Shown: one piece after another, positions 1 to 64,000 of the stretch
How the letters are laid out: each line of letters begins with the position of its first letter
Position numbering within the stretch: the first letter of the stretch is position 1
Assembly: GCA_022446795.1 (NCBI GenBank)
Contig: JAKVBX010000001.1
Location: 288,107 to 352,106 of the forward strand
Length of the DNA: 64,000 bases
Direction: 5' to 3'
Origin: Phycisphaerales bacterium
GTDB lineage: Bacteria > Planctomycetota > Phycisphaerae > Phycisphaerales > SM1A02
The notes under the pieces: generated by a model
Databases searched by the model: none
Seen by the model: only the letters and a program-made list of their open reading frames with translations
Told to the model about the DNA's origin: nothing
Program-made: the position numbers and the translations under genes

Positions 1-788
1 CGTACGTCCAGTCGATCAAGCGTGTAGCCCTGGGCTTCCAGGGCCGCGCGAATGCGGGAGGTCGCCGCCTCAAGCACCCGTTGGGCCGCGCGGGTCGCGG
101 TCTCGATGACGGCCCGGACGTGATCGCCCTTGACCTCCACGTCGATGGTGACCGGTCCCAGTTGGACGGGCTCCAGGTGGACACGGATGCGCCCACCGCG
201 CTGGGCCAGCAGCGATGTCATTCCCTGCATCGTTCGCAGTTCCGCTTCACCCAGGACACGCGGGGCGCTGGCGACCGCCCCTCGAACCGGTGCCGGCGCC
301 CGGCCACGGGAGGAGTTCTTCGCCCCGGCTTCCAACGAGGCCTCGACCTCGATCGCCCTCAGCACCGCGGCAGGAACACCACGAAGCGGCCGGGCTGCCA
401 CCGACTCGACTGGCGTCGTTTCCGTCGCGGCCGATGCTGGACTGGTACTCGTCGCCGTCGCCTGGATCGGAATCGGGCCGGGACGCACGCCTTCGGCGCG
501 TCCGGCCTGGATCATCCTTGGCGTTGATCCCGACTGTGATCGACGTGATGCATTTCGGTCAGTTGATTGGTTTCGATCCCGAGACGGGTCGATGCCCTCA
601 TCCGAGGAGCGCGATTCCTGCGCGTCCTCCTGCGCCTCGGGCGGCGGTTCCTGCGCGTCCAGGGCTTCCTGCCGAGCGATGTCCTCTTCCACCTGCCGCG
701 CCATGGCGTCGGAAACCGACTCTCCCTCCGCCGTTATCGGCTGAGAGGGCTCGAACGTGGCTTCCACCGCACTCGATGATGACATCAT
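1..788 (-). CDS. fliK: Flagellar hook-length control protein FliK (3' end beyond window)
   Basis: This frame runs open from an ATG at 788 to the left edge, about 262 residues. The first ~150 residues are low-complexity and rich in Glu, Gln, Ala and Pro, as in the variable N-terminal half of FliK. The last ~75 visible residues contain LEPVQLGPVTIDVEVKGD followed by a helix ending LEAQGYTLDRLDV, which matches the conserved FliK C-terminal domain that switches export specificity from hook to filament subunits. A second ATG follows directly. The gene starts 19 bases after the MotE-like gene stops and is the last visible gene of the basal-body operon. The end is cut by the window edge, so the true length is unknown. 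The domain call is by eye. Confidence 0.82.
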   Translation of the reverse strand, partial: MMSSSSAVEATFEPSQPITAEGESVSDAMARQVEEDIARQEALDAQEPPPEAQEDAQESRSSDEGIDPSRDRNQSTDRNASRRSQSGSTPRMIQAGRAEGVRPGPIPIQATATSTSPASAATETTPVESVAARPLRGVPAAVLRAIEVEASLEAGAKNSSRGRAPAPVRGAVASAPRVLGEAELRTMQGMTSLLAQRGGRIRVHLEPVQLGPVTIDVEVKGDHVRAVIETATRAAQRVLEAATSRIRAALEAQGYTLDRLDV

Positions 789-807
789 CGGTGCCGCCCA
801 TTGCGTG

Positions 808-1524
808 TCAGGGCTCGGAAAGAACGTTGCCTGGGTGTGATACACGTTGCCTGGTCTCCTCAAGCGTGGCCGAGTCCGCACTCGTGCCATACCGCCCAAG
901 GGCCTCCAGCAACTTCCCTGCCAGTTCGAGCTCTCGACCCGACTGGAACTCCCTGAGGATCCTCGTAGCCGATCGTTCCCGCATCGCATCCAGCGTCGCC
1001 ACGGCATCCTCGAACCGGCCCTCGTCGACCATGGTCAGGAGCCAGATCTTGGCCTGCAGCGGCTGGGCGGACTCGATCAACTGGACCGATCGTCGAAACT
1101 GTGCGTCGGCATCACGAGGTGGCGTGGCCTCTTCCGACGCCCGCCGGGCGGCCTCGAAGATCTCGCGTTCGCGGGCGAGGTCCTCCCGGGCCCGGGCCAG
1201 TTCAGCCAGGGCCGTGTCGATCTGCCGCTGCCGCATGACCACTTCCTGCTGAAGCGTCTGCCGACTCACGGCAACCTGCCGGGCGGCCGTGCTGCGATCT
1301 GCCAGTCTTCGCTCGCTGCTCCCCGGTCGGGCACCGGTCGCAGCATCCTGCTCGTCCGCCGATGCCTCCGTTTCGCTCGCCAATGGCGCAAACCAGGCCT
1401 CCCGAAGCGCCGCGACACGATCCGCATCGAGTTCACCCGTCACGCTCAACCACCCGATGCCGACGGCAGCGATGATCATGATGATCAAGGCCAGGGAAGA
1501 GACCATGAACCACAGGTGTTTCAT
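808..1524 (-). CDS. MotE/YlxF-like flagellar membrane protein
   Basis: 238 residues. Residues 7-30 form one transmembrane helix. Residues ~75-125 form a charged coiled coil, followed by a helical domain (~140-215) resembling the MgtE-N/FliG-like fold, with the segment AKIWLLTMVDEGRFEDAVATL. This architecture and the position between fliJ and fliK match YlxF/MotE-type proteins, which are linked to stator or basal-body assembly in other flagellated bacteria. The start overlaps the fliJ stop by 4 bases, suggesting translational coupling. The role is inferred from context, since the family is poorly conserved in sequence. Confidence 0.68.
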   Translation of the reverse strand: MKHLWFMVSSLALIIMIIAAVGIGWLSVTGELDADRVAALREAWFAPLASETEASADEQDAATGARPGSSERRLADRSTAARQVAVSRQTLQQEVVMRQRQIDTALAELARAREDLAREREIFEAARRASEEATPPRDADAQFRRSVQLIESAQPLQAKIWLLTMVDEGRFEDAVATLDAMRERSATRILREFQSGRELELAGKLLEALGRYGTSADSATLEETRQRVSHPGNVLSEP

Positions 1525-1961
1525 ATCGAAACCCTCCCGGAGGCGGTCTGTTCCGCCTCATCGCGCCGCGACTGTCGACGGATCGACCGAAGCCAGCGCG
1601 TCCGAGCTCGATCACGCAGGTATTCCATCGCCCGGCGTTCCGCCGTAGCCTTGCCCAGCGTCTCGCGAGCCGACGCCACCTGCGGCTCCAGGGCCGCCAG
1701 TTCCAGGACCAGTTGACGAGCCCGGTGATCCTGGCTGCGGGCCTGTGCCGCCTGTGACCGCAGGTCACTGATATCAAGCGTCCCGACCAGTTCCTGTCGC
1801 CATGTCGTCATGACGGCCCGCCTGGCCATCTCGGCCTGGCGCAACCGCGCCTGCAGTTCCACCTGGGATCGATTCAACTGGGCGAGACTTCGCTGGGCGT
1901 CACGTTCGCGTCGACTGCGAAGATCCAGCACGGCCTGCAGGTGGAACACGAATCGCTTCAT
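1521..1961 (-). CDS. fliJ: Flagellar export protein FliJ
   Basis: 146 residues, nearly all charged coiled coil, starting MKRFVFHLQAVLDLRSRRER. This is the typical FliJ opening (F-hydrophobic-L-x-x-V-L-x-x-R). FliJ is the stalk-like subunit that sits in the FliI ATPase ring and helps couple proton motive force to export. The gene starts within the last 4 bases of fliI and ends 4 bases inside the next gene, so it is embedded in a tightly coupled operon. Length matches the family (~145 aa). Confidence 0.85.
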   Translation of the reverse strand: MKRFVFHLQAVLDLRSRRERDAQRSLAQLNRSQVELQARLRQAEMARRAVMTTWRQELVGTLDISDLRSQAAQARSQDHRARQLVLELAALEPQVASARETLGKATAERRAMEYLRDRARTRWLRSIRRQSRRDEAEQTASGRVSI

Positions 1962-3346
1962 GACGCGGCGCCTTCCGCTGCCGGCGTTGTGCCTGATCCC
2001 ACGGCGCGGCGTTGCCGCATCCGGATCGACTCGGTTGCCAGTTCAACCAGGACCCGGCAGGTCTCGGGATACCCGGACGCCTCGTGCGCTTCCTGGCCAA
2101 GGAACGCCTCCAGGCGGTCCCGGAGTTGCAGGGCCGTATCCGCCACTGGATCCGATCCGGGCACGTAGGCGCCGATGGCCACGAGTTCCTCGACATCACG
2201 CAGTCGGGCCAGGAGCGTCCGGAGTTCCCGCCGAGCCGCTCGATGATTCTCGTCGCTGACACGCTCGGCCACTCGCGAGATGCTCTCCAGGCAATCGACC
2301 GCTGGATAGGATCCACGCGACGCCCGTTCCGGACACAGGACGATGTGACCGTCGAGCACGCTCTGCGCAGCATCCGAGACCGGTTCACTCATGTCATCGG
2401 CTTCGACCAGGACGGTATAGAGACCGGTGATCGAACCACCACCACGAATCGCGCCGGCTCGCTCCACCAGGACCGGAAGCATGGCGAAGACTGACGCGGG
2501 GTAGCCACGCATGCCCGGCTGCTCGCCGCTGGCTAGTCCGACCTGTCGCTGGGCCTGTGCGAACCTCGTCAGGGAGTCCATCGCGAGCAGGACATCCTGC
2601 CCACCGCTCTGGTCGCGGAAGTACTCGGCGATGGCCGTCGCCAGCAGCGACGCCCGCACGCGGAGCAATGGTGATTCATCACTGGTCGCGACGACGACCA
2701 CGGAACGGGCCAGGCCTTCCTCCCCCAGCGTGTGCTCGATGAACTCCTGGACTTCCCGACCCCGCTCCCCGATCAAGGCGATGACGTTGACCTGGCTCGA
2801 GGCATGCCTCGCCATGGCAGCCAGCAGGGTCGACTTTCCCACGCCGGGACGCGAGAAGATGCCCAGGCGTTGTCCTCGACCGACGGTAGTCATCGCATCA
2901 ATGACCCGTACACCCGTGGGCAGCGGCCGGTTGATGGGTTCCCGCGCAAGAGGTTCCACCCCGGGTCCGACCAATGGCCGGACGGCCTCGGTCGGGATGG
3001 GACCGCGACCGTCAATCGGTCGGCCCAGCCCATCAACCACGCGTCCGAGCAGGCCCGGGCCGAGACTGGCAAAGCGGCCCGAGGTGTGATCACCGCAGAC
3101 GCTGACACCCGGACGGATGCCCTCCAACGCGTCGTACAACATGACGATCTGCTGCGATCCATCGAACCCGATGACCTCGCCTCGTCGGCCGGCACCGTGC
3201 TCACACGTCAGGGTCACCGTCGACCCGATCGACAGGGGCAGGTGTTCCACGTTCAGGGTCAGGCCCCGCACCGTGACAACGGAACCGCTGATCCGCCGCA
3301 ATTGCAGGGCCGAGAGCATGTCAATCGCCTCGTGAAGCAGCTTCAT
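1958..3346 (-). CDS. fliI: Flagellum-specific export ATPase FliI
   Basis: 462 residues, an F1-beta-like ATPase of the type III flagellar export apparatus. The P-loop RPGVGKST lies at ~166-173 with Lys171, the Walker B strand with DSLTRFAQAQR follows, and GYPASVFAMLPVLVERAG is the characteristic RecA-fold signature. It lies between fliH (regulator) and fliJ (stalk), overlapping each by 4 bases, the usual gene order. The residue opening the P-loop is Ser rather than Gly/Ala; the rest of the site is intact. Confidence 0.96.
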   Translation of the reverse strand: MKLLHEAIDMLSALQLRRISGSVVTVRGLTLNVEHLPLSIGSTVTLTCEHGAGRRGEVIGFDGSQQIVMLYDALEGIRPGVSVCGDHTSGRFASLGPGLLGRVVDGLGRPIDGRGPIPTEAVRPLVGPGVEPLAREPINRPLPTGVRVIDAMTTVGRGQRLGIFSRPGVGKSTLLAAMARHASSQVNVIALIGERGREVQEFIEHTLGEEGLARSVVVVATSDESPLLRVRASLLATAIAEYFRDQSGGQDVLLAMDSLTRFAQAQRQVGLASGEQPGMRGYPASVFAMLPVLVERAGAIRGGGSITGLYTVLVEADDMSEPVSDAAQSVLDGHIVLCPERASRGSYPAVDCLESISRVAERVSDENHRAARRELRTLLARLRDVEELVAIGAYVPGSDPVADTALQLRDRLEAFLGQEAHEASGYPETCRVLVELATESIRMRQRRAVGSGTTPAAEGAAS

Positions 3347-4065
3347 GCCGCTTCACCTTCGGCGATCTCCTGGTGTCGGCACGGCAGGATCGCATCGGTG
3401 AGCCGCTGCAACTGGACTTCCAGGGAGGCATCGATCTCGCCGCCCCGCATCTGGAGACGGCAGCCACCGGCCGCCATCTCCGGGCAGGCCCGGATCGAGA
3501 CGTACCCGATGGCGTCGAATCGCTCGAGAAGTCCCGGCAGCGCGTGATGGACGCGTTGACGATCCGACTCGGCCACGATGATCTCCAGGTCCGCGGGTGA
3601 CTGGGCCAGGTCCAGCGCCTGCCGCAATTGGTCCACGACGATCGATGGATCGACTTCCACGTGACGATGGACCAGTCGTTCGCTCAGGGAGACGGCCAGG
3701 TCCAGCACCCTGCGAGCCGCATCCTGCCGGACCTCCTGCTCATGGAGCGTCCAGTCATCCAGCAGCGTGGTCCATGACGAAACGAGCGATTCGAGTTGTT
3801 CCCGCATCGCGGCATGGGCCTCGGCCTGTCCGGCCTCCTGCCCTCGAGCCAGTCCCTCTGCCTGCCCCGTCTCGAAGCCCTCCTGTCGCGCCTGCTCACG
3901 GATCTCATCGGCCTGGGCCCGCGCCGTAGCGACGGCAGACTGCAGCACGCGAGCGGCATCACCGCGGGCCTTCTCGATGATCGCGCGAGCGCGGGATTCA
4001 ACACACTCCAGTGACAGTCCCTGGGACGACAGGCCATCGGAATCGTTTGACTTGATGACGGGCAT
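3343..4065 (-). CDS. fliH: Flagellar assembly protein FliH
   Basis: 240 residues. The N-terminal half has a Gly-rich repeat-like helix (GQAEGLARGQEAGQAEAHAA), a hallmark of FliH. The C-terminal half resembles the V/F-ATPase E/b-delta stalk, with LVHRHVEVDPSIVVDQLRQAL and ending in an acidic beta segment. FliH binds FliI and regulates its ATPase. It is placed between fliG and fliI, and its stop overlaps the fliI start by 4 bases. Confidence 0.87.
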   Translation of the reverse strand: MPVIKSNDSDGLSSQGLSLECVESRARAIIEKARGDAARVLQSAVATARAQADEIREQARQEGFETGQAEGLARGQEAGQAEAHAAMREQLESLVSSWTTLLDDWTLHEQEVRQDAARRVLDLAVSLSERLVHRHVEVDPSIVVDQLRQALDLAQSPADLEIIVAESDRQRVHHALPGLLERFDAIGYVSIRACPEMAAGGCRLQMRGGEIDASLEVQLQRLTDAILPCRHQEIAEGEAA

Positions 4066-4077
4066 CGCGTGGCGCTC

Positions 4078-5118
4078 CTACACGACGACTTCCGAGTCGC
4101 CGCCGCGACCACTGATGATGAGTTCCCCGGCATCCTCGAGTCGACGGACGATGTCCACGATCCGCTGCTGGGCGGCTTCGACATCGCTGAGTCGAACGGG
4201 CCCCATGTACTCCATGTCCTCGCGGACCACGTCGGCTGCACGCTCGGACATGTTGGAGAAGATCTTCTCCCGCAGGTCTTCGCTGGCAGTCTTCAACGCC
4301 AGGGCCAGCAGGTCGTTGTCGATCTCCTTGAGGACCGTCTGGATACCCCGGTCGTTGACGAAACGGACGTCCTCGAACACGAACATCAACCGCCGAATGC
4401 TCTCGACCAGATCGGGACTGTCCGACTCGATGCCGTCCATGATGTTCCGTTCCGTGTTCCGGTCACACAGGTTGAGCACTTCCGCCACGGCCTTGACGCC
4501 GCCGACACGCTCGGATGAACTGGAGAGCATGCTGGCCAGTCGATCTTCCAGGCCGGCCTCCACCTCTCGCACGAGATCGGGATTGGTCTGTTCCATGTTG
4601 GCGACCCGGCGAACGACCTCGACCTGTTTCTCCGCCGGCAGGCCGACGAGGATTTCCGACGCTCGATCCTGGTCGAGATGGCTGACGATCAGCGCGATGG
4701 TCTGGGGATGTTCCTCCTGGATGAACGCGAGCAGGGTGTCGCTTTCCACCCGGCGGAGGAAACTGAATGGTGTCCGCTGGACCTGCGTCTCGACCTGGGT
4801 CATCACCTGGCTGGCGCGTTCGCCATCGAGCGAGTCGTTCAGCAGTCGGCGGGCGTACTCCAGGCCTCCTTCGCGAACGTACCGGCTGGCCAGTTGGAGG
4901 CTGTAGTACTCCTCCACTACTTCTTCCGCGAGGGTGGCCGGCACTTCGTCGATCGCCGCGACGATGGCCGTGACCCGTTGCACCACCTCGGTGGGCAGTT
5001 CCCGCAGCATCGTCGCCGCCGCCTGTTCATCCAGGCTCAGCAGGAGGACCGCCGCCTTCACCGGCCCTTCCAGGTCGATGGCGCGATCAGGCAGTTTCTG
5101 ACCGGGTCGGAAGGGCAT
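4078..5118 (-). CDS. fliG: Flagellar motor switch protein FliG
   Basis: 346 residues with all three FliG domains. The N-terminal part binds FliF, the middle domain has the EHPQT motif (136-140) needed for FliM binding, and the C-terminal torque domain includes MFVFEDVRFVNDRGIQ with the charged residues that face the stator. It is the rotor part of the C-ring. It shares one base with the fliF stop and precedes fliH by 12 bases. Confidence 0.97.
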   Translation of the reverse strand: MPFRPGQKLPDRAIDLEGPVKAAVLLLSLDEQAAATMLRELPTEVVQRVTAIVAAIDEVPATLAEEVVEEYYSLQLASRYVREGGLEYARRLLNDSLDGERASQVMTQVETQVQRTPFSFLRRVESDTLLAFIQEEHPQTIALIVSHLDQDRASEILVGLPAEKQVEVVRRVANMEQTNPDLVREVEAGLEDRLASMLSSSSERVGGVKAVAEVLNLCDRNTERNIMDGIESDSPDLVESIRRLMFVFEDVRFVNDRGIQTVLKEIDNDLLALALKTASEDLREKIFSNMSERAADVVREDMEYMGPVRLSDVEAAQQRIVDIVRRLEDAGELIISGRGGDSEVVV

Positions 5119-6773
5119 CAGGTCTCCGTTCGCGTCCAGCGGCGCAGGACCGCCGCAGATTCCTCCGGATGAGCCTGCACGGCTTCCCGGATCTGGTCGA
5201 GCATCACGCGGCGACGGACTTCTTCCGTCTCGATTTCCACGCCATCCAGCACGACCTCGGTGTCATCAACATCTCCAAGGACGTCCACGTCATCCACCAG
5301 CAGTGGTTGTTCCGCGGCAGCCAGCAGCTCCGGTCCGGGCGGACTGGCAGCGCCGACTCGTCGGACCATCCAGAACATCATGCCCAGTGCCAGCCCGGCC
5401 AGGATCACCAGGCCGATCGTCGTGAACATCGCGGTATCGCCGTCACCCGGTGGGATCCAGCCAGCCGCCTCCACGCCGCTGTTCATCGCCGGTGAAGCAA
5501 CGTCCTCGAAGACGGTCACGGTAACCTCGCCCTGGCGGGAACCCTCGGCGGAACCGGTGGCGATCAGGGGCAGGACCTGGGCTTCGATCGACTCCAACTT
5601 GGCACCGATGAGTGCATCGAAGGCCTCGCCACGGACCGGTTCACTGGAACCGATTCCCGTTCGCTGTCGATGGAGCGCCGCGAAGTAGGACCAGGGCACG
5701 CCGATGCTGGTATTGATCTCCAGGGCGTAGCCTCCCGGGTCGACGACCCGCTGGTCACTGCGACCGAAGGCCGGCACACTCTCGACATGCTCGGTGGAGT
5801 CCGAACTCGTTGGACCGGAACGACCCATCGCCTGCACCGGCGTCGTCACGCGCAGGCCCAGGTTGGCACGCACGCCGGGTTCCTGTCCCCTCGACGCCGC
5901 AGTCAGATTCGATTCCGAGAGGGTTTCCTGGGTCACACCGAGCTTCGGATCCTCGAAGCTGGTCGTTTCCCGAACCATCTCGCGGGTTTGGACCACGGCA
6001 TTGACGCTGATGCGGATGCCCGGGATGTATCCGAGCGCCTCCTCGAGTCGCGTCAATGCCATCTTCTCGGCCGCGAGTTTGATCTCCATGTTGATCGTCG
6101 AGGCCATGGCATCGTCGGGGCGAGCCGTCATGGCCCGCCCGGTCCGGGCGTCGATCACCGACACGGACTCGGCCTTCAGGCCGGTCGTGGAACCGGCCAC
6201 GGTGCGGGCGATCGCGTCAACGGTCTGGGGTGACAACGCCCCTGAATCGGTCACGACGGAGACGGACGCCGTTCGCGGGACGAAGGCTCGGCCGATGCCC
6301 ACGTGTTCCTCCTCTCCACTGATGACCACGGTCGCCTTCTTGACGTTGGCCATCTGGGAGATCATGCGGGCCAGGACGTTCTGGGTCGCCACGCGGGTTC
6401 GCGTGCGTTGCTGTCCCTTCGTGAGGAACATCCGCTCGTCCTTGATCATCCGGTCGAAGTCGATCTGGTCGGGCGTGATGACCGACGCCTCGTTCAACTG
6501 CGTGATGATCTGGTCCCGGCTGTCATTCCGGACGAGGATCGCCGTTCCGGTGTCCTCGTAGTCCAGGTTTCGAGAAGCGAGGTAGTCGATGGTCTGGTTT
6601 CGAGACTCTCCCGTCAGCGTCAGCGGGAGCGGAACCATCGTCGGCCGGCCCGCATAGAGCGAGACCAGGAAGAACCCCATCAGCAACATGACCGCCAGCG
6701 CCAGGGTCAGCAATCGGGTCGATACCGATACGTTCCGGAGGCGGTCGAGATACGGCTGTGTGAATCGTGCCAT
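5118..6773 (-). CDS. fliF: Flagellar MS-ring protein FliF
   Basis: About 551 residues from the ATG at 6773. An in-frame ATG at 6782 and GTG at 6821 would add 3 and 16 residues that look non-native, so the start is uncertain. A first membrane helix (about residues 22-44 from 6773), a YscJ/FliF periplasmic domain (the FDRMIKDERMFLTKGQQRTRTR region) and a second membrane helix near the C-terminus (TIGLVILAGLALGMMFWMV) fit the MS ring. The cytoplasmic tail, which ends RRWTRTET, is the FliG-binding part. It lies between fliE and fliG, the standard order. Confidence 0.94.
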   Translation of the reverse strand: MARFTQPYLDRLRNVSVSTRLLTLALAVMLLMGFFLVSLYAGRPTMVPLPLTLTGESRNQTIDYLASRNLDYEDTGTAILVRNDSRDQIITQLNEASVITPDQIDFDRMIKDERMFLTKGQQRTRTRVATQNVLARMISQMANVKKATVVISGEEEHVGIGRAFVPRTASVSVVTDSGALSPQTVDAIARTVAGSTTGLKAESVSVIDARTGRAMTARPDDAMASTINMEIKLAAEKMALTRLEEALGYIPGIRISVNAVVQTREMVRETTSFEDPKLGVTQETLSESNLTAASRGQEPGVRANLGLRVTTPVQAMGRSGPTSSDSTEHVESVPAFGRSDQRVVDPGGYALEINTSIGVPWSYFAALHRQRTGIGSSEPVRGEAFDALIGAKLESIEAQVLPLIATGSAEGSRQGEVTVTVFEDVASPAMNSGVEAAGWIPPGDGDTAMFTTIGLVILAGLALGMMFWMVRRVGAASPPGPELLAAAEQPLLVDDVDVLGDVDDTEVVLDGVEIETEEVRRRVMLDQIREAVQAHPEESAAVLRRWTRTET

Positions 6774-6880
6774 CTGTCCCATCGATCTTCGGCATCCTGC
6801 CCGATCGGTTGAGCGAATCACGCCGGTCCGACCTCGGTCCCTCCATGGACTCCCGTCGGTGGCGATTCAGGATTCGGTCA

Positions 6881-7186
6881 TCAGATACGCAGTTGCTTGA
6901 CCTCCTCGTAGGCTTCCAGCACCTTGTTGCGGACCTGGAGCAGCATCTTGAAGGCGGTATCCGCCTTTCGAGCAGCAAAGAGAACACTCTCGATGTCGTC
7001 CCGGCGGCCAGCGGCAAAGTCCTCTGCCGCGACCTGGGCCGCTTCCTGCAGTTCGTTCACCCGGGCCATCTCGGCCTTGAGCACGGCCCCGAAGTCCACA
7101 CCGTCACGGGCAGCACCGGCCTCGCGGGCAGCCGTCGGCAGCCCCGTCGAACCGGGTCCAGTGATGAGTCCGAGTGGATCAGTCAT
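6881..7186 (-). CDS. fliE: Flagellar hook-basal body complex protein FliE
   Basis: 101 residues. The C-terminal half (DTAFKMLLQVRNKVLEAYEEV) is the conserved FliE helix in which a Phe-Lys-Met-Leu core precedes RNKVLEAY. FliE joins the MS ring to the proximal rod. The gene starts 22 bases after flgC and precedes fliF, matching the flgB-flgC-fliE-fliF order seen in many phyla. Confidence 0.93.
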   Translation of the reverse strand: MTDPLGLITGPGSTGLPTAAREAGAARDGVDFGAVLKAEMARVNELQEAAQVAAEDFAAGRRDDIESVLFAARKADTAFKMLLQVRNKVLEAYEEVKQLRI

Positions 7187-7208
7187 GCCGTTGCGTCCTC
7201 AGGCGCCA

Positions 7209-7616
7209 TCAGGAAAGGATCTCCAGCGCAATGCTGTACATCGACTTGGTCGCCTCGGCGACCGTAATGTTCGCTTCGTAAGCTCGAGACGCTTCCAGGG
7301 CGTTGACCTGCTCAATGACGAGCGAGATGTCCGGATACCCCACGTATCCCTGTTCATCCGCCCACGGGCTGTCGGGCTCATAGCGCATCTGGAGCGGACC
7401 ATTGTCGAGCATCACCTCGGAGAGGTGAACGCCTCGGGTCGAGTCATTGGCCGGGTCACCGGGCGAAAAGACCGGAATCCGGCGTTGGTATGGCTCGTAC
7501 TCCCCGTCGGCATTCAACAGGGTCTCGATATTGGCGATGTTCCCGGCAATGGCGGTCAGCCGCTGTCGCTGGGCCACGAGGCCGGAGGTCGAGATGTCAA
7601 GGGCACCGAATAGCAC
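7209..7616 (-). CDS. flgC: Flagellar proximal rod protein FlgC
   Basis: 135 residues. The N-terminal rod motif LDISTSGLVAQRQRLTAIAGNIAN and the C-terminal DISLVIEQVNALEASRAYEANI are the paired coiled segments of rod/hook proteins, with the YVGYPDI and ASRAYEANI features typical of FlgC. It forms part of the proximal rod, exported by the FliI system. It is 20 bases downstream of flgB. Confidence 0.96.
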   Translation of the reverse strand: MLFGALDISTSGLVAQRQRLTAIAGNIANIETLLNADGEYEPYQRRIPVFSPGDPANDSTRGVHLSEVMLDNGPLQMRYEPDSPWADEQGYVGYPDISLVIEQVNALEASRAYEANITVAEATKSMYSIALEILS

Positions 7617-7636
7617 GGGTAGTCTCCGGGGTGGGA

Positions 7637-8071
7637 TCAGACGCGTTCTCGAATGGCGACGTCCAGCATGTCGAACTGGTTGTTCATCAACTCCACCGCC
7701 GTCCGGTAGGTGAGGAAGTTCTCCACCAGGTCCTGCATGAGCCGTTCCAGGCTGCGGTCATTTCCATCCTGGAAGAGGATGTTTTCGGCAATGGGCTGGG
7801 GCGTGAGCTGGACACCGGTCGCCGTGACCTCCGCCGTCGGTGTCGAGGACACCTCCACGGCTCCGAATCGGCCCTGCCCGCTGGCCCGCCTGGCCTGCAC
7901 CGCGGAGCCCAGGGCGGCCTCGAAATCGTCGACCGAGACGTCCATGGGCCGGAATCCCGGGGTGGATACGTTGGCCACGTTGTCCGCAATCAGGCTGTGA
8001 CGCCGGGCGGCAAACTGCACCACCCGCTCCAGCACCGGGAGGCTTCCCGAGTTGTCGAGTCCTTCGATCAT
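7637..8071 (-). CDS. flgB: Flagellar rod protein FlgB
   Basis: 144 residues. RRHSLIADNVANVSTPGFRP is the rod-protein signature with the conserved N-V-A-N-x-x-T-P-G-F/Y core, and the C-terminus carries the helix EDLVENFLTYRTAVELMNNQFDMLD-type repeat. It is the first structural gene of the basal-body run. The 91-base gap to the upstream response regulator may hold a promoter of its own. Confidence 0.93.
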   Translation of the reverse strand: MIEGLDNSGSLPVLERVVQFAARRHSLIADNVANVSTPGFRPMDVSVDDFEAALGSAVQARRASGQGRFGAVEVSSTPTAEVTATGVQLTPQPIAENILFQDGNDRSLERLMQDLVENFLTYRTAVELMNNQFDMLDVAIRERV

Positions 8072-8077
8072 GGCTGA

Positions 8078-8093
8078 TGCCCTGCGAATGCCA
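8078..8093 (-). promoter_or_regulatory. Weak sigma-54-like -24/-12 site before flgB
   Basis: The minus strand reads TGGCATTCGCAGGGCA. It has TGGCA at -24 and GC at -12 with the required 10 bases between the GG and the GC; the two T bases normally preceding the GC are G. An NtrC-type activator lies next door. The predicted start of transcription would fall inside the flgB start codon, which argues against it. Confidence 0.22.
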
Positions 8094-8162
8094 TACCGCG
8101 TCCAGGGATGATTCCAACGAGCGGATCATGCGCCGAGGCGCAGATCCTGCGCGTCAAACGAG

Positions 8163-9578
8163 TCACAGGCTGGCAGAAACGAGCTGGGCCTCCTTCCACT
8201 TCTTGAGCTTCAGGCCAAGCGTTCGGACACCGATTCCCAGTGCCGCAGCACTGCGTTGGCGATGCCCGTTGAACCGTCGCAGCGTCGCGACGATGGCTTC
8301 CCGTTCGACTTCCTCCAACCGACGGCAATGGCCGTTGGACTCGCCCCCGTTGTCGCTGCTGGCGGGCACCGGCCGGGCCGCCACGTCCGAGGTCGTCCGA
8401 AGCCAGGGGGCGATCAGCGACTCCGTGATCATCTCACCTTCCGCGAGCACGGCCGCGCGTTCACAGATGTTCTCCAGTTCCCGCACGTTTCCGGGCCAGG
8501 CATAGGCCTGCAGACAGGCCAGGGCCTCGGTCGTGATCCGGCGGGGATCTCGGCCTTCCCGAACGGCCACCCGGCGAAGGAAGTGGTCCACAAGATCCGG
8601 AATGTCGTCAACATGGTCCCGCAGGGCCGGCATCGGCAGGGGCAGGACGTTGAGCCTGAAGTACAGGTCCTGGCGGAATCGACCCGCGTCGATCTCCGCC
8701 TCGAGGTTCCGGTTCGAAGTGGCCACGATCCGGACATCGGTGGATCTTGATTCGCTGGATCCGACGCGTTCGAAGGATCGTTCCTGGAGCACGCGCAGCA
8801 GCTTGGCCTGCGTGTCCGGCGCGATCTCGCTGATCTCGTCCAGGAGCAGGGTGCCACCGTCCGCCAGTTCGAACCGCCCCTTGCGCAGTCGATCCGCACC
8901 GGTGAAGGCCCCCTTCTCGTGGCCGAACAGTTCCGATTCCAGCAGGCTCGTCGACAGGGCCGCACAGTTCAGCGCCAGGAAGGGTGCCGAGGCTCGTGGG
9001 CTGTTGGCATGGATCCAGCGGGCCGCGACTTCCTTGCCCGTGCCGGATTCGCCGCAGATCAGGACCGTGCTGTGGCTGCCGGAAATCCGGCGGAGCTGGC
9101 CCCGGAGATCGTTCATTCGATCGCTGCCACCGACCAGGTCATGACCGCCACTGCCGCCACCCCCGACCGAAGCCACCTGCACCTTCAGCACCTGGTTCTC
9201 ACGGACGACGCGGGAATGCTCCACCGCGCGATCAACCGTCGCCAGCAGGTCATCCCCACTGAACGGCTTGGTGATGTAGTCCCAGGCGCCGCTCTTCATC
9301 GCGCCCACGGCGGTTTCCACCGTGGCGAACGCGGTCATCAGGATGACGGGAATGCGTTCATCCCGCTCGCGGACCGCCTGCATCAATGCCAGGCCATCCA
9401 TGCCGGGCATCTGCAGATCCGTGATGATCGCGTCGAACTCCCGGGCGGCCAGCCGCTCCAGCGCGGCTTCTCCCCCGCTGGCGGCCGTCACCGCATGACC
9501 CTTGCGTGACAGCATCGTGCCGACGCTGTCGCGCATGAGTTCCTTGTCATCAACCACCAGTATTCTCGCCATCATCAC
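8163..9578 (-). CDS. NtrC-family sigma-54-dependent response regulator (FlgR/FleR-like)
   Basis: 471 residues, or 469 if the third Met is used. The receiver domain (~4-120) has phospho-acceptor Asp54 in ITDLQMPG and Lys104 in TKPFS. The AAA+ domain has Walker A GESGTGKE (176-183) and the sigma-54 contact loop GAFTGA (223-228). The C-terminal Fis-type helix-turn-helix (~425-466) has RQRSAAALGIGVRTLGLKLK. It activates sigma-54 promoters on phosphorylation. Coupling by a 4-base overlap to the sensor kinase and the position before flgB suggest control of class II flagellar genes, as for FlgS/FlgR or FleS/FleR. Confidence 0.9.
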   Translation of the reverse strand: MMMARILVVDDKELMRDSVGTMLSRKGHAVTAASGGEAALERLAAREFDAIITDLQMPGMDGLALMQAVRERDERIPVILMTAFATVETAVGAMKSGAWDYITKPFSGDDLLATVDRAVEHSRVVRENQVLKVQVASVGGGGSGGHDLVGGSDRMNDLRGQLRRISGSHSTVLICGESGTGKEVAARWIHANSPRASAPFLALNCAALSTSLLESELFGHEKGAFTGADRLRKGRFELADGGTLLLDEISEIAPDTQAKLLRVLQERSFERVGSSESRSTDVRIVATSNRNLEAEIDAGRFRQDLYFRLNVLPLPMPALRDHVDDIPDLVDHFLRRVAVREGRDPRRITTEALACLQAYAWPGNVRELENICERAAVLAEGEMITESLIAPWLRTTSDVAARPVPASSDNGGESNGHCRRLEEVEREAIVATLRRFNGHRQRSAAALGIGVRTLGLKLKKWKEAQLVSASL

Positions 9579-10522
9579 TCCTCGAGTTCGCCGGTCTCCA
9601 CGAGCGCGCCGCGGAGTTCCAGGACGGGTACATGCACTTCAAAGATCGATCCGCCACCCTCCCGCGGGGCCACGACGATGTCGCCATCGTGCGCGTCCAC
9701 GACGCGGTGCGCGATGGCCAGGCCCAATCCCGTCCCGGTGGGACGCGTGGTGAAGAACGGGTTGAACAGCCGGTGCACGAGATCCTCCGGGATCCCGCAC
9801 CCCCGGTCGGCGATTCCGATCGACACGATCGGTCGCCGATCACCTTCGACACGGAGGCGGCGAAGCAGGCGGGATTCCAGTCGAACGACCCGATCGGCCT
9901 CGGGCGCCGCCTCCATCGATTCCACAGCATTACGAACGATGTTCCCGATCGCCTGCACCATCAGGGTCGGATCCGCGGCAATCACCAGGTCATCGGCCGG
10001 GATATCCCGCTCGACCCGGGCCGAGTGCATGGCCAACAGGCCCTCGGCATCCTGCAGGACACGATCAACGATGGCTCCGACGGTCAACGGTTCGGTCTGA
10101 ACCGAGGTGTTCCGGGCAAACTGCAGAACATCACGCACGATCGCGTCGAGACCACGGACCGCGGTCCCGATCTTCTGGCAGACCGCCAGCGAATCGGGTC
10201 GGTCATCCAGTTCCTCGACGAGAATCTGCGCGTAGAGTTGGATGCTGCCGAGCGGATTGCGGATCTCATGGGCGATTCCGGCTGCCATCTCACCCAGGGC
10301 CGCCAGCTGCTGCGATCGCCGCAGTTGGTCGTTGGCCTCGGCCAGTTCATGTTCCAGTGTCTGGACCTGGTTGTTCAGGGCCTCGTGGGTCGCATGCAGT
10401 CGCTCCGCCGTCGAGTTGAAGGACTGCATGAGGTCCTGCAGTTGATCGACACCGATCCCGGTTTCAGCGCGGTCAATACGATCATGTCCCTGCGGTGTCG
10501 CGAGTTGTCTTGATCCTGACAT
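9575..10522 (-). CDS. Cytoplasmic sensor histidine kinase (FleS/FlgS-like)
   Basis: 315 residues from the ATG at 10522, chosen because it lies just 2 bases after the stop of the upstream gene; a longer frame to 10627 would overlap it. A coiled coil (~25-70) precedes the HisKA dimerisation helix with GIAHEIRNPLGSIQLYAQ (phospho-His). The HATPase domain has the N box (IVRNAVESM), G1 (DRGCGIP) and G2 (GTGLGLAIAHRVV). No membrane helix or sensory domain is visible, so it senses an internal cue, plausibly basal-body completion. The response regulator overlaps it by 4 bases. Confidence 0.88.
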   Translation of the reverse strand: MSGSRQLATPQGHDRIDRAETGIGVDQLQDLMQSFNSTAERLHATHEALNNQVQTLEHELAEANDQLRRSQQLAALGEMAAGIAHEIRNPLGSIQLYAQILVEELDDRPDSLAVCQKIGTAVRGLDAIVRDVLQFARNTSVQTEPLTVGAIVDRVLQDAEGLLAMHSARVERDIPADDLVIAADPTLMVQAIGNIVRNAVESMEAAPEADRVVRLESRLLRRLRVEGDRRPIVSIGIADRGCGIPEDLVHRLFNPFFTTRPTGTGLGLAIAHRVVDAHDGDIVVAPREGGGSIFEVHVPVLELRGALVETGELEE

Positions 10523-10524
10523 GA

Positions 10525-11016
10525 TCAGCCTCTCGCATCCGTGAATCGAGCCGCAGGGGCCCCGGGGGCGTGGTAGCCGGCATGCGCCGACGCCGCTGTT
10601 GCCACCTGTTCCAGTTCCGTCCGGCACCGGGTCCGGTGCTGCTCCAGCATTCGCGTGTCGTCCAGGTCGATGGCGGCAATCTCGCCCACGAGTTCACGGA
10701 CTGAATTGACGCGGGTCCGCAGGTCCGCACGAATGTCATCAGGGAGGCCATCAACCTCCTGCTGCAATCGGGACATGGCCGGCGCCATGCCGCTTCGCAC
10801 CTCGTCGAGTTGCTTCACCAGGTCCTGTCGCGACTGGATCAGGGCCAGGAGTGAATCATGCTGGCCGGACTCGATGAGTGATCCCTGCGATGACGCGAGT
10901 TGCCGGATCTGCTCCAGCAGCGTGCGCTGCGTCTCCAGGCCCAGCGAGACGTCGTGGATCGAGCGTCGGGCCTCCTGGTCAGCTGGTCCCCGGGATGATC
11001 CATGGGCCGCGGTCAT
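10525..11016 (-). CDS. FlgN-like flagellar chaperone
   Basis: 163 residues, helical throughout, with LLALIQSRQDLVKQLDEV in the middle resembling the FlgN helix that precedes its substrate-binding tail. The C-terminal ~25 residues are Ala/Gly-rich and probably disordered. FlgN escorts hook-filament junction proteins FlgK and FlgL. It sits between the TPR gene (4-base overlap) and the sensor kinase. Sequence conservation in this family is low, so the name rests on context as much as on residues. Confidence 0.55.
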   Translation of the reverse strand: MTAAHGSSRGPADQEARRSIHDVSLGLETQRTLLEQIRQLASSQGSLIESGQHDSLLALIQSRQDLVKQLDEVRSGMAPAMSRLQQEVDGLPDDIRADLRTRVNSVRELVGEIAAIDLDDTRMLEQHRTRCRTELEQVATAASAHAGYHAPGAPAARFTDARG

Positions 11017-13481
11017 GGTCCGTCCTCCACTCCTGCGTAGAGCGACGAACCCACTGGAACGGTGTCCATCCAGCGTTCCCAGACCTCCCGGCTCATGAAG
11101 CCGTCCTCGCGATCAAGAACGTCATCCGGCAGTGAATCCAACCGGGCCAACGCACGCCGATGCGCCGCATCGGCTCGTTCCCGCTGGCCGAGCCTGGTCC
11201 AGGCGGTCGCCACCTGCACCAATGCATGCATGGCCGCGGGGTGATCGGGCCAGGTCCGGGCCACGGACTCGTACCCCGCGATCGCCTCCTGCAGGCGACC
11301 CGTCTCGAGCAGGCAGTCGGCTCGCGATACGGCGGCAGCGCGGTGCATGCCGCGGCTCATCGCCGTCGGGTCGAGCTCATCCGCCAGTCTCTCCATGACC
11401 TGTTCGAACGTCACCGCCGCTTCCCAGAGGTTGGCCAGTCGATCCGCCTCGAGTCCTTGCCGAGTCGACGGGGTCAGCGTCTCCGTGGCCAGTCGAACAT
11501 CGATGTCCAGGGCCAGGGCGCGTCGCGCGGACGCGATATCGAACAGCACGGCTGTTGCCTCGGAATGCTCCGGCCACCGATCCGCGGCTTCACGCAATCG
11601 GCTGACGGCCTCGGGGTAGTCCCCTGCCGCAGCACAGAGGCGACCGAGCATGACGAGCGTCTCGCGGTAGTCCGGTGCGCCCGGCGTCAACGGCGTCTCA
11701 CCATCGACAACGGACTGCAATCGGCAGCGGGCATCGTCGTCCCGGCCCATGGCCAGCAGGCATCGGGCCGAGGGCACGTAGGACCGAGTGGCCTGGAGGC
11801 TCCGCGGATGGTCTCCGATGATGGTGTCATACCAGTCGGTTGCTTCCTCCCAGAACAACTCGGCTTCCATCGCCTGGGCCATGTGGAACATGGCCTCGAT
11901 CCGACGTGGATCGCGTTCATCGCGGGCGTTGACGTAATCCAGGAAGACCGCGGCAGCCGCCTGTTGTTGACCAGCGGCATCCAGGTGAACGCCCGCCTGG
12001 AACATGGCATTCGCCCAGGCTTCGTCATCCGCAGCCGCTTCGCGCTCCGCGGCCGCGGCCGCCAGGTGGGCCTGCCCCGCTTCCGCATGCAGCGCCAGCA
12101 CGGTCGCCCACGCCTCGTCATCCCAGTCGGCGTTGCGTTGATCCAGGACCGCGGTCCGCTCGGCGGCAACCTGTCCGGCCGCAACCGCCAGGGCCGTCGA
12201 AATCCGGGCACTGCGATGGTCCGCGGGCCGCAGCGACGCGGCCAACCGAGCCATGTCCAACGCATGCTCGGTGCGGGCATGGGTCAGGGCCGCCTCGAAC
12301 CGATCGAGCAGGATTGATTCCAATGATGCGACGTCCACGTCACGATGACCGTCACCTCGCTCCAGTCGACGAGCTACCTCGCCGAAGTGCTGCATCGCCC
12401 CCTCGAGATCACCCAGTTCATCCAGCATTCGAGCATGACCGACCAGGGCCGCCAGCATGCTGTCAGCCGCGGGATACTCGGTCATGGAGCGGGCATACCA
12501 GTCTCGAGCAGTCTCGAGGTCTCCGCCCTGCGCCTTGATGTCACCCAGGAGCACCATGGCCTCACCGCGAATCGGATCGAGCGAGGCCGCGAGGTTCAGT
12601 CCGGCGTGGAGAGGAGGCTCCGCTGCTGCCGGTCGAGCGAGGTCTCGCTGGGATCGACCCAGGAGGATCAGCAGCGTCGGAGAGGCCGCCTCGCCCCGAC
12701 CTTCCAGCCGGCGGATGTCGCGATGCAATCCCATGGCTGCGGCGGCGGGATCACCCGCATCGAGCCGGATACCCGCGATGGACGCCGCGGCCCATTCCAT
12801 GTCGTCGCGTACGGCCAGGGGATCATCTCGCAGGTCCCGGAGGATCCGCAGGCGACGATCGCCCGCGATACCAGGTTGCTGCTCCACGGCTCGCGCGAGC
12901 GCCGAGCGGACCATCATCGCCCGCAGCGGTATGGTCTCATCAGGCATCGCGGCAAGCGATTCCAGCGCGGCCTCGGCGGCCGCGTACTCGCCCACGACGA
13001 CCCGGGCCATGGCCAGGTTCTCCCAATCTGATCCAGACAAGTCCCACTGGCTGGCCTTGGCCGACTCCAGGTGCTTGATGATCCGCTCCGCGTTTGCTGG
13101 TTCCCAGCCACCGAGTCGGTCCTGCCTGGCCCGGACCAGGTCTGCGGCGAGCGCGTGATACCGCGCACCGACGGCCATTCCCAATTCCGCACCCGGTGCC
13201 ATGACCGACTCCAGGTGCATCTGCCCGTCATCCAGGCGACCCTCGGCGATCGCGGCCTCGGCCTGGTCGAGCAGGTCTTCAGGTGAAGGTGGTCCTGACA
13301 GCATGTTGACGGCAATTGCTGCGACCAGGATCGCGGTCGCGGAGGCCATCAGTCCCAGGGGCCACCAACGGCGAAAGCCCGTGGGCTTCACGGGTGCAGG
13401 TGAGCCACCTTGGGGCCCCAGGAGGGTATGTCGCTCACGATCGCCCGGAACCTCCATGTCCCAGGCCGGGTCGTCGGCCAT
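11013..13481 (-). CDS. Large TPR-repeat membrane-anchored protein
   Basis: 822 residues from the ATG at 13481, chosen because AAAGGGGA lies ~8 bases upstream; an in-frame start at 13565 would add 28 residues. A cytoplasmic N-terminus of ~33 residues is followed by one membrane helix (WWPLGLMASATAILVAAIAVNML) and then ~740 residues of tetratricopeptide-like helix pairs rich in Ala, with elements such as DLETARDWYARSMTEYPAADSM. TPR arrays are protein-interaction scaffolds. It is the first gene of the operon that carries flgN-like, kinase and regulator genes, so a role in flagellar assembly or sensing is possible. No enzyme domain is seen. Confidence 0.7.
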   Translation of the reverse strand: MADDPAWDMEVPGDRERHTLLGPQGGSPAPVKPTGFRRWWPLGLMASATAILVAAIAVNMLSGPPSPEDLLDQAEAAIAEGRLDDGQMHLESVMAPGAELGMAVGARYHALAADLVRARQDRLGGWEPANAERIIKHLESAKASQWDLSGSDWENLAMARVVVGEYAAAEAALESLAAMPDETIPLRAMMVRSALARAVEQQPGIAGDRRLRILRDLRDDPLAVRDDMEWAAASIAGIRLDAGDPAAAAMGLHRDIRRLEGRGEAASPTLLILLGRSQRDLARPAAAEPPLHAGLNLAASLDPIRGEAMVLLGDIKAQGGDLETARDWYARSMTEYPAADSMLAALVGHARMLDELGDLEGAMQHFGEVARRLERGDGHRDVDVASLESILLDRFEAALTHARTEHALDMARLAASLRPADHRSARISTALAVAAGQVAAERTAVLDQRNADWDDEAWATVLALHAEAGQAHLAAAAAEREAAADDEAWANAMFQAGVHLDAAGQQQAAAAVFLDYVNARDERDPRRIEAMFHMAQAMEAELFWEEATDWYDTIIGDHPRSLQATRSYVPSARCLLAMGRDDDARCRLQSVVDGETPLTPGAPDYRETLVMLGRLCAAAGDYPEAVSRLREAADRWPEHSEATAVLFDIASARRALALDIDVRLATETLTPSTRQGLEADRLANLWEAAVTFEQVMERLADELDPTAMSRGMHRAAAVSRADCLLETGRLQEAIAGYESVARTWPDHPAAMHALVQVATAWTRLGQRERADAAHRRALARLDSLPDDVLDREDGFMSREVWERWMDTVPVGSSLYAGVEDGP

Positions 13482-13581
13482 CCTTGCCGTCCCCTTTCGA
13501 TCACCGCGAGAGGCGATCCGCTCATCCTGAGCGTGTACGGGGTCATGTTGACGCGGTGACTCCATTCACCGCTGAAGTGAT

Positions 13582-13589
13582 GTATCGGC
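13582..13589 (-). promoter_or_regulatory. Possible sigma-28-type -10 element
   Basis: The minus strand reads GCCGATAC, 7 of 8 bases of the flagellar sigma-28 -10 consensus GCCGATAA, about 100 bases upstream of the TPR gene that heads the flagellar regulatory operon. The expected TAAA box is only approximated by GAAA 12 bases upstream, a shorter spacer than usual, so this is weak. Confidence 0.25.
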
Positions 13590-13629
13590 GGGGATTGTGG
13601 GTTTCCATGAGCAATGCGGGGGGTCCGGG

Positions 13630-13655
13630 CAGGTCAAACCAGCCGCGGTGACCTG
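13630..13655 (-). terminator. Hairpin just after the RDD gene
   Basis: CAGGTCA (13630-13636) pairs with TGACCTG (13649-13655), a perfect 7-bp stem with a 12-base loop. It begins 4 bases after the stop codon of the upstream RDD gene in the direction of transcription. There is no clear T run, so it is either a weak or factor-assisted terminator separating the envelope operon from the flagellar operon. Confidence 0.35.
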
Positions 13656-13658
13656 GAT

Positions 13659-15143
13659 TCAACCGTCCTCATCACTAGCTTCAGCCGGTGGCTGGGACCG
13701 GACGACGACAATCCGGGCCGCCTGATCGGCCGCGCTCTGCAACCCGGGCGGCCTCAGGGCCGTGACCGCCAGCACCGGCAGAAGAAGGATCATCCCCTTG
13801 AGCAGGGTTCGCAGGATCAGCCGTGAGCCCGACGGGCGTGACCCGTCCTCGCGGACCAATCCAGCCCCGGCAAGCATCTTGCCCGGGCTCGTTGCGACCA
13901 GCAGTTCCCAGGCCAGGGTCCAGCCACAGGTGATCCCCACGAGTGTCGCGTAGATCACCCACTCGCTGGCATCCAGCGACAGGAACACGGCATCAATGAG
14001 CAGTCGAAACTCGCCCTCGCCCCAGGTGAAGACCACGACCAATCCCGGCAGGGCATCGATGAACAGGGCCAGGAGGCGGGTCACCGGTGGCAAGGGGCCA
14101 AGATCGGCCGGCAGGGACAGTTGGTCCGGCCGACCACGCAAGAGGACCAGGAGCACGATCGCCGAAGCCGTAAAGGCCACCAGGACCGGCCAGACTCCAA
14201 TGCCCAGTGGTGAACCGGGCTGGTATGACATCCAGGGACCTTGCGTTCCTGTCAACGGGTCGAACGCGCTCACCTCGAGGGACTCCCCCACGCGACCCAG
14301 GGCCGGTCGACCTCGGAGTGCAAGAACTGACCACGAGTCACCTTCCGCTGGTGACCAGGAACCCAGTTGAGCCAGTCCGCCAGGTTGGGCATAGGCAAGA
14401 GCCACCCGCTCGGCTGCTGGCTGTGTCGAGATCACCAGCCGCCCGCCGACGGTAGCCAGGTCCAGAACTGGTCCCGTCGCGGCGTAGCGGGTGGGCCCGG
14501 TCCAGTCCGTGCCCTCCTGCCACCAGAGATCCACGTTGTCATCATGGGAAGCCACCAGGACCAGTCGATCATCATCGAGCCCCAGCCGCAGGCTGGACCC
14601 GGGGTCCATCGTCGGCACGTCCACCACCTCCCACCGACCACGGCGAAGCCGCTGCACTGACCAGGTGCCTCCGTCATGGGACAGCAACACGGCAGGACCG
14701 GTAGATGTCGCCACCATGTCCACCGGTGTACCAGGCGACCCAACATCAGTCTGGATGTCCGGGAGAACGCCCAGGCCCGTCCGGGGCTCGGCGATGTACC
14801 GCTCGATCCGGTCGTTCCACCCGACCCGCAGGACTCGGACCGGAACCTGTGCGGGTCGGTCCTGGCGTGGTTGCAGGGTCAGCCAGACCGAGTGATCCAG
14901 GGTCGCCAACGTGGTGGGCTTCTGGTCGAATCGTCGCAACGTGTGGTACACGCCTGGTTCATCCTGACGGCCATGGTGAGCCAGGGCCCATTCCGGAACA
15001 CCATCGATGGTCGCCTTCTCGGGTACGACGAACCAGGCGTTGTTCTCTCCACCGGCAACCAGCAGGTCCGCCGCCTTCAGTGGCGCGACCATCAGGCTCA
15101 TGGTGACCAGGCCGACGAGCAGGCGAACCATGTCAGCGACCAT
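13659..15143 (-). CDS. Secreted-domain/RDD-family membrane protein
   Basis: 494 residues. A signal peptide (1-24, ending LKA) leads into ~290 residues of beta-rich repeats (VWLTLQPRQ, AVLLSHDGGTWSVQRL, RLVISTQPA) that look like WD40/beta-propeller blades outside the cytoplasm. Then come a membrane helix (IGVWPVLVAFTASAIVLLVLL) and an RDD domain beginning PPVTRLLALFIDALPG with the Arg and paired Asp that name the family, followed by GKMLAGAGLVREDGS. Function is unknown. It follows the lipoprotein gene with an 11-base overlap, so the two probably act together in the envelope. Confidence 0.72.
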   Translation of the reverse strand: MVADMVRLLVGLVTMSLMVAPLKAADLLVAGGENNAWFVVPEKATIDGVPEWALAHHGRQDEPGVYHTLRRFDQKPTTLATLDHSVWLTLQPRQDRPAQVPVRVLRVGWNDRIERYIAEPRTGLGVLPDIQTDVGSPGTPVDMVATSTGPAVLLSHDGGTWSVQRLRRGRWEVVDVPTMDPGSSLRLGLDDDRLVLVASHDDNVDLWWQEGTDWTGPTRYAATGPVLDLATVGGRLVISTQPAAERVALAYAQPGGLAQLGSWSPAEGDSWSVLALRGRPALGRVGESLEVSAFDPLTGTQGPWMSYQPGSPLGIGVWPVLVAFTASAIVLLVLLRGRPDQLSLPADLGPLPPVTRLLALFIDALPGLVVVFTWGEGEFRLLIDAVFLSLDASEWVIYATLVGITCGWTLAWELLVATSPGKMLAGAGLVREDGSRPSGSRLILRTLLKGMILLLPVLAVTALRPPGLQSAADQAARIVVVRSQPPAEASDEDG

Positions 15144-16032
15144 CCGATGTTGAATTGGGCGTTCCCGGTCCGACCAGGGGCTCCTCGATCTCGGGCCGCA
15201 GGGCCTGCTTGAGGATCTCCAGGTCGAAGACGCGGTCCATTGGCTGATCCGCCATGTCCGTACTGAGGCCCTCGAAACTGAACCGCGCGGAGTTGCCCGA
15301 CTCGGGCAGATCCCGGATATCCATCACGCCAGAGACGATCGGCGACCCCAGTGACGAGCGACCCGGGATCTCGATTCGCTTCAGCCGTCGAGCCCGCGAC
15401 GAGACGACTCGGCCACGGGTTCCATTGGCGTTGACCAGCTCAACCCGCAGGGGTTGCCAGGTCTCGCTGGCGACGTGCAGGCGAAGTCGCCGTTCGTCAT
15501 CCGTGTCCAGCCGAGTTTCGAGCCACCAGGTGCCGTCCTCGCCTCGTCGCAGGCTCGTGACCTCGCTGGCTGGTGGTGGCGGGACCATGCCGAGTCCGGC
15601 CCGGAGCATCCGGGTGGTGTCCAGGACGCTTGTCTCTCCGGCCGACTGGGCGCGACGCACCCGGTCCATCGAATCAACGGCCAGTCGGCGCGGTCGACCG
15701 GAGAGGTCGAAGACCCAGGCCATCCGGCCGTCGGTACCAATCCAGAAATAAGGTTCGCCCAGCTTCGATATCCGCATGGCCAGGCGGTCGGGACCATCGA
15801 TCCAGAACTCCATGTCGCCCTGCTCGAAGTGATCACCATCCGCATCGGTCCATCGCAGTTCGACGATGCCGTATCCATGCAGTCGCTGCAGCAACTGGGA
15901 CCGCTCATCCAGGCCGCGGAGAACCGTCATGACATCGGCCCCCGTGGAGGCGGTCGGGCGCTCGGGCTCAGGCGTCGCGTGACACCCGAGGGCCAGTCCC
16001 ACCACCGCCAAAAGCAGGGCCTGCCAGCGCAT
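15133..16032 (-). CDS. Lipoprotein with LolA-like fold
   Basis: 299 residues. The N-terminus MRWQALLLAVVGLALGCHA has a signal peptide and lipobox LALGC, with lipidation predicted at Cys17. The rest contains beta-rich segments (FEQGDMEFWIDGPDRLAMR, EPYFWIGTDGRMAWVFDL) like the LolA/LppX half-barrel that binds lipids or lipoproteins. It starts 2 bases after the preceding gene and overlaps the RDD gene. The family assignment is by appearance only. Confidence 0.6.
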   Translation of the reverse strand: MRWQALLLAVVGLALGCHATPEPERPTASTGADVMTVLRGLDERSQLLQRLHGYGIVELRWTDADGDHFEQGDMEFWIDGPDRLAMRISKLGEPYFWIGTDGRMAWVFDLSGRPRRLAVDSMDRVRRAQSAGETSVLDTTRMLRAGLGMVPPPPASEVTSLRRGEDGTWWLETRLDTDDERRLRLHVASETWQPLRVELVNANGTRGRVVSSRARRLKRIEIPGRSSLGSPIVSGVMDIRDLPESGNSARFSFEGLSTDMADQPMDRVFDLEILKQALRPEIEEPLVGPGTPNSTSDGR

Positions 16033-16034
16033 GG

Positions 16035-16547
16035 CTACAGGTCGGATTCAAGGACTTCGGACAGTTGTTCACTCAGGGCCAGCACGTCGTCATCTCCCAG
16101 GCCCGGGTCCACGACTTCCACCGGCGGGGCCTCCGGCGTTGAGCCGCGTGGCCGCATGAGCCAGGTGACCACGCCGTCTTCTTCCTGCCGCCCCAGGAAC
16201 CGCAGCAACCGCTTCCGCATGAGGATCAGCGCGAGCACGAATCGAATCGCCACACGGCGAGGGGCTTCGTCCTCGGCAAGCTGCTCAAAGATCGTGACCA
16301 GGACCGTGTCATCAACCAGCTGGGTCTTGCGGTCATCGCCTTCCGGGACGCGGGTCCGCCAGAAGCTGAACAGGCCGTCGGGCCGAGCCCCTTCTTCCCA
16401 GGCCGACATGGCGAAATCGAACCGCTTGAGACCTTCATCCTCGACCTCGCAGAGCGTGGCCATGCAGGTGGTTCCGGGTTCCAGCTCCACTTCCGTGGCA
16501 GCACACCGACCGGTCGACCGGGTCACGGGATAGCGTCCGTCAAGCAT
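16035..16547 (-). CDS. Conserved hypothetical protein, first gene of envelope operon
   Basis: 170 residues, no signal peptide. It opens MLDGRYPVTRSTGRCAATE, with CAATEVELEPGTTCMATLCE suggesting a Cys-containing beta sheet, then a helical segment RRVAIRFVLALILMRKRLLR and a tail rich in acidic and Leu residues. I do not recognise a family. Its ATG lies exactly 6 bases after TAGGAT, fitting a leaderless mRNA. The two genes after it encode envelope proteins. Confidence 0.6.
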   Translation of the reverse strand: MLDGRYPVTRSTGRCAATEVELEPGTTCMATLCEVEDEGLKRFDFAMSAWEEGARPDGLFSFWRTRVPEGDDRKTQLVDDTVLVTIFEQLAEDEAPRRVAIRFVLALILMRKRLLRFLGRQEEDGVVTWLMRPRGSTPEAPPVEVVDPGLGDDDVLALSEQLSEVLESDL

Positions 16548-16553
16548 CTCCGG

Positions 16554-16559
16554 ATCCTA
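16554..16559 (-). promoter_or_regulatory. -10 element TAGGAT for gene at 16547
   Basis: TAGGAT on the minus strand, then 6 bases, then ATG. If used as a -10 element the message would begin at the start codon. No recognisable -35 box. Confidence 0.5.
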
Positions 16560-16610
16560 TGCCCATCCGGGCGGCGGTGCACGGTCATGGGGCGAGACGC
16601 CCCCGAGGGG

Positions 16611-16616
16611 TATACT
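16611..16616 (+). promoter_or_regulatory. Candidate -10 element TATACT for cdaA
   Basis: TATACT lies 33 bases before the cdaA start, with a GC-rich 6-bp hairpin (GGGGCG-AGA-CGCCCC) just upstream in place of a clear -35 box. Confidence 0.4.
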
Positions 16617-16649
16617 TTCCTTTGAGCAGCCCTGGAGGGCCTCAAGGCC

Positions 16650-17501
16650 ATGCGAGACTTCTTTTCGACCTTCACCTCTTACGAGCTCTGGGAGCTCGTG
16701 GTCGAACTGGGGCTGATCTGGCTCTTCGTCTTTCTGGTGTTCCGCTTCCTGCGAGGGACCCGGGGGGCCGGCGTGGTCAAGGGCTTCGCGGTCCTGCTGG
16801 CCCTGCTGCTGCTGCTGGCCCTGATCGGCCTGAATACCGAGTCGTTCGGGCGACTCCAGTTCATCGTCAACTACGTCATCGGCCTGGTCTACATCCTGCT
16901 GATCGTGATCTTCCAGCCGGAACTGCGGCAGGCGGCGATCCGGATTGGCCAGGCCCGGTTCCTCCGACCGGGTCGAGAGCCACGCCAGGCCTTCGTCGAG
17001 TCCATCTCGGAGGCGGTCGATTTCCTCAGCCGGAACCAGTTCGGCGCCCTGATCGCGATCGAACGCAGCGTCCGGCTCGGCGGTCTCGTGGAAGGCGGCC
17101 AGATGCTGGATGCCAGGATCAGTGCCCGGCTCCTGCAGTCGATCTTCTGGCCCAACAGTCCGCTGCATGACCTGGGCGTGGTTGTCCGTGAGGATCGCAT
17201 CCTGGCTGCCGGCGTGCAATTCCCACTGGCCGAGGAAGGCACCCTGCCGGTGCGATACGGTTCGCGCCACCGAGCCGCTGTCGGCCTGGCAACAGAAAGT
17301 GATTGCGTCGTCGTAATCGTCAGCGAGGAGACCGGCATCATCTCGCTGGCCGTCAATGGACGATTGGAAAGTCCCATCCCGCGTGAGCGTTTCGCCGCGG
17401 TGCTGGGGCAGACACTCGAAATGCAGGTGGACGATTCCGGAACGGCATCGCGGGCCGATGAAGCACCCTCTACCGAAGCCAACCCGGCGGCGGAGTCCTG
17501 A
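16650..17501 (+). CDS. cdaA: Diadenylate cyclase CdaA
   Basis: 283 residues. Two or three N-terminal membrane helices (about 16-33, 43-60, 70-90) are followed by a DisA_N cyclase domain with FQPELRQAAIRIG, IAIERSVRLGGLV, SPLHDLGVVV and the nucleotide-binding RHRAAVGLA, then VIVSEETGIISLAVNGRL. The family converts two ATP to cyclic di-AMP. The usual catalytic motif D-G-A is D-L-G here; the metal-binding Asp is kept but the Gly-Ala pair is changed. A ~30-residue acidic tail is extra. It is followed 4 bases later by cdaR, the standard pairing. Confidence 0.92.
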   Translation: MRDFFSTFTSYELWELVVELGLIWLFVFLVFRFLRGTRGAGVVKGFAVLLALLLLLALIGLNTESFGRLQFIVNYVIGLVYILLIVIFQPELRQAAIRIGQARFLRPGREPRQAFVESISEAVDFLSRNQFGALIAIERSVRLGGLVEGGQMLDARISARLLQSIFWPNSPLHDLGVVVREDRILAAGVQFPLAEEGTLPVRYGSRHRAAVGLATESDCVVVIVSEETGIISLAVNGRLESPIPRERFAAVLGQTLEMQVDDSGTASRADEAPSTEANPAAES

Positions 17502-17505
17502 GATC

Positions 17506-18516
17506 ATGAAACGACACGGTGTCGACATCATGACGCTCTTCATCGTGACCGTGGTCACGGTCCTGATCTGGATGCTCGCGGAAGCCCGGACACGTGAAGC
17601 CCAGACGATCAAGGCAACCATCGAGTTCAGCGTGCCGGGACAGGGCAACTTCGTGATTTCCCCCTCCCAGATCCCGGTCGATATCGGTGTCGAGGGACCG
17701 GCGGAGGCCGTCCGGGAAATGCAGCAGGCCCTCCAGGAGGCCATTGCCCTGCCAGTCACCGCGCAGCGTGGACAGCAGACGGTTGATGATCTCGCCCAGG
17801 CCATCTCGGATATCGAACGAATTCGACGAACCGGTGCCACGATCGTCTCGGTGCTTCCCCCCTTCGCCGAGGTACAGGTCGAGGAGTTGATCACCCGGAC
17901 GGCCACCGTGCAAGCGGTGCTCCCCACCGTCTCGACGGTCGAGAACGTCGAAGCGAACCAGGAAGTCAGCGTGACGCTGCCCGCACGGGACGCGGATCGA
18001 CTGCCGCAGCCGCTCACGGTCGAGGCCGTGGTTCCACAGGGTGATGTCGAACGGCTGCAGCCCGGATATCACACGGTCGAGGGCATCGTTCGATTGCAGT
18101 CCGACCTGGGCACGTTCGATTCCGTCACGTTCACACCCGCACAGGTTCGCGTGTCTTTCCGGCTCGTATCACGGGTCAAGACCATTGACCTGGAACAGGT
18201 TCGTATCCAGATCAACAGCGCCCCGCAGGACTTCGGAAAGTACCGCGTAACGCTCCCGGAACAGTTCCTCCGCAACGTAAGCATCGAGGCTGATGCGGAC
18301 GTGGTCGCCCGGCTGGAAAAGGGCGAGGGCCAGGTCGTGGCCGTGGTGTATCTCAGCACCAACGACAAGGAACGCCGTCTCGAGAAGAAACCCGTCGCCT
18401 ACTTCACGGCCCTCTTCCCCGATGGCATCGGCTACCCCGTCACGGCGACCGTTGACGGAAAGGCCAACCCCGAGATCGACTTGAAGATCACGCCGCTGGG
18501 CGATCCCGCCGAGTGA
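17506..18516 (+). CDS. cdaR: CdaA regulatory protein CdaR (YbbR domains)
   Basis: 336 residues from the ATG at 17506, directly after the cdaA stop. A single N-terminal membrane helix (IMTLFIVTVVTVLIWMLAEA) anchors an extracytoplasmic stretch of YbbR-like beta repeats, e.g. PLTVEAVVPQGDVERLQPGYHTVE-type segments. CdaR binds CdaA and adjusts c-di-AMP synthesis in Firmicutes; the pairing here suggests the same arrangement. GlmM, often the third gene, is not present. Confidence 0.83.
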   Translation: MKRHGVDIMTLFIVTVVTVLIWMLAEARTREAQTIKATIEFSVPGQGNFVISPSQIPVDIGVEGPAEAVREMQQALQEAIALPVTAQRGQQTVDDLAQAISDIERIRRTGATIVSVLPPFAEVQVEELITRTATVQAVLPTVSTVENVEANQEVSVTLPARDADRLPQPLTVEAVVPQGDVERLQPGYHTVEGIVRLQSDLGTFDSVTFTPAQVRVSFRLVSRVKTIDLEQVRIQINSAPQDFGKYRVTLPEQFLRNVSIEADADVVARLEKGEGQVVAVVYLSTNDKERRLEKKPVAYFTALFPDGIGYPVTATVDGKANPEIDLKITPLGDPAE

Positions 18517-18534
18517 CTCGGGCCATCTGCCGGA

Positions 18535-19848
<1,314 letters not shown>

Positions 19849-19850
19849 GG

Positions 19851-20681
19851 TCAGACCTGTCCGCCGATGACCTGGTTCGGATCACGCCAGGACTCGATGT
19901 CCTCGCGAACGCTCCGACCGCTGAAGAACAACAGCAGGAAGATGGGCCAGACGAGCTGAACCACGCCCGCAACGATGAAGACAATGAGACCGATCAATCG
20001 CATCGTCTCGCGACTGATATCCGGTGCCGCGGTACCGCTCTCCCTGGCCTGTATCGCCATCTCCTGCTGAACGACGTAGACGATGCCATCCAACTCCATG
20101 ATCATGAGCCCCACCCAGGCGATGGCCAGCAGAATGCGAAGCACGGCCCAGGACTTGAGTATGCCCACGGCCGAGGGCGTTCGCCCCAGCAGTTTGATAC
20201 CGCCCACGAGCAACCAGATCGAGAAAACCAGGGAGATCAACTCGACGACGATGTGCACGGCACCGGGCTGCATCTGCACCGACGCGACCGTTTGGCCTGA
20301 TCTCTCGGCCTCCTCGGCCCCCTCAGCCGCCTCGGCCGGGCTGTCGTAGGTCACGGCGGTGGTTCCGCCCGTCTCTGTGTCGCCCGCGTTGCCTGATCCC
20401 GCGGAGGCCTCGCCTGCATCCGCCGCATCAGCCGCGGGTGCTCCGCTCTCAAAGGTCATGGTGGTGTTCTTCTCGAAGGTGTCCGGGGCAACAACGGACA
20501 GGATGCTGCCGCCCGAGTTGCATCCCCAGCAGAGAATCCCGAGGGACCCGAGGATGATCGAAATGACGCCGATCACGCTGGGCCATCGAGCCGCCTGACG
20601 AAGCGCCGGCGCCGCTGAATAGTCCGAAGGTGGAGAGAAGGCGCTGCCGCCATCATCAGGGGAACGGGTGGGCATCGTCAT
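19851..20681 (-). CDS. Hypothetical four-helix membrane protein
   Basis: 276 residues. A Ser/Pro/Ala-rich N-terminus precedes a first helix (WPSVIGVISIILGSLGILCWGC). Then comes an extracytoplasmic, Ala/Gly/Glu-rich low-complexity segment (~75-125), followed by three more helices (VELISLVFSIWLLVGGIKLL, LRILLAIAWVGLMI, LIGLIVFIVAGVVQLVWPIFLLLFF). The C-terminus ends with RDPNQVIGGQV. A GAGGAG ribosome site lies 8-9 bases before the ATG. No family recognised; it sits between pheS and tyrS. Confidence 0.62.
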   Translation of the reverse strand: MTMPTRSPDDGGSAFSPPSDYSAAPALRQAARWPSVIGVISIILGSLGILCWGCNSGGSILSVVAPDTFEKNTTMTFESGAPAADAADAGEASAGSGNAGDTETGGTTAVTYDSPAEAAEGAEEAERSGQTVASVQMQPGAVHIVVELISLVFSIWLLVGGIKLLGRTPSAVGILKSWAVLRILLAIAWVGLMIMELDGIVYVVQQEMAIQARESGTAAPDISRETMRLIGLIVFIVAGVVQLVWPIFLLLFFSGRSVREDIESWRDPNQVIGGQV

Positions 20682-20717
20682 GGTGTCGACTCCTCGCCTG
20701 AAACGTGGAACAGGAAT

Positions 20718-21704
20718 TCAGAACTGCCGCAGGAAGCGAGCATCATTCTCAAAAAGCCACCGGATATCTGGAATGCCGTACTTCCGCATGGCGATTCGTT
20801 CGATCCCGAGGCCGAACGCGAAACCGGTCCAGACCTCCGGATCGTAGCCGACGGCCTTGAACACGTTGGGGTCCACCATGCCGCATCCGCCAATCTCCAC
20901 CCATTGCCACTTCCCTCGCACCGGCATTCTCATGTCGACCTCGGCCGAGGGCTCGGTGAAGGGGAAAAAGCTCGGTCGCATCCGGATATCGGCCTCGGGG
21001 CCGAAGAAGGTCCGGGCAAAGTGGAACAGCGTCGCCTTGAGGTCGACGAGCGTCACGCCGCGATCCACCCAGAGTCCTTCGACCTGGTGGAACATGCTGT
21101 AGTGCGTCGCGTCGTGGGTATCCGGCCGGTAGACCCGTCCTGGTGAGATCACCCGGATCGGCGGCGGCGTCGTCTCCATCACGCGGATCTGGACGGTCGA
21201 GGTCTGCGTCCGAAGCATCCCCCCACCGTCGAGAAAGAAGTTGTCACTGGGCTCGCGGGCCGGGTGCGCCTCGGGCATGTTCAGCGCAATGAAGTTGTGC
21301 CACTCGTCCTCGACTTCCGGTCCCTGGGCGACGGTGAATCCCATCCGACTGAACACATCGATGACCCCGTCCACGGTCCGTGCCAGGATGTGCCGTCGAC
21401 CGGTCCCGACCGGAAGGCCTGGTTCGGTCACGTCGAGGGGTGGACCGGTGGTCGCGGCACCGGACTCCTGCCGGGCCTTGAAGGCCGCCTCCAGCGACTT
21501 CTTCAGGGCATTCATCCGCTGGCCGAAGGCCGGCCGCTCCTCTGGAGCGCAGGTCTTCATGCCGGCCATCAGTTCCTTGAGGCGTCCCTTGCTTCCCAGC
21601 CAGCCGATGCGCCATTGCTCCAATGCAGCGTCATCCCCCGCCTGCTGCAGGCCTTCCAGGGCCTCGGCTTCAACGCCATCGATGCTGTGGAGATCGGTGC
21701 TCAT
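20718..21704 (-). CDS. pheS: Phenylalanyl-tRNA synthetase alpha subunit
   Basis: 328 residues. An N-terminal helical hairpin (1-~90) precedes the class II catalytic core with HNFIALNMPEAHPARE, motif 2 region RVYRPDTHDATHYSMFHQVE, EPSAEVDMRMP and motif 3 GFAFGLGIERIAM. It forms the alpha2beta2 enzyme charging tRNA-Phe; pheT is not in this window, so the subunits are encoded apart. TACACT lies 11 bases before the ATG, a likely -10 giving a very short leader. Confidence 0.96.
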   Translation of the reverse strand: MSTDLHSIDGVEAEALEGLQQAGDDAALEQWRIGWLGSKGRLKELMAGMKTCAPEERPAFGQRMNALKKSLEAAFKARQESGAATTGPPLDVTEPGLPVGTGRRHILARTVDGVIDVFSRMGFTVAQGPEVEDEWHNFIALNMPEAHPAREPSDNFFLDGGGMLRTQTSTVQIRVMETTPPPIRVISPGRVYRPDTHDATHYSMFHQVEGLWVDRGVTLVDLKATLFHFARTFFGPEADIRMRPSFFPFTEPSAEVDMRMPVRGKWQWVEIGGCGMVDPNVFKAVGYDPEVWTGFAFGLGIERIAMRKYGIPDIRWLFENDARFLRQF

Positions 21705-21715
21705 CGCTGGGGCCT

Positions 21716-21721
21716 AGTGTA
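21716..21721 (-). promoter_or_regulatory. -10 element TACACT for pheS
   Basis: TACACT on the minus strand, 11 bases before the pheS ATG; predicts a leader of about 5 bases. No clear -35 box. Confidence 0.4.
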
Positions 21722-21757
21722 GCCCGGTCGAGGAACCAGCGGAGCGCACGAGACCGC

Positions 21758-21773
21758 GCTGGCCAGGGCCAGC
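21758..21773 (-). terminator. Hairpin downstream of rplQ
   Basis: GCTGGCC-AG-GGCCAGC, a perfect inverted repeat (effective 6-bp stem with a 4-base loop), about 28 bases after the rplQ stop. No T run follows. It may end the ribosomal operon, but support is limited. Confidence 0.28.
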
Positions 21774-21800
21774 AGCGGGTCTTCAGCGGGAACCGCAGTT

Positions 21801-22544
21801 TCAGTCCTTGTCTTTCTCGGCATCGTCACCGCCGGCGTCATCCGCAGCAGCCTCGGTCGCCTCGTCAGCAGCCGCCTCTTCGACGGGTGCCTCCTCGACT
21901 ACGGCTTCCTCGGCAGGTGCTTCCTCGGCAACGGCTTCCTCGGGCTCAGCGACCGCGGTGGCATCGCCCCCACGCTCCTTGTGCAGGCCCGCGGCAAAGG
22001 TCGACCGCTTGTCCGCCTGGCGTCGACGGCCGGAGGTTCCGCCACCGATCTCGGGGCCACCTTCCTCGCCGACCAGTTGGAGGATGACGATGTCAGCCCC
22101 ATCTCCGAGCCGGTTGCGGCCCGTGGCCACGATCCGGGTATAGCCGCCGTCACGATCGTCGTAACGCGAGGCCACCTTCGTCATGACATGCTGAACCAGG
22201 CGAGGCGACTTCTTCACGTCGCCGTAGCGGGTGAACTTGATCTCGTCCTCGCTGGGCAGGTCGAAGTATGGGTTTTCCTTGGCGGAGTCACGGACGTTGG
22301 GGTCAGCAACCCAGGAGTGGATCTTGCGATCCGTCAACGTCGCCTCGATCTGCCGACGCGCATGCAGCCCACCACGCTTGGCCAGCGTGATGATCTTCTC
22401 GATGAAGGGCTGGACGGCCTTGGCCTTGGGCCGGGTCGTCTCGATCTGCCCGTGCTCGAAGAGCCCGGCGGCGAGATTCCGGAGCATGGCCCGTCGATGG
22501 GCGCTGGTCCGATTGAGTTGTTTTCCGTGAATTCGATTACGCAT
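21801..22544 (-). CDS. rplQ: 50S ribosomal protein bL17 with long acidic tail
   Basis: 247 residues from the ATG at 22544, which has GGGAG 7 bases upstream; another ATG at 22550 adds two residues. The first ~120 residues are typical bL17 (MRNRIHGKQLNRTSAHRRAM, LFEHGQIETTRPKAKAVQPF). They are followed by ~55 residues of linker and ~60 residues of Ala/Glu/Val repeats (EEAPVEEAA, AEEAVVEEAP), roughly doubling the family length. The tail is strongly acidic and likely disordered. Last gene of the alpha-type operon. Confidence 0.95.
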   Translation of the reverse strand: MRNRIHGKQLNRTSAHRRAMLRNLAAGLFEHGQIETTRPKAKAVQPFIEKIITLAKRGGLHARRQIEATLTDRKIHSWVADPNVRDSAKENPYFDLPSEDEIKFTRYGDVKKSPRLVQHVMTKVASRYDDRDGGYTRIVATGRNRLGDGADIVILQLVGEEGGPEIGGGTSGRRRQADKRSTFAAGLHKERGGDATAVAEPEEAVAEEAPAEEAVVEEAPVEEAAADEATEAAADDAGGDDAEKDKD

Positions 22545-22591
22545 GGTCATGCTCCCGGCTCAGGGCGTCACCGCCCAGAACCACCTCGCTG

Positions 22592-23620
22592 TCACAACAG
22601 CGTGGGCTTCTCCTCTGCAACCTGGTAGCCCTCGGGCAACTGCATGCCCAGGGACAAGCCAAGGTCCTCAAGTTTCTTCTTCACCTCGCGAAGCGAGGTC
22701 TTGCCGAAGCTCCGAACGGCCAGCAGTGTGGGTTCGTCCTTGACGACCAGTTCCGCCACCGTCGCGACTTCCGCCGTTTCCAGGCAGTTGTTCGCCCGAA
22801 CCGTCAGATCAAGATCCATGACGGACATGTTGAGCTTGTTGATCAGTTCCTCGTCCACGGCCGCCACGGCTGCCGCCTCCTCGGACACCACCTCGGTCCC
22901 GATCTCGCCGATCTGGACAAAGGGGTTGAGATGCTTGCGGAGGATCTTCGCGGCTTCCACGAGGGCCATCTCGGGAGAGATGGTGCCGTCTGTCCAGACA
23001 TCGATGACCAGGCGGTCATAGTTGGTCTTCTGGCCGACGCGGGTGTCCTCGACGCGATACCGAACGCGTTGCACGGGGCTGAAGACCGAGTCCATCGGAA
23101 TATCGCCGATGATCTGATCCTCGCTGCCACGCATGTACTTGTCCGAAGCAGGCTCGTAGCCACGACCACGCATCACCGTCAGTTCGATCTCGAGCGAGAC
23201 GTTGTCGGTCAGGGTGGCGATCACATGATCGGGGTTGTGAATCGTGATGCTGGGATCCGCCTCAATCAGGTCGGCGGTGACCTCGCCGGGCCCGGAAGCG
23301 GACAGCTTCAGGATCCGCGGCTCATTGACATCGCTGTCGAGGCTGACGACGACACCCTTGAGATTCAGGATGAGGTCCGTCACATCCTCCGTCACACCGG
23401 GCATCGTCGTGAACTCGTGCTCGACGCCCTTGATGGAGATGTTGGTGATCGCAGCACCTTCGATGCTGCTCAGGAGAATACGGCGAAGGCTGTTTCCGAT
23501 GGTCGTACCGAAACCGCGCTCAAAGGGCTCGACGACAAAACGGCCGAACGTCTCCGTGCGGGACGCTGCGTCCTGGTCGACGCGAGCGGGAAGTTCCAGT
23601 CCTCTCCAGCGAATATGCAT
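22592..23620 (-). CDS. rpoA: RNA polymerase alpha subunit
   Basis: 342 residues from the ATG at 23620 (MHIRWRGLELPARV); an in-frame ATG at 23626 and TTG at 23635 are possible. The N-terminal dimerisation domain has RFVVEPFERGFGTTIGNSLRR and the C-terminal domain has NNCLETAEVATVAEL and VRSFGKTSLREVKKKLEDLG, which contacts UP elements and activators. It follows rpsK directly: rpsD, normally between them, is absent, and the 138-base gap has no gene. Confidence 0.97.
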   Translation of the reverse strand: MHIRWRGLELPARVDQDAASRTETFGRFVVEPFERGFGTTIGNSLRRILLSSIEGAAITNISIKGVEHEFTTMPGVTEDVTDLILNLKGVVVSLDSDVNEPRILKLSASGPGEVTADLIEADPSITIHNPDHVIATLTDNVSLEIELTVMRGRGYEPASDKYMRGSEDQIIGDIPMDSVFSPVQRVRYRVEDTRVGQKTNYDRLVIDVWTDGTISPEMALVEAAKILRKHLNPFVQIGEIGTEVVSEEAAAVAAVDEELINKLNMSVMDLDLTVRANNCLETAEVATVAELVVKDEPTLLAVRSFGKTSLREVKKKLEDLGLSLGMQLPEGYQVAEEKPTLL

Positions 23621-23758
23621 GTTCATCCAGTCCAATCCGGTGGTCTTGCTGCGTGTGCGGACGTCCCGGTGTCTCGGTCGGACCCAGCCACCGAGTGGGG
23701 TCCGCCTTCTGTTGCCGAGTCGGTGGTCGGCGACAAGCCGACCGTGTATCCATTGAAA

Positions 23759-24130
23759 TCAGACGCGTCGCTGCTTCCGCGAACGACATCCATTGTGTGG
23801 AATCGGGGTGTGATCTTCGACGGCGGTGATCGTCAAGCCGGCATGATCCAGGCCCGTGACGGCGGCCTCTCGGCCGGACCCCGGACCCTTGACCCGGACC
23901 TCGACCTCGCGGACGCCCATTCGCTTGGCCTTGGACGCGGCCCGTTCCGCCGCTCGCGTGGCGGCAAACGGCGTCGCCTTGCGTGCGCCCTTGAACCCGA
24001 CCGTTCCGGCCGAATCCCAGCACAGCGTCTCGCCACTCACGTCCGCGAACGTGACGATCGTGTTGTTGAAGCTCGCGTGCACGTGCACGATGGCCTTGAC
24101 GATGTTGCGTCGAACTTTCTTCTTGCTCAT
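23759..24130 (-). CDS. rpsK: 30S ribosomal protein uS11
   Basis: 123 residues. [39 protein letters not shown] and the C-terminal [18 protein letters not shown] are the uS11 signatures; the protein lines the platform near the mRNA exit. Length matches the family. It lies 94 bases after rpsM in the alpha operon. Confidence 0.97.
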
Positions 24131-24224
24131 GGCTCGTACTTATCCTCGCTTGGCGGTCCCTTCTCCCTGGGCGGGCAGGAACCTCACGATGGCGGGTCGA
24201 ATCGACCCACATTACTTCTGTTTA

Positions 24225-24596
24225 CTAGACGCCCTTCTTACCGGCGACGGTCCGCTTGCGACCCTTGCGGGTCCGGGCGTTGCACTTGGTTCGCTGGCCA
24301 CGCGTGGGCAGGCCACGGCGATGTCGATCGCCGCGGTACGACCGGATGTCGCGGAGCCGCTGAACGTTCTGCTGAACCTGCCGCTTGAGCGCACCCTCGA
24401 CGATGTAGCCCTCGTCGATCACGGCGGAGATCTGGCTGACCTCCGGCTCGTTCAGCTCGCCGGCCTTCTTTTCCGGGTCAACGCCAGCCGCCTCGAGGAT
24501 TTTGTCCGAGAAGCTGGGCCCGATCCCGTGGATATATCGAAGGGCGTAGCGCACCTTCTTTCGTTCCGGAATGTCGACACCTGCAATACGTGGCAT
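24225..24596 (-). CDS. rpsM: 30S ribosomal protein uS13
   Basis: 123 residues starting MPRIAGVDIPERKKVRYALRY, with the helix-two-turn-helix GIGPSFSDKILEAAGV and the basic tail RGLPTRGQRTKCNARTRKG that reaches the P-site tRNA. Standard length, between rpmJ and rpsK. Confidence 0.97.
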   Translation of the reverse strand: MPRIAGVDIPERKKVRYALRYIHGIGPSFSDKILEAAGVDPEKKAGELNEPEVSQISAVIDEGYIVEGALKRQVQQNVQRLRDIRSYRGDRHRRGLPTRGQRTKCNARTRKGRKRTVAGKKGV

Positions 24597-24641
24597 CTGG
24601 ATCGCTCCTTCGTGGGGCGATGAGCTCGCTTTCGCGAGTCA

Positions 24642-24758
24642 TCAGCCTTGCCGCTGCTTCAACCTCGGGTTCTTCTTGTTGATGATGAAACGCTTTCCCT
24701 TACGGATCACGATCTGGCAATCCTTGGTGCGACGTCGAACACTGCTCTTGACTTTCAT
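24642..24758 (-). CDS. rpmJ: 50S ribosomal protein bL36, zinc-free form
   Basis: 38 residues, [20 protein letters not shown] to LKQRQG. The start MKV, the length and the terminal KQRQG identify bL36. Usual bL36 binds zinc through C-x2-C, a later C and a H; here those positions are Thr, Cys, Asn and Leu, so only one ligand remains and zinc cannot be held. It sits in the normal place between infA and rpsM, so this is the primary copy unless a second exists elsewhere. Confidence 0.93.
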
Positions 24759-24787
24759 AACTCTGCTCGCTCTTCCTGGCACGCCTG

Positions 24788-25003
24788 TCACTGTCGGTAG
24801 ACGATGCGGCCTTTCGTCATGTCATACGGGCTCAATTCGACCTTGACCTTGTCACCCGGGAGAATTCGAATGTAGAACTTCCGCATTCGGCCGCTGATGT
24901 AAGCGAGGATTTGCTGCCCGTTCTCCAGCTCGACTTTGAATCGAGTATCTGGCAGCGCCTCGGTCACAACGGCATCCAGGGTGATCTTTTCTTCTTTGGC
25001 CAT
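24788..25003 (-). CDS. infA: Translation initiation factor IF-1
   Basis: 71 residues from the ATG at 25003 ([20 protein letters not shown]); the frame is open further upstream but the extra residues are not IF-1-like. One OB fold with [21 protein letters not shown] and the ending GRIVYRQ. IF-1 occupies the ribosomal A site during initiation. It is 22 bases after secY; adk and map, often between them, are absent. Confidence 0.97.
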
Positions 25004-25025
25004 TCTGGTCTTCGTACCTCCGCCC

Positions 25026-26423
<1,398 letters not shown>

Positions 26424-26453
26424 TCAGTTCCAGTACACGACGTCAGCGTCGTC

Positions 26454-26930
26454 TCAGGCCTTCTTCTTTCGCATCCACTTGGTCAGCGGGACCTCGGTCA
26501 CGGTTCCACCCGCAGCCTCGATCTTCGCCACAGCAGACCGCGACAACTTGGCCGCGGTCACGTTGAACTTCTTCGTAATCTCGCCATCGCCGAGGATCTT
26601 CAGCGGAAGGGAGGCATCCCGGATGAGACCGAGGTGTGCCAGCACTTCGACGGTGACGTCCGCGCCATCCTCAACCCGCTCCTCGAGCACCTTGAGGTTG
26701 ACCACGTGGTATCGCTTGCGGAACGCATTGTTGGTGAATCCCCGCTTGGGAATCCGCCGCGTCCACGTCATCTGGCCACCTTCGAAGTAGGCCCGTCGGG
26801 AGTAGCCGGACCGGGAGCCGGCACCCTTGTGTCCACGCCCGGAGGTCTTGCCGTGACCACTTCCGTGCCCACGGCCAACCCGCTTGCGTGACGCATGCCG
26901 ACCAACCTTGCCGGTGATATCGTGGATCAT
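26454..26930 (-). CDS. rplO: 50S ribosomal protein uL15
   Basis: 158 residues from the second Met. The Gly-rich RVGRGHGSGHGKTSGRGHKG segment near the N-terminus and RIPKRGFTNNAF are diagnostic. Start and rpsE stop overlap at 26930-26933, leaving no room for rpmD (uL30), which normally lies between the two. Confidence 0.96.
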   Translation of the reverse strand: MIHDITGKVGRHASRKRVGRGHGSGHGKTSGRGHKGAGSRSGYSRRAYFEGGQMTWTRRIPKRGFTNNAFRKRYHVVNLKVLEERVEDGADVTVEVLAHLGLIRDASLPLKILGDGEITKKFNVTAAKLSRSAVAKIEAAGGTVTEVPLTKWMRKKKA

Positions 26931-27550
26931 CATGATGACGATTCCTCCTTCGACGCCGTATCCGAGCCAGCCGCGACCTCGACGGCCTCGGCCTCTTCGT
27001 TGTCGGAAACCACGGGAGCACTGAATGACTCACCGCGACGAATCGACTCCTCGACCGCCGACTCGCCCAGTTCCACACCGCGAAGCTTCGCGACGTCGGC
27101 CTTGGAGCGGAGTTGATCGAGACCCTGGAAGACGGCCTTGCAGAGGTTCTTGGGGTTGTTGGAGCCAAAGGACTTCGTCAGGCAGTCCTGGATGCCCAGC
27201 ATCTCGAGCACGGCACGAACCGCGGCGCCGGCGATGACACCGGTTCCGGGCGATGCCGGGATCAGCCGGACGCGGCAGGCACCGAAGCGACCTTCCACCT
27301 GATGCGGCAGCGTGCGACTCTGGAGCGGATAGGGACGCATGTCCCGCTTCGCCTGCTTCTGGGCCTTCTCGATCGCGAGGGGGACCTGGTTGGCCTTGCC
27401 ATACCCCAGGCCGACGCGACCATGTCGATCACCCACGACGACCAGCGACGAGAAACTGAAGCGGCGTCCGCCCTTCACCGTCGCTGCCGTGCGATACACG
27501 CCGACCGTCGTCGACTCGATACCACCTGATTCTTCAAGCATCTCAGCCAT
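26930..27550 (-). CDS. rpsE: 30S ribosomal protein uS5
   Basis: 206 residues from MAEMLEES (27550); four more residues are possible upstream. [26 protein letters not shown] is the double-stranded RNA-binding fold, and [26 protein letters not shown] the second half. The acidic/Ser-rich C-terminal ~40 residues exceed the family norm. It sits at the mRNA entry channel. Confidence 0.96.
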
Positions 27551-27580
27551 GGTGTCTCTCACCGCAGGCCTGATCGATGA

Positions 27581-27943
27581 TCAGAACTGCAGTCCTCCTT
27601 CTCGTGCCGCTTCGGCCAGCGCCTTGACGCGACCGTGATAGAGATAGCCGTTTCGATCGAAGACGACGGTCGAGATGCCCGCCGAAGACGCACGCTCTGC
27701 CAGTCGCTTGCCCACCTCGGCAGCACCACCAGCGGCGCCGGCGTTGTCGGCCTTGTTGTCCTTTTCCATGGTGGACGCAGAGGCCAGCGTCACGCCACGC
27801 AGATCGTCGATGATCTGGGCGTACATGTGCCGGGCACTGCGGAACACCGTCAGGCGAGGTCGATCCGGACCACCCATGATGCGCTTCCGGCGGCCTCGTC
27901 GTCGGCGCTGGCGTCGAATGTTCTTGAGCTTGAGTCGATTCAT
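27581..27943 (-). CDS. rplR: 50S ribosomal protein uL18
   Basis: 120 residues from the second of two adjacent Met codons. A basic N-terminus ([16 protein letters not shown]), then [18 protein letters not shown] and the end [23 protein letters not shown] are typical. It binds 5S rRNA together with uL5. Normal place between rplF and rpsE. Confidence 0.96.
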
Positions 27944-27980
27944 CATTCTGACCTTGTGAGTGCTGCTCCCGTCCGATGAC

Positions 27981-28541
27981 TCAGGAGCCGAATACCTTGC
28001 CCTGCTTCCGCGTGATCACTTCGTCCACGTACATGATGCCCTTGCCGTTGTACGGCTCAGGTCGACGCTGATCACGGACCGTTGCGGCGAACTGTCCCAC
28101 CGCGTGCTTGTCAGGACCGCTGATCGCGATCCGGTTGTTCTTGTCAACCTCCACGTCAACACCCTGGGGCGGCGTGAGATCCACGGGGTGGCAGTAGCCG
28201 ACGTTCAGCTGCAGGTTCTTGCCCTGCATCTTGGCGTTCCAGCCGACACCGACGATGTTGAGTTCCTTCTTGAACCCTGCGCTGACGCCGGTAACCATGT
28301 TCTGGATCCGGGCCCGCGTCGTGCCCCAGAAGGCCCGCTGCTGGCGCTGCGACTGCGCCGCCTCGGGAATCGTGCAGCGGATCATCTTCTCGCCCTCGTC
28401 AAAGGCCACGGAGACGCCATCGACCCACTCGAAGGACAGGTCGCCCTTGGGACCCGAGACTCCAATGGACCGACCGCGCTCGTCAACCTTGACGGACACG
28501 CCCGAAGGCACACTGATTGGTTTCTTTCCGATCCTCGACAT
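27981..28541 (-). CDS. rplF: 50S ribosomal protein uL6
   Basis: 186 residues from [15 protein letters not shown] at 28541; a longer frame to 28616 would overlap rpsH and adds unrelated residues. Two similar alpha-beta domains; the C-terminal one carries the conserved [28 protein letters not shown]. It lies near the sarcin-ricin loop. 26 bases after rpsH. Confidence 0.97.
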
Positions 28542-28567
28542 GACTCGTTCCTCAGGTGTTCCTTCGC

Positions 28568-28966
28568 CTAGCTGACGATCGCAACCAGTTCGCCCCCGAC
28601 GTTCTCCTCGCGACACCGTCGATCGCTGAGGACGCCCTTGCTTGTCGACACGACGGCGATTCCAAGACCCTGCAATGGACGCGGCAGATCACCGACGCCC
28701 TTGTAGACCCGGCAACCGGGCTTCGACACGCGGTCGATCTGGCGAATCACGTGCTCACCTCGCGGCCCATACTTCAGGTCCACACGAAGCACACCGTCTC
28801 GCCCGTTATCCGTCACCTCGAACCCGCTGATGTAGCCCTCGTCCACCAGGACCTGGGCGACGCCCCGGTTCAAGCGGTTGTTCAGGCAACGCACACCCTT
28901 CTCACGATTCCGGATGGCATTCCGGATTCGGGTCAGCATGTCGGCGGTCAGATCCTGTTGTGACAT
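28568..28966 (-). CDS. rpsH: 30S ribosomal protein uS8
   Basis: 132 residues starting MSQQDLTADMLTRIRNAIRN, with VDLKYGPRGEHVIRQIDRVSKPG and the C-terminal GIAVVSTSKGVLSDRRCREENVGGE. uS8 binds the central domain of 16S rRNA and commonly represses the spc operon by binding its mRNA. Normal place after rpsN. Confidence 0.97.
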   Translation of the reverse strand: MSQQDLTADMLTRIRNAIRNREKGVRCLNNRLNRGVAQVLVDEGYISGFEVTDNGRDGVLRVDLKYGPRGEHVIRQIDRVSKPGCRVYKGVGDLPRPLQGLGIAVVSTSKGVLSDRRCREENVGGELVAIVS

Positions 28967-29009
28967 CGTTCGCTCCTGCTATGGACCACTCGGGGTCCCA
29001 CTCTCGAAC

Positions 29010-29195
29010 TCACCAGCTCGCCTTCCGCATGCCGGGGATCTTCCCCTGCAGCGCCAATTCACGAAGCACGATCCGACTGACGCCGAACTTGCGGTAGACG
29101 CCCCGACTCCGACCCGTGATCTGGCAGCGATTCCGCTTCCGGGTGGAGAATTTGGGCGGCTTGTTCATTCGTGCAAAGACTCGTTTGCTTGCCAT
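29010..29195 (-). CDS. rpsN: 30S ribosomal protein uS14, short zinc-free form
   Basis: 61 residues, the length of the short (type Z) uS14, with matching parts [20 protein letters not shown] and the end [11 protein letters not shown]. Short uS14 normally holds zinc with two C-x2-C pairs; here the positions read C-x2-T and S-x2-V, so three of four ligands are gone. Placed between rplE and rpsH as the main operon copy. Compare bL36 at 24642-24758, which lost its ligands too. Confidence 0.95.
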
Positions 29196-29217
29196 GTGTC
29201 TCGATCCCTTCTATCCC

Positions 29218-29799
29218 TCAGTCCTCGTCCGGACGCTCGAACGGCATGCCCAGTTCCTCCAGGAGGAACCGGCTCATGGCCGGGTTCGATCGCTCGAAGC
29301 AGACGTTGATGTTCATACCGTGCACAAAGGTGACCTGGGCCATGTTGATCTCGGGCCATACGGCCTGCTCGGTCAGCCCCACGGAGTAGTTTCCATCCTT
29401 GTCAAAGGCCGAATCCTTGACACCCCGGAAGTCGCGGACACGAGGCATCGCCAGGTTCATCAGGCGATCCAGGAAGTGCCACATTCGATCGCGACGGAGC
29501 GTCACCATGAAGCCCGAGGGAGCCCCTTCGCGAACCTTGAAGTTCGCGACGGACTTCTTCGCCATCCGCAGAATGGGCTTCTGGCCGGAAATCTGCGTCA
29601 GGGTCGAGATCACGGTGTCCGTGATGTCCTGCTTGAGCTTCTGGTTCTCAAGGTGACGACCGATGCCGATGTTGATGACGATCTTGGACAGCTTCGGCAG
29701 TTGATGGGCGTTGCCCAGGGCAAACTTCTCCATCAGCCGCGGCGAGATGTCCTCGTCGTACTTGGCCTCAAGCCGTGTCTTGGTCTTCTGTTCAACCAT
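29218..29799 (-). CDS. rplE: 50S ribosomal protein uL5
   Basis: 193 residues. Typical blocks are PKLSKIVINIGIG, RMAKKSVANFKVREGAPSGF (an abutting P-site tRNA loop), RVRDFRGVKDSAFDKDGNYS and the C-terminal RFLLEELGMPFER. It binds 5S rRNA and the central protuberance. Located between the broken rplX and rpsN. Confidence 0.97.
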   Translation of the reverse strand: MVEQKTKTRLEAKYDEDISPRLMEKFALGNAHQLPKLSKIVINIGIGRHLENQKLKQDITDTVISTLTQISGQKPILRMAKKSVANFKVREGAPSGFMVTLRRDRMWHFLDRLMNLAMPRVRDFRGVKDSAFDKDGNYSVGLTEQAVWPEINMAQVTFVHGMNINVCFERSNPAMSRFLLEELGMPFERPDED

Positions 29800-29825
29800 C
29801 TCTGGACTCCTCCGCTACGCCGGCC

Positions 29826-29930
29826 TCAGCGTGCGGCCCCTCGCAGGGTGTGCAGTTCCTTGCCGCCACGAACGGCCACGCGGACCTTCGATCCGTCAGC
29901 CTTCGTCTCGAACCGGACCCGGGACGGCCG
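29826..29930 (-). pseudogene. rplX: Out-of-frame C-terminal piece of rplX
   Basis: These 34 codons plus stop read [20 protein letters not shown] and on to GKELHTLRGAAR, the expected end of bacterial uL24, where a x-P-x-R-V-x-F-x-x-x-x-G-x-K-V-R-V-A segment follows the NVSPV region. It is in a different frame from the N-terminal 74 codons and separated from them by the G/C insertion at 29931-30054. It shows that the gene was intact in an ancestor, or is intact in the real genome. Confidence 0.8.
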
Positions 29931-30276
29931 CCCCGCCACCCCCCGGCAGGCAGTAAAAGAGTGGGATGGCCTCTCCAACGGCCGCGGGCCCGCCCCGGGG
30001 GCCCTGCGCCCGGCCCGCCTGGGGCGCGCCCCGCCCCCGGGCCGCCGGGCGGCCCACGGCCGGGCTGACATTACTGATGTGGATGGGCATCTCCTTGCGG
30101 AGGAGGCCACCCTGTGGATTCTGCTGCGTCGGCTTCATGTGACGCGTGCGGATGTTGACACCCTGGACGACGACCCGGTTCTCATCGGGAATCACCCGGA
30201 GCACCTCGCCGACCTTGCCGGAGTCATTTCCAGCAGTCACCATCACGGTGTCACCCTTTTTCACGTGGCGAGCCAT
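29896..30276 (-). CDS. rplX: 50S ribosomal protein uL24, frame disrupted after codon 74
   Basis: The first 74 codons (30055-30276) are normal uL24: [20 protein letters not shown], the KOW motif, [20 protein letters not shown] and HISNVSPAV. After that the frame enters an almost pure G/C stretch, gives ~52 unrelated residues rich in Gly, Pro and Arg, and stops at 29896. The true C-terminus survives in another frame (29826-29930). uL24 initiates 50S assembly, so a real loss would be severe. A sequencing or assembly error in the GC-rich stretch is the simplest explanation. Confidence 0.8.
29931..30054. other. G/C-only insertion inside rplX
   Basis: 124 bases separate the two homologous parts of rplX, where uL24 genes normally have about six codons. 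From 29980 to 30055 only two bases (30005 and 30020) are A or T. The rest is runs of G and C unlike the neighbouring genes. The stretch is bordered by copies of ACGGCCG at 29924-29930 and 30056-30062. The net length change shifts the frame. Confidence 0.75.
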
Positions 30277-30277
30277 G

Positions 30278-30661
30278 TCACACTACCTCCGAAGCGAGGG
30301 AAACAATCTTCATGTAGTTGCGTTCACGAAGCTCACGAGCCACGGCACCGAAGATCCGGGTTCCCGTGGGGTTGCCTTCCTTCATGATCACGCAGGCGTT
30401 CGAGTCGAAGCGGACGTACGAACCGTCCTTACGACGCGTGGGATACTTCGTACGGACGATTACCGCCCGGACAATGTCGCCGGGGCGAACCGCGGAGTTG
30501 GGCAATGCCTTCTTGACGGAACCGACAATCATGTCGCCAACGCCAGCCGTGCGACGGGTATACCGCCCTCGAGCCGTCGAGCCACCCAACACACCGATCA
30601 CACTGACGACCTTGGCGCCACTGTTGTCGGCTACTTCGATTCTGGATTCCTTCTGAATCAT
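30278..30661 (-). CDS. rplN: 50S ribosomal protein uL14
   Basis: 127 residues, [20 protein letters not shown] at the start and [20 protein letters not shown] near the end, both uL14 signatures. A five-residue insertion-like [10 protein letters not shown] loop follows VLGGS. It lies at the subunit interface. One base separates it from rplX. Confidence 0.97.
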
Positions 30662-30709
30662 GACGTCAATCCTGCACTCAGATGCCTGCCGCCCGATGGC
30701 AGCGTTGCG

Positions 30710-30994
30710 CTAGTCAACGGCCGGTGCGGCCTCCACCACGCGGACCAGGGTCCACGACTTGGTCTTCGAAATGGGCCGGCATTCAGCGATCTCAATACGA
30801 TCACCAGCCTTGGCCGTATTGTCCTCGTCATGCACATGCAGGCGAGTTCGCTTTCGCACGTACTTGCCATACTTGGCGTGCTTGACCAGGTAGTTGATCG
30901 ATACGGTGCACGACTTGTCGCGCTTGTTCGACTCGACGATTCCGACTCGCCGTGCTGCCGTATCCGAAATCTTGATTTCCTTGAGGTGACTCAT
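30710..30994 (-). CDS. rpsQ: 30S ribosomal protein uS17
   Basis: 94 residues from the ATG at 30994, which overlaps the rpmC stop by 4 bases. [20 protein letters not shown] and [16 protein letters not shown], then [20 protein letters not shown] are characteristic of this OB-fold protein, which binds the 5' domain of 16S rRNA. Confidence 0.96.
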
Positions 30995-31188
30995 GAGGCC
31001 GTCCCTGCCCGCATCTGCTTCTCGGTCAGCAGTCGGGCAATATCCTTCTTGATCCGCTTGAACTGCGAAGTGTCCTGAATGCGCTCGGTCACGCGCTGGC
31101 TCTCCAGCTCGAAGAGCTTGCGACGCAACTGAAGGACTTCGATGTCCAGCTCCTCCGTACCCAGCTTGCGAACTTCTCGCGCTTTCAT
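30991..31188 (-). CDS. rpmC: 50S ribosomal protein uL29
   Basis: 65 residues forming two long helices: [20 protein letters not shown] and [20 protein letters not shown], then [15 protein letters not shown]. The [11 protein letters not shown] pattern is the uL29 hallmark. It lies by the peptide exit tunnel. Coupled to rpsQ by a 4-base overlap. Confidence 0.96.
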
Positions 31189-31226
31189 GGTTCCATACCG
31201 TCCTCGGGCCTCTGCCCGTCAACACA

Positions 31227-31646
31227 TCAAACTGACAGCCGCTTCCCTACGAACCGGCACCGCACCGGCATCTTCCTGGCGATCCGGGACAGGGCCCGCT
31301 TGGCCAGGTCCTCCGGAACACCCGAGATCTCGTACAGGATCGTGCCGGGCTTCACTCGAGCGGCCCAGTAGTCCACGTCTGCCTTGCCCTTGCCCATTCG
31401 CGTTTCCAGCGGCTTCTTGGAGATCGGCTTGTCCGGGAAGATCCGGATCACGACCTTGCCTTCACGCCGAAGGAAGTGCTGTGCCGCGATACGACCCGCC
31501 TCGATCTGGCGAGCACTGACCCAATGCGGCTCCAGGGCCTGGAGACCGTAGTCACCGAAGGCGACATAGTTGCCGCGGCTGGCGCGCGTCTTCATGTTGC
31601 CGCGCATCTGCTTGCGGAACTTCACTCTTTTGGGCATTCGAGGCAT
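31227..31646 (-). CDS. rplP: 50S ribosomal protein uL16
   Basis: 139 residues, [20 protein letters not shown], then [39 protein letters not shown] and [20 protein letters not shown]. These are the conserved uL16 blocks; the protein organises the A-site and peptidyl-transferase region. Length is normal. Between rpsC and rpmC. Confidence 0.97.
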
Positions 31647-31704
31647 CGTTCGTACTCCTCAGACGCAGCGACGGTCAGTGCCGCTCCGTCATCCTCTCTC
31701 CGAC

Positions 31705-32409
31705 TCAGTGTCGTCCTCTCGCACGGGCGCGTCCGCCGGCAGCCTTGGATTCCAGTTCATCCTCATCGGACCCGGTGTACATCCCCTTGTAGATCCACAC
31801 CCGCACGCCGATGGTGCCGTAAGTGGTGTGACTGGGAACGCAGGCGTAGTCCACGTTGGCCTGGAGCGTCGACAGCGGAATCGATCCCAGGCGGGTCACG
31901 AAGGTCCGCGACATTTCCGCACCGCCGAGCCGACCGGCCACGGAAATCCGCACGCCCTTGGCACCGGCCTGGATCGCCGCCTCGCATCGCTGCTTGAGCA
32001 GGCGACGGAAGTTCGATCGCTTCTTCATCTGCTCGGCAATGGCTTCCGCCACGAGGTGAGCATTGGTGTCCGGGCTCCGGATCTCGATGATCTGGATCTG
32101 AACCTTCCGGCCGGTGAGCGCCTGAAGGTCAGTCGTGAGCTTCTCGATCTCCGCACCCTTGGGACCGATGACCAGTCCCGGGCGAGCCGTCTTCAAGATG
32201 ATCTTCAGTTCCTCACGGGTCCGTTCGATGTGAATGTCGGACACCGCCGCGAACGGAGGCGTTCGATTCAGTCGCTTGTCGACGTACTGGCGAATCCGGT
32301 AGTCCTCAACGAGCAGCTCGGCGAAGAGCGCCTTGGGGGCATACCACCGGGACTTGTGAGCCTCGGTAACGCCGACACGGAATCCGAAGGGATGTACTTT
32401 CTGTCCCAT
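31705..32409 (-). CDS. rpsC: 30S ribosomal protein uS3
   Basis: 234 residues. MGQKVHPFGFRVGVTEAHKS opens the protein; the KH domain (IVLKTARPGLVIGPKGAEIE-like region) contains G-P-K-G; the C-terminal half has VAGRLGGAEMSRT and GTIGVRVWIYKG. It forms the mRNA entry site. Starts 3 bases after the rplV stop. Confidence 0.97.
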   Translation of the reverse strand: MGQKVHPFGFRVGVTEAHKSRWYAPKALFAELLVEDYRIRQYVDKRLNRTPPFAAVSDIHIERTREELKIILKTARPGLVIGPKGAEIEKLTTDLQALTGRKVQIQIIEIRSPDTNAHLVAEAIAEQMKKRSNFRRLLKQRCEAAIQAGAKGVRISVAGRLGGAEMSRTFVTRLGSIPLSTLQANVDYACVPSHTTYGTIGVRVWIYKGMYTGSDEDELESKAAGGRARARGRH

Positions 32410-32412
32410 CGA

Positions 32413-32745
32413 TCAGTTCCCTTCCTCAAGAACGACATGAAGATGGCTGGTTCGCTTGCGGATCGGGTGGGCCCGACCGCGGTCCTTGGGGCGGAATCGC
32501 TTGATCGTGCGACCCTCGTCCACCCAGCTGCGATGCACCACGAGCCGCTCGAGGTCAGCTTCGCCTTCCTCGGCATTGGCGATGGCCGACTTCAGGACGG
32601 ACTTCATGTACCACGCGGCTCGCTTCTTGCAGAACTCAAGCGAGTTGAGTGCATCGTCGATACGCATGCCACGGATCATGTCGGCGACCAACCGAGCCTT
32701 TCTCGGGGCGATCCGGGCGAACTTGTGACTTGCTTCATAGGCCAT
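32413..32745 (-). CDS. rplV: 50S ribosomal protein uL22
   Basis: 110 residues: ASHKFARIAPRKARLVADMI at the start, RAAWYMKSVLKSAIANAEE in the middle, and the tunnel hairpin RTIKRFRPKDRGRAHPIRKR followed by TSHLHVVLEE. All are typical uL22; the hairpin loop lines the exit tunnel. Between rpsS and rpsC. Confidence 0.97.
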   Translation of the reverse strand: MAYEASHKFARIAPRKARLVADMIRGMRIDDALNSLEFCKKRAAWYMKSVLKSAIANAEEGEADLERLVVHRSWVDEGRTIKRFRPKDRGRAHPIRKRTSHLHVVLEEGN

Positions 32746-32774
32746 GGTGTGCTCCAGCCGAGCCAGGAGGGCGA

Positions 32775-33059
32775 TCAGTTCCCTGACTTGATGCCTTCCT
32801 TCTTATTCGTGTGTCCACGGAAGATCCGCGTGATCGAGAACTCACCCAGCTTGTGGCCGACCATGTCCTCGGTCACGAACACGTCAGTGAACGAGCGTCC
32901 GTTGTGCACCTGGAACGTGTAGCCGACGAACTCGGGCACGATGGTGCAGGCGCGGGCCCAGGTCTTGATCGGCTTCTTCGCGCCGCTCTCACCGAGCGCC
33001 ATGACCTTGCGGTACAGCTTCTCGTCTACGTACGGTCCTTTTTTCAGCGATCGTCCCAT
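32775..33059 (-). CDS. rpsS: 30S ribosomal protein uS19
   Basis: 94 residues starting [19 protein letters not shown], with [40 protein letters not shown] and [13 protein letters not shown], the near-universal uS19 blocks. It contacts the A-site finger with uS13. Confidence 0.98.
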
Positions 33060-33122
33060 GGTGTATTCCGTCTCCCGGTGTCTCGACTCTCCCCGCGGGG
33101 GGCCTGATCACGCCTGCTCCAC

Positions 33123-33977
33123 TCAGAGTTTCAACTGTCCGTAACGCTTGCTCTTGCGACGCCGCAGGATGCGAGAGTCAGAGGCCTTGCCTCGACGACG
33201 CGTGCGACCACCCTTGGACTTCACGCCCGAGGCACTCGCGGGTTCCCGGCCACCCTTGGAGCGACCTTCGCCACCACCCAGCGGATGGTCATCATGGCTC
33301 TTGGCCATGCCACGAACCTTCGGACGTCGACCCAACCAGCGGTTTCGACCGGCCTTGCCGAGCTTCACGAGCTGATGATCCGTATTGCCAACCTGGCCAA
33401 CCGAAGCCCGGCAATGCACCGAAACCTGGCGAATTTCGCCGGAGGGCAGAACGAGCGTCGCCCAGCGACCTTCCTTGTTGGTCAGCTGGGCGTAACTTCC
33501 CGCGGCTCGACAGATGCTGGCACCCTTGCCTGGCTCAAGCTCCACGGCGTGAACCTGGAGCCCGGTGGGAATGAAGTCCAGGGGCATGCAGCAACCCGCG
33601 TTGGGCTCGACGCCACTGGCGGAACTGATCACCTCGTCGCCGACGGCCAGGCCGACCGGGTGGAGGATGTAGCGACGCTCACCATCTGCATATTCCAGCA
33701 GGGCGATGTGGCAGGACCGGTTCGGGTCATACTCGACGCCGATGACGGTCGCAGTCACGTCATCCTTGCGACGCTTGAAGTCGATGACCCGGTAACGACG
33801 CTTGTGACCGCCACCACGACCACGCACGGTGATCTTGCCTTGGTTGTTGCGACCACCGGTCTTGTTCAAGGGGCGAAGAAGCGCCTTCTCAGGAGTCTTC
33901 TTCGTCACCTCGACGTGCATGTTGACCGACGAATTACGTCGTCCGTTGGTCGTTGGCTTGTGAACTCGAATCGCCAT
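33123..33977 (-). CDS. rplB: 50S ribosomal protein uL2
   Basis: 284 residues from MAIRVHKPTTNGRRNSSVNM at 33977; a further 8 residues upstream are not uL2-like. NNQGKITVRGRGGGHKRRYR and the histidine-containing KSHDDHPLGGGEGRSKGGRE loop near the peptidyl-transferase centre are present. Ends RRRKSKRYGQLKL. Confidence 0.97.
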   Translation of the reverse strand: MAIRVHKPTTNGRRNSSVNMHVEVTKKTPEKALLRPLNKTGGRNNQGKITVRGRGGGHKRRYRVIDFKRRKDDVTATVIGVEYDPNRSCHIALLEYADGERRYILHPVGLAVGDEVISSASGVEPNAGCCMPLDFIPTGLQVHAVELEPGKGASICRAAGSYAQLTNKEGRWATLVLPSGEIRQVSVHCRASVGQVGNTDHQLVKLGKAGRNRWLGRRPKVRGMAKSHDDHPLGGGEGRSKGGREPASASGVKSKGGRTRRRGKASDSRILRRRKSKRYGQLKL

Positions 33978-34025
33978 GGTTCTCGCCGACCCGGGGGACA
34001 CCCGGTGTCGTCTCCTGCTGTTCGA

Positions 34026-34304
34026 TCAGAACAGTTCAATCCTGTCATCGGGGTGAATCTTCACGATGGCCCGCTTGGTCTCCGACGTCTTCCAGTAGCC
34101 GAAGCGACTGCGTCGCATCTGGCCCTTGCGGTTCTGGATGGACACGGACTGCACGCGGACGCCGTAGAGCTCCTCAACGGCGGCCTTGACGTCAGCCTTC
34201 CGGGCCGTGCGATTGACCTCGAAGGTGTGACGATTGAACGTGCTGGAGGCAAAGGTGGCCTTCTCGGTCACCACCGGTCGCCGGATAACTTCTGTAGCAA
34301 TCAT
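34026..34304 (-). CDS. rplW: 50S ribosomal protein uL23
   Basis: 92 residues with VIRRPVVTEKATFASSTFNR, FEVNRTARKADVKAAVEELY and GVRVQSVSIQNRKGQMRR, standard uL23. It docks trigger factor and SRP at the tunnel exit. Start and rplD stop overlap by one base. Confidence 0.97.
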   Translation of the reverse strand: MIATEVIRRPVVTEKATFASSTFNRHTFEVNRTARKADVKAAVEELYGVRVQSVSIQNRKGQMRRSRFGYWKTSETKRAIVKIHPDDRIELF

Positions 34305-34960
34305 CAGGCAGCCTCCTGGTTGTCATCACCGAAGCAGCTGCCGTCGAGGAAGGCCTCCAACGAGGCCCGGTCCACGAGCAGGTACCGGTGATTCAAGAGT
34401 TCAAAGGCATTGAGCTGGTCGATCCGAATCGTGTCGACGTGCTCAAGATTGCGAGCCGACAGGGCCGCGTTTCGATTGCTGGGCCCGAGGGCGACCAGGC
34501 AGGTTCGATCAACGCCCAACGCTTCCAGCGTGCCCTTGAGGTCACGGGTGCGGGGCTCGGCCATGTCCAGGGAATCGATGCACTTGACCTCGCTGTCGAC
34601 CAGCTTGGCCAGCAGGGCATTGCGATTGGCCAGGCGACGCATCCGCTTGGGCATCCGCTGTCGCCACTTGCCGGTTTCCTTGGTCTTGGCAAAGGCGACA
34701 CCGCCGCCCTTTCGGACAACGGTTCTTGCGTTGCCGACCCGGGCGTTACCGGTTCCCTTTTGCCTGTACAGCTTTCGAGTGGAGCCCTCGACCATGCCAC
34801 GGCTCTTGGTCCGCGCGGCGCCCAAGCGACGGTTCGCATGGAACATCACGTAGGCCTGCTTGAGCAGGGCTGGCCGGACCTCGCTTCCGAGGCTGGCCTC
34901 ATCAATCTCGATCGAATCGAGTTGCTTTCCCGTCTTGTCCAATACGGGTAGTTCGATCAT
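34304..34960 (-). CDS. rplD: 50S ribosomal protein uL4
   Basis: 218 residues from MIELPVLDKTGKQLDSIEID at 34960; an 8-residue extension upstream is unlikely. The tunnel loop has AARTKSRGMVEGSTRKLYRQ and GTGNARVGNARTVVRKGGGV; the remainder matches uL4 with DQLNAFELLNHRYLLVDRAS. E. coli uL4 represses the S10 operon; whether that holds here is not known. Separated from rplC by a 216-base gap with a hairpin. Confidence 0.97.
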   Translation of the reverse strand: MIELPVLDKTGKQLDSIEIDEASLGSEVRPALLKQAYVMFHANRRLGAARTKSRGMVEGSTRKLYRQKGTGNARVGNARTVVRKGGGVAFAKTKETGKWRQRMPKRMRRLANRNALLAKLVDSEVKCIDSLDMAEPRTRDLKGTLEALGVDRTCLVALGPSNRNAALSARNLEHVDTIRIDQLNAFELLNHRYLLVDRASLEAFLDGSCFGDDNQEAA

Positions 34961-35141
34961 CGTCCTCACACCTTGGCAGCTCATGCTGCCCGTTGCGCCT
35001 GGCCCTCCCGGTCCCTGGTCTCACCATCCTGGTGAACCGTCTCATGGGTCGTCCGGGTAGGACTACGACTCGGCGTCGTCATGTTTGTCGTCGTCTTCCG
35101 GTTCCGCTTCCGAATCCTGTCGGTCGTTCGGCCTTGAAGAC

Positions 35142-35165
35142 CACCGGCGACGGGAGCCGCCGGTG
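35142..35165 (-). promoter_or_regulatory. 8-bp hairpin between rplC and rplD
   Basis: CACCGGCG (35142-35149) pairs with CGCCGGTG (35158-35165), a perfect 8-bp stem with an 8-base loop, 12 bases after the rplC stop. No T run follows, so it may be an attenuator, processing site or RNA-stabilising element. The rest of the 35166-35176 and 34961-35141 gap shows nothing else. Confidence 0.42.
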
Positions 35166-35176
35166 CTGAAACACGT

Positions 35177-35848
35177 CTACTTCTTTCCCTTGGATGACTT
35201 CTTGCGATTGAGTCGGACGGCCGAGCACACGAATACGCATCCGTTGTTCGGACCGGGGACCGACCCCTTCACGAGAAGCAAGTTCTTCTCACTGTCAATG
35301 GCAACCACGGGGAGACTTCGAGCAGTCACGTTCTCGTCACCCATGTGGCCGGGCATCCGCTTGCCCTTCTTCAGCTTCGGACCGGTACCGAGGTTGGCCG
35401 AGTGGCCACCGATGGAACCGACCGAGCGATGTCGTCTTTTCACGCCGTGGGAGGCCTCGAGGCCGGCGAAGTTATGACGCTTCATGCCGCCCTGGAATCC
35501 CTTGCCCTTGCTGCGCCCGGAAACGTCGACGAAAGCGACGTCTTCAAAGCACTCCACCGTCAGCGTATCGCCGAGCTCGACGTCGATGTCGTCGGTGCGA
35601 TACTCGCGGTGATGACGCTTGGGCGAGGTTCCCGCCCGGTGATCATGACCGATGACCGGCATCGTGCTCCGTCGCGCGGCGACGTCTTCGAAGCCAAGTT
35701 GAACGGCGGAGTAGCCGTCGGTCTCGTCAGTCTTGACCTGGGTCACGACACAGGGGCCCGCCTGGATCACGGTCACGGGGATATTGTCCCCATCTTCCGT
35801 GAAGTAGCGAGTCATTCCGACTTTTCGTCCAAGCAGTGCCGAGGCCAT
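35177..35848 (-). CDS. rplC: 50S ribosomal protein uL3
   Basis: 223 residues. MASALLGRKVGMTRYFTEDG, the F-x-G-x-M-K-R-H motif in GFQGGMKRHNFAGLEASHGV, and HRSVGSIGGHSANLGTGPKL near the peptidyl-transferase centre identify uL3. The C-terminal tail ends in lysines. It is 104 bases after rpsJ. Confidence 0.97.
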   Translation of the reverse strand: MASALLGRKVGMTRYFTEDGDNIPVTVIQAGPCVVTQVKTDETDGYSAVQLGFEDVAARRSTMPVIGHDHRAGTSPKRHHREYRTDDIDVELGDTLTVECFEDVAFVDVSGRSKGKGFQGGMKRHNFAGLEASHGVKRRHRSVGSIGGHSANLGTGPKLKKGKRMPGHMGDENVTARSLPVVAIDSEKNLLLVKGSVPGPNNGCVFVCSAVRLNRKKSSKGKK

Positions 35849-35952
35849 TGTCCGGACCCTTGTCGTGTCACCTGACAGGCGTTGGTGTCGCGAGGTCGGG
35901 CCTGCCTGTCATGGCCCGTTCGCGTTTCTTCTCGTCTCTTCCTGAACCGGTA

Positions 35953-36261
35953 TCAGGCCTTGATCTTCACGAACACGCCAGCGGGAACAACAAGTCGATT
36001 CAGTGCTTCCACCGTGCGGGCATTCGGGTCAGCGATGTTGATGATTCGCTTGTGCGTACGAATCTCGAACTGCTCGCGTGACTTCTTGTTCACGAAGGTC
36101 GATCGATTGACCGTGTAGATTTCCCGACGCGTTGGAAGTGGAATCGGACCGGCAACGCGTGCGCCCGTGCGCTTTGCGTGCTCGACAATTTCCTTCGCCG
36201 AGACGTCCAGCGCCTGGTGGTCGTACGCTTCCATTCGGATTCTGATCTTGACCGCTGCCAT
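35953..36261 (-). CDS. rpsJ: 30S ribosomal protein uS10
   Basis: 102 residues from the ATG at 36261 ([20 protein letters not shown]); an earlier in-frame start at 36279 adds 6 residues. [20 protein letters not shown] and the C-terminal [20 protein letters not shown] are diagnostic. First gene of the ribosomal cluster; tuf and fus are not upstream. A clear promoter lies ~112 bases before it. Confidence 0.97.
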
Positions 36262-36285
36262 CCGACTCTCTGTTCCCATCTCGTG

Positions 36286-36306
36286 CCCTGACGTACAAAC
36301 GTCGGG
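36286..36306 (-). promoter_or_regulatory. Leader hairpin upstream of rpsJ
   Basis: CCC-T-GACGT (36286-36294) pairs with ACGTC-GGG (36299-36306) around the loop ACAA, with one bulged T. It lies in the ~106-base leader between the predicted S10 promoter and rpsJ, a position where ribosomal operons often carry control structures. Confidence 0.4.
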
Positions 36307-36373
36307 CCCCGGTTCTCATACTCATCCATATCAAGACAACGCCCACGGCCAAGCGACCGAAGGCGAAACGGCG

Positions 36374-36401
36374 ATCATACTTTTCCAGCCCCCATTGTCA
36401 A
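36374..36401 (-). promoter_or_regulatory. Sigma-70-type promoter of the S10 operon
   Basis: On the minus strand TTGACA (36396-36401) is followed after 16 bases by TATGAT (36374-36379). This is the closest match to consensus seen in the window and points at rpsJ, predicting transcription start near 36367. It probably drives the cluster of 26 ribosomal and associated genes, rpsJ to rplQ. Confidence 0.8.
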
Positions 36402-36492
36402 GGCGTAAGGGCATGTGATCGCCCTTCATTGGTCCGCCAAGGCCCCATAAGTCGAACGTTGGATACCCCCACCACAGGGGCCCTGGCGAGGG

Positions 36493-36498
36493 TACAGT
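36493..36498 (+). promoter_or_regulatory. -10 element TACAGT for gene at 36505
   Basis: TACAGT, then 6 bases, then ATG. Predicts a leaderless message. No clear -35 box. Confidence 0.48.
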
Positions 36499-36504
36499 TC
36501 CCGG

Positions 36505-37920
36505 ATGCTATCGCTCCTGGCCATCCTGTGGCTCGCCTCCCCTCCCCCGGCAAGCCTTCCAAGTGCCCCTGGGGCAACCCAGGCCGCCCCAATGCCCTCT
36601 GCCGGGGGGCCTGTTGGTGAGGAATTCCTCAGCAACGAGGTCGGGATGACCATGATCCTGCCCCCTGGATCGGTGGTCGCCAACCGGCAGGCCGGCGACA
36701 CACCTTTTTTCCTGGTTCGTGATGGTGCCGATCCACCACTGTGGAGCCTCCGCCTGGAATCCGTTCCAAGCGATGAGCCCACTGCGGAGGCCATGATCCG
36801 CCGCCTGATGATGACCCAGGACGGGACCGAGCCCTCCCTGGCAATCCTGCACGATCAACCCTTCTCCGCCGGGGAAACCAAGGGCCACCTGGTCTGGGTC
36901 CAGGAGATGCTGGCGAACAACGAGGAGGTCATCTTTGGATGGATGGTCCTGCCCCAGGGCCGAGTGGCGGGCCGGCTCCGCTACCTGGTCGCAACCGCGA
37001 TCACCCTTCCGCAGAACCTGGCCGCGGCCCGGACCCAGTTGGAGCCCGCCCTGGCCTCGATCAGCCCACGTAATCCCGTCCTGGCCAATCTACGGGCCCG
37101 GATCGAGGCAGACGCCACGCGGGATTTCCTCAAGCAGGTGGGCCCCGATCGCCTTCGCAGCCTTGCTGGGCACCAATCTTATCGGCGGGTCTATCGGCCC
37201 GGCTCGGCCGGATCGCCGGACCAGGAGGTGGCCTACAGCGTCTTCAACATCGAGGCGGCACCGATGGGCGCCATCCAGGTCCGCAAGTCCCCCGATTCCT
37301 ATACCGCCGACGAACAGGAGGAGGGACTCCTGGTCCGTATTCACTCCCGGGTCGTTGGCGATCTCGATCGCGGGATCTACCTGGACATGCTGGGCCTGTA
37401 CTGGGTGGCCTGGGACCTCTCCCACGAGGCCTGGACCGCCAATGTCACCCGGCGACAGGGTGATGCGATCCGCACCGAGAAGGAATTCGGCTTCCGCACG
37501 CCGATCTCACTGGGCGAACCGCGCCCTCGGCTGGTCGTGATCAAGCAGGATGATGAGATCAACCTCCGCGAGCCCTACGAGTGGGAGACTCCCGATCCCT
37601 GGATGCCCCGCCCGCTGACATGGATCCTGGGCCTGATGCTGGATCGGGATGAACCCCTGAAGATGAGCTACGCCTTCTTTGATCATCGGCACACGACACC
37701 GATGCTGGGCTCGCGACGTGATGAATGGGCGGCCAAGCAACCAGGCGGTGACACCTGGGTGCTCAAGACGTGGCTGGACGATTCCGGCCTGCCCGCCCTG
37801 GCCGAGTACGGCCCAGACGGCCTGATCCAGCAACGCAATCCTGATGGACTGATCATCGAGTCCACCACGCCGGACCAGATCAAGCAGGTCTGGGATCTCG
37901 CCGGACTATCGACCCGGTAA
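36505..37920 (+). CDS. Secreted protein of unknown function
   Basis: 471 residues. A short signal peptide (MLSLLAILWLASPPPASLPS) is followed by a mixed alpha-beta protein with no family I recognise. It contains EFLSNEVGMTMILPPGSVVA, a stretch with DDEINLREPYEWETPDPWMP, and DTWVLKTWLDDSGLPALAEY near the end; the acid/aromatic pattern suggests a beta-sandwich that binds a ligand, but that is a guess. It is single-gene, divergent from rpsJ and convergent with the minus-strand operon. The ATG sits exactly 6 bases after TACAGT. Confidence 0.65.
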   Translation: MLSLLAILWLASPPPASLPSAPGATQAAPMPSAGGPVGEEFLSNEVGMTMILPPGSVVANRQAGDTPFFLVRDGADPPLWSLRLESVPSDEPTAEAMIRRLMMTQDGTEPSLAILHDQPFSAGETKGHLVWVQEMLANNEEVIFGWMVLPQGRVAGRLRYLVATAITLPQNLAAARTQLEPALASISPRNPVLANLRARIEADATRDFLKQVGPDRLRSLAGHQSYRRVYRPGSAGSPDQEVAYSVFNIEAAPMGAIQVRKSPDSYTADEQEEGLLVRIHSRVVGDLDRGIYLDMLGLYWVAWDLSHEAWTANVTRRQGDAIRTEKEFGFRTPISLGEPRPRLVVIKQDDEINLREPYEWETPDPWMPRPLTWILGLMLDRDEPLKMSYAFFDHRHTTPMLGSRRDEWAAKQPGGDTWVLKTWLDDSGLPALAEYGPDGLIQQRNPDGLIIESTTPDQIKQVWDLAGLSTR

Positions 37921-37939
37921 GAGAAGGTTGCGTGCGGCT

Positions 37940-39262
37940 TCAGCGAACGGCATCGCTGACGACCGTGTCCACTTCCTCGTCCAGCGTGTCCAGGACATCC
38001 TCTGGATAGAAGATGAAATCCCAGTCCCGCCGGCCAGCGGTTCGCCGGGCCTCGCGGACGCGGTCCGCGATGCGGCCAGGGACGTCGGCCGGCTTTGACC
38101 GCATGGTCGCCAGGGTCTCATGCATGGAGGCGTAGGCTTCCCGACGGGCATCACTGCCGCGGGGTGCAGACTCGATGGTGCTGAGCGCGGCACGCTTGCG
38201 TGGCCCCGGGGCAGGCACGGGCTCAGCAGCCTCGTCCACGGATTCCGGATCGTGATACGCGCGTCGACCGCAAGCGACCAGTTCCTGGCCGACCCGGGCA
38301 ATCGCCTCCACGTCAGGCAGCGGCAGTTGCATGTCGGCTGTCACCACCATGAATGGTGCAACCTCCAGGCCCAGCCATTGCCGGATCCAGCCCTCCATCA
38401 ATGCGTCATACCGCGCGCCACCCGTGCCATGGATGAACAGATCACAACCCGCCAGCCGGAGGATCGCCGTGATGACCAGCGCCTTGGGCAACAGGCTGGC
38501 ATCATCCAGGTCCTGTCGTCGCGCGGTCCGCCGACCATCACCCCGCACATCCCACAGCGGCAGTTCACCCGCGTCGGCGTCCAGGAGCGGAATTCCCGCA
38601 TCGGGATCGACGCTGACCGCCGCGTTGTAGGCCTCCACGCACCGTCGCGCGTCGCGCTGCATGCGTTCCATGAGCCAGCGTCCGCAACTGGTCTGCAGCA
38701 ATCGAGAGGCTGACACCACCGTGGGCCGGCCGATCCATCGCCGGGACAGGTCCATCAAGGCCCGCATCACCTGGGTCGCCAGGGCAACATCGCCACCCGT
38801 GGCCTGCAGGGCCGTGATGTAGCGTTGCAATGCTTCCTGCTGGGATCCCATGAGCCCCTCGGGCCAGTCCAGGTCAGCCGGATCAGTCGCCGGCTGCATG
38901 CCCAGCGGTCGATCCGGGATGGTCTCGAACAACTGGATCGTGCTGCTGCACGGCAGGCCATCGGGATCCACCCAGGGCACTTCGATACGCCCCGGCGTTG
39001 CCGCGACCGTATCGATCGTGAGCACGACCGGGGTCGCCTCGGTATCCCGGGCCACGGCCCGCATGGCCATGAACTTCGCCAGGATGCCTGGATGCCAGTT
39101 CACCGGGGCATGCCCCGTGGCGACGATGGGCCCCGAATCAGGCAGTCGCAGGGTTCGCCTGGTCTCGCGGATCATCTTGGCAGGAAGATCTGACCCGGTG
39201 TCGTGCCGGGAAGGAGGCACCAGCCGGATCCGCGACTGTCCCTGCCCAGCGTGATCAGCCAT
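37940..39262 (-). CDS. Conserved hypothetical protein of the GT2 operon
   Basis: 440 residues from the ATG at 39262, overlapping the glycosyltransferase stop by 8 bases; a longer frame to 39394 would run through that gene. Distinct blocks are GPIVATGHAPVNWHPGILAK near residue 50, IEVPWVDPDGLPCSS, and LFIHGTGGARYDALMEGWI with an invariant-looking H-G-x-G-G-A-x-Y-D near 290. The GH-Q/A-x-x-x-x-H-P-G pattern resembles planctomycete proteins of unknown function. No signal peptide. I cannot assign an activity. Confidence 0.6.
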   Translation of the reverse strand: MADHAGQGQSRIRLVPPSRHDTGSDLPAKMIRETRRTLRLPDSGPIVATGHAPVNWHPGILAKFMAMRAVARDTEATPVVLTIDTVAATPGRIEVPWVDPDGLPCSSTIQLFETIPDRPLGMQPATDPADLDWPEGLMGSQQEALQRYITALQATGGDVALATQVMRALMDLSRRWIGRPTVVSASRLLQTSCGRWLMERMQRDARRCVEAYNAAVSVDPDAGIPLLDADAGELPLWDVRGDGRRTARRQDLDDASLLPKALVITAILRLAGCDLFIHGTGGARYDALMEGWIRQWLGLEVAPFMVVTADMQLPLPDVEAIARVGQELVACGRRAYHDPESVDEAAEPVPAPGPRKRAALSTIESAPRGSDARREAYASMHETLATMRSKPADVPGRIADRVREARRTAGRRDWDFIFYPEDVLDTLDEEVDTVVSDAVR

Positions 39263-40022
39263 GGCAGGTGGACTCGTCAAGACCAAGACCAGCCGCCGCT
39301 TCGCGGGGCAGGCCGCCAGCGCACCGGATGATCTCCTCGTGCAGCGTGCAGCGGTAGGCCCGGAGCCGACGATCGCGATCATCGAGTGGGCCACCGAACG
39401 ATCGCGTGGGATCGTTGTAGATCAGTCGCACCGGCAGTTCATCGATCCGCAGGCCGGCCGCGACCGCCTGGACCCAGAACTGCATCGGGAAGTCATATCC
39501 ATCGACATCCAGCCCCAGCGTGGCACAGGACCTGACCCGGTAGGCCTTGAATCCGCAGAACCCGTCCGTGAGGGACAGGCCCAGTCGCTCGTTGACTTCG
39601 TCCGTCACCAACTGGTTGATCTCGCGACGATCCGCGGGAGGCGAGTCATCCCCATCGTGCCGGCTGACGTACCGACTGCCGGAGATGACGTCGACGTCAC
39701 CGGCCAGGATGCGGTCGCGAAACATCGGAATCGCGGCCGGCTCATGCTGCCGATCGCAGTCCATCGTGATCAACCAGTCAAAGCCATCCTGGCTGGCCCA
39801 GTGGAACATGTCCCGGGTCGAGCGGCCGTAGCCACGGTTGGTCGCATGGCGAACCACTTTCACCGGCTGCTCGGAGAGCAGGCGAGCCGTGTCATCAGTT
39901 GAGCCATCGTCGATCACCAGGACGTCATCGGCATACTGGCGCACCTCGTCCAGAACGCTGGTGACAAAGTCAGCCTCGTTGTAGACGGGAATACCCACCA
40001 GGATGCGCGGTTCAGTAGCCAT
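39255..40022 (-). CDS. Family 2 glycosyltransferase
   Basis: 255 residues from the ATG at 40022. The GT-A fold shows ILVGIPVYNEADFVTSVLDE, VLVIDDGSTDDTARLL and the metal motif D-C-D in WLITMDCDRQHEPAAIP. GSRYVSRHDGDDSPPADRRE and DGFCGFKAYRV follow, the pattern of dolichol-phosphate-mannose-synthase-like enzymes. No membrane helix is evident. It probably transfers a sugar to a lipid carrier or surface glycan. TACACT lies 14 bases before the ATG. Confidence 0.85.
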   Translation of the reverse strand: MATEPRILVGIPVYNEADFVTSVLDEVRQYADDVLVIDDGSTDDTARLLSEQPVKVVRHATNRGYGRSTRDMFHWASQDGFDWLITMDCDRQHEPAAIPMFRDRILAGDVDVISGSRYVSRHDGDDSPPADRREINQLVTDEVNERLGLSLTDGFCGFKAYRVRSCATLGLDVDGYDFPMQFWVQAVAAGLRIDELPVRLIYNDPTRSFGGPLDDRDRRLRAYRCTLHEEIIRCAGGLPREAAAGLGLDESTCHG

Positions 40023-40036
40023 GATCAAGGTCGAAC

Positions 40037-40042
40037 AGTGTA
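40037..40042 (-). promoter_or_regulatory. -10 element TACACT for the GT2 gene
   Basis: TACACT on the minus strand 14 bases before the ATG at 40022, predicting a leader of about 8 bases. It lies within the 53-base gap after the HD-domain gene. Confidence 0.35.
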
Positions 40043-40075
40043 GCTGCCTTCGAGCGCCAAGACGGCCAATCGACG

Positions 40076-41083
40076 TCAATCACCCAGCGCATTCCCGCGA
40101 TACATCCGGTGACCAAGGCCCGTCATGCGCTCGGTGAAGACCCCGTCGCCACCGCCGGTGCGGTCCGGATCCACCGCGGCCAGCGACATCGCAACCTTGG
40201 CGTCGAGATTGTCCAACTGCGATACCAGGATGGCCTCGGGTGTCATCGGGGGACGAAGTGCCCCGTGCTCGGGCTCACCGTGGTGACTGAGGATGATGTT
40301 GTGCAGTACGGCCAGGGCATCCTCGGGAAGGGGCGGATCCAGGTCGCGAGCACAGTCTTCCAACCACAGCACACCCCGGGCGATGTGCCCCACGAGATTG
40401 CCGTCGGCCGTGTAGGAGAAGCCCTTGTCCCAGGACAGTTCAACGGTCTTTCCAAGGTCATGGAGGAACAGTCCCACCAGGACGAGGTCTCGATTCAATC
40501 GTGGCCGCCCGGACGCATCCGCGTAGCTGGCCACGGCCGCATCGGCCAATCGCATCAACTGCCAGGTGTGCTCCAGCAGGCCGCCGATCCAGGCGTGATG
40601 CATCACCATGGCCGCCGGACTGCGACGGAAGGCCTGCATCAGCGTGTCATCCTCGGTATAGCGGCGGGCCAGGGCCCGCATCGCAGGATGCTCGAGTGAA
40701 TCCAGCATCCCCGTGACATCCCGGAACATCATGTCGACGTCAAATCGCGTGTGGGGCAGGAGCCGGACGAGGTCGGCCTCGGCCACGTGCTCCGCCTCGA
40801 TGTCATGGATGTTGACCTGGGGCAGTCCATTGAACTCGACGACCTCGCCGTCGAGGCGAACGAATCCCGTGGACGTGCAATCGTCAAGATCGAAGTTGTC
40901 GAGCTTCCACTTGCGGCCCGCGACTTCGCCGCTGGCATCCCGAAGCAGGCACTTGAGGTACTGACCACCGTGCCGATTCGTCCCCAGTTGCGGGTTCACC
41001 AGCGAGTAGATCCCGCCACGGACGTAGACCCCGGACTGGAGATCTCCAACGGCAGGGTTGTTCAGGACATTCTGGTCGGACAT
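40076..41083 (-). CDS. HD-domain/OB-fold nuclease (YhaM-like)
   Basis: 335 residues from the ATG at 41083. An N-terminal OB fold (~15-115; QYLKCLLRDASGEVAGRKWK) is joined to an HD domain: HHAWIGGLLEHTWQLMRLAD, LFLHDLGKTVELSW (His-Asp pair) and ILSHHGEPEHGALRPPMTPE. This order matches YhaM/CBF1-type 3'-5' exoribonucleases, which act on RNA or single-stranded DNA. The ATG lies exactly 6 bases after TATCCT. It precedes the GT2 gene by 53 bases. Confidence 0.82.
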   Translation of the reverse strand: MSDQNVLNNPAVGDLQSGVYVRGGIYSLVNPQLGTNRHGGQYLKCLLRDASGEVAGRKWKLDNFDLDDCTSTGFVRLDGEVVEFNGLPQVNIHDIEAEHVAEADLVRLLPHTRFDVDMMFRDVTGMLDSLEHPAMRALARRYTEDDTLMQAFRRSPAAMVMHHAWIGGLLEHTWQLMRLADAAVASYADASGRPRLNRDLVLVGLFLHDLGKTVELSWDKGFSYTADGNLVGHIARGVLWLEDCARDLDPPLPEDALAVLHNIILSHHGEPEHGALRPPMTPEAILVSQLDNLDAKVAMSLAAVDPDRTGGGDGVFTERMTGLGHRMYRGNALGD

Positions 41084-41089
41084 GCGTCG

Positions 41090-41095
41090 AGGATA
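41090..41095 (-). promoter_or_regulatory. -10 element TATCCT for the HD-domain gene
   Basis: TATCCT on the minus strand, then 6 bases, then ATG; predicts a leaderless message. No clear -35 box. Confidence 0.5.
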
Positions 41096-41103
41096 CCAGT
41101 GAC

Positions 41104-41985
41104 TCAGCCTCGTCGAGGCAGGTCCCGCAGAACAGACGGCACTTCCTCGGCCAGTTCCGCGGCCAACAGGCCCGCGTCTCCATGCCGAGCCGCCCAACGT
41201 TCACCGGCGGCGGCATGGATCCAGACACCAAGCATGGCGCTGTCTCGCGGCGAGCCCGGATCCTGGGACAACAGCCCCCCGATCACGCCAGCCAACACGT
41301 CACCGGTTCCGGCTGTTGCCAGGGCCGGTGTTCCCAGTGGACAGGTCCAGTTGGTCCGTCCATCGCTCACGACCGTCCCCTGCCCCTTGAGCACCGTGAT
41401 CACCCCGAGTCGATCGGCCAGGGCGGCGGCGGCTTCGATTCGATCTGCGTCATCGCGCGGCCGCGGTGGCAGGCCAAGGGCTTCCGCGAGTCGCTGGAAC
41501 TCACCGGGATGGGGCGTGATCACGCAGGACGCCGACGATCGAGCCAACAGAACCGGGTCGCTGGCGATCACATTCAATCCGTCGGCATCGAGCACAACAG
41601 GCAATGACGAGTCCAGGGCGGCTTCCACCAGTGCCTTCGCGACCGGTCCGGTGCCCAGGCCCGGGCCAACGACCATTGCCTGGACGCCCACGATGAGTTC
41701 CTTCAGTCGATCAGCGGCCTCGATCGGATCATCGGGAATCGGCGCCCCGGTCGCCGATGGTGTCACGCTGAGGCAGGCGGATTCAATCGTGCGCGGAACA
41801 CCCAGCAGAACGCGACCGGCGCCCACGCGAAGGGCACCCAGGGCCGCGAAGGCCGGTCCCCCCACCATGCACGACTCGGCATCATCGCGACCGCCCACCA
41901 CCAGCACGGTGCCGAAGGTGCCCTTGTGCGCATCATCTGGCCGTGGTGGCAGCGAGACTGGAGGAGGGCCCCCGTCCATGCTCAC
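41104..41985 (-). CDS. nnrD: ADP/ATP-dependent NAD(P)H-hydrate dehydratase
   Basis: 293 residues, ribokinase-like fold of the YjeF C-terminal family. FGTVLVVGGRDDAESCMVGG, GALRVGAGRVLLGVP, CVITPHPGEFQRLAEALGLP, VLKGQGTVVSDG and the nucleotide loop ATAGTGDVLAGVIGGLLSQD are present. It repairs hydrated NAD(P)H. The N-terminal epimerase half found in many bacterial fusions is absent, so that function must come from another gene. Overlaps the upstream transglutaminase gene by 4 bases. Confidence 0.93.
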   Translation of the reverse strand: MSMDGGPPPVSLPPRPDDAHKGTFGTVLVVGGRDDAESCMVGGPAFAALGALRVGAGRVLLGVPRTIESACLSVTPSATGAPIPDDPIEAADRLKELIVGVQAMVVGPGLGTGPVAKALVEAALDSSLPVVLDADGLNVIASDPVLLARSSASCVITPHPGEFQRLAEALGLPPRPRDDADRIEAAAALADRLGVITVLKGQGTVVSDGRTNWTCPLGTPALATAGTGDVLAGVIGGLLSQDPGSPRDSAMLGVWIHAAAGERWAARHGDAGLLAAELAEEVPSVLRDLPRRG

Positions 41986-43487
41986 TCGTGCTCCACGCTC
42001 ACCACTTCGATGTCAACATTGTTGATCCAGGTGACGATGGCCGCCATGTCCGCGGCGCCCGACCCTTCTTCCAGGGTAGAGGTGCCGGTCGTCACGTGAC
42101 CACCGCTGTAGGTCACGGGCAAGGTGGCATCGAGATCAACCCAGTTGCCGTCGATGAGGCCCTGCGTCCACATGTGCCATCCGAAGACCCCGCGTTCACG
42201 CAGGCCCGGAACGTAGACAAGACCCGTCACGACCCGGGAGGGAATGCCGTCAACCCGCAGCAGGGCCGCGAGAAGCACACCGTGTTCACTGCAGTCACCC
42301 GTTCGCGTCCGGGCCACCTCGGAGGCCGACGCAAAGGCCGTCCCGAGGTCCTTGGCATCGATGTATTCGTAGACGTAGGCCCGCAGCGCTTCCGCCCGTT
42401 CCATGGTGGTCGCCGTCGCCGGCACATCCTTCATGGCCGACTCGTGAACCGAGATCACGCGACTGTCCTTGGGATCGATCATGACCGACTGGCCGAGGAT
42501 GGCTGGATCGGCCAGTTCCTCGGACGTGGCGGGCTGCGGGGAGTCGCAGTCAACCACTACGGTCACGACGCCATCACGAACCCCGGCGATGCTCTGGCAC
42601 CCCGTCGAGGGCAACTCGATCGGTTCCCCATCCTTGGTCTTGACCCGGAGGACCACGCGGCGGGCCTTCCAGGGATCGGTGATCTCCATGTTGGGCTCGA
42701 TCAGCAGTTCGTAGAACACCTCCGGGACTTCACCCGGTTCCTGCTTGGCCTCCGCCCGGTTCGTCAAGGTCATCGTCATCATGCCAACGCCGATGTTCGT
42801 CTCGCTGGCGACCAGGACACCGTCGCTGGAAATCCAGTTCTTGGACGAGATCGTCGGCATCGCCTCGTTGACCTGGTTCCACATGGTCGTGGGAATCTCC
42901 TTGCCCTTGATCGTGATCTTCTCCTCACCCAGCCAGGTGTAGACCATCTTCACGGGCTTCGGACCGACCTCCGGCGACATCGTCACGACTTCGATCTTCT
43001 TGTCACCCGCTTCGACCCGCTTGATGAAGTACTGGAAGGCCGCATACGGAGTCAGCCACTTCTCCTCGGGCAGCGGGACCAGTCGGGTCACGGGTTGACC
43101 ACCGCTGGTCTCCACGATCTTGATGCCCTCGGGCGTGAACGTCCAGGAGGCGACGTTCTTCATCATGCTCATGTCCTGGCTCAGTGCGACGGACACGGGC
43201 TTGCCGGCCACGGTCTCGACCCACGTGGTGTTCATGGCCAGCGAGACCTCGGAGAGACCACGCTTGAGTGACATCTCCATGTCCATCTGGCTGTGCAGTT
43301 CGTCGCCCTTGACGGTGACGAGCGAATGAGACCAGCCCACCTGGATTCCGGCCAGCTCCATTCCATACCAGTCATCCTGGAGGGTCTTGTCAGCCGTCGC
43401 CTGACCGCCGACCAGCAGCACGATGGCCGTCACGATCATCGCCATCAGTCCGCGGGAACGCATCCGTTGATCACGCTTCTCCATCAC
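41982..43487 (-). CDS. Secreted transglutaminase-like protein
   Basis: 501 residues. A signal peptide (positive N-terminus, then MAMIVTAIVLLVGGQATA) is followed by ~300 residues of beta-rich sequence and a C-terminal transglutaminase-like domain with the triad in TRTGDCSEHGVLLAALLRVD (Cys), GVFGWHMWTQG (His) and GNWVDLDATLP (Asp). Such domains act as peptidases or cross-linkers outside the cell. It overlaps lysS by 17 bases and nnrD by 4. Confidence 0.82.
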   Translation of the reverse strand: MMEKRDQRMRSRGLMAMIVTAIVLLVGGQATADKTLQDDWYGMELAGIQVGWSHSLVTVKGDELHSQMDMEMSLKRGLSEVSLAMNTTWVETVAGKPVSVALSQDMSMMKNVASWTFTPEGIKIVETSGGQPVTRLVPLPEEKWLTPYAAFQYFIKRVEAGDKKIEVVTMSPEVGPKPVKMVYTWLGEEKITIKGKEIPTTMWNQVNEAMPTISSKNWISSDGVLVASETNIGVGMMTMTLTNRAEAKQEPGEVPEVFYELLIEPNMEITDPWKARRVVLRVKTKDGEPIELPSTGCQSIAGVRDGVVTVVVDCDSPQPATSEELADPAILGQSVMIDPKDSRVISVHESAMKDVPATATTMERAEALRAYVYEYIDAKDLGTAFASASEVARTRTGDCSEHGVLLAALLRVDGIPSRVVTGLVYVPGLRERGVFGWHMWTQGLIDGNWVDLDATLPVTYSGGHVTTGTSTLEEGSGAADMAAIVTWINNVDIEVVSVEHE

Positions 43488-45042
43488 CGTCGCCTCCTTC
43501 TGGTCGCAGCAGCGGGAACAGGATCACGTCACGGATGCTGGTGCACCCGGTCATCAGCATGACCACGCGATCGATTCCAACACCAAGTCCACCCGCGGGC
43601 GGCATTCCCACCCGGAGGGCATTCACGAAGTCCTCGTCGAGCGAGCGGAACGTGCTCGCCTCATCATCAGCCCCGGCCAGTTGCTCGGTAAACCGCGCGA
43701 GCTGGACGTCGGGATCATTCAATTCGGTATAGCCGTTGCTCAACTCCATCCCCGCGAGATACAGCTCACCACGCAGCGCCAGGTCCGGGTTCTCCGGATC
43801 CGGTCGCGTCAGGGGAGACAACGCCGCCGGGAAGTGCGTGACGAACGTCGGCCGTGATGGGTCGAGTGCCGATTCACCCTTCTCCTCGAAGAGCGCATCG
43901 ACCAGGAGCCAGTGGTCCATCTTTCCGGCGTCCTCCAGGTGCGAGGCCGCGGCGCGGACCGCCTCCTGGTCCATCATGTCGATCCCGGTTCCCCGGGTAA
44001 ACAGGTCGCCGTAGCGCACGCGGTCGAAGGCGGCGCCGTAGTCGATCTCCAGGTCACCCCACGGGATGACCGTGCTTCCATCACCGGTGACCTCCTGGGC
44101 CAGCGTGCGGAAGAGGCCTTCCTGGAGCTCCATCATCCCCTCGAGATCACCGAAGGCCTCGTAGACCTCCATCATCGTGAACTCGGGGTTGTGCTGACGA
44201 TCGATGCCCTCGTTGCGGAAGTTGCGATTGATCTCGTACACGCGACGCATGCCACCGACCAGCAATCGCTTGAGGTACAACTCCGGGGCGATTCGCATGA
44301 ACAGGTCGATGTCGAGCGCATTGTGATGCGTCGAGAACGGGCGGGCCGCGGCGCCACCCGCGAGGGACTGCATCATGGGCGTCTCGACCTCGACGAAGCC
44401 CCGGCCATCCATGAACCGGCGGGTCACGGAGAGGATCCGGGATCGGAGTCGGAACACGTCCATGACCTCGGGGTTCATGTACATGTCGACATAGCGCTGC
44501 CGATACCTCGTTTCCACGTCGGTCAACCCGTGGAACTTCTCCGGCGGTGGCACCAGTGACTTGCAGTGCAGTTCGAACCCGTCCGCCCAGATGCAGATTT
44601 CACCACGCTTGGTTCGACCCACCGGGCCCTCGGCGACCACGATGTCACCGTAGTCGAGCTTCGAGGCCACCTTGAAGGAGGTCGCATCGACATCCTGCTT
44701 CGAGACGCTGATCTGCAGATCGCCGCTCTCGTCACGCAACACCACGAAGACGAGCTTGCCCATGGCTCGATGCTGGATGCACCGTCCCGCCACGCGCACG
44801 TGTGGCCGCGGATCATCGGCGTCGGCCGTCTCCGCTTCCACGTGGGCATCCCACTGGTCGGCGGCCGCCTCGTCGAAGGCTGCTCTCGCCTCCGCCAGCG
44901 GAACCAGGTCATCCACGCGATGGCCGTAGGGCTGCAGGTCATACTCTTCACGCCAGCGGCGGAGTTTCTCCCGTCGAGCCGCAACCAGCGTGGAGGCGTC
45001 CTCGGCCGGTGGCTTTCGTGATGTGGTCTTGGCGTCTGCCAT
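43471..45042 (-). CDS. lysS: Lysyl-tRNA synthetase, class II
   Basis: 523 residues from the ATG at 45042. The anticodon-binding OB domain (~75-195; RPHVRVAGRCIQHRAMGKLV) is followed by the class II core: motif 1 RRFMDGRGFVEVETPMMQ, AAARPFSTHHNALDIDLFMR, motif 2 RVYEINRNFRNEGIDRQHNP, and motif 3 GGLGVGIDRVVMLMTG. It charges tRNA-Lys. The ATG lies exactly 6 bases after TATCGT. It heads the operon running to 37940. Confidence 0.97.
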   Translation of the reverse strand: MADAKTTSRKPPAEDASTLVAARREKLRRWREEYDLQPYGHRVDDLVPLAEARAAFDEAAADQWDAHVEAETADADDPRPHVRVAGRCIQHRAMGKLVFVVLRDESGDLQISVSKQDVDATSFKVASKLDYGDIVVAEGPVGRTKRGEICIWADGFELHCKSLVPPPEKFHGLTDVETRYRQRYVDMYMNPEVMDVFRLRSRILSVTRRFMDGRGFVEVETPMMQSLAGGAAARPFSTHHNALDIDLFMRIAPELYLKRLLVGGMRRVYEINRNFRNEGIDRQHNPEFTMMEVYEAFGDLEGMMELQEGLFRTLAQEVTGDGSTVIPWGDLEIDYGAAFDRVRYGDLFTRGTGIDMMDQEAVRAAASHLEDAGKMDHWLLVDALFEEKGESALDPSRPTFVTHFPAALSPLTRPDPENPDLALRGELYLAGMELSNGYTELNDPDVQLARFTEQLAGADDEASTFRSLDEDFVNALRVGMPPAGGLGVGIDRVVMLMTGCTSIRDVILFPLLRPEGGDGDGEA

Positions 45043-45047
45043 CCCGG

Positions 45048-45054
45048 TACGATA
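45048..45054. promoter_or_regulatory. Overlapping bidirectional -10 elements, lysS and SDR
   Basis: The near-palindrome GGTACGATACC gives TATCGT on the minus strand (45049-45054), 6 bases before the lysS start, and TACGAT on the plus strand (45048-45053), 38 bases before the SDR start. The two divergent promoters would share one opening site. Confidence 0.5.
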
Positions 45055-45091
45055 CCCGCAGGAACTCCGCGGCATCAGAACAGGCGACACG

Positions 45092-45865
45092 ATGACCCCA
45101 CGCGATGATCAATCCACCCACGCTGCCCTGGTCACCGGTGCCAGTGGCGGTATCGGTGCGGCCACGGCACGACGCCTCGCGGCCACCGGCCGTCCCGTGG
45201 TCCTGCTCGGTCGCCGCCGCGATGAACTGGATGCCGTGACCTCCGGAATCACGGATGCCGGCGGCGTTGCGCGAGCCGTGTGCGGCGACGTCACCGAGGA
45301 AGACGCCGTCACCCGGGCCGTGGATGCCACCCAGGAACTGGGAGGACTGCAGATCCTGGTGGCCAACGCGGGCATCATGCCGCTGGCGCCGCTGGAAGAG
45401 TCGGACCTGTCCACCTGGAAGCAGACCGTTGATGTCAATCTCTCGGGCATGCTGCACTTCGTTCACGCCGCCCTGCCGTTGATGCAGCAGCAGAAGCGTG
45501 GCGACATCGTGCTGATCTCGTCGGTTGCCGGTCGACAGACCTTCCCGGAAGCCGCGGTCTACTGCGCCACCAAGGCCGCCATGAATCACTTCGCGGACTG
45601 CCTGCGGGTCGACCTGGCCAAGCGGGCCTCGAAGGGCGGCGGGCACCTGCGGGTGGGCGTGGTCCAGCCCGGGATCGTCAAGACGGACCTGCTCGAGAGC
45701 ATTCCGCACGATGAGATGCGAACAGCCGTCCGGGCCTTCGTCGACTCTGTTGAAGAACCACTGCACCCCGAGGACATTGCCGAGGCCGTCGCCTGGATGG
45801 TCGATGCCCCGTCACATGTCTCCATCAACGACCTGGTGATCCGTCCGACCGCCATGACTCGATGA
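45092..45865 (+). CDS. Short-chain dehydrogenase/reductase
   Basis: 257 residues from the ATG at 45092. TGASGGIGAATARRL (NAD(P)-binding), LVANAGIMPLAPLEE, and the Ser-Tyr-Lys triad in VLISSVAGRQTFPEAAVYCA followed by TKAA make a classical SDR. An Arg-rich LLGRRRDEL after strand 2 suggests NADP preference. The substrate is unknown. It is 18 bases upstream of the phosphatase gene and probably opens the surface-glycan operon. Confidence 0.86.
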   Translation: MTPRDDQSTHAALVTGASGGIGAATARRLAATGRPVVLLGRRRDELDAVTSGITDAGGVARAVCGDVTEEDAVTRAVDATQELGGLQILVANAGIMPLAPLEESDLSTWKQTVDVNLSGMLHFVHAALPLMQQQKRGDIVLISSVAGRQTFPEAAVYCATKAAMNHFADCLRVDLAKRASKGGGHLRVGVVQPGIVKTDLLESIPHDEMRTAVRAFVDSVEEPLHPEDIAEAVAWMVDAPSHVSINDLVIRPTAMTR

Positions 45866-45883
45866 GCCAGGCAAGGAGACCGC

Positions 45884-46432
45884 ATGCCGCGCGCCGTCTT
45901 CCTAGACCGTGACAACACGATCATCCACAACGATGGTGATCTGGGTGACGCATCCGCCGTGACCGTGATGGCCGGCGCCGCCGATGCCATGAAGCACCTC
46001 CGGGAGGCGGGCTTTCACCTGGTGGTTGTCACCAACCAGAGCGGCATCGCCCGAGGCGTCTTTACCGAGGCCGATGTCGCCAGCGTCCATGGCGAGATGA
46101 ACCGGCACCTGGCGGAAGCGACCGGCGACCAGCAGCTGGTGCTGGCCTATTACTACTCGCCATGGCATCCCGAGGGCGTCGTGGAGGCCTTCCGGGGTGA
46201 TCACCCCACCCGCAAGCCGCGGCCCGGCATGCTGCTGCAGGCCGCCGAGGATCACGACCTGGACCTGGCCCGCAGTTGGATGGTCGGTGACCAGGAGCGT
46301 GATGTCGAAGCGGGTATCGCCGCCGGCTGTCGCTCGCTTCGACTCGCCACGACCGGAACCACCACCGCGGGTGAAGCCCGCTTCGATTCACTGGCCGAGG
46401 CTGCGGCCTACATCCTGGAACACGACGCATGA
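45884..46432 (+). CDS. HAD phosphatase, GmhB/HisB-N-like
   Basis: 182 residues. HAD motifs: AVFLDRDNTIIHND (nucleophile and acid Asp), VVTNQSGIARGVFTE, KPRPGMLLQAA and WMVGDQERDVEAGIAAGC. This matches D,D-heptose-1,7-bisphosphate 7-phosphatase (GmhB). The gene for the heptosyltransferase follows with a 4-base overlap, which supports LPS heptose synthesis. The zinc-binding loop of GmhB has no cysteines here (YYSPWHPEGVVEAFRG, then HPTRKPRPG), so the substrate could be another sugar bisphosphate. Confidence 0.8.
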   Translation: MPRAVFLDRDNTIIHNDGDLGDASAVTVMAGAADAMKHLREAGFHLVVVTNQSGIARGVFTEADVASVHGEMNRHLAEATGDQQLVLAYYYSPWHPEGVVEAFRGDHPTRKPRPGMLLQAAEDHDLDLARSWMVGDQERDVEAGIAAGCRSLRLATTGTTTAGEARFDSLAEAAAYILEHDA

Positions 46433-47481
46433 TCCTGGATCGACGTACCAGTCGTCTCTGCGTCGTGATGCCCACCTGGGTCGGCGACATCGTGATGGCG
46501 ACCCCGGCGTTGCGCCTGCTGCGGTCACACCTGCCCGAGGCGACGATCACCGCCGCGGTACGACCCGGCCTGGCGCCACTGCTGGATGGACTGGATGATC
46601 TCGACGAGTGCGTGGACATCCGTCCCGGTGGAAGCCTTGGTCCGATCCGTGCCGGGCGACGGATTGCCCGAACCCGCCCCGAGGCGATCGTGCTCCTGCC
46701 CAACAGCATGCGATCCGCGCTGGTCGCGCGATTCAGTGGCGCCCGGATTCGTGCCGGGTTCCGGCGACAGGGTCGACGACTGCTGCTGTCGCATGCGATC
46801 ACGCCACCCGAGCACGGCCAGGTTCACACCACCCTGGAAGACTATGTCGCGCTGGCCGCGGCCCTGGTCGATCAACCCGTGCCCGGCCCGGAGGCCTGTC
46901 GACCTCGGCTCGTGGTCACGGAAGCCGATCGTCGCGCCGTTTCGGTCGACCTCGACGCCGGAGACTTCGTCGTGCTCGTCCCGGGCGCGAATCGCGTGGA
47001 CAAGCGATGGCCCGCCGAACACTTCGCTCGCCTGGCCGACATCCTCGCGCATGACCATGGTGTCCGGGTCTTCATCACCGGCGCCCCGGCCGAGCAGGCG
47101 CTCGTCCGTGAGATTGCCGAGGCCACGTCCTGCCCCGTCACCGACCTGGCCGCCGCGGGCATGGGGTTGGGTGGGCTCAAGGCCGTGCTCGCAGCCGCCT
47201 CGCTGGTGATCTCGAACGACACGGGGCCCCGCCACATCGCCGCGGCCGTCGGAACACCGATCGTCAGCCTGTTCGGTCCAACCGACCATCGCTGGACCGT
47301 TCTGCCAGGTGTCGTCGAACACCGGCTGCTGGCGGAACCATTCCTTCCCGAGTCCATGCTGGCCGATCGGTGCACGCGAGTCTGTCACATCGATCGCATC
47401 ACCGTCGGCGATGTGCACGCAGCTGCTGCAGCACTGCTTGCCGCGTCGGACGGTCAACCAGCCGCAGCGCCGTGCGACTGA
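46429..47481 (+). CDS. Family 9 glycosyltransferase (heptosyltransferase)
   Basis: 350 residues. RLCVVMPTWVGDIVMATPAL at the N-terminus, VLVPGANRVDKRWPAEHFAR in the linker and ISNDTGPRHIAAAVGTPIVS, then LFGPTDHRWT identify a GT-B ADP-heptose:LPS heptosyltransferase of the WaaF/WaaC kind. It acts on the inner face of the cytoplasmic membrane. Its last 83 bases overlap the 3' end of the opposite-strand kinase gene. Confidence 0.87.
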   Translation: MILDRRTSRLCVVMPTWVGDIVMATPALRLLRSHLPEATITAAVRPGLAPLLDGLDDLDECVDIRPGGSLGPIRAGRRIARTRPEAIVLLPNSMRSALVARFSGARIRAGFRRQGRRLLLSHAITPPEHGQVHTTLEDYVALAAALVDQPVPGPEACRPRLVVTEADRRAVSVDLDAGDFVVLVPGANRVDKRWPAEHFARLADILAHDHGVRVFITGAPAEQALVREIAEATSCPVTDLAAAGMGLGGLKAVLAAASLVISNDTGPRHIAAAVGTPIVSLFGPTDHRWTVLPGVVEHRLLAEPFLPESMLADRCTRVCHIDRITVGDVHAAAAALLAASDGQPAAAPCD

Positions 47482-48055
47482 CCGCCAGTCGCAGCGCCAC
47501 CGGCAACGCGACCAGGCCGGAGCGTCCCTCGATCTCCAGGCGATCAAGCATGCACGCCATGGCGTGAACCCGATCACGGCATCGCACGACGCCCACCGGG
47601 TCGATCAGCCACACCGTGTCCCCGGGCGATTCCAAAACGACATTGCTCAACTTGAAGTCCCGGTGTCGCAGCCCGGCCTCCGCGAGCGTGACCACCATCC
47701 GGCCCAGTGCTTCCGCCACGCGGGCATCGTCCGGCTCGGTCTCGCCCTGGAGTCGCTCCAGCGCCGTTCGTCCTTCGATGAATGGCATGGACAGGAGAAG
47801 AACAGGGCGACCATGCAGCCAACCGATGCGAATGGACTCGACCGGCGGCGTGGGAAGACCGGCGCGCTGCAGCCGACGGCTTCCGCGCCAGTGCCTCCAC
47901 GGTTGGGCGATGCCCATGAGACACTTGGTGATGAACCAGGGCGTCAGCACCCAGGACTTCACCGTGTGCGTCGAACCGTCCGCCCGCTGGAGCAGTCGAA
48001 CGGCTCGTGCCCCGTGGCCCTTGAGCTCCCGGATGACGGTTTCATCAGGCCGCAT
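47399..48055 (-). CDS. LPS-core kinase, WaaP/Kdo-kinase-like
   Basis: 218 residues from the ATG at 48055 (MRPDETVIRELKGHGARAVR); a longer frame to 48241 would run into the O-antigen gene. A small protein-kinase-like fold: catalytic loop LRHRDFKLSNVVLE (HRD) and metal-binding LIDPVGVVRCRD in place of DFG. These features fit sugar kinases of LPS core such as WaaP or RfaY. It is antisense to the end of the heptosyltransferase and divergent from the ligase. TATGGT lies 8 bases before the ATG. Confidence 0.75.
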   Translation of the reverse strand: MRPDETVIRELKGHGARAVRLLQRADGSTHTVKSWVLTPWFITKCLMGIAQPWRHWRGSRRLQRAGLPTPPVESIRIGWLHGRPVLLLSMPFIEGRTALERLQGETEPDDARVAEALGRMVVTLAEAGLRHRDFKLSNVVLESPGDTVWLIDPVGVVRCRDRVHAMACMLDRLEIEGRSGLVALPVALRLAVSRTALRLVDRPTRQAVLQQLRAHRRR

Positions 48056-48063
48056 GGACGGAC

Positions 48064-48069
48064 ACCATA
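48064..48069 (-). promoter_or_regulatory. -10 element TATGGT for WaaP-like gene
   Basis: TATGGT on the minus strand 8 bases before the ATG at 48055; predicts an almost leaderless message. Confidence 0.38.
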
Positions 48070-48155
48070 CCGGCGGCCGGCCCGGGCACACCATCGGATC
48101 CGGTTGATCGCGGCGTGCGGCTGGACCATGGCACCCGGCTGGACGCCGCCGGCCG

Positions 48156-49556
48156 ATGTCCTCCGTATACTTGCCACCCGGGAGACCCCTCATCGCAACC
48201 GCCGAAGACAGCGTGCCTGCCGGAACGGGACCCCCCACCACCCTGCGGGCGGCCGTGGCCCTGGCCCGCTCCGCGGATCCACTTGGTCACCGGGTGCACG
48301 TGGCGCTGGCTGGTGCCTTCGCCTTCGTCCTGCCGCTGGGCATGGTGCCCATCGCCAAGGATGTGATCCTCATCGCGCTGGCGGTCTACACGCTGCTTCG
48401 ACTGCCGAAGATCCACCGGTGCTTCCATCCCTTCTGGCGGGATCCACTCACCTGGCTGATCCTCGCCTGGCCGGCGTGGTTCGGCCTGAGCCTGCTGTGG
48501 AGTCCATCGCCGGCCTTCGGCGTCGAGGAGTCCCGGGTCCTGCGCATGCTGTTGTTGCTTCCCCTGCTCTGGCCGGTCCTGGGTCACTACCACGTGATCA
48601 TCGGCGCCTTCGTCATGGGCTGTGGTGTGATCGTGTTGTTCCAACTGGGACAGGTCCTCGGCCTTCCCGGGTTCACCGTCGATATCCAGGGTCGAGCCGA
48701 CGCGGCCATGCAACCGATTCTTGCCGGCGCCTTTCTCGTCACGGCGGCCACCTGGCTCCTGTCGGGCGTCCTGCACTGGCGTGGCCGACGAGGTGCCGCA
48801 ATCGCCGCGGGACTCATCGTGATCGTCGTGGGCCTGGTGCTCACCGGCAGCCGCGGTCCGTGGGTGAGCCTCGCGATCGCCGGAACACTTCTCGTCCTGA
48901 CGACGGTACTCCTCGTGCCACCGGCGCGCCGACGCGTGGCGGCGCTCGGCGGCCTGGCGACCGTCGCCGTCGCGGGTGTTGTCCTGCTGGACATCGTGCT
49001 GCTCTCGGGTCAGTTCACGAACCCGATCCGGGCCCGGGTGGAAACCGCACTGGTCGAGACCGATGCGTCCGCCGGTGACGCGCACTACGAGATGGAACTG
49101 GGTGGCTGGCATCGCACGCCGGTGGGCTATCGCCTGCTGGTCTGGGAAGCGGCAACGCAGGTCTTCCGCGCGAACCCGATCATCGGCACCGGTGGCGGCG
49201 GGCTGTCCAGCGAACTGGATGCCTCCTGGTGGCTGAGTCCACCCGAGGCGGCGGCCGCCGGCATTCCCGTCAGCCAACAACATCTCAATCCGCACTCGAT
49301 GTACCTGCAGGTCCTGGCCAGCACCGGTGTGATCGGACTGCTGCTGCTGGTCATCCCGATGGTCATGGCGTGGTGCCGCCTGCTGGGTCGCGCCGGCGAT
49401 CCCGTCCTGCTCGGCGCCGCCTTCGTGCTGGTGGCGTGGGCATCGGGCGCCGCCTTCGACGGGTACCAGATGATGACTTCCATGATGGCCGTGTTGATGC
49501 TGATCTATCTCGCGGCCATGATCGCCCGGCAACCGACCCGAGGAGAGACGACATGA
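48156..49556 (+). CDS. O-antigen ligase/polymerase family membrane protein
   Basis: 466 residues, or 447 if the GTG at 48213 is used, which is supported by a TATACT -10-like hexamer at 48166-48171 inside the longer frame. About ten membrane helices, with the Wzy_C signature LTGSRGPWVSLA and a large outer loop containing NPHSMYLQVLASTGVIGL. It ligates or polymerises surface polysaccharide. It follows the heptosyltransferase and kinase genes and overlaps plsY by 4 bases. Confidence 0.82.
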   Translation: MSSVYLPPGRPLIATAEDSVPAGTGPPTTLRAAVALARSADPLGHRVHVALAGAFAFVLPLGMVPIAKDVILIALAVYTLLRLPKIHRCFHPFWRDPLTWLILAWPAWFGLSLLWSPSPAFGVEESRVLRMLLLLPLLWPVLGHYHVIIGAFVMGCGVIVLFQLGQVLGLPGFTVDIQGRADAAMQPILAGAFLVTAATWLLSGVLHWRGRRGAAIAAGLIVIVVGLVLTGSRGPWVSLAIAGTLLVLTTVLLVPPARRRVAALGGLATVAVAGVVLLDIVLLSGQFTNPIRARVETALVETDASAGDAHYEMELGGWHRTPVGYRLLVWEAATQVFRANPIIGTGGGGLSSELDASWWLSPPEAAAAGIPVSQQHLNPHSMYLQVLASTGVIGLLLLVIPMVMAWCRLLGRAGDPVLLGAAFVLVAWASGAAFDGYQMMTSMMAVLMLIYLAAMIARQPTRGETT

Positions 49557-50260
49557 CGTGGACCTGGATCGGGTGCATCATCGGCGGCTACCTGCTGGGT
49601 TCGATTCCCTTCGGGGTCTTCATCGGACGCCTGCACGGTGTCGACATCCGCACCCAGGGATCGAAGAACATCGGCGCGACCAACGTCGGCCGCGTCCTCG
49701 GGCGGCGATGGGGACTGCTGTGCTTCTTCCTGGACATGGCCAAGGGCGCGGTCCCGGTCGCCATCGCGGGAATCCTCACCGGGCTCTACGGGAAGGACAT
49801 CTTCGCCGTCCCGGGGCAATGGTGGTTGTGGCTTGCGGTCGGGTTCGCGGCCCTGCTGGGACACATGTACTCACTCTTCCTCCGCGGTGGTGGTGGCAAG
49901 GGTGTGGCGACGACCTTTGGCGCCCTGCTGGCCATGTGGCCCGTCATGACCATCGCGGTGGGCGCCGCCTTCATCATCTGGGCGCTGCTCGTCGTCCTGT
50001 TCCGGATGGTGTCACTGGCCAGCGTGATCGCCGCCATCTGCATCCCCATCGTGGTGGTCGTGGTCCTGCAGTTCATGCACGCCCGACGAGAGGTGGCCAC
50101 CCTGACCCTGGCCGAAGACGTCGGCCTGCCACTGGCGCCCATCATCATCTCGGTCCTGTTGGCGGCGCTGGTGGTGTGGAAACACCGCGGGAACATCGCC
50201 CGGATCCGGGCCGGAACGGAACGACGGATCGGGACGGGCTCAGGCGACGCCAGCCAATGA
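49553..50260 (+). CDS. plsY: Glycerol-3-phosphate acyltransferase PlsY
   Basis: 235 residues from the ATG at 49553, overlapping the ligase stop (ATGA). GGYLLGSIPFGVFIGRLHGV, then DIRTQGSKNIGATNVGRVLG and the Gly-rich loop LRGGGGKGVATTFGALLA are the PlsY signatures. It uses acyl-phosphate to make lysophosphatidic acid. The tail (~35 residues beyond the last helix) is charged. Its end overlaps the opposite-strand gene by 21 bases. Confidence 0.95.
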   Translation: MTWTWIGCIIGGYLLGSIPFGVFIGRLHGVDIRTQGSKNIGATNVGRVLGRRWGLLCFFLDMAKGAVPVAIAGILTGLYGKDIFAVPGQWWLWLAVGFAALLGHMYSLFLRGGGGKGVATTFGALLAMWPVMTIAVGAAFIIWALLVVLFRMVSLASVIAAICIPIVVVVVLQFMHARREVATLTLAEDVGLPLAPIIISVLLAALVVWKHRGNIARIRAGTERRIGTGSGDASQ

Positions 50261-51148
50261 CACCGCGATCCAGCCCACCAGTACGGCGACGGGCAACTTG
50301 AGATCAACCAGGTCCTTGGTGCGTGACACCGGAAGCGTCGAGAGCACCACGGTGGCCGCCAGTGTCGACAGGCCAAGCAGGATCGCCGGCGGCCAGGCCA
50401 GCACGCTCAGCCATGCGGCAACGAGCAACAGACCCGCGGCAAACAGGTTGACCAGGATGGCGATGCGCCAGGTGGCGGCCACGCCAATGGTGTTGGGAAT
50501 CGTCCGCGTACCGAAACGCGAATCCGCATGTCGATCGTCGAGATCGCAGAGCATCGCGTCCACGAAGATGTGCAGCAGCAGGAAACTCCCCACGACTGCG
50601 ACGGCGCCCGGTTGATGTCCGGCCGCCACCAGGACCAGTACCAGGGTCACGATGCTCACGGCGACGAAGGCGTTCTTGATGATGAGTCGGTCCTTCGGCC
50701 GGCCGAGCGTGCCGCGATGGCTGTAGACCAGCACCCCGATGGGGGCGCCGATGATCACCAGCACGACCAATGGAGAGATCGTCATGGCCAGGACCATGGC
50801 CAGGGCCAGGAGCACGACAGCGGCGAAGCGGATGAAACCACCGGACCGGATCATCAGGGCGGCCCGGTCGGCATGCGCGATGGCATCGGCGGGATCAACA
50901 CGACCCGGCAAGGGTCGGGCCCGATCGATGAGGTAGGTTCCCATGGCGGCCGGGATGGCCACGGCGACTGCCAGCAGCGGAACGGAGGACTGCAGCAGGA
51001 GGCCGGCCAGGGCCACGCACCCCCCGATGTACAGTCCGACCCAGGCCGCCAGGTGTCCCAGGGTGCCGCCCAGGGATCGAAGCCAGTCACGCCAATGGCT
51101 CCCATGCAGCCCCAGCGGTACCGACGTGGAGGTGAATCTCGCGGCCAT
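50240..51148 (-). CDS. UbiA-family prenyltransferase-like membrane protein
   Basis: 302 residues, about eight membrane helices. The first Asp-rich site is degenerate (YLIDRARPLPGRVDPAD) and the second reads LCDLDDRHADSRFGTRTIPN, the D-x3-D type motif of UbiA enzymes. Substrate unknown; a lipid or quinone precursor is likely. ATG lies 6 bases after TAGGAT. It converges with plsY and diverges from purB. Confidence 0.72.
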   Translation of the reverse strand: MAARFTSTSVPLGLHGSHWRDWLRSLGGTLGHLAAWVGLYIGGCVALAGLLLQSSVPLLAVAVAIPAAMGTYLIDRARPLPGRVDPADAIAHADRAALMIRSGGFIRFAAVVLLALAMVLAMTISPLVVLVIIGAPIGVLVYSHRGTLGRPKDRLIIKNAFVAVSIVTLVLVLVAAGHQPGAVAVVGSFLLLHIFVDAMLCDLDDRHADSRFGTRTIPNTIGVAATWRIAILVNLFAAGLLLVAAWLSVLAWPPAILLGLSTLAATVVLSTLPVSRTKDLVDLKLPVAVLVGWIAVSLAGVA

Positions 51149-51154
51149 GGGATC

Positions 51155-51160
51155 ATCCTA
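51155..51160 (-). promoter_or_regulatory. -10 element TAGGAT for the UbiA-like gene
   Basis: TAGGAT on the minus strand, then 6 bases, then the ATG at 51148; predicts a leaderless message. No clear -35 box. Confidence 0.5.
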
Positions 51161-51192
51161 CTCCTCCAGGCGCTCGCGACGACGGGGCGCGG

Positions 51193-51198
51193 TAAGAT
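51193..51198 (+). promoter_or_regulatory. Candidate -10 element TAAGAT for purB
   Basis: TAAGAT about 50 bases before the purB start, followed by an AGGAGG ribosome site at about 51231-51236. No clear -35 box. Confidence 0.35.
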
Positions 51199-51248
51199 GC
51201 CGCGTTCTGCAGTCCTCGGATTCCTGCAACAGGAGGTGCTCAGCACCC

Positions 51249-52688
51249 GTGCCGGACGACTTCGACCGCTACCGATCCCCGCTTGAGACGCGGTATGCCT
51301 CAGAGGCCATGCAGCGGCTGTGGTCCGACGGACACCGGTTCGGGACCTGGCGCCGACTCTGGCTCGCCCTGGCTGAATCCCAGATGGAACTGGGCCTGGA
51401 CATCACCGAGTCCCAGGTCGAGGCCCTTCGGAACCATCTCGATGACATCGACTACGAATCGGCCGCCGCCCATGAGAAACGGTTGCGGCACGACGTCATG
51501 GCCCACGTCCACGTACTGGGCGAGGTCGCCCCCGAGGCCCGCGGCATCATCCACCTTGGTGCGACAAGCCAGTTCGTCAACTGCAATGCCGAGTTGCTGA
51601 TCCTGCGAGATGCCCTGGCCCTGCTGGAGGCCAAGACCGCGGCCCTCGTCATGGCCCTCGGGGATTTCGCCCAGGAGTGGAAGTCGCTCCCGACGCTGGG
51701 CTTCACCCATTACCAACCGGCTCAACCGGTGACCGTCGGACGCCGGGCCGTGAACTGGGCCCAGGATTTCTGGCTGGCACTGGAGGACCTGGAGCACCGT
51801 CGATCGAATCTTCGATTCCGCGGCGTGCGAGGGGCGACCGGCACGCAGGCGTCGTTCCTGGCCTTGTTTGACGGTGATGAACAGAAGGTCGAGGAGTTGG
51901 ACCGGCTGGTGACCCAGAAGTCCGGATGGTCGGAGGATCACCGGCTCCCCGTCACCGGCCAGACCTATCCCCGCCTGGTTGATGCCCAGGTCACCGGCAG
52001 CCTCGCGGTGCTGGCGGCGGCGGTTCACAAGTGTGCCACCGATATCCGTCTGCTGGCCAATCGCAAGGAGATCGAGGAACCCTTCGGTGCCCAGCAGATC
52101 GGCTCCTCCGCCATGCCCTACAAGCGGAACCCGATGCGATGCGAGCGGGCCTGCGGGATGGCGAGATACGTGATGAGCGTGGCCTCAAGCCCCTTGCAGA
52201 CCGCCGCGGTCCAGTGGTTCGAGCGGACCCTCGATGACTCTGCCAACCGCCGCCTGGTACTGCCGGAGTCCTTCCTGGCCCTCGATGGCTGCCTGGACAT
52301 CATGCGGGATGTGCTCAGCGGGCTCGTGGTCTACCCGGAGACCATCAAGGCCCAGTTGGACGCCGAGCTGCCCTTCATGGCCAGCGAGGAAATCATGATG
52401 GAAGCGGTCCGGCAGGGTGGCGACCGCCAGGACGTCCACGAGGCCATCCGCGGCCATGCCCAGGAGGCTGCCCGCCGGGTGAAGTCCGAGGGTGCCCCCA
52501 ATGACCTCATCGAGCGGCTGCAGGGCGACCCCCTCATCGCAGGCGTGGACCTCGAAGCCCTCCTGGATCCAAGCCGCTACATCGGTCGCAGCGTCAGCCA
52601 GGTGGACGCGTTCATCCGTGATGTGGTCGAGCCGGTCCGGGCGAGATACGCGGATCGGCCGGTCGAATCGGCCGCCCTCCACGTCTGA
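51249..52688 (+). CDS. purB: Adenylosuccinate lyase
   Basis: 479 residues from the GTG at 51249, 12 bases after AGGAGG; an in-frame ATG sits 20 codons in. The family signature GSSAMPYKRNPMRCERACG, written SSAMPYKRNP with the catalytic Ser loop, is present, with TLGFTHYQPAQPVTVGRR and TSQFVNCNAELL. It acts twice in purine synthesis. The reading frame is open upstream to 50943, but that part is the divergent promoter and gene. Confidence 0.95.
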   Translation: MPDDFDRYRSPLETRYASEAMQRLWSDGHRFGTWRRLWLALAESQMELGLDITESQVEALRNHLDDIDYESAAAHEKRLRHDVMAHVHVLGEVAPEARGIIHLGATSQFVNCNAELLILRDALALLEAKTAALVMALGDFAQEWKSLPTLGFTHYQPAQPVTVGRRAVNWAQDFWLALEDLEHRRSNLRFRGVRGATGTQASFLALFDGDEQKVEELDRLVTQKSGWSEDHRLPVTGQTYPRLVDAQVTGSLAVLAAAVHKCATDIRLLANRKEIEEPFGAQQIGSSAMPYKRNPMRCERACGMARYVMSVASSPLQTAAVQWFERTLDDSANRRLVLPESFLALDGCLDIMRDVLSGLVVYPETIKAQLDAELPFMASEEIMMEAVRQGGDRQDVHEAIRGHAQEAARRVKSEGAPNDLIERLQGDPLIAGVDLEALLDPSRYIGRSVSQVDAFIRDVVEPVRARYADRPVESAALHV

Positions 52689-52692
52689 GAGA

Positions 52693-52784
52693 CAAAAAAA
52701 CAGGTCTTCGGACCCCATGCGATGGAAGCTTCCGATCGATCTGGGTTTACGGCCCTTTGCAGGCGGATGACCGCCGTTTTTTTG
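52693..52784. ncRNA. Structured intergenic element with matched A and T tracts
   Basis: CAAAAAAAC (52693-52701) and GTTTTTTTG (52776-52784) are perfect 9-base complements. Between them lie GGTC-TTCG-GACC (52703-52714), a UUCG-capped hairpin, and GGCGG-ATGA-CCGCC (52762-52775). On the plus strand the second hairpin plus seven Ts is a good terminator for purB; on the minus strand the first hairpin plus seven Ts is one too. It could be a bidirectional terminator or a small structured RNA. Confidence 0.45.
52762..52783 (+). terminator. Intrinsic terminator of purB
   Basis: GGCGG-ATGA-CCGCC stem-loop (5 bp) then G and seven Ts, 74 bases after the purB stop. Confidence 0.6.
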
Positions 52785-52789
52785 CCCCT

Positions 52790-52813
52790 GAGAGGGGGTC
52801 AAGGAGCCCTCTC
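52790..52813 (+). other. 7-bp hairpin between purB and the H1-like gene
   Basis: GAGAGGG (52790-52796) pairs with CCCTCTC (52807-52813), loop of 10 bases. It follows the purB terminator and has no T run. The remaining ~155 bases up to the H1-like start show no coding frame; the promoter of that gene must lie here but I see no clear -10/-35 pair. Confidence 0.4.
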
Positions 52814-52969
52814 AAATCGTTCGATCCGTCCATTTTCCGCCCGATATCGCAGTATTACGGCTCGCTGGCCGATAAGGTCTGGCAAGAGTCCGAGGTCTGA
52901 GGGCCAGAGATCCCGGCGTCGGGAGCCTGGCCGGGAATTCGATAGCCGGCAGAGGCCGGAGAGGCACAG

Positions 52970-53149
52970 ATGGAATCCTTCGAGAAAATGAAGAGAGTCA
53001 TCGCAGACATCCAGGACGACGTGGACAAGACTCGCGGTGGAAACAAGGCCGCTGGTACCCGCGTCCGGAAGGCCATGCAGGACATCAAGAACATCGCCCA
53101 GGACGTCCGTAAAGAGGTCCTGGAAGTCCGCGATTCCCCGACGCCCTGA
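52970..53149 (+). CDS. Small histone-H1-like DNA-binding protein
   Basis: 59 residues: MESFEKMKRVIADIQDDVDK, then GGNKAAGTRVRKAMQDIKNI and AQDVRKEVLEVRDSPTP. The AGTRVRKAMQDIK-x-x-AQD-x-R-x-EV core is that of short bacterial histone H1/Hc1-like proteins found in planctomycetes, Chlamydiae and relatives. The usual Lys/Ala/Pro-rich tail is missing, leaving only the helical core. GGAGAGG lies ~5 bases before the ATG. It probably binds or organises DNA. Followed by a strong hairpin. Confidence 0.85.
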   Translation: MESFEKMKRVIADIQDDVDKTRGGNKAAGTRVRKAMQDIKNIAQDVRKEVLEVRDSPTP

Positions 53150-53213
53150 TTTCCCCGCAGACCGGAGCGGGGCCCTGACCAGTTGAGGCCATGGCCGCCC
53201 ATGGCCGTGGATT

Positions 53214-53253
53214 CACACGCCGCTGCCCCGACTGGACGGGGTAACGGCGTGTG
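53214..53253 (+). terminator. Strong hairpin after the H1-like gene
   Basis: CACACGCCG (53214-53222) pairs with CGGCGTGTG (53245-53253); inside, after a 3-base internal loop, CCCCG pairs with CGGGG (53226-53230/53237-53241). 14 bp in all. It starts 65 bases past the H1-like stop; only a few Ts follow, so it may terminate or stabilise the mRNA. The rest of the 191-base gap holds two GCCATGGCC-like repeats. Confidence 0.5.
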
Positions 53254-53340
53254 TTCATTCCGTCCTGGCAACACCCTGGCACGGGTGGATGCGATCATGG
53301 ACCATGCTCACCCCCCTCACCCGGCAGGGCACCCGACGCG

Positions 53341-53814
53341 ATGGCTGACAATCTGCTCTTCGACATCTCCAAGTTCGATCACGATGCGGTCTTCCTCGCG
53401 TCCGATGAGGTCGCCAAGCGCAATCCCCAGCGTGGCGACATGCGCCACCTGGATCACGTGATCCACATCGACGAAGGCGCCACCATGGCGCTCGGAGTGA
53501 AGCACGTCCGCGACGACGAGTTCTGGGTCCCGGGTCATATTCCCGGCCGCCCGCTCCTGCCGGCCGTGCTGATGATCGAAGCCGCGGCCCAGCTCTCGAG
53601 CATCCTGTACCAGTACCGCACGCAGGAACCTGCATTTCTCGGCTTTACCCGCTGCGACAAGGCGGTCTTCCGTGGGCAGGTCGTCCCGGGTGACACCCTG
53701 TTCCTGCTGGCCAAGGAACACAAGTTCCAGCGTCGCCGCTTCTCCTGTAATGCCCAGGGCGTCGTCAACGACAAGGTGGTCTTCTCCGTGAAGATCACCG
53801 GCATGCAGATGTAG
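53341..53814 (+). CDS. FabZ-like 3-hydroxyacyl-ACP dehydratase (hotdog fold)
   Basis: 157 residues from the ATG at 53341. GHIPGRPLLPAVLMIEAAAQ is the hotdog active-site helix of FabZ (H-x-P-x-x-P-x-x-P with a later Glu); FRGQVVPGDTLFLLAKEHKF is the matching strand pair. FabZ normally has Phe after the His (H-F-P); here it is Ile. Probably dehydrates hydroxyacyl-ACP in fatty-acid or lipid A synthesis; a paralogue with a different chain preference is possible. Confidence 0.82.
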   Translation: MADNLLFDISKFDHDAVFLASDEVAKRNPQRGDMRHLDHVIHIDEGATMALGVKHVRDDEFWVPGHIPGRPLLPAVLMIEAAAQLSSILYQYRTQEPAFLGFTRCDKAVFRGQVVPGDTLFLLAKEHKFQRRRFSCNAQGVVNDKVVFSVKITGMQM

Positions 53815-53853
53815 ATCAACGCCCCGGGGGGCTCGTGGACGATGGCCGGGGAA

Positions 53854-54336
53854 TCAGAACCCAGCCACGCCGACCGCGTTGTACGCGCCAACGCCGCAGA
53901 CACCGAAGCCCGGTCCGTACCACCGTGGTCGGGGGCCGGCCTGGTGCGTCGGCTTGCAGAAGTAGTTGTTCACGAAGATGGGACTCCCCCACCATCCACC
54001 CCAGAGCGGTCCCTCGTAGGACGAGTAGTACTGCCCGGAGAACCCGACACGGAAGGTCCCGGCCGAGACGTATCCACTGGGCAGGTAGTGACTGTGGGTC
54101 CGTCCGCTGCGGGCGGCGTAGCGTTCGAGGGCATCGAGCCCCTCCTCGTACAGCGTCGTATCCGGTGCCCGGCTCGTGACCTGGGCCGTCATGCTCGCCG
54201 AAATCGCAGAGACCCCGGCAGCCGGCACCTGGGCCGAGAAGCCCGGGGGCAACGGCATGGAGATGCGAGTGTCCGTGGACGCCGCTGACATGCTTGCGAG
54301 CAGGGTGGCGGCGAGGAGTGAGATGGGGCAACGCAT
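53854..54336 (-). CDS. Secreted hypothetical protein rich in Gly, Tyr and Trp
   Basis: 160 residues. Signal peptide MRCPISLLAATLLASMSAAS. The mature part has VGFSGQYYSSYEGPLWGGWW near residue 100 and GPGFGVCGVGAYNAVGVAGF at the end. An overlapping frame on the same strand (53816-54331) lacks a signal peptide and is a shadow. GGGAGAGG lies ~4-5 bases before the ATG. No family recognised; aromatic/glycine content suggests a surface or matrix protein. Confidence 0.55.
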   Translation of the reverse strand: MRCPISLLAATLLASMSAASTDTRISMPLPPGFSAQVPAAGVSAISASMTAQVTSRAPDTTLYEEGLDALERYAARSGRTHSHYLPSGYVSAGTFRVGFSGQYYSSYEGPLWGGWWGSPIFVNNYFCKPTHQAGPRPRWYGPGFGVCGVGAYNAVGVAGF

Positions 54337-54365
54337 GGGGCCTCTCCCTGGTGGGGTCTACCTTC

Positions 54366-54372
54366 TATGCTA
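54366..54372. promoter_or_regulatory. Overlapping bidirectional -10 elements near manA
   Basis: TATGCT on the plus strand (54366-54371) faces manA and TAGCAT on the minus strand (54367-54372) faces the secreted protein at 54336. No clear -35 on either side. Confidence 0.35.
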
Positions 54373-54425
54373 CCACCGGGAATCTCGATTCCAACTCACC
54401 AACCAGCCCAATCCCGGGAGCCCCC

Positions 54426-55412
54426 ATGCCACTGCCCCCCATGCGGTTTTCACCGATCCTCAAGCCCAAGGTCTGGGGTGGTCGCACCTTGTCCGGACTG
54501 GGCAAGCACCTGCCCGAGGGCGAAGCCATCGGCGAGTCCTGGGAACTGGCCGACCTGCCCGATGCCATCGAGGACGGGCGATCGCGGATCACGGGAGGTT
54601 CCCTGGACGGCCTGACCCTGCGTGATGTGCTCACGCGTGATGCCGAGGCGCTGCTGGGGACGACGCCACGTTCCACCGAGGGCGGTTTCCCGCTCCTGCT
54701 GAAGTATCTCGATGCCAATGACAACCTGTCGGTACAGGTTCACCCGGATGCCGAGTGGGTGGCGGCGCATCCCGAGGACCATCTCAAGTCCGAAGCATGG
54801 TTCATCCTGGATGCCGAACCCGGCAGCCTGATCTACGCCGGGCTGAAACCCGGCGTCGACCGCGAGACCTTCGCCTCCGCCATCGAGGATGGTTCCGTCG
54901 TTGATCACCTGGTTGCCATTCCCGCCGTGCCCGGCGAATGCATCTACCTGCCCAGTGGAACCTGTCATGCCCTGGGCGCCGGTGTGCTGGTCGCGGAGGT
55001 CCAGACGCCAAGCGACACGACGTTCCGGGTATGGGACTGGGGACGAACCGGGCGGGAGTTGCACGTCGAGCCGGCCCTGGCCTGCATCGACTTCTCCGGC
55101 CGGCCGGTTCAGCAACCAGCCCCCCCGTCGGATACCGACGGCGACCGCCGCACCACCTGCTTCGTCGACGTCAAGCACTTCAAGATCGACCGCGTCGAAG
55201 CGTTGTCAACCGGCATGCTGGACGTTCCCGATCTCGGTCGCCCGCAGGCGTTCATGGTGCTTGGCGGCAATGGTCAACTCGATGCCGAGGGCGCTGTCAC
55301 GAGCCTGTCGCGAGGCGATACCGTCCTGCTGCCGGCAGACCGCATGCCCTTCACCATCGAGATGACGGAACCACTTGATCTGTTGATGGTGACGATGCAC
55401 CCGGCGTCGTAG
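54426..55412 (+). CDS. manA: Mannose-6-phosphate isomerase, class I
   Basis: 328 residues from the ATG at 54426, giving the opening MPLPPMRFSPILKPKVWGGR. The metal site is built from SVQVHPDAEWVAAHPEDHLK, SEAWFILDAEPGS and YLPSGTCHALGAG, with VQTPSDTTFRVWDWGRTGRE closing the pocket. It interconverts fructose-6-P and mannose-6-P, feeding GDP-mannose for surface glycans. It converges with the gene at 55417. Confidence 0.94.
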   Translation: MPLPPMRFSPILKPKVWGGRTLSGLGKHLPEGEAIGESWELADLPDAIEDGRSRITGGSLDGLTLRDVLTRDAEALLGTTPRSTEGGFPLLLKYLDANDNLSVQVHPDAEWVAAHPEDHLKSEAWFILDAEPGSLIYAGLKPGVDRETFASAIEDGSVVDHLVAIPAVPGECIYLPSGTCHALGAGVLVAEVQTPSDTTFRVWDWGRTGRELHVEPALACIDFSGRPVQQPAPPSDTDGDRRTTCFVDVKHFKIDRVEALSTGMLDVPDLGRPQAFMVLGGNGQLDAEGAVTSLSRGDTVLLPADRMPFTIEMTEPLDLLMVTMHPAS

Positions 55413-55416
55413 CCGA

Positions 55417-55728
55417 TCAGCAGCGGATATCGACAAGCCGTCCGCGCTGCACGCCGGTGGCCGCCTCGATGCGATCCGCGGCCCGCGAGTACAACTGGAA
55501 GGCATCACCCTGCCGCACCGGTGTCAACGCGGCGGTGTCGAAGTCCATGCCACCGGGAACGCGAGCAGCGACCAGTCGGTTGATGGCCGCAGGGGTATTG
55601 ACCGACCGCGTCGGCTCGGCCACCTGGACCGGGCGCGTCGCGCTCGTCTGAACGGGTCCGGGGTGTGCGCTCCGACCAACCTGGTACGCAGCAGCCGCCC
55701 GGAACGGGTATGGCCCACCGATCTCCAT
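55417..55728 (-). CDS. Small conserved hypothetical protein
   Basis: 103 residues, no signal peptide or membrane helix. The C-terminal half, with NRLVAARVPGGMDFDTAALT and FQLYSRAADRIEAATGVQRG, looks ordered and conserved-like; the N-terminal ~40 residues are low-complexity. I do not recognise a family. It has GGAGG 12 bases before the ATG and TAGTCT exactly 6 bases before it, so either a normal leader or a leaderless start is possible. Converges with manA. Confidence 0.5.
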   Translation of the reverse strand: MEIGGPYPFRAAAAYQVGRSAHPGPVQTSATRPVQVAEPTRSVNTPAAINRLVAARVPGGMDFDTAALTPVRQGDAFQLYSRAADRIEAATGVQRGRLVDIRC

Positions 55729-55734
55729 GATGTC

Positions 55735-55740
55735 AGACTA
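55735..55740 (-). promoter_or_regulatory. -10 element TAGTCT for gene at 55728
   Basis: TAGTCT on the minus strand, 6 bases before the ATG. A GGAGG lies immediately upstream, so the two signals cannot both be used as predicted. Confidence 0.32.
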
Positions 55741-55888
55741 CCTCCTCAGCGACCCATTCCCAACTGTTCCCACCGATTTCCCACCCGGCGAAAACAATCC
55801 TCGAACAGGCCCTATCGGAGGGGGTCCACGACGGCCTTGAAGGAAGTTCGGCAGCCCATAATCAGCCGGACCACGAGGACAGGGTGAC

Positions 55889-57406
55889 CTAGTAGGACTT
55901 GGCCCAGACCACGCGCTTGTCGCTTGGCTCACCACTGAAGGGACAGGTGCCCGGCGTTCCATCCTCCATCGGGATGCAGCGCACGGTGACGCCCATTTCG
56001 TTCTTGATCTTCTCCTCGACCGCCTCATCACCATTGAAATGCGTCAGGGCGAAGCCGCCATGAATCGGCACCGGTTCACCCGCGGGCGACTCGAAGAAGT
56101 CACGGAAGTCTGATTCGGTATCGATCTCGTGCGTGTGTTCCTCGCGGAACGCCAGGGCGCGGTCGAACAGGTTCTGCTGGATCTCATCCAGCATGGTGGT
56201 GACCTCGGACAGGAAGGTCGCCCGCGGGATGCTTTCCTTGTCCTTGGCCGGGCGATCGCGTCGCGCCGTGAACAGGGCATCGTCCGCCATGTCGCGCGGC
56301 CCGACCTCGATCCGGATCGGAACACCCTTCTTGACCCACGACCAGTTCTTCTCTCCACCACGGACATCGCGATCATCGATCTCGATCTCCAGGTGACGAC
56401 CATGGAAGTCCAGCACGCGGAGGTCATCCGCCAGCTTGTGGCAGTAGTTGATGATCTTCTCCGGCTCATCCGACTTGAACGTGATGGGCATGATGACCAC
56501 GTGCACCGGCGCCAGCCGCGGGGGCAGGATCAGGCCGTCGTCATCGGCATGGGTCATGATCAGCGCGCCGATGAGCCGGGTGGACACACCCCAGGACGTG
56601 GTCCAGGCGTGTTGTCGCTCGCCGTTCTCATCGAGGAACTGGATCTCCTGGGCACGCGAGAAGTTCTGCCCCAGGAAGTGCGAGGTGCCGGCCTGCAGTG
56701 CCTTGCGATCCTGCATCATGCCTTCGATGCAGAAGGTCTCCACGGCACCGGGGAATCGTTCCGCCGCAGTCTTCTCGCCGGTGATCACGGGCAGCGCCAT
56801 CGTGTCGCGGGCGAAGTCGGCATAGACGTTCAGCATCCGGATGGTGTGCTCGCGAGCCTCTTCCGAGGTCGCGTGAACCGTGTGACCTTCCTGCCAGAGG
56901 AACTCCGCGGTTCGCAGGAACAGCCGGGTCCGCATTTCCCAGCGGACGACGTTGGCCCACTGGTTGATCAGCAGCGGCAGGTCCCGGTAGGACTCGACCC
57001 AACGCGAGAAGGCATCGCCGATGATCGTCTCCGACGTGGGTCGAACGACCAGGGGCTCATCCAGTTCACCCGCGGGGACCAGGCCCCCATCCGGTCCAGC
57101 CTCCAGGCGGTGATGCGTGACGACGGCACACTCCTTGGCGAATCCGTCGACGTGCTCCGCTTCCTTTTCCAGGAACCGCTTGGGAATGAACAGGGGGAAG
57201 TAGGCATTCTTGTGCCCGGTGGCCTTGAACATGCCATCGAGGACACCCTGCATGTTCTCCCACAGGGCGCAGCCCCAGGGCTTGATGACCATGCAGCCGC
57301 GAACCGGGGAGGACTCCGCCAGGTCCGCTGCACGGACGACCTGCTGGTACCACTCCGGATAGTTCTCGGACCGCGTGGGTGAAATCGCGTTCTTTGCCTT
57401 GGCCAT
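55889..57406 (-). CDS. proS: Prolyl-tRNA synthetase, archaeal/eukaryotic type
   Basis: 505 residues, the ProS type without the inserted editing domain. RGCMVIKPWGCALWENMQ, YFPLFIPKRFLEKEAEHVDG, motif 2 LVVRPTSETIIGDAFSRWVE, and QWANVVRWEMRTRLFLRTAE are present; the C-terminus ends KRVVWAKSY, which has the Tyr that folds into the active site. The shift to this type occurs in several bacterial groups. Divergent from the UbiA gene. Confidence 0.96.
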   Translation of the reverse strand: MAKAKNAISPTRSENYPEWYQQVVRAADLAESSPVRGCMVIKPWGCALWENMQGVLDGMFKATGHKNAYFPLFIPKRFLEKEAEHVDGFAKECAVVTHHRLEAGPDGGLVPAGELDEPLVVRPTSETIIGDAFSRWVESYRDLPLLINQWANVVRWEMRTRLFLRTAEFLWQEGHTVHATSEEAREHTIRMLNVYADFARDTMALPVITGEKTAAERFPGAVETFCIEGMMQDRKALQAGTSHFLGQNFSRAQEIQFLDENGERQHAWTTSWGVSTRLIGALIMTHADDDGLILPPRLAPVHVVIMPITFKSDEPEKIINYCHKLADDLRVLDFHGRHLEIEIDDRDVRGGEKNWSWVKKGVPIRIEVGPRDMADDALFTARRDRPAKDKESIPRATFLSEVTTMLDEIQQNLFDRALAFREEHTHEIDTESDFRDFFESPAGEPVPIHGGFALTHFNGDEAVEEKIKNEMGVTVRCIPMEDGTPGTCPFSGEPSDKRVVWAKSY

Positions 57407-57444
57407 GGGATGGGCAGGGTACCCGCTGGATCGAAGGCCTGCCC

Positions 57445-57451
57445 TAGGATA
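57445..57451. promoter_or_regulatory. Overlapping bidirectional -10 elements, proS and UbiA gene
   Basis: TAGGAT on the plus strand (57445-57450) is followed by 6 bases and the GTG start at 57457. TATCCT on the minus strand (57446-57451) lies 39 bases before proS. A minus-strand TACCCT (57416-57421), 9 bases before proS, is an alternative. Confidence 0.45.
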
Positions 57452-57456
57452 CGGGG

Positions 57457-58401
57457 GTGACCACGTCAGCGGCCCCAGTACGGACCTCCCTTCTCGGCAC
57501 CACGCTTGTCCTCGCCCGGGACATCAAGCTGGCCCACAGCGTCTTCGCCCTGCCGTTCGCCCTGCTGGGTCTCTTCCTGGCGGCCTGGCCACCTGATCCC
57601 GCGAGGCAGGTGAGCGGTCAGCAACTGCTGATCGACCTGGTCCTGGTGATCGCCGCGATGGTGGCGGCCCGGACCGCGGCCATGCTGGCCAACCGCTGGT
57701 TCGACCGTGACATTGATGCGCGCAACCCCCGTACCGCCGGGCGGGCGATTCCCTCTGGCGCCACACCACCGCGCGCCGTACTGAGCGGGCTGCTGGTCTC
57801 CGGCCTGGCCTTCATGATCATCTGCCTGTTGTTCCTGCTGGTGTCCGGGAACTGGTGGCCGCTGGCCCTGGGTCTCCCGGTACTTGCCTGGTTGTGTGCC
57901 TATCCCCTGATGAAGCGAGCGACCTGGACCTGCCACCTGTGGCTCGGGGCCTCGCTGGCCTTCAGTCCGTTGGCCGCGGCCCTGGCGGTTCGTCCCGAGT
58001 CACTGCTTGAGAACGCCGCGTTGTGGTTGCTTGCCGGGATGGTGCTGTGCTGGGTGGCGGGATTCGACATCATCTATGCCCTGCAGGACATCGACATCGA
58101 CCGCCGTGAACGACTGCACAGCATCCCGGCCCGTTTCGGCGTCCAGGGCGGCCTGTGGTTCAGTCGTCTGCTCCATGTGCTGGCCGGTGCCGCGCTCATC
58201 CTGACCTGGGTCGTCGACCCACGACTGGGCCTGGTCTTCCTGGCCGCGGCGATCGCGGCCTGCGTGCTGTTGATCATCGAGCAATTGACCGTGCGCCGAT
58301 GGGGAACATCGCGCATGGCCCTGACCTTCTTCACGATCAACGGGATCGTCTCATGCGTGCTTGGCCTGGCCGGGATCATCGACCTGGCCCTGGGCGCCTG
58401 A
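57457..58401 (+). CDS. UbiA-family prenyltransferase (menaquinone/ubiquinone pathway)
   Basis: 314 residues, GTG start at 57457. The two Asp-rich motifs NRWFDRDIDARNPRTAGRAI and YALQDIDIDRRERLHSIPAR sit after helices 2 and 6 of about eight membrane helices. It attaches a polyprenyl chain to an aromatic acceptor, as UbiA, MenA or the futalosine-pathway MqnP. N-terminal HSVFALPFALLGLFLA matches UbiA/MqnP. Which quinone it serves cannot be told here. Confidence 0.9.
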   Translation: MTTSAAPVRTSLLGTTLVLARDIKLAHSVFALPFALLGLFLAAWPPDPARQVSGQQLLIDLVLVIAAMVAARTAAMLANRWFDRDIDARNPRTAGRAIPSGATPPRAVLSGLLVSGLAFMIICLLFLLVSGNWWPLALGLPVLAWLCAYPLMKRATWTCHLWLGASLAFSPLAAALAVRPESLLENAALWLLAGMVLCWVAGFDIIYALQDIDIDRRERLHSIPARFGVQGGLWFSRLLHVLAGAALILTWVVDPRLGLVFLAAAIAACVLLIIEQLTVRRWGTSRMALTFFTINGIVSCVLGLAGIIDLALGA

Positions 58402-58412
58402 GACGCACACCA

Positions 58413-59711
58413 TCACGCGGAGGGAATGCCCCACTGGCCGCGTGCTTCGCGTGACCGCTTGGCATTGGCTTCGTCCGCATGATCGCCGGTGAACCGTTCC
58501 TTCACCGGATCCCAGGTCAGCGGCTGGCCGACCTCGTACCCGATCACGACCAACTGGCACACGGACGCCGTGCGGTGCCCGACCTCCTCGTGGCAGATGG
58601 GCTTGCGACGCGAGCGAATGCAGTCGATCCAGTTCTTCATGTGCCCGCCTGTTTCCGGCAGTGACAGGTCACCGACCGCGGCCGGGTCCTTCAGGATCGC
58701 CTCGTCCGAGGCTTCCAGGGCCCCACGGTCAACGTAGATCGTTCCATCGGTACCGGTAAACGTGCAACCGCTCCGACCGCCGTGCTTGACGATGACGCCG
58801 TTGTCATATTCGACCACCAGGCCACGCTTGGGCATCTGTCCGTCGACCAGGTCCGGGGGCAGGATCCGGACGGGGCCGGTGCCGTCGGTATCCATGGCCC
58901 ATTGCGCGATGTCGTAGTGATGGGCGCCCATGTCGGCGAGGTAGCCATTGCCGTACTCCCCGTACTGTCGCCACCGCGGGTAGTGGCCATGCACGCCGAC
59001 CGGGCAGAGTTCCGCGTTGAACTTGCGTTGCGGCGCCGAACCCAGCCATCGTTCCCAGTCGTAACCGGCCGGGGTGTCCTCGTCCGGCAGGTCACACGGC
59101 GTGGGCGGATCTCCGACGCCGATGTCCACCGACTGGAGTTTCCCGATTCGACCATTGCGAATGTGTTCACACGCGACCCGGAACTTGCCGCCGTATTCAC
59201 TGCGTTGCTGCGAACCCGTCTGGAAGACGGCCTTGCCATCCCGCACCGCATCACAGATGGCCCGCCCCTCGGCGATGGTCAGGGTCAGCGGCTTCTCGCA
59301 GTACACGTCGATGCCCTTGCGGGCCGCCAGCACGGATGGCCGGGCATGGGCATGGTCCTGGGTCGCGACCACGACCGCATCGATGTCATCACGGTCCAGG
59401 AGATCCTCGTAGTCCAGGTATCCCGCGCAGGGTTCGCCGTCCTGGGCCTCGACGGCCTGCATGGCCGCCAGCAGGCGCGGGCCCGCCACTTCACTGACGC
59501 CCACGATCCGGACGTCATCCCGGTTCATCAACTGCGTCATCATGCGTCGGCCGCGGATGCCCAGGCCGATCACGCCGACACCGATGGTCTCGTTGGCTGA
59601 CGTGGAGGTTCCGGCCAGGCCGGACCGGGTCATCAACCACGGCGCTGTGACCGCCGCAGCGGCTCCGGCAGCAAGAACACGACGACGGTCAGGACCACGA
59701 CGATTGGGCAT
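58413..59711 (-). CDS. Gfo/Idh/MocA-family oxidoreductase, Tat-exported
   Basis: 432 residues. A twin-arginine signal (RRGPDRRRVLAAGAAAAVTA) precedes the Rossmann fold IGVGVIGLGIRGRRMMTQLM and the family motif DVYCEKPLTLTIAEGRAICD. The C-terminal part is the sugar-binding alpha/beta domain. Planctomycetes have many such exported enzymes for sulfated or plant-type sugars. A GAGGAG lies ~8 bases before the ATG. The true substrate is unknown. Confidence 0.88.
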   Translation of the reverse strand: MPNRRGPDRRRVLAAGAAAAVTAPWLMTRSGLAGTSTSANETIGVGVIGLGIRGRRMMTQLMNRDDVRIVGVSEVAGPRLLAAMQAVEAQDGEPCAGYLDYEDLLDRDDIDAVVVATQDHAHARPSVLAARKGIDVYCEKPLTLTIAEGRAICDAVRDGKAVFQTGSQQRSEYGGKFRVACEHIRNGRIGKLQSVDIGVGDPPTPCDLPDEDTPAGYDWERWLGSAPQRKFNAELCPVGVHGHYPRWRQYGEYGNGYLADMGAHHYDIAQWAMDTDGTGPVRILPPDLVDGQMPKRGLVVEYDNGVIVKHGGRSGCTFTGTDGTIYVDRGALEASDEAILKDPAAVGDLSLPETGGHMKNWIDCIRSRRKPICHEEVGHRTASVCQLVVIGYEVGQPLTWDPVKERFTGDHADEANAKRSREARGQWGIPSA

Positions 59712-59769
59712 GGGAAATCTCCTCGTGCCCGAGTGTACGTCGAATCGAGTTGACCGGTGACCGCTACGC

Positions 59770-62100
59770 TCAGCAGTTGCCCCACGCGGCGATCACGATC
59801 AGGATGTCGTTGACATCCACCAGGCCGCTGCCATCGATGTCGAAGTCCGGGTTGTCGGTACCGAAGACGGCCAGGATGCCCAGGACGTCCTCGACATTGA
59901 CCACGCCATCGTCACCCACGACGTCACCGGGGCAGTCGTTCTCGTCCACGCATTCGGTCCGGGTGAGGCTGATGCCATCGACGGCCGCTTCCACGACGGA
60001 ACCGGCATTGATGTCCTCGGCCGTGAATTGAACCCGGAACGCGTTGCTGGGCGACAGTCCCGCGACCTGGTCGAGTTCGAACTCGACGAAGTACCAGCCA
60101 CCGGAGGCCTCCTGGCCGGTCGGGCCGACGACTTCCAGCACGATCCAGTTGGCGCCGCCATCGTCGGAGACTTCAACGGTGAAGACGTCTTCGTTCGGCG
60201 CGCCGCCGGCGACATTGGAGAACCAACGCCAGTACGACAGGACCATGCCACCCGCGGACGCATCAAGCACCGGCGACGTCAGGGTGACGGTGCCGTTGTC
60301 GACATCCGAGTTGCCGTCCACGTTGTCGGTCTGCCAGCACGAGGTGCTGCCATCGCTGTCACCAGGCGCATCATTGGGGGCATCACCACGATCACCACCG
60401 CCGACGGGGATGCCAAGGTCCCACCCGCCGTCCGAAGCGGTACCGGAGGTCGTCCAGCCCGCGTCCGTCTCGCAGTTGTCATCGAAGACGACCTGCAGAT
60501 CCGATACCGGAACAGCGCTGAAGACCTCGGCGGGTGCGGCGACCGGAAGTCGAGCCTGTCCACCAAGATCGCCGTCCACGACCATGTAGTACTCCGGCGA
60601 GGAGTCACAGTCGAAGGCCGGCAGGATGGCCTCGTAGTTCTCGCCGCCCAGCCAGTTCATGTCCACCGCATTGAAGCTGCCGCTGTCGGCACGCCAGAAC
60701 AGCCGGGCGGTGCCTGGAAGCGGGGTCTCGCCCTGGGCCAGGATGCGGACCGAGAAGGTCGTCGATTCGCTGTTGGAGACCACGCTGGGCGCACCGGAGG
60801 GCAGTTCGATGGACATGGTGGTCAGGACGTGCTCCATCATCACCAGGATCGCCTCGAAGTTCTCCTCGGCACACGGCTGGATCTCGCTCGGGGGCGGATC
60901 AAAGCCATCGAATCCGCCCGAGCTCGGGCGCAGTTCGGTCGTGTACGCCAGGGCGCCATAGGTCTCGTAGGGCCAGTCGATCATCGTGCCGCTGGCGCAG
61001 TACAGGATGTTGCACGCATTGCCCGCGACGTAGTTCTCTCCGCTGTACGCGAGGATCGCCTGGGCCATGTCGACACCCAGCCCGTGCAGTTCGTCGTAGT
61101 CTGGTGGCGGGGCCGTCGTATACCCACGCGGCTCGAGGATCAACTGTGAGTAGGCATGGAAATCGATCTGGGCCCGGATATTGCCATGGTTCTGCATGTA
61201 GTTGCCCAGGTCACTGACCTCCGGCTCGGACATTGATCCAGGGCCGACATAGACATCACTGCACGGATCGTTGCTGGTGCTCTGGCCGCCGTTCCAGTCG
61301 GCGCCCCAGTTGCGGTTGAGGTCGACACCATCGCAGCTTCCGGAATTGTCACGACGGTTCTTTCGCCAGTACCGATCGCCACCGGAGGTGTAGGTATAGA
61401 GGTACCCGTCCGGATTGACGACGGGAATCACGATGACCTCCAGGCGTTCCAGCATGGAGGCGATATTCGGATTGGTGGCCTGCTGATCCAGCAGCGTGTC
61501 GGCGATGTAGATCGTCGTCATGGGAGAGATCCACTCGCGGGCGTGCTGGCAACCATTGAACAGGACTGCTGGCCGACCATTGTCCGCACCTGATCGGATC
61601 ACCACGCCACGGATCGGGCGACCCTGGTGGCTGGTACCGACCACGATTGGCGTGACGAGATCGGGATGATCCGCCAGCATCTGGTCCATCTGTGCATTCA
61701 TTTCATCGAGCGTTCGGAAGTCGGCATAGAAGTCGATGCCACGGGTTGCCCGGACAGCGGTCCGTTCGGCATTGCGACGAGTAATGAACTCGGGCAGATC
61801 CGCGATGAGTTCCTTCTGCTCCAGGCCAAGGCTCTCCAGGAAGTTCTCGGCATCCTCGTCGACGAGCCAGGGGGACTCACCCGGGGTGGGCGTGCAGGCG
61901 AGGCTGCGAAGACCTTCGTCCAGGAGCAGTTGCAGGATCGCGCCATCGGGCACGTCCACTTCCACGATCCGAAGTCCCTCGTAGTCCGCCGGATCGGGCA
62001 TGGGGACCTGGGCTGAAGCCGTACTGGTCAGGCTCATGGCACAAGCGGACAGGCAGGCGACGATGGGGCCGCCACGGCGCAGATATCGACGGTGAATCAC
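59770..62100 (-). CDS. Secreted zinc carboxypeptidase (M14) with dockerin-like C-terminus
   Basis: 776 residues, GTG start at 62100 with GAGGAG 8 bases upstream. Signal peptide 1-30; a prodomain (~35-110); the M14 domain with zinc ligands His186, Glu189 (NGCQHAREW) and His315 (QIDFHAYSQ) and catalytic Glu389 in LAYTTELRPSSG. A beta-sandwich of ~350 residues follows. Residues ~718-776 hold two calcium-type repeats (GDDGVVNVEDVLGILAVFG, DIDGSGLVDVNDILIVIA) ending GNC, the dockerin-like tail typical of Phycisphaerae. It digests proteins outside the cell. Confidence 0.94.
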   Translation of the reverse strand: MIHRRYLRRGGPIVACLSACAMSLTSTASAQVPMPDPADYEGLRIVEVDVPDGAILQLLLDEGLRSLACTPTPGESPWLVDEDAENFLESLGLEQKELIADLPEFITRRNAERTAVRATRGIDFYADFRTLDEMNAQMDQMLADHPDLVTPIVVGTSHQGRPIRGVVIRSGADNGRPAVLFNGCQHAREWISPMTTIYIADTLLDQQATNPNIASMLERLEVIVIPVVNPDGYLYTYTSGGDRYWRKNRRDNSGSCDGVDLNRNWGADWNGGQSTSNDPCSDVYVGPGSMSEPEVSDLGNYMQNHGNIRAQIDFHAYSQLILEPRGYTTAPPPDYDELHGLGVDMAQAILAYSGENYVAGNACNILYCASGTMIDWPYETYGALAYTTELRPSSGGFDGFDPPPSEIQPCAEENFEAILVMMEHVLTTMSIELPSGAPSVVSNSESTTFSVRILAQGETPLPGTARLFWRADSGSFNAVDMNWLGGENYEAILPAFDCDSSPEYYMVVDGDLGGQARLPVAAPAEVFSAVPVSDLQVVFDDNCETDAGWTTSGTASDGGWDLGIPVGGGDRGDAPNDAPGDSDGSTSCWQTDNVDGNSDVDNGTVTLTSPVLDASAGGMVLSYWRWFSNVAGGAPNEDVFTVEVSDDGGANWIVLEVVGPTGQEASGGWYFVEFELDQVAGLSPSNAFRVQFTAEDINAGSVVEAAVDGISLTRTECVDENDCPGDVVGDDGVVNVEDVLGILAVFGTDNPDFDIDGSGLVDVNDILIVIAAWGNC

Positions 62101-62187
62101 GAAGCCACTCCTCTACCCCGGATTGGGTCTACTCTCTCCGAACCCTCTTGGATCCGCGTCCAACCCCCTGTCGGATCCCCGCAATCC

Positions 62188-62215
62188 ATTATGTACCAAT
62201 CCAGACCCACTTCAA
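62188..62215 (-). promoter_or_regulatory. Sigma-70-type promoter for the M14 peptidase gene
   Basis: TTGAAG (62210-62215), 16 bases, CATAAT (62188-62193) on the minus strand. Predicted start near 62181, an 81-base leader. Confidence 0.5.
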
Positions 62216-62243
62216 GGACCTTCCAGGGGCCCTGGGGCCGTTT

Positions 62244-63617
62244 TCAGGCCAATGAGCCCATGGGATCCCAGGGTGCCAGCACGATCGGGTCCTCGGCCGC
62301 GGCGGCCTGCAGGTTCTCCGGAAGGCGATTGCGGTGGGCGGCGATCTCCAGGACGTACTGGCCGAACCAGTTGTCGTTCATCACCTGGAAGCCCTTGCGA
62401 CCAACCCGGTCCTCGCCCCAGGAGTTCTCGACCCGCCATTTCCGGATGCCATCGGAATGGACATCCACGCCGGTGAAGAGCATGGCGTGTGTCATCAGCG
62501 ACTGGTGATACAGCAGGCGGTCGGCCTTCTCCAGGGTCAACGGAGCGTCGTAGAGGGCCTCGTAGTCATAGAGACCGGAGTCCCAGATTCCGATGTCACG
62601 ACGGAACATCTTGCCCACGTCACATCCGAACCACACGGGCTCGCCGTCCTGGAGGACGTTCGCCGCGATCGTCTTCATGTCTTCCACGTCGATGTTCAGG
62701 TACTTCACCGGTTCGCCGCCGACGACGTTGCCCAGGTACTCGACGGTGAACGTCCGTCCGATGGGACTGCTGGGCCGAGGGTCATGGACGAGGCAGACGA
62801 AGTCATCAAGATCGATCGAGACGTACTTCTGGGCGAAGGCCTGCGGAGTCATCAGGCCATCCCGATGGAACTTCCGATCCTTGTCATTCCACTGCCACAT
62901 GAATTCCTTCGGCGGTGTGCCCAGGTGCATGCACAGGACCCGCCAGATCACGGCCAGTTGCTTGTCCTTCAACTCCCGGGCGGCTTCCGCGGATGCGCCC
63001 CCACCCATGGCATCCCGGAGGTCCTTCGCAAAGCAGCGCAGGTACCAGACCAGGATCGAGTTCATCCGCATGGTGGCCGAGGAGGACTGGGCCTCGGGCA
63101 TCATCGCCTTGGGAACCAGTCCGTGCTTGCGGACCAGGTTCACGAACATGTTCCACTGGCCCCCGTCGTCCAAGGGTCGGTCCAGCAGGAAGGCGACCGT
63201 CCGGTCGTCGATATCCCGGTCACCGGTCTCGATGATCGACTCCAGGAACCAGTTCGCCCGCTCGAACTTGTCCCAGAACAGCGTGTAGTTCTGGCTGAAC
63301 TCGAACTGCTTCAGGTTCATGGCCTTCATGGCGCTGGCTCTGAACAGGTTCAGGGCCGCGAACATCCAGCACCGTCCGGACTGCTTCTGGTTGGTGACCT
63401 TCCAGTCATCCAGGAGCGTCGAGAAGGTGTAATCGGTTGAGGACACCACGCCCCGGTTCAGGGCCACGTCATCCACGCCGACCTGGGTGATGGCGTTCTG
63501 GTTCAGGCTCCACCTGGGGTTCGAGTCGAACTCCGTGCGAAGGGCCGAGATCCGATCGGGCCCGATGGCCGCCTCGGAGGGGAAACACGTATTGGGCTGG
63601 GACGGTGCGGTGGTCAT
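62244..63617 (-). CDS. pepC: Bleomycin-hydrolase-type cysteine aminopeptidase (C1)
   Basis: 457 residues from the ATG at 63617, with AGGAG ~6 bases upstream; a longer open frame to 63911 adds residues unrelated to the family and runs into the dnaK 3' region. The active-site Cys is in NQKQSGRCWMFAALNLFRAS, the His in SLMTHAMLFTGVDV and the Asn in WRVENSWGEDRVGRKG. The C-terminus DPMGSLA is the extension that enters the active-site cleft and gives aminopeptidase specificity. Cytoplasmic; a homohexamer in relatives. Confidence 0.93.
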   Translation of the reverse strand: MTTAPSQPNTCFPSEAAIGPDRISALRTEFDSNPRWSLNQNAITQVGVDDVALNRGVVSSTDYTFSTLLDDWKVTNQKQSGRCWMFAALNLFRASAMKAMNLKQFEFSQNYTLFWDKFERANWFLESIIETGDRDIDDRTVAFLLDRPLDDGGQWNMFVNLVRKHGLVPKAMMPEAQSSSATMRMNSILVWYLRCFAKDLRDAMGGGASAEAARELKDKQLAVIWRVLCMHLGTPPKEFMWQWNDKDRKFHRDGLMTPQAFAQKYVSIDLDDFVCLVHDPRPSSPIGRTFTVEYLGNVVGGEPVKYLNIDVEDMKTIAANVLQDGEPVWFGCDVGKMFRRDIGIWDSGLYDYEALYDAPLTLEKADRLLYHQSLMTHAMLFTGVDVHSDGIRKWRVENSWGEDRVGRKGFQVMNDNWFGQYVLEIAAHRNRLPENLQAAAAEDPIVLAPWDPMGSLA

Positions 63618-63643
63618 ATGGACTCCTGTCTGTACAGGCCCTG

Positions 63644-63672
63644 ATTGTAGGGTCCGCCGAACGAGGAGCCAA
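63644..63672 (-). promoter_or_regulatory. Promoter for pepC
   Basis: TTGGCT (63667-63672), 17 bases, TACAAT (63644-63649) on the minus strand; leader ~20 bases containing AGGAG. Confidence 0.52.
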
Positions 63673-63688
63673 TGGTGAGCCCGGGATG

Positions 63689-63727
63689 TGCCACGCCCCG
63701 CGACCAAGGGGGTCGCGGGGCGTGGCA
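63689..63727 (-). terminator. 17-bp perfect hairpin after dnaK
   Basis: The arms 63689-63705 and 63711-63727 are exact complements (TGCCACGCCCCGCGACC on the plus strand) with a 5-base loop. It lies 41 bases after the dnaK stop. No T run follows, which is common in GC-rich genomes where hairpin strength suffices or Rho acts. Confidence 0.6.
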
Positions 63728-63742
63728 GAGGAGGGAGAATAC

Positions 63743-63760
63743 GCACCCCCGAGGGGGTGC
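63743..63760 (-). terminator. Second hairpin after dnaK
   Basis: GCACCCCC (63743-63750) and GGGGGTGC (63753-63760), an 8-base arm with a minimal loop, 8 bases after the dnaK stop and before the 17-bp hairpin. Confidence 0.4.
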
Positions 63761-63768
63761 TGGGAGAT

Positions 63769-64000
63769 CTAGTTCTGGTCGTCCTTGACCTCGTACTCGG
63801 CATCGATGACGTCATCGTTGCCGTCCGGGGCGTCCGCGGACTCGGCGGCGCCATCGGCCGGAGCCTCGGCGGCAGCGGACTCGTAGACCGCCTTGCCCAG
63901 TTCGGTAGCACCCTCGGTGAGCTTCTTCACGGCTGCTTCGATCGCGGCCTTGTCGTCACCCTTGAGCTTGTCCTCGAGGTTGGCGATATCGGCTTCGATG
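63769..64000 (-). CDS. dnaK: Chaperone DnaK, C-terminal end (5' part beyond window)
   Basis: 77 codons are visible before the TAG at 63769-63771. IEADIANLEDKLKGDDKAAI is the lid-domain helix, and the tail ends DGNDDVIDAEYEVKDDQN, where D-D-V-I-D-A-E-Y/F-E-V is the conserved DnaK terminus that binds co-chaperones. The Ala/Asp-rich linker between is normal. The start and most of the gene lie past the right edge. Confidence 0.92.
   Translation of the reverse strand, partial: IEADIANLEDKLKGDDKAAIEAAVKKLTEGATELGKAVYESAAAEAPADGAAESADAPDGNDDVIDAEYEVKDDQN

Follow-up and report, generated by a model that had tools for sequence, protein, structure and literature searches.

Is the gene for ribosomal protein uL24 (rplX) in this Phycisphaerales bacterium truly divided between two reading frames, or did the division arise during assembly? 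The window, i.e. the whole 64,000-nt stretch of DNA that was analyzed (G000:C1:288107-352106), belongs to a 3.54-Mb draft genome of 78 contigs, with a completeness of 95.96% and a contamination of 3.39%. Its contig, C1, has 556,741 bases and a GC content of 0.639. The nearest named relatives, as assessed by uL24, are NAT149, cluster2_bin.81, and SP4365, which are all marine Phycisphaerales metagenome-assembled genomes. The G+C content of the window is ∼64% vs. 55-59% in stretches of three genus relatives, an excess that stands despite an identity of 88-92% to five genus relatives over uL24 residues 1-74.

Organization of rplX in the assembly and in relatives

A minus-strand open reading frame (ORF) at 30276..29896 encodes residues 1-74 of uL24, which are normal and include the KOW motif (30055..30276, assigned by ORF translation and a Pfam match), followed by 52 unrelated residues up to a stop at 29896..29898 that ends the translated frame after 126 residues. 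On the same strand but in another frame (29826..29930) lie the final 34 codons of uL24 with their stop, as assessed by ORF translation, alignment to relatives, and a Pfam match. The ribosomal_L24 profile (PF17136) is matched at positions 1-32 in the upstream frame (E 4.1e-13) and at positions 38-64 in the second frame (E 0.00077, which alone is below the curated cut-off); the domain is divided between the two frames rather than lying with the KOW motif in one. This bears out the preliminary description, which had reported a 74-codon start and a 34-codon end, both normal and in different frames. Its count of 124 nt between the two halves (29931-30054) also holds, but the six or so codons that it expected there do not, because uL24 in five genus relatives is always 110 aa long with two codons (6 nt) at this position. 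The net gain in rplX is 118 nt (1 mod 3) by alignment, and again 118 nt by tblastn diagonals. Hence, both halves match the uL24 family (TIGR01079, PF17136), but they do not share a frame, and the distance between them is 118 nt too long. The anomaly is a true property of the assembly.

The divided gene lies between two minus-strand neighbors, one upstream (30278..30661, 127 aa) and one downstream (29218..29799, 193 aa), which we take from operon order to be rplN (uL14) and rplE (uL5), respectively. Each is a single open frame, in agreement with the earlier statement that the neighboring genes are intact, and they are the neighbors that rplX has in the spc operon. These spc operon neighbors are also named in excerpts of PMC10931766. 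In the relatives, the operon context of rplX was seen solely as the start of the next downstream gene. A genome-wide search gave a single rplX match, which eliminates an intact copy elsewhere in the genome.

The N-terminal part of uL24 is present in 40 of 41 genomes searched, this one included, and is missing in G016, which is 82% complete. All 29 relative loci that were read, a set that leaves ten further matching relatives outside it, have an uninterrupted rplX in one open frame of 105-167 residues (109 residues in L026, for example). The insert is present in none of these 29 loci and in none of the five genus members, which provides the comparison with close relatives that had been proposed, and no G/C-rich stretch resembling its tract occurs in the 29 genes. 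More widely, the uL24 frame extends for at least 100 residues from the match start in 75 of 80 named loci. In five loci with Campylobacterota names (L139, L141, L145, L146, and L147), uL24 stops 71-76 residues from the match start, soon after an SNV motif, and these proteins seem to end before the region that is frameshifted in the genome under study. A uL24 model matches 167 of 181 family genomes. Among the matches listed, uL24 of the genome under study is the only one to end at profile position 72 of 104, and all others reach at least position 96, which argues against a broken rplX being widespread in the family. Three genomes have two partial rplX matches each, corresponding to a gene cut by contig ends: L169/L173 in G541, L170/L171 in G464, and L172/L166 in G458. 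The two contig ends of G541 have 25 bases in common, and its rplX breaks off at nearly the position that the insert occupies here. Three order-level relatives (L021, L022, and L023) have a uL24 with a long Ala/Lys-rich C-terminal tail, for a total of 162-167 residues.

Both parts of the divided gene were compared with their counterparts in the five genus members. For the 74 N-terminal codons, pS is 0.45-0.70 and pN 0.047-0.071, whereas for the last 34 codons pS is 0.36-0.71 and pN 0.084-0.201. Among the relatives themselves, pN is 0.03-0.105 and 0-0.186 for the first and last parts, respectively, so that the values found here are within or just above the ranges of the relatives. Likewise, pN/pS is ∼0.08-0.13 (first part) and 0.13-0.44 (last part) against the genus, compared to ∼0.04-0.16 and 0-0.40 among the relatives, which is slightly higher only at the upper end of the last part. 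Judging from these substitution patterns, both flanks look selected, with no clear decay. Because its pN/pS is near the ranges of the relatives, the gene seems to have been a normal uL24 until very recently, which would fit either an artifact or a very young insertion.

The extra segment and its surroundings

Alignment with eight relatives places the extra segment at 29934..30055 on the minus strand, where ∼122 nt replace ∼4 native nt (net +118), with boundaries that are uncertain by a few bases. It has two parts of different composition. The first, at 29980..30055, is a tract in which 74 of 76 bases are G or C; our recount confirmed that it contains only two A/T bases, at positions 30005 and 30020. 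The second, at 29934..29979, consists of 46 nt with an ordinary GC content of 65%. Every other 74-base stretch on C1 has at least 11 A/T bases vs. 2 in the tract, such stretches never fall below 15 A/T bases in 512,748 bases of G005:C30, and no comparable tract occurs in 130,783 bases of eight other contigs of the same genome. Under a simple binomial model of independent bases at 64% GC, the chance expectation for such a tract in 3.5 Mb is ∼1e-5, and the window has 60 overlapping hits to a 36-base G/C pattern, all within the tract, vs. 4.0 expected from dinucleotide shuffles. Base composition alone does not explain the tract by chance. The RNA fold over 151 nt is no better than in shuffled sequences (z = 0.23), which eliminates a structured RNA at the insert, and an Rfam element was discarded since the one match was sub-threshold (E 0.52) and outside the insert.

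A source for the extra segment was sought in several collections. In a whole-genome search, the insert is found at one place only, and it shares only short chance words with the DNA stretches compared; the genome was therefore not taken to harbor a family of such inserts. The 46-nt part likewise has no match beyond such words in these stretches. With low-complexity filtering, which may have hidden the G/C part of the insert, phages and plasmids gave no match with an E value of 1 or lower, and no viral contig contains an exact 25-base piece of it; a phage, plasmid, or viral source was rejected on this basis. Among 397 genomes of the class (this one included), for each of which no more than two candidates were scored, 14 others have weak, partial GC-rich matches (best E 1.8e-6), and the loci inspected from seven of these 14 seem to be ordinary GC-rich DNA. 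Hence, further copies such as a mobile element would leave in this or related genomes were not found, the class genomes giving only weak GC-rich matches.

At its borders, the insert has a feature that the preliminary description had missed, i.e. a GTGG direct repeat whose minus-strand copies (30054..30057 and 29936..29939) are displaced by exactly 118 nt. The GTG of the first copy (30057-30055) encodes Val74 in the upstream frame, whereas the GTG of the second (29939-29937) stands at position 74 of the downstream frame and is followed by GCG GGG CGG (A75 G76 R77). The two identical codons are in register, in a match short enough for coincidence. GTGG occurs at the given place in 0.9% of shuffled inserts, a flattering figure since the match is only 4 bases and the junction had been inspected before the test was chosen. 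The repeat may reflect microhomology at a chimeric join or duplication of a target; that it is a pair of ribosome take-off and landing codons is the least likely reading.

We also looked for comparable events elsewhere on C1, using G005 for comparison. As assessed by tblastn diagonals, six of 807 G005 ORFs (antisense included) have segments displaced by at least 20 nt. Two of these are rplX, sense and antisense, both at +118; one at +171 is displaced by a multiple of three; one at +34 corresponds to a single open ORF in the genome under study; and those at +40 and -97 are in diverged genes. In the reverse control, 12 of 921 ORFs were displaced, one of which (-119) is an antisense ORF over rplX. 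Possible small frameshifts, with an excess of 1-34 nt, were flagged in six of 421 G005 genes with a C1 homologue, rplX not being among them. The reverse comparison flagged 12 of 406 genes of the genome under study, so C1 may contain other small frameshifts. One frameshift flagged at 23.6 kb in the window, in a gene that is presumably rpoA, was discarded because the gene is open in one frame.

Assembly artifact as the likeliest reading

We consider it probable, and the likeliest of the readings, that the insert in rplX is an artifact of assembly or consensus building. Living cells would then carry an ordinary rplX of 110 codons, and the insert would probably be absent from the organism. During metagenome assembly, or later contig merging or scaffolding, foreign or noise sequence consisting of 46 ordinary bases and 76 almost pure G/C bases would have been joined into the gene, possibly at the 4-base GTGG microhomology. 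This reading is favored because the single rplX is interrupted while 29 of 29 relative loci run to the stop in one frame, because both flanks look selected, because the tract stands alone on C1 and in the other DNA of the genome that was compared, and because no convincing source of the insert was found. The preliminary description had likewise favored a consensus error, in which we concur, but the hard GC stretch that it held responsible does not stand, since the extreme tract lies inside the extra sequence and not in the native gene. Such confinement suggests that foreign or noise sequence would have been taken in, rather than a native stretch miscalled.

The isolated ambiguous bases on C1 (21 single Ns in 556,741 bases) also favor an artifact, in that they make a merging step plausible. 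C1 has clusters of Ns at 89050-89356, 522314-522941, and 528317-528377. In the comparison genomes, there are 77 Ns in 80 kb of G002 (taken to be NAT149), none in 60 kb of G003, and none in the 512,748 bases of C30 in G005; among the 80 named relative loci, Ns occur solely in that of NAT149. The accession prefixes of NAT149 and SP4365 fall within the range of the project of PMC5769542, in which, according to the excerpted text, MEGAHIT contigs were merged with Minimus2 using a 100-base overlap and 95% identity. We infer that the Ns derive from contig merging, and a merging step is plausible for the genome of the window too. The stretch of SP4365 that was read is free of Ns, which would be consistent with a contig that had not been merged.

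Several observations count against an artifact. The site bears no N or other sign of error, and the closest N on C1 is ∼30 kb away; artifacts of this class were not seen again in the other DNA of this genome that was compared; and the gene comparison with G005 gave no second clear insertion of such size. Short-read assemblers should, in addition, rarely add 118 new bases where native reads exist. The case is also weakened by the in-register GTGG repeat, because it is expected from a real insertion with target duplication as well. Local misassemblies and chimeras in metagenome-assembled genomes resemble what is found here, i.e. a draft genome with ambiguous bases in which an otherwise conserved single-copy gene is broken by an isolated sequence with no known source, but here the site itself bears no error mark.

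Possible real insertion or recoding, and what the locus means

In a less likely though serious alternative, the insertion would be real and recent, would be carried by some or all of the population, and would leave a truncated uL24 of 74 + 52 residues. Template switching or end joining at the GTGG microhomology are examples of how it might have arisen. The direct repeat with its displacement of exactly 118 speaks for it, as does the lack of any ambiguous base within ∼30 kb of the site. On the other hand, the last 34 codons show no clear decay, nothing similar occurs in the 29 relative loci read, and no source was found in this genome, class genomes, phages, plasmids, or viral contigs. Cells with such an insertion would assemble their ribosomes slowly yet survive, or else a minority variant would have been assembled. 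Shoji et al. 2011 reportedly found that E. coli lacking L24 still grows, albeit poorly, in which case uL24 would not be strictly needed there. The argument that a real insertion would be hard to survive is thus weaker than was originally put, and viability does not exclude one. Against this, excerpts of PMC10931766 name uL24 as one of the essential proteins in the first step of 50S assembly. An excerpt of PMC4014445, on E. coli ribosomal protein genes that are not essential, does not name uL24 there, and the excerpts of PMC10906257 and PMC8556260 contain nothing on L24 dispensability.

Two recoding scenarios take the insert as real and the protein as restored. In the first, which we regard as very improbable, the ribosome would skip from GTG codon 74 to the GTG 118 nt downstream and continue with A75-G76-R77, for a predicted uL24 of exactly 110 residues. 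Identical GTG codons in two frames, in a register that restores the native length, are what this scenario calls for; moreover, the downstream codons look selected, and some relatives (e.g. L083, L085, and L094) have an Ala at position 75. However, the match spans no more than 4 bases and was recognized in hindsight, the insert has no second copy in the genome, and the gap is present in none of the five genus members. The known kinds of bypassing, as in phage T4 gene 60 and the byp elements of yeast mitochondria, resemble this locus in having a frame-breaking gap, which here lies in a core gene between identical GTG/GTG codons that would restore the exact length. T4 gene 60 reportedly has a stop after the take-off codon and structure beyond composition. 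Neither a stop nor a strong hairpin is found at the putative take-off site here, the upstream frame being open for 52 more codons and the fold energy no better than that of shuffles (z 0.23), and the gap is single-copy and missing from relatives. The bypassed region of T4 gene 60 is 50 nt according to an excerpt of PMC10931766, vs. 118 nt here. The second scenario, a +1 frameshift at any point of the G/C tract giving a uL24 with ∼39 extra loop residues after residue 74, is the least credible of all: both frames are open through the tract and the loop after residue 74 varies by a residue or two among relatives (e.g. L024 and L027), but openness proves nothing since stop codons contain T and A, of which the tract is nearly devoid, and no such loop is found in the 29 relative proteins read.

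If the insert is an assembly artifact, as we favor, the locus is a caution that, even in a draft genome that is good in other respects, one local error can break a universal marker protein; gene-calling software would annotate here a uL24 of 126 residues with a false end. A real insert would make rplX a rare example of a ribosomal protein gene interrupted in nature. If it were both real and bypassed, it would be a striking case of chromosomal translational bypassing in a core gene, across a G/C-rich untranslated gap of 118 nt.
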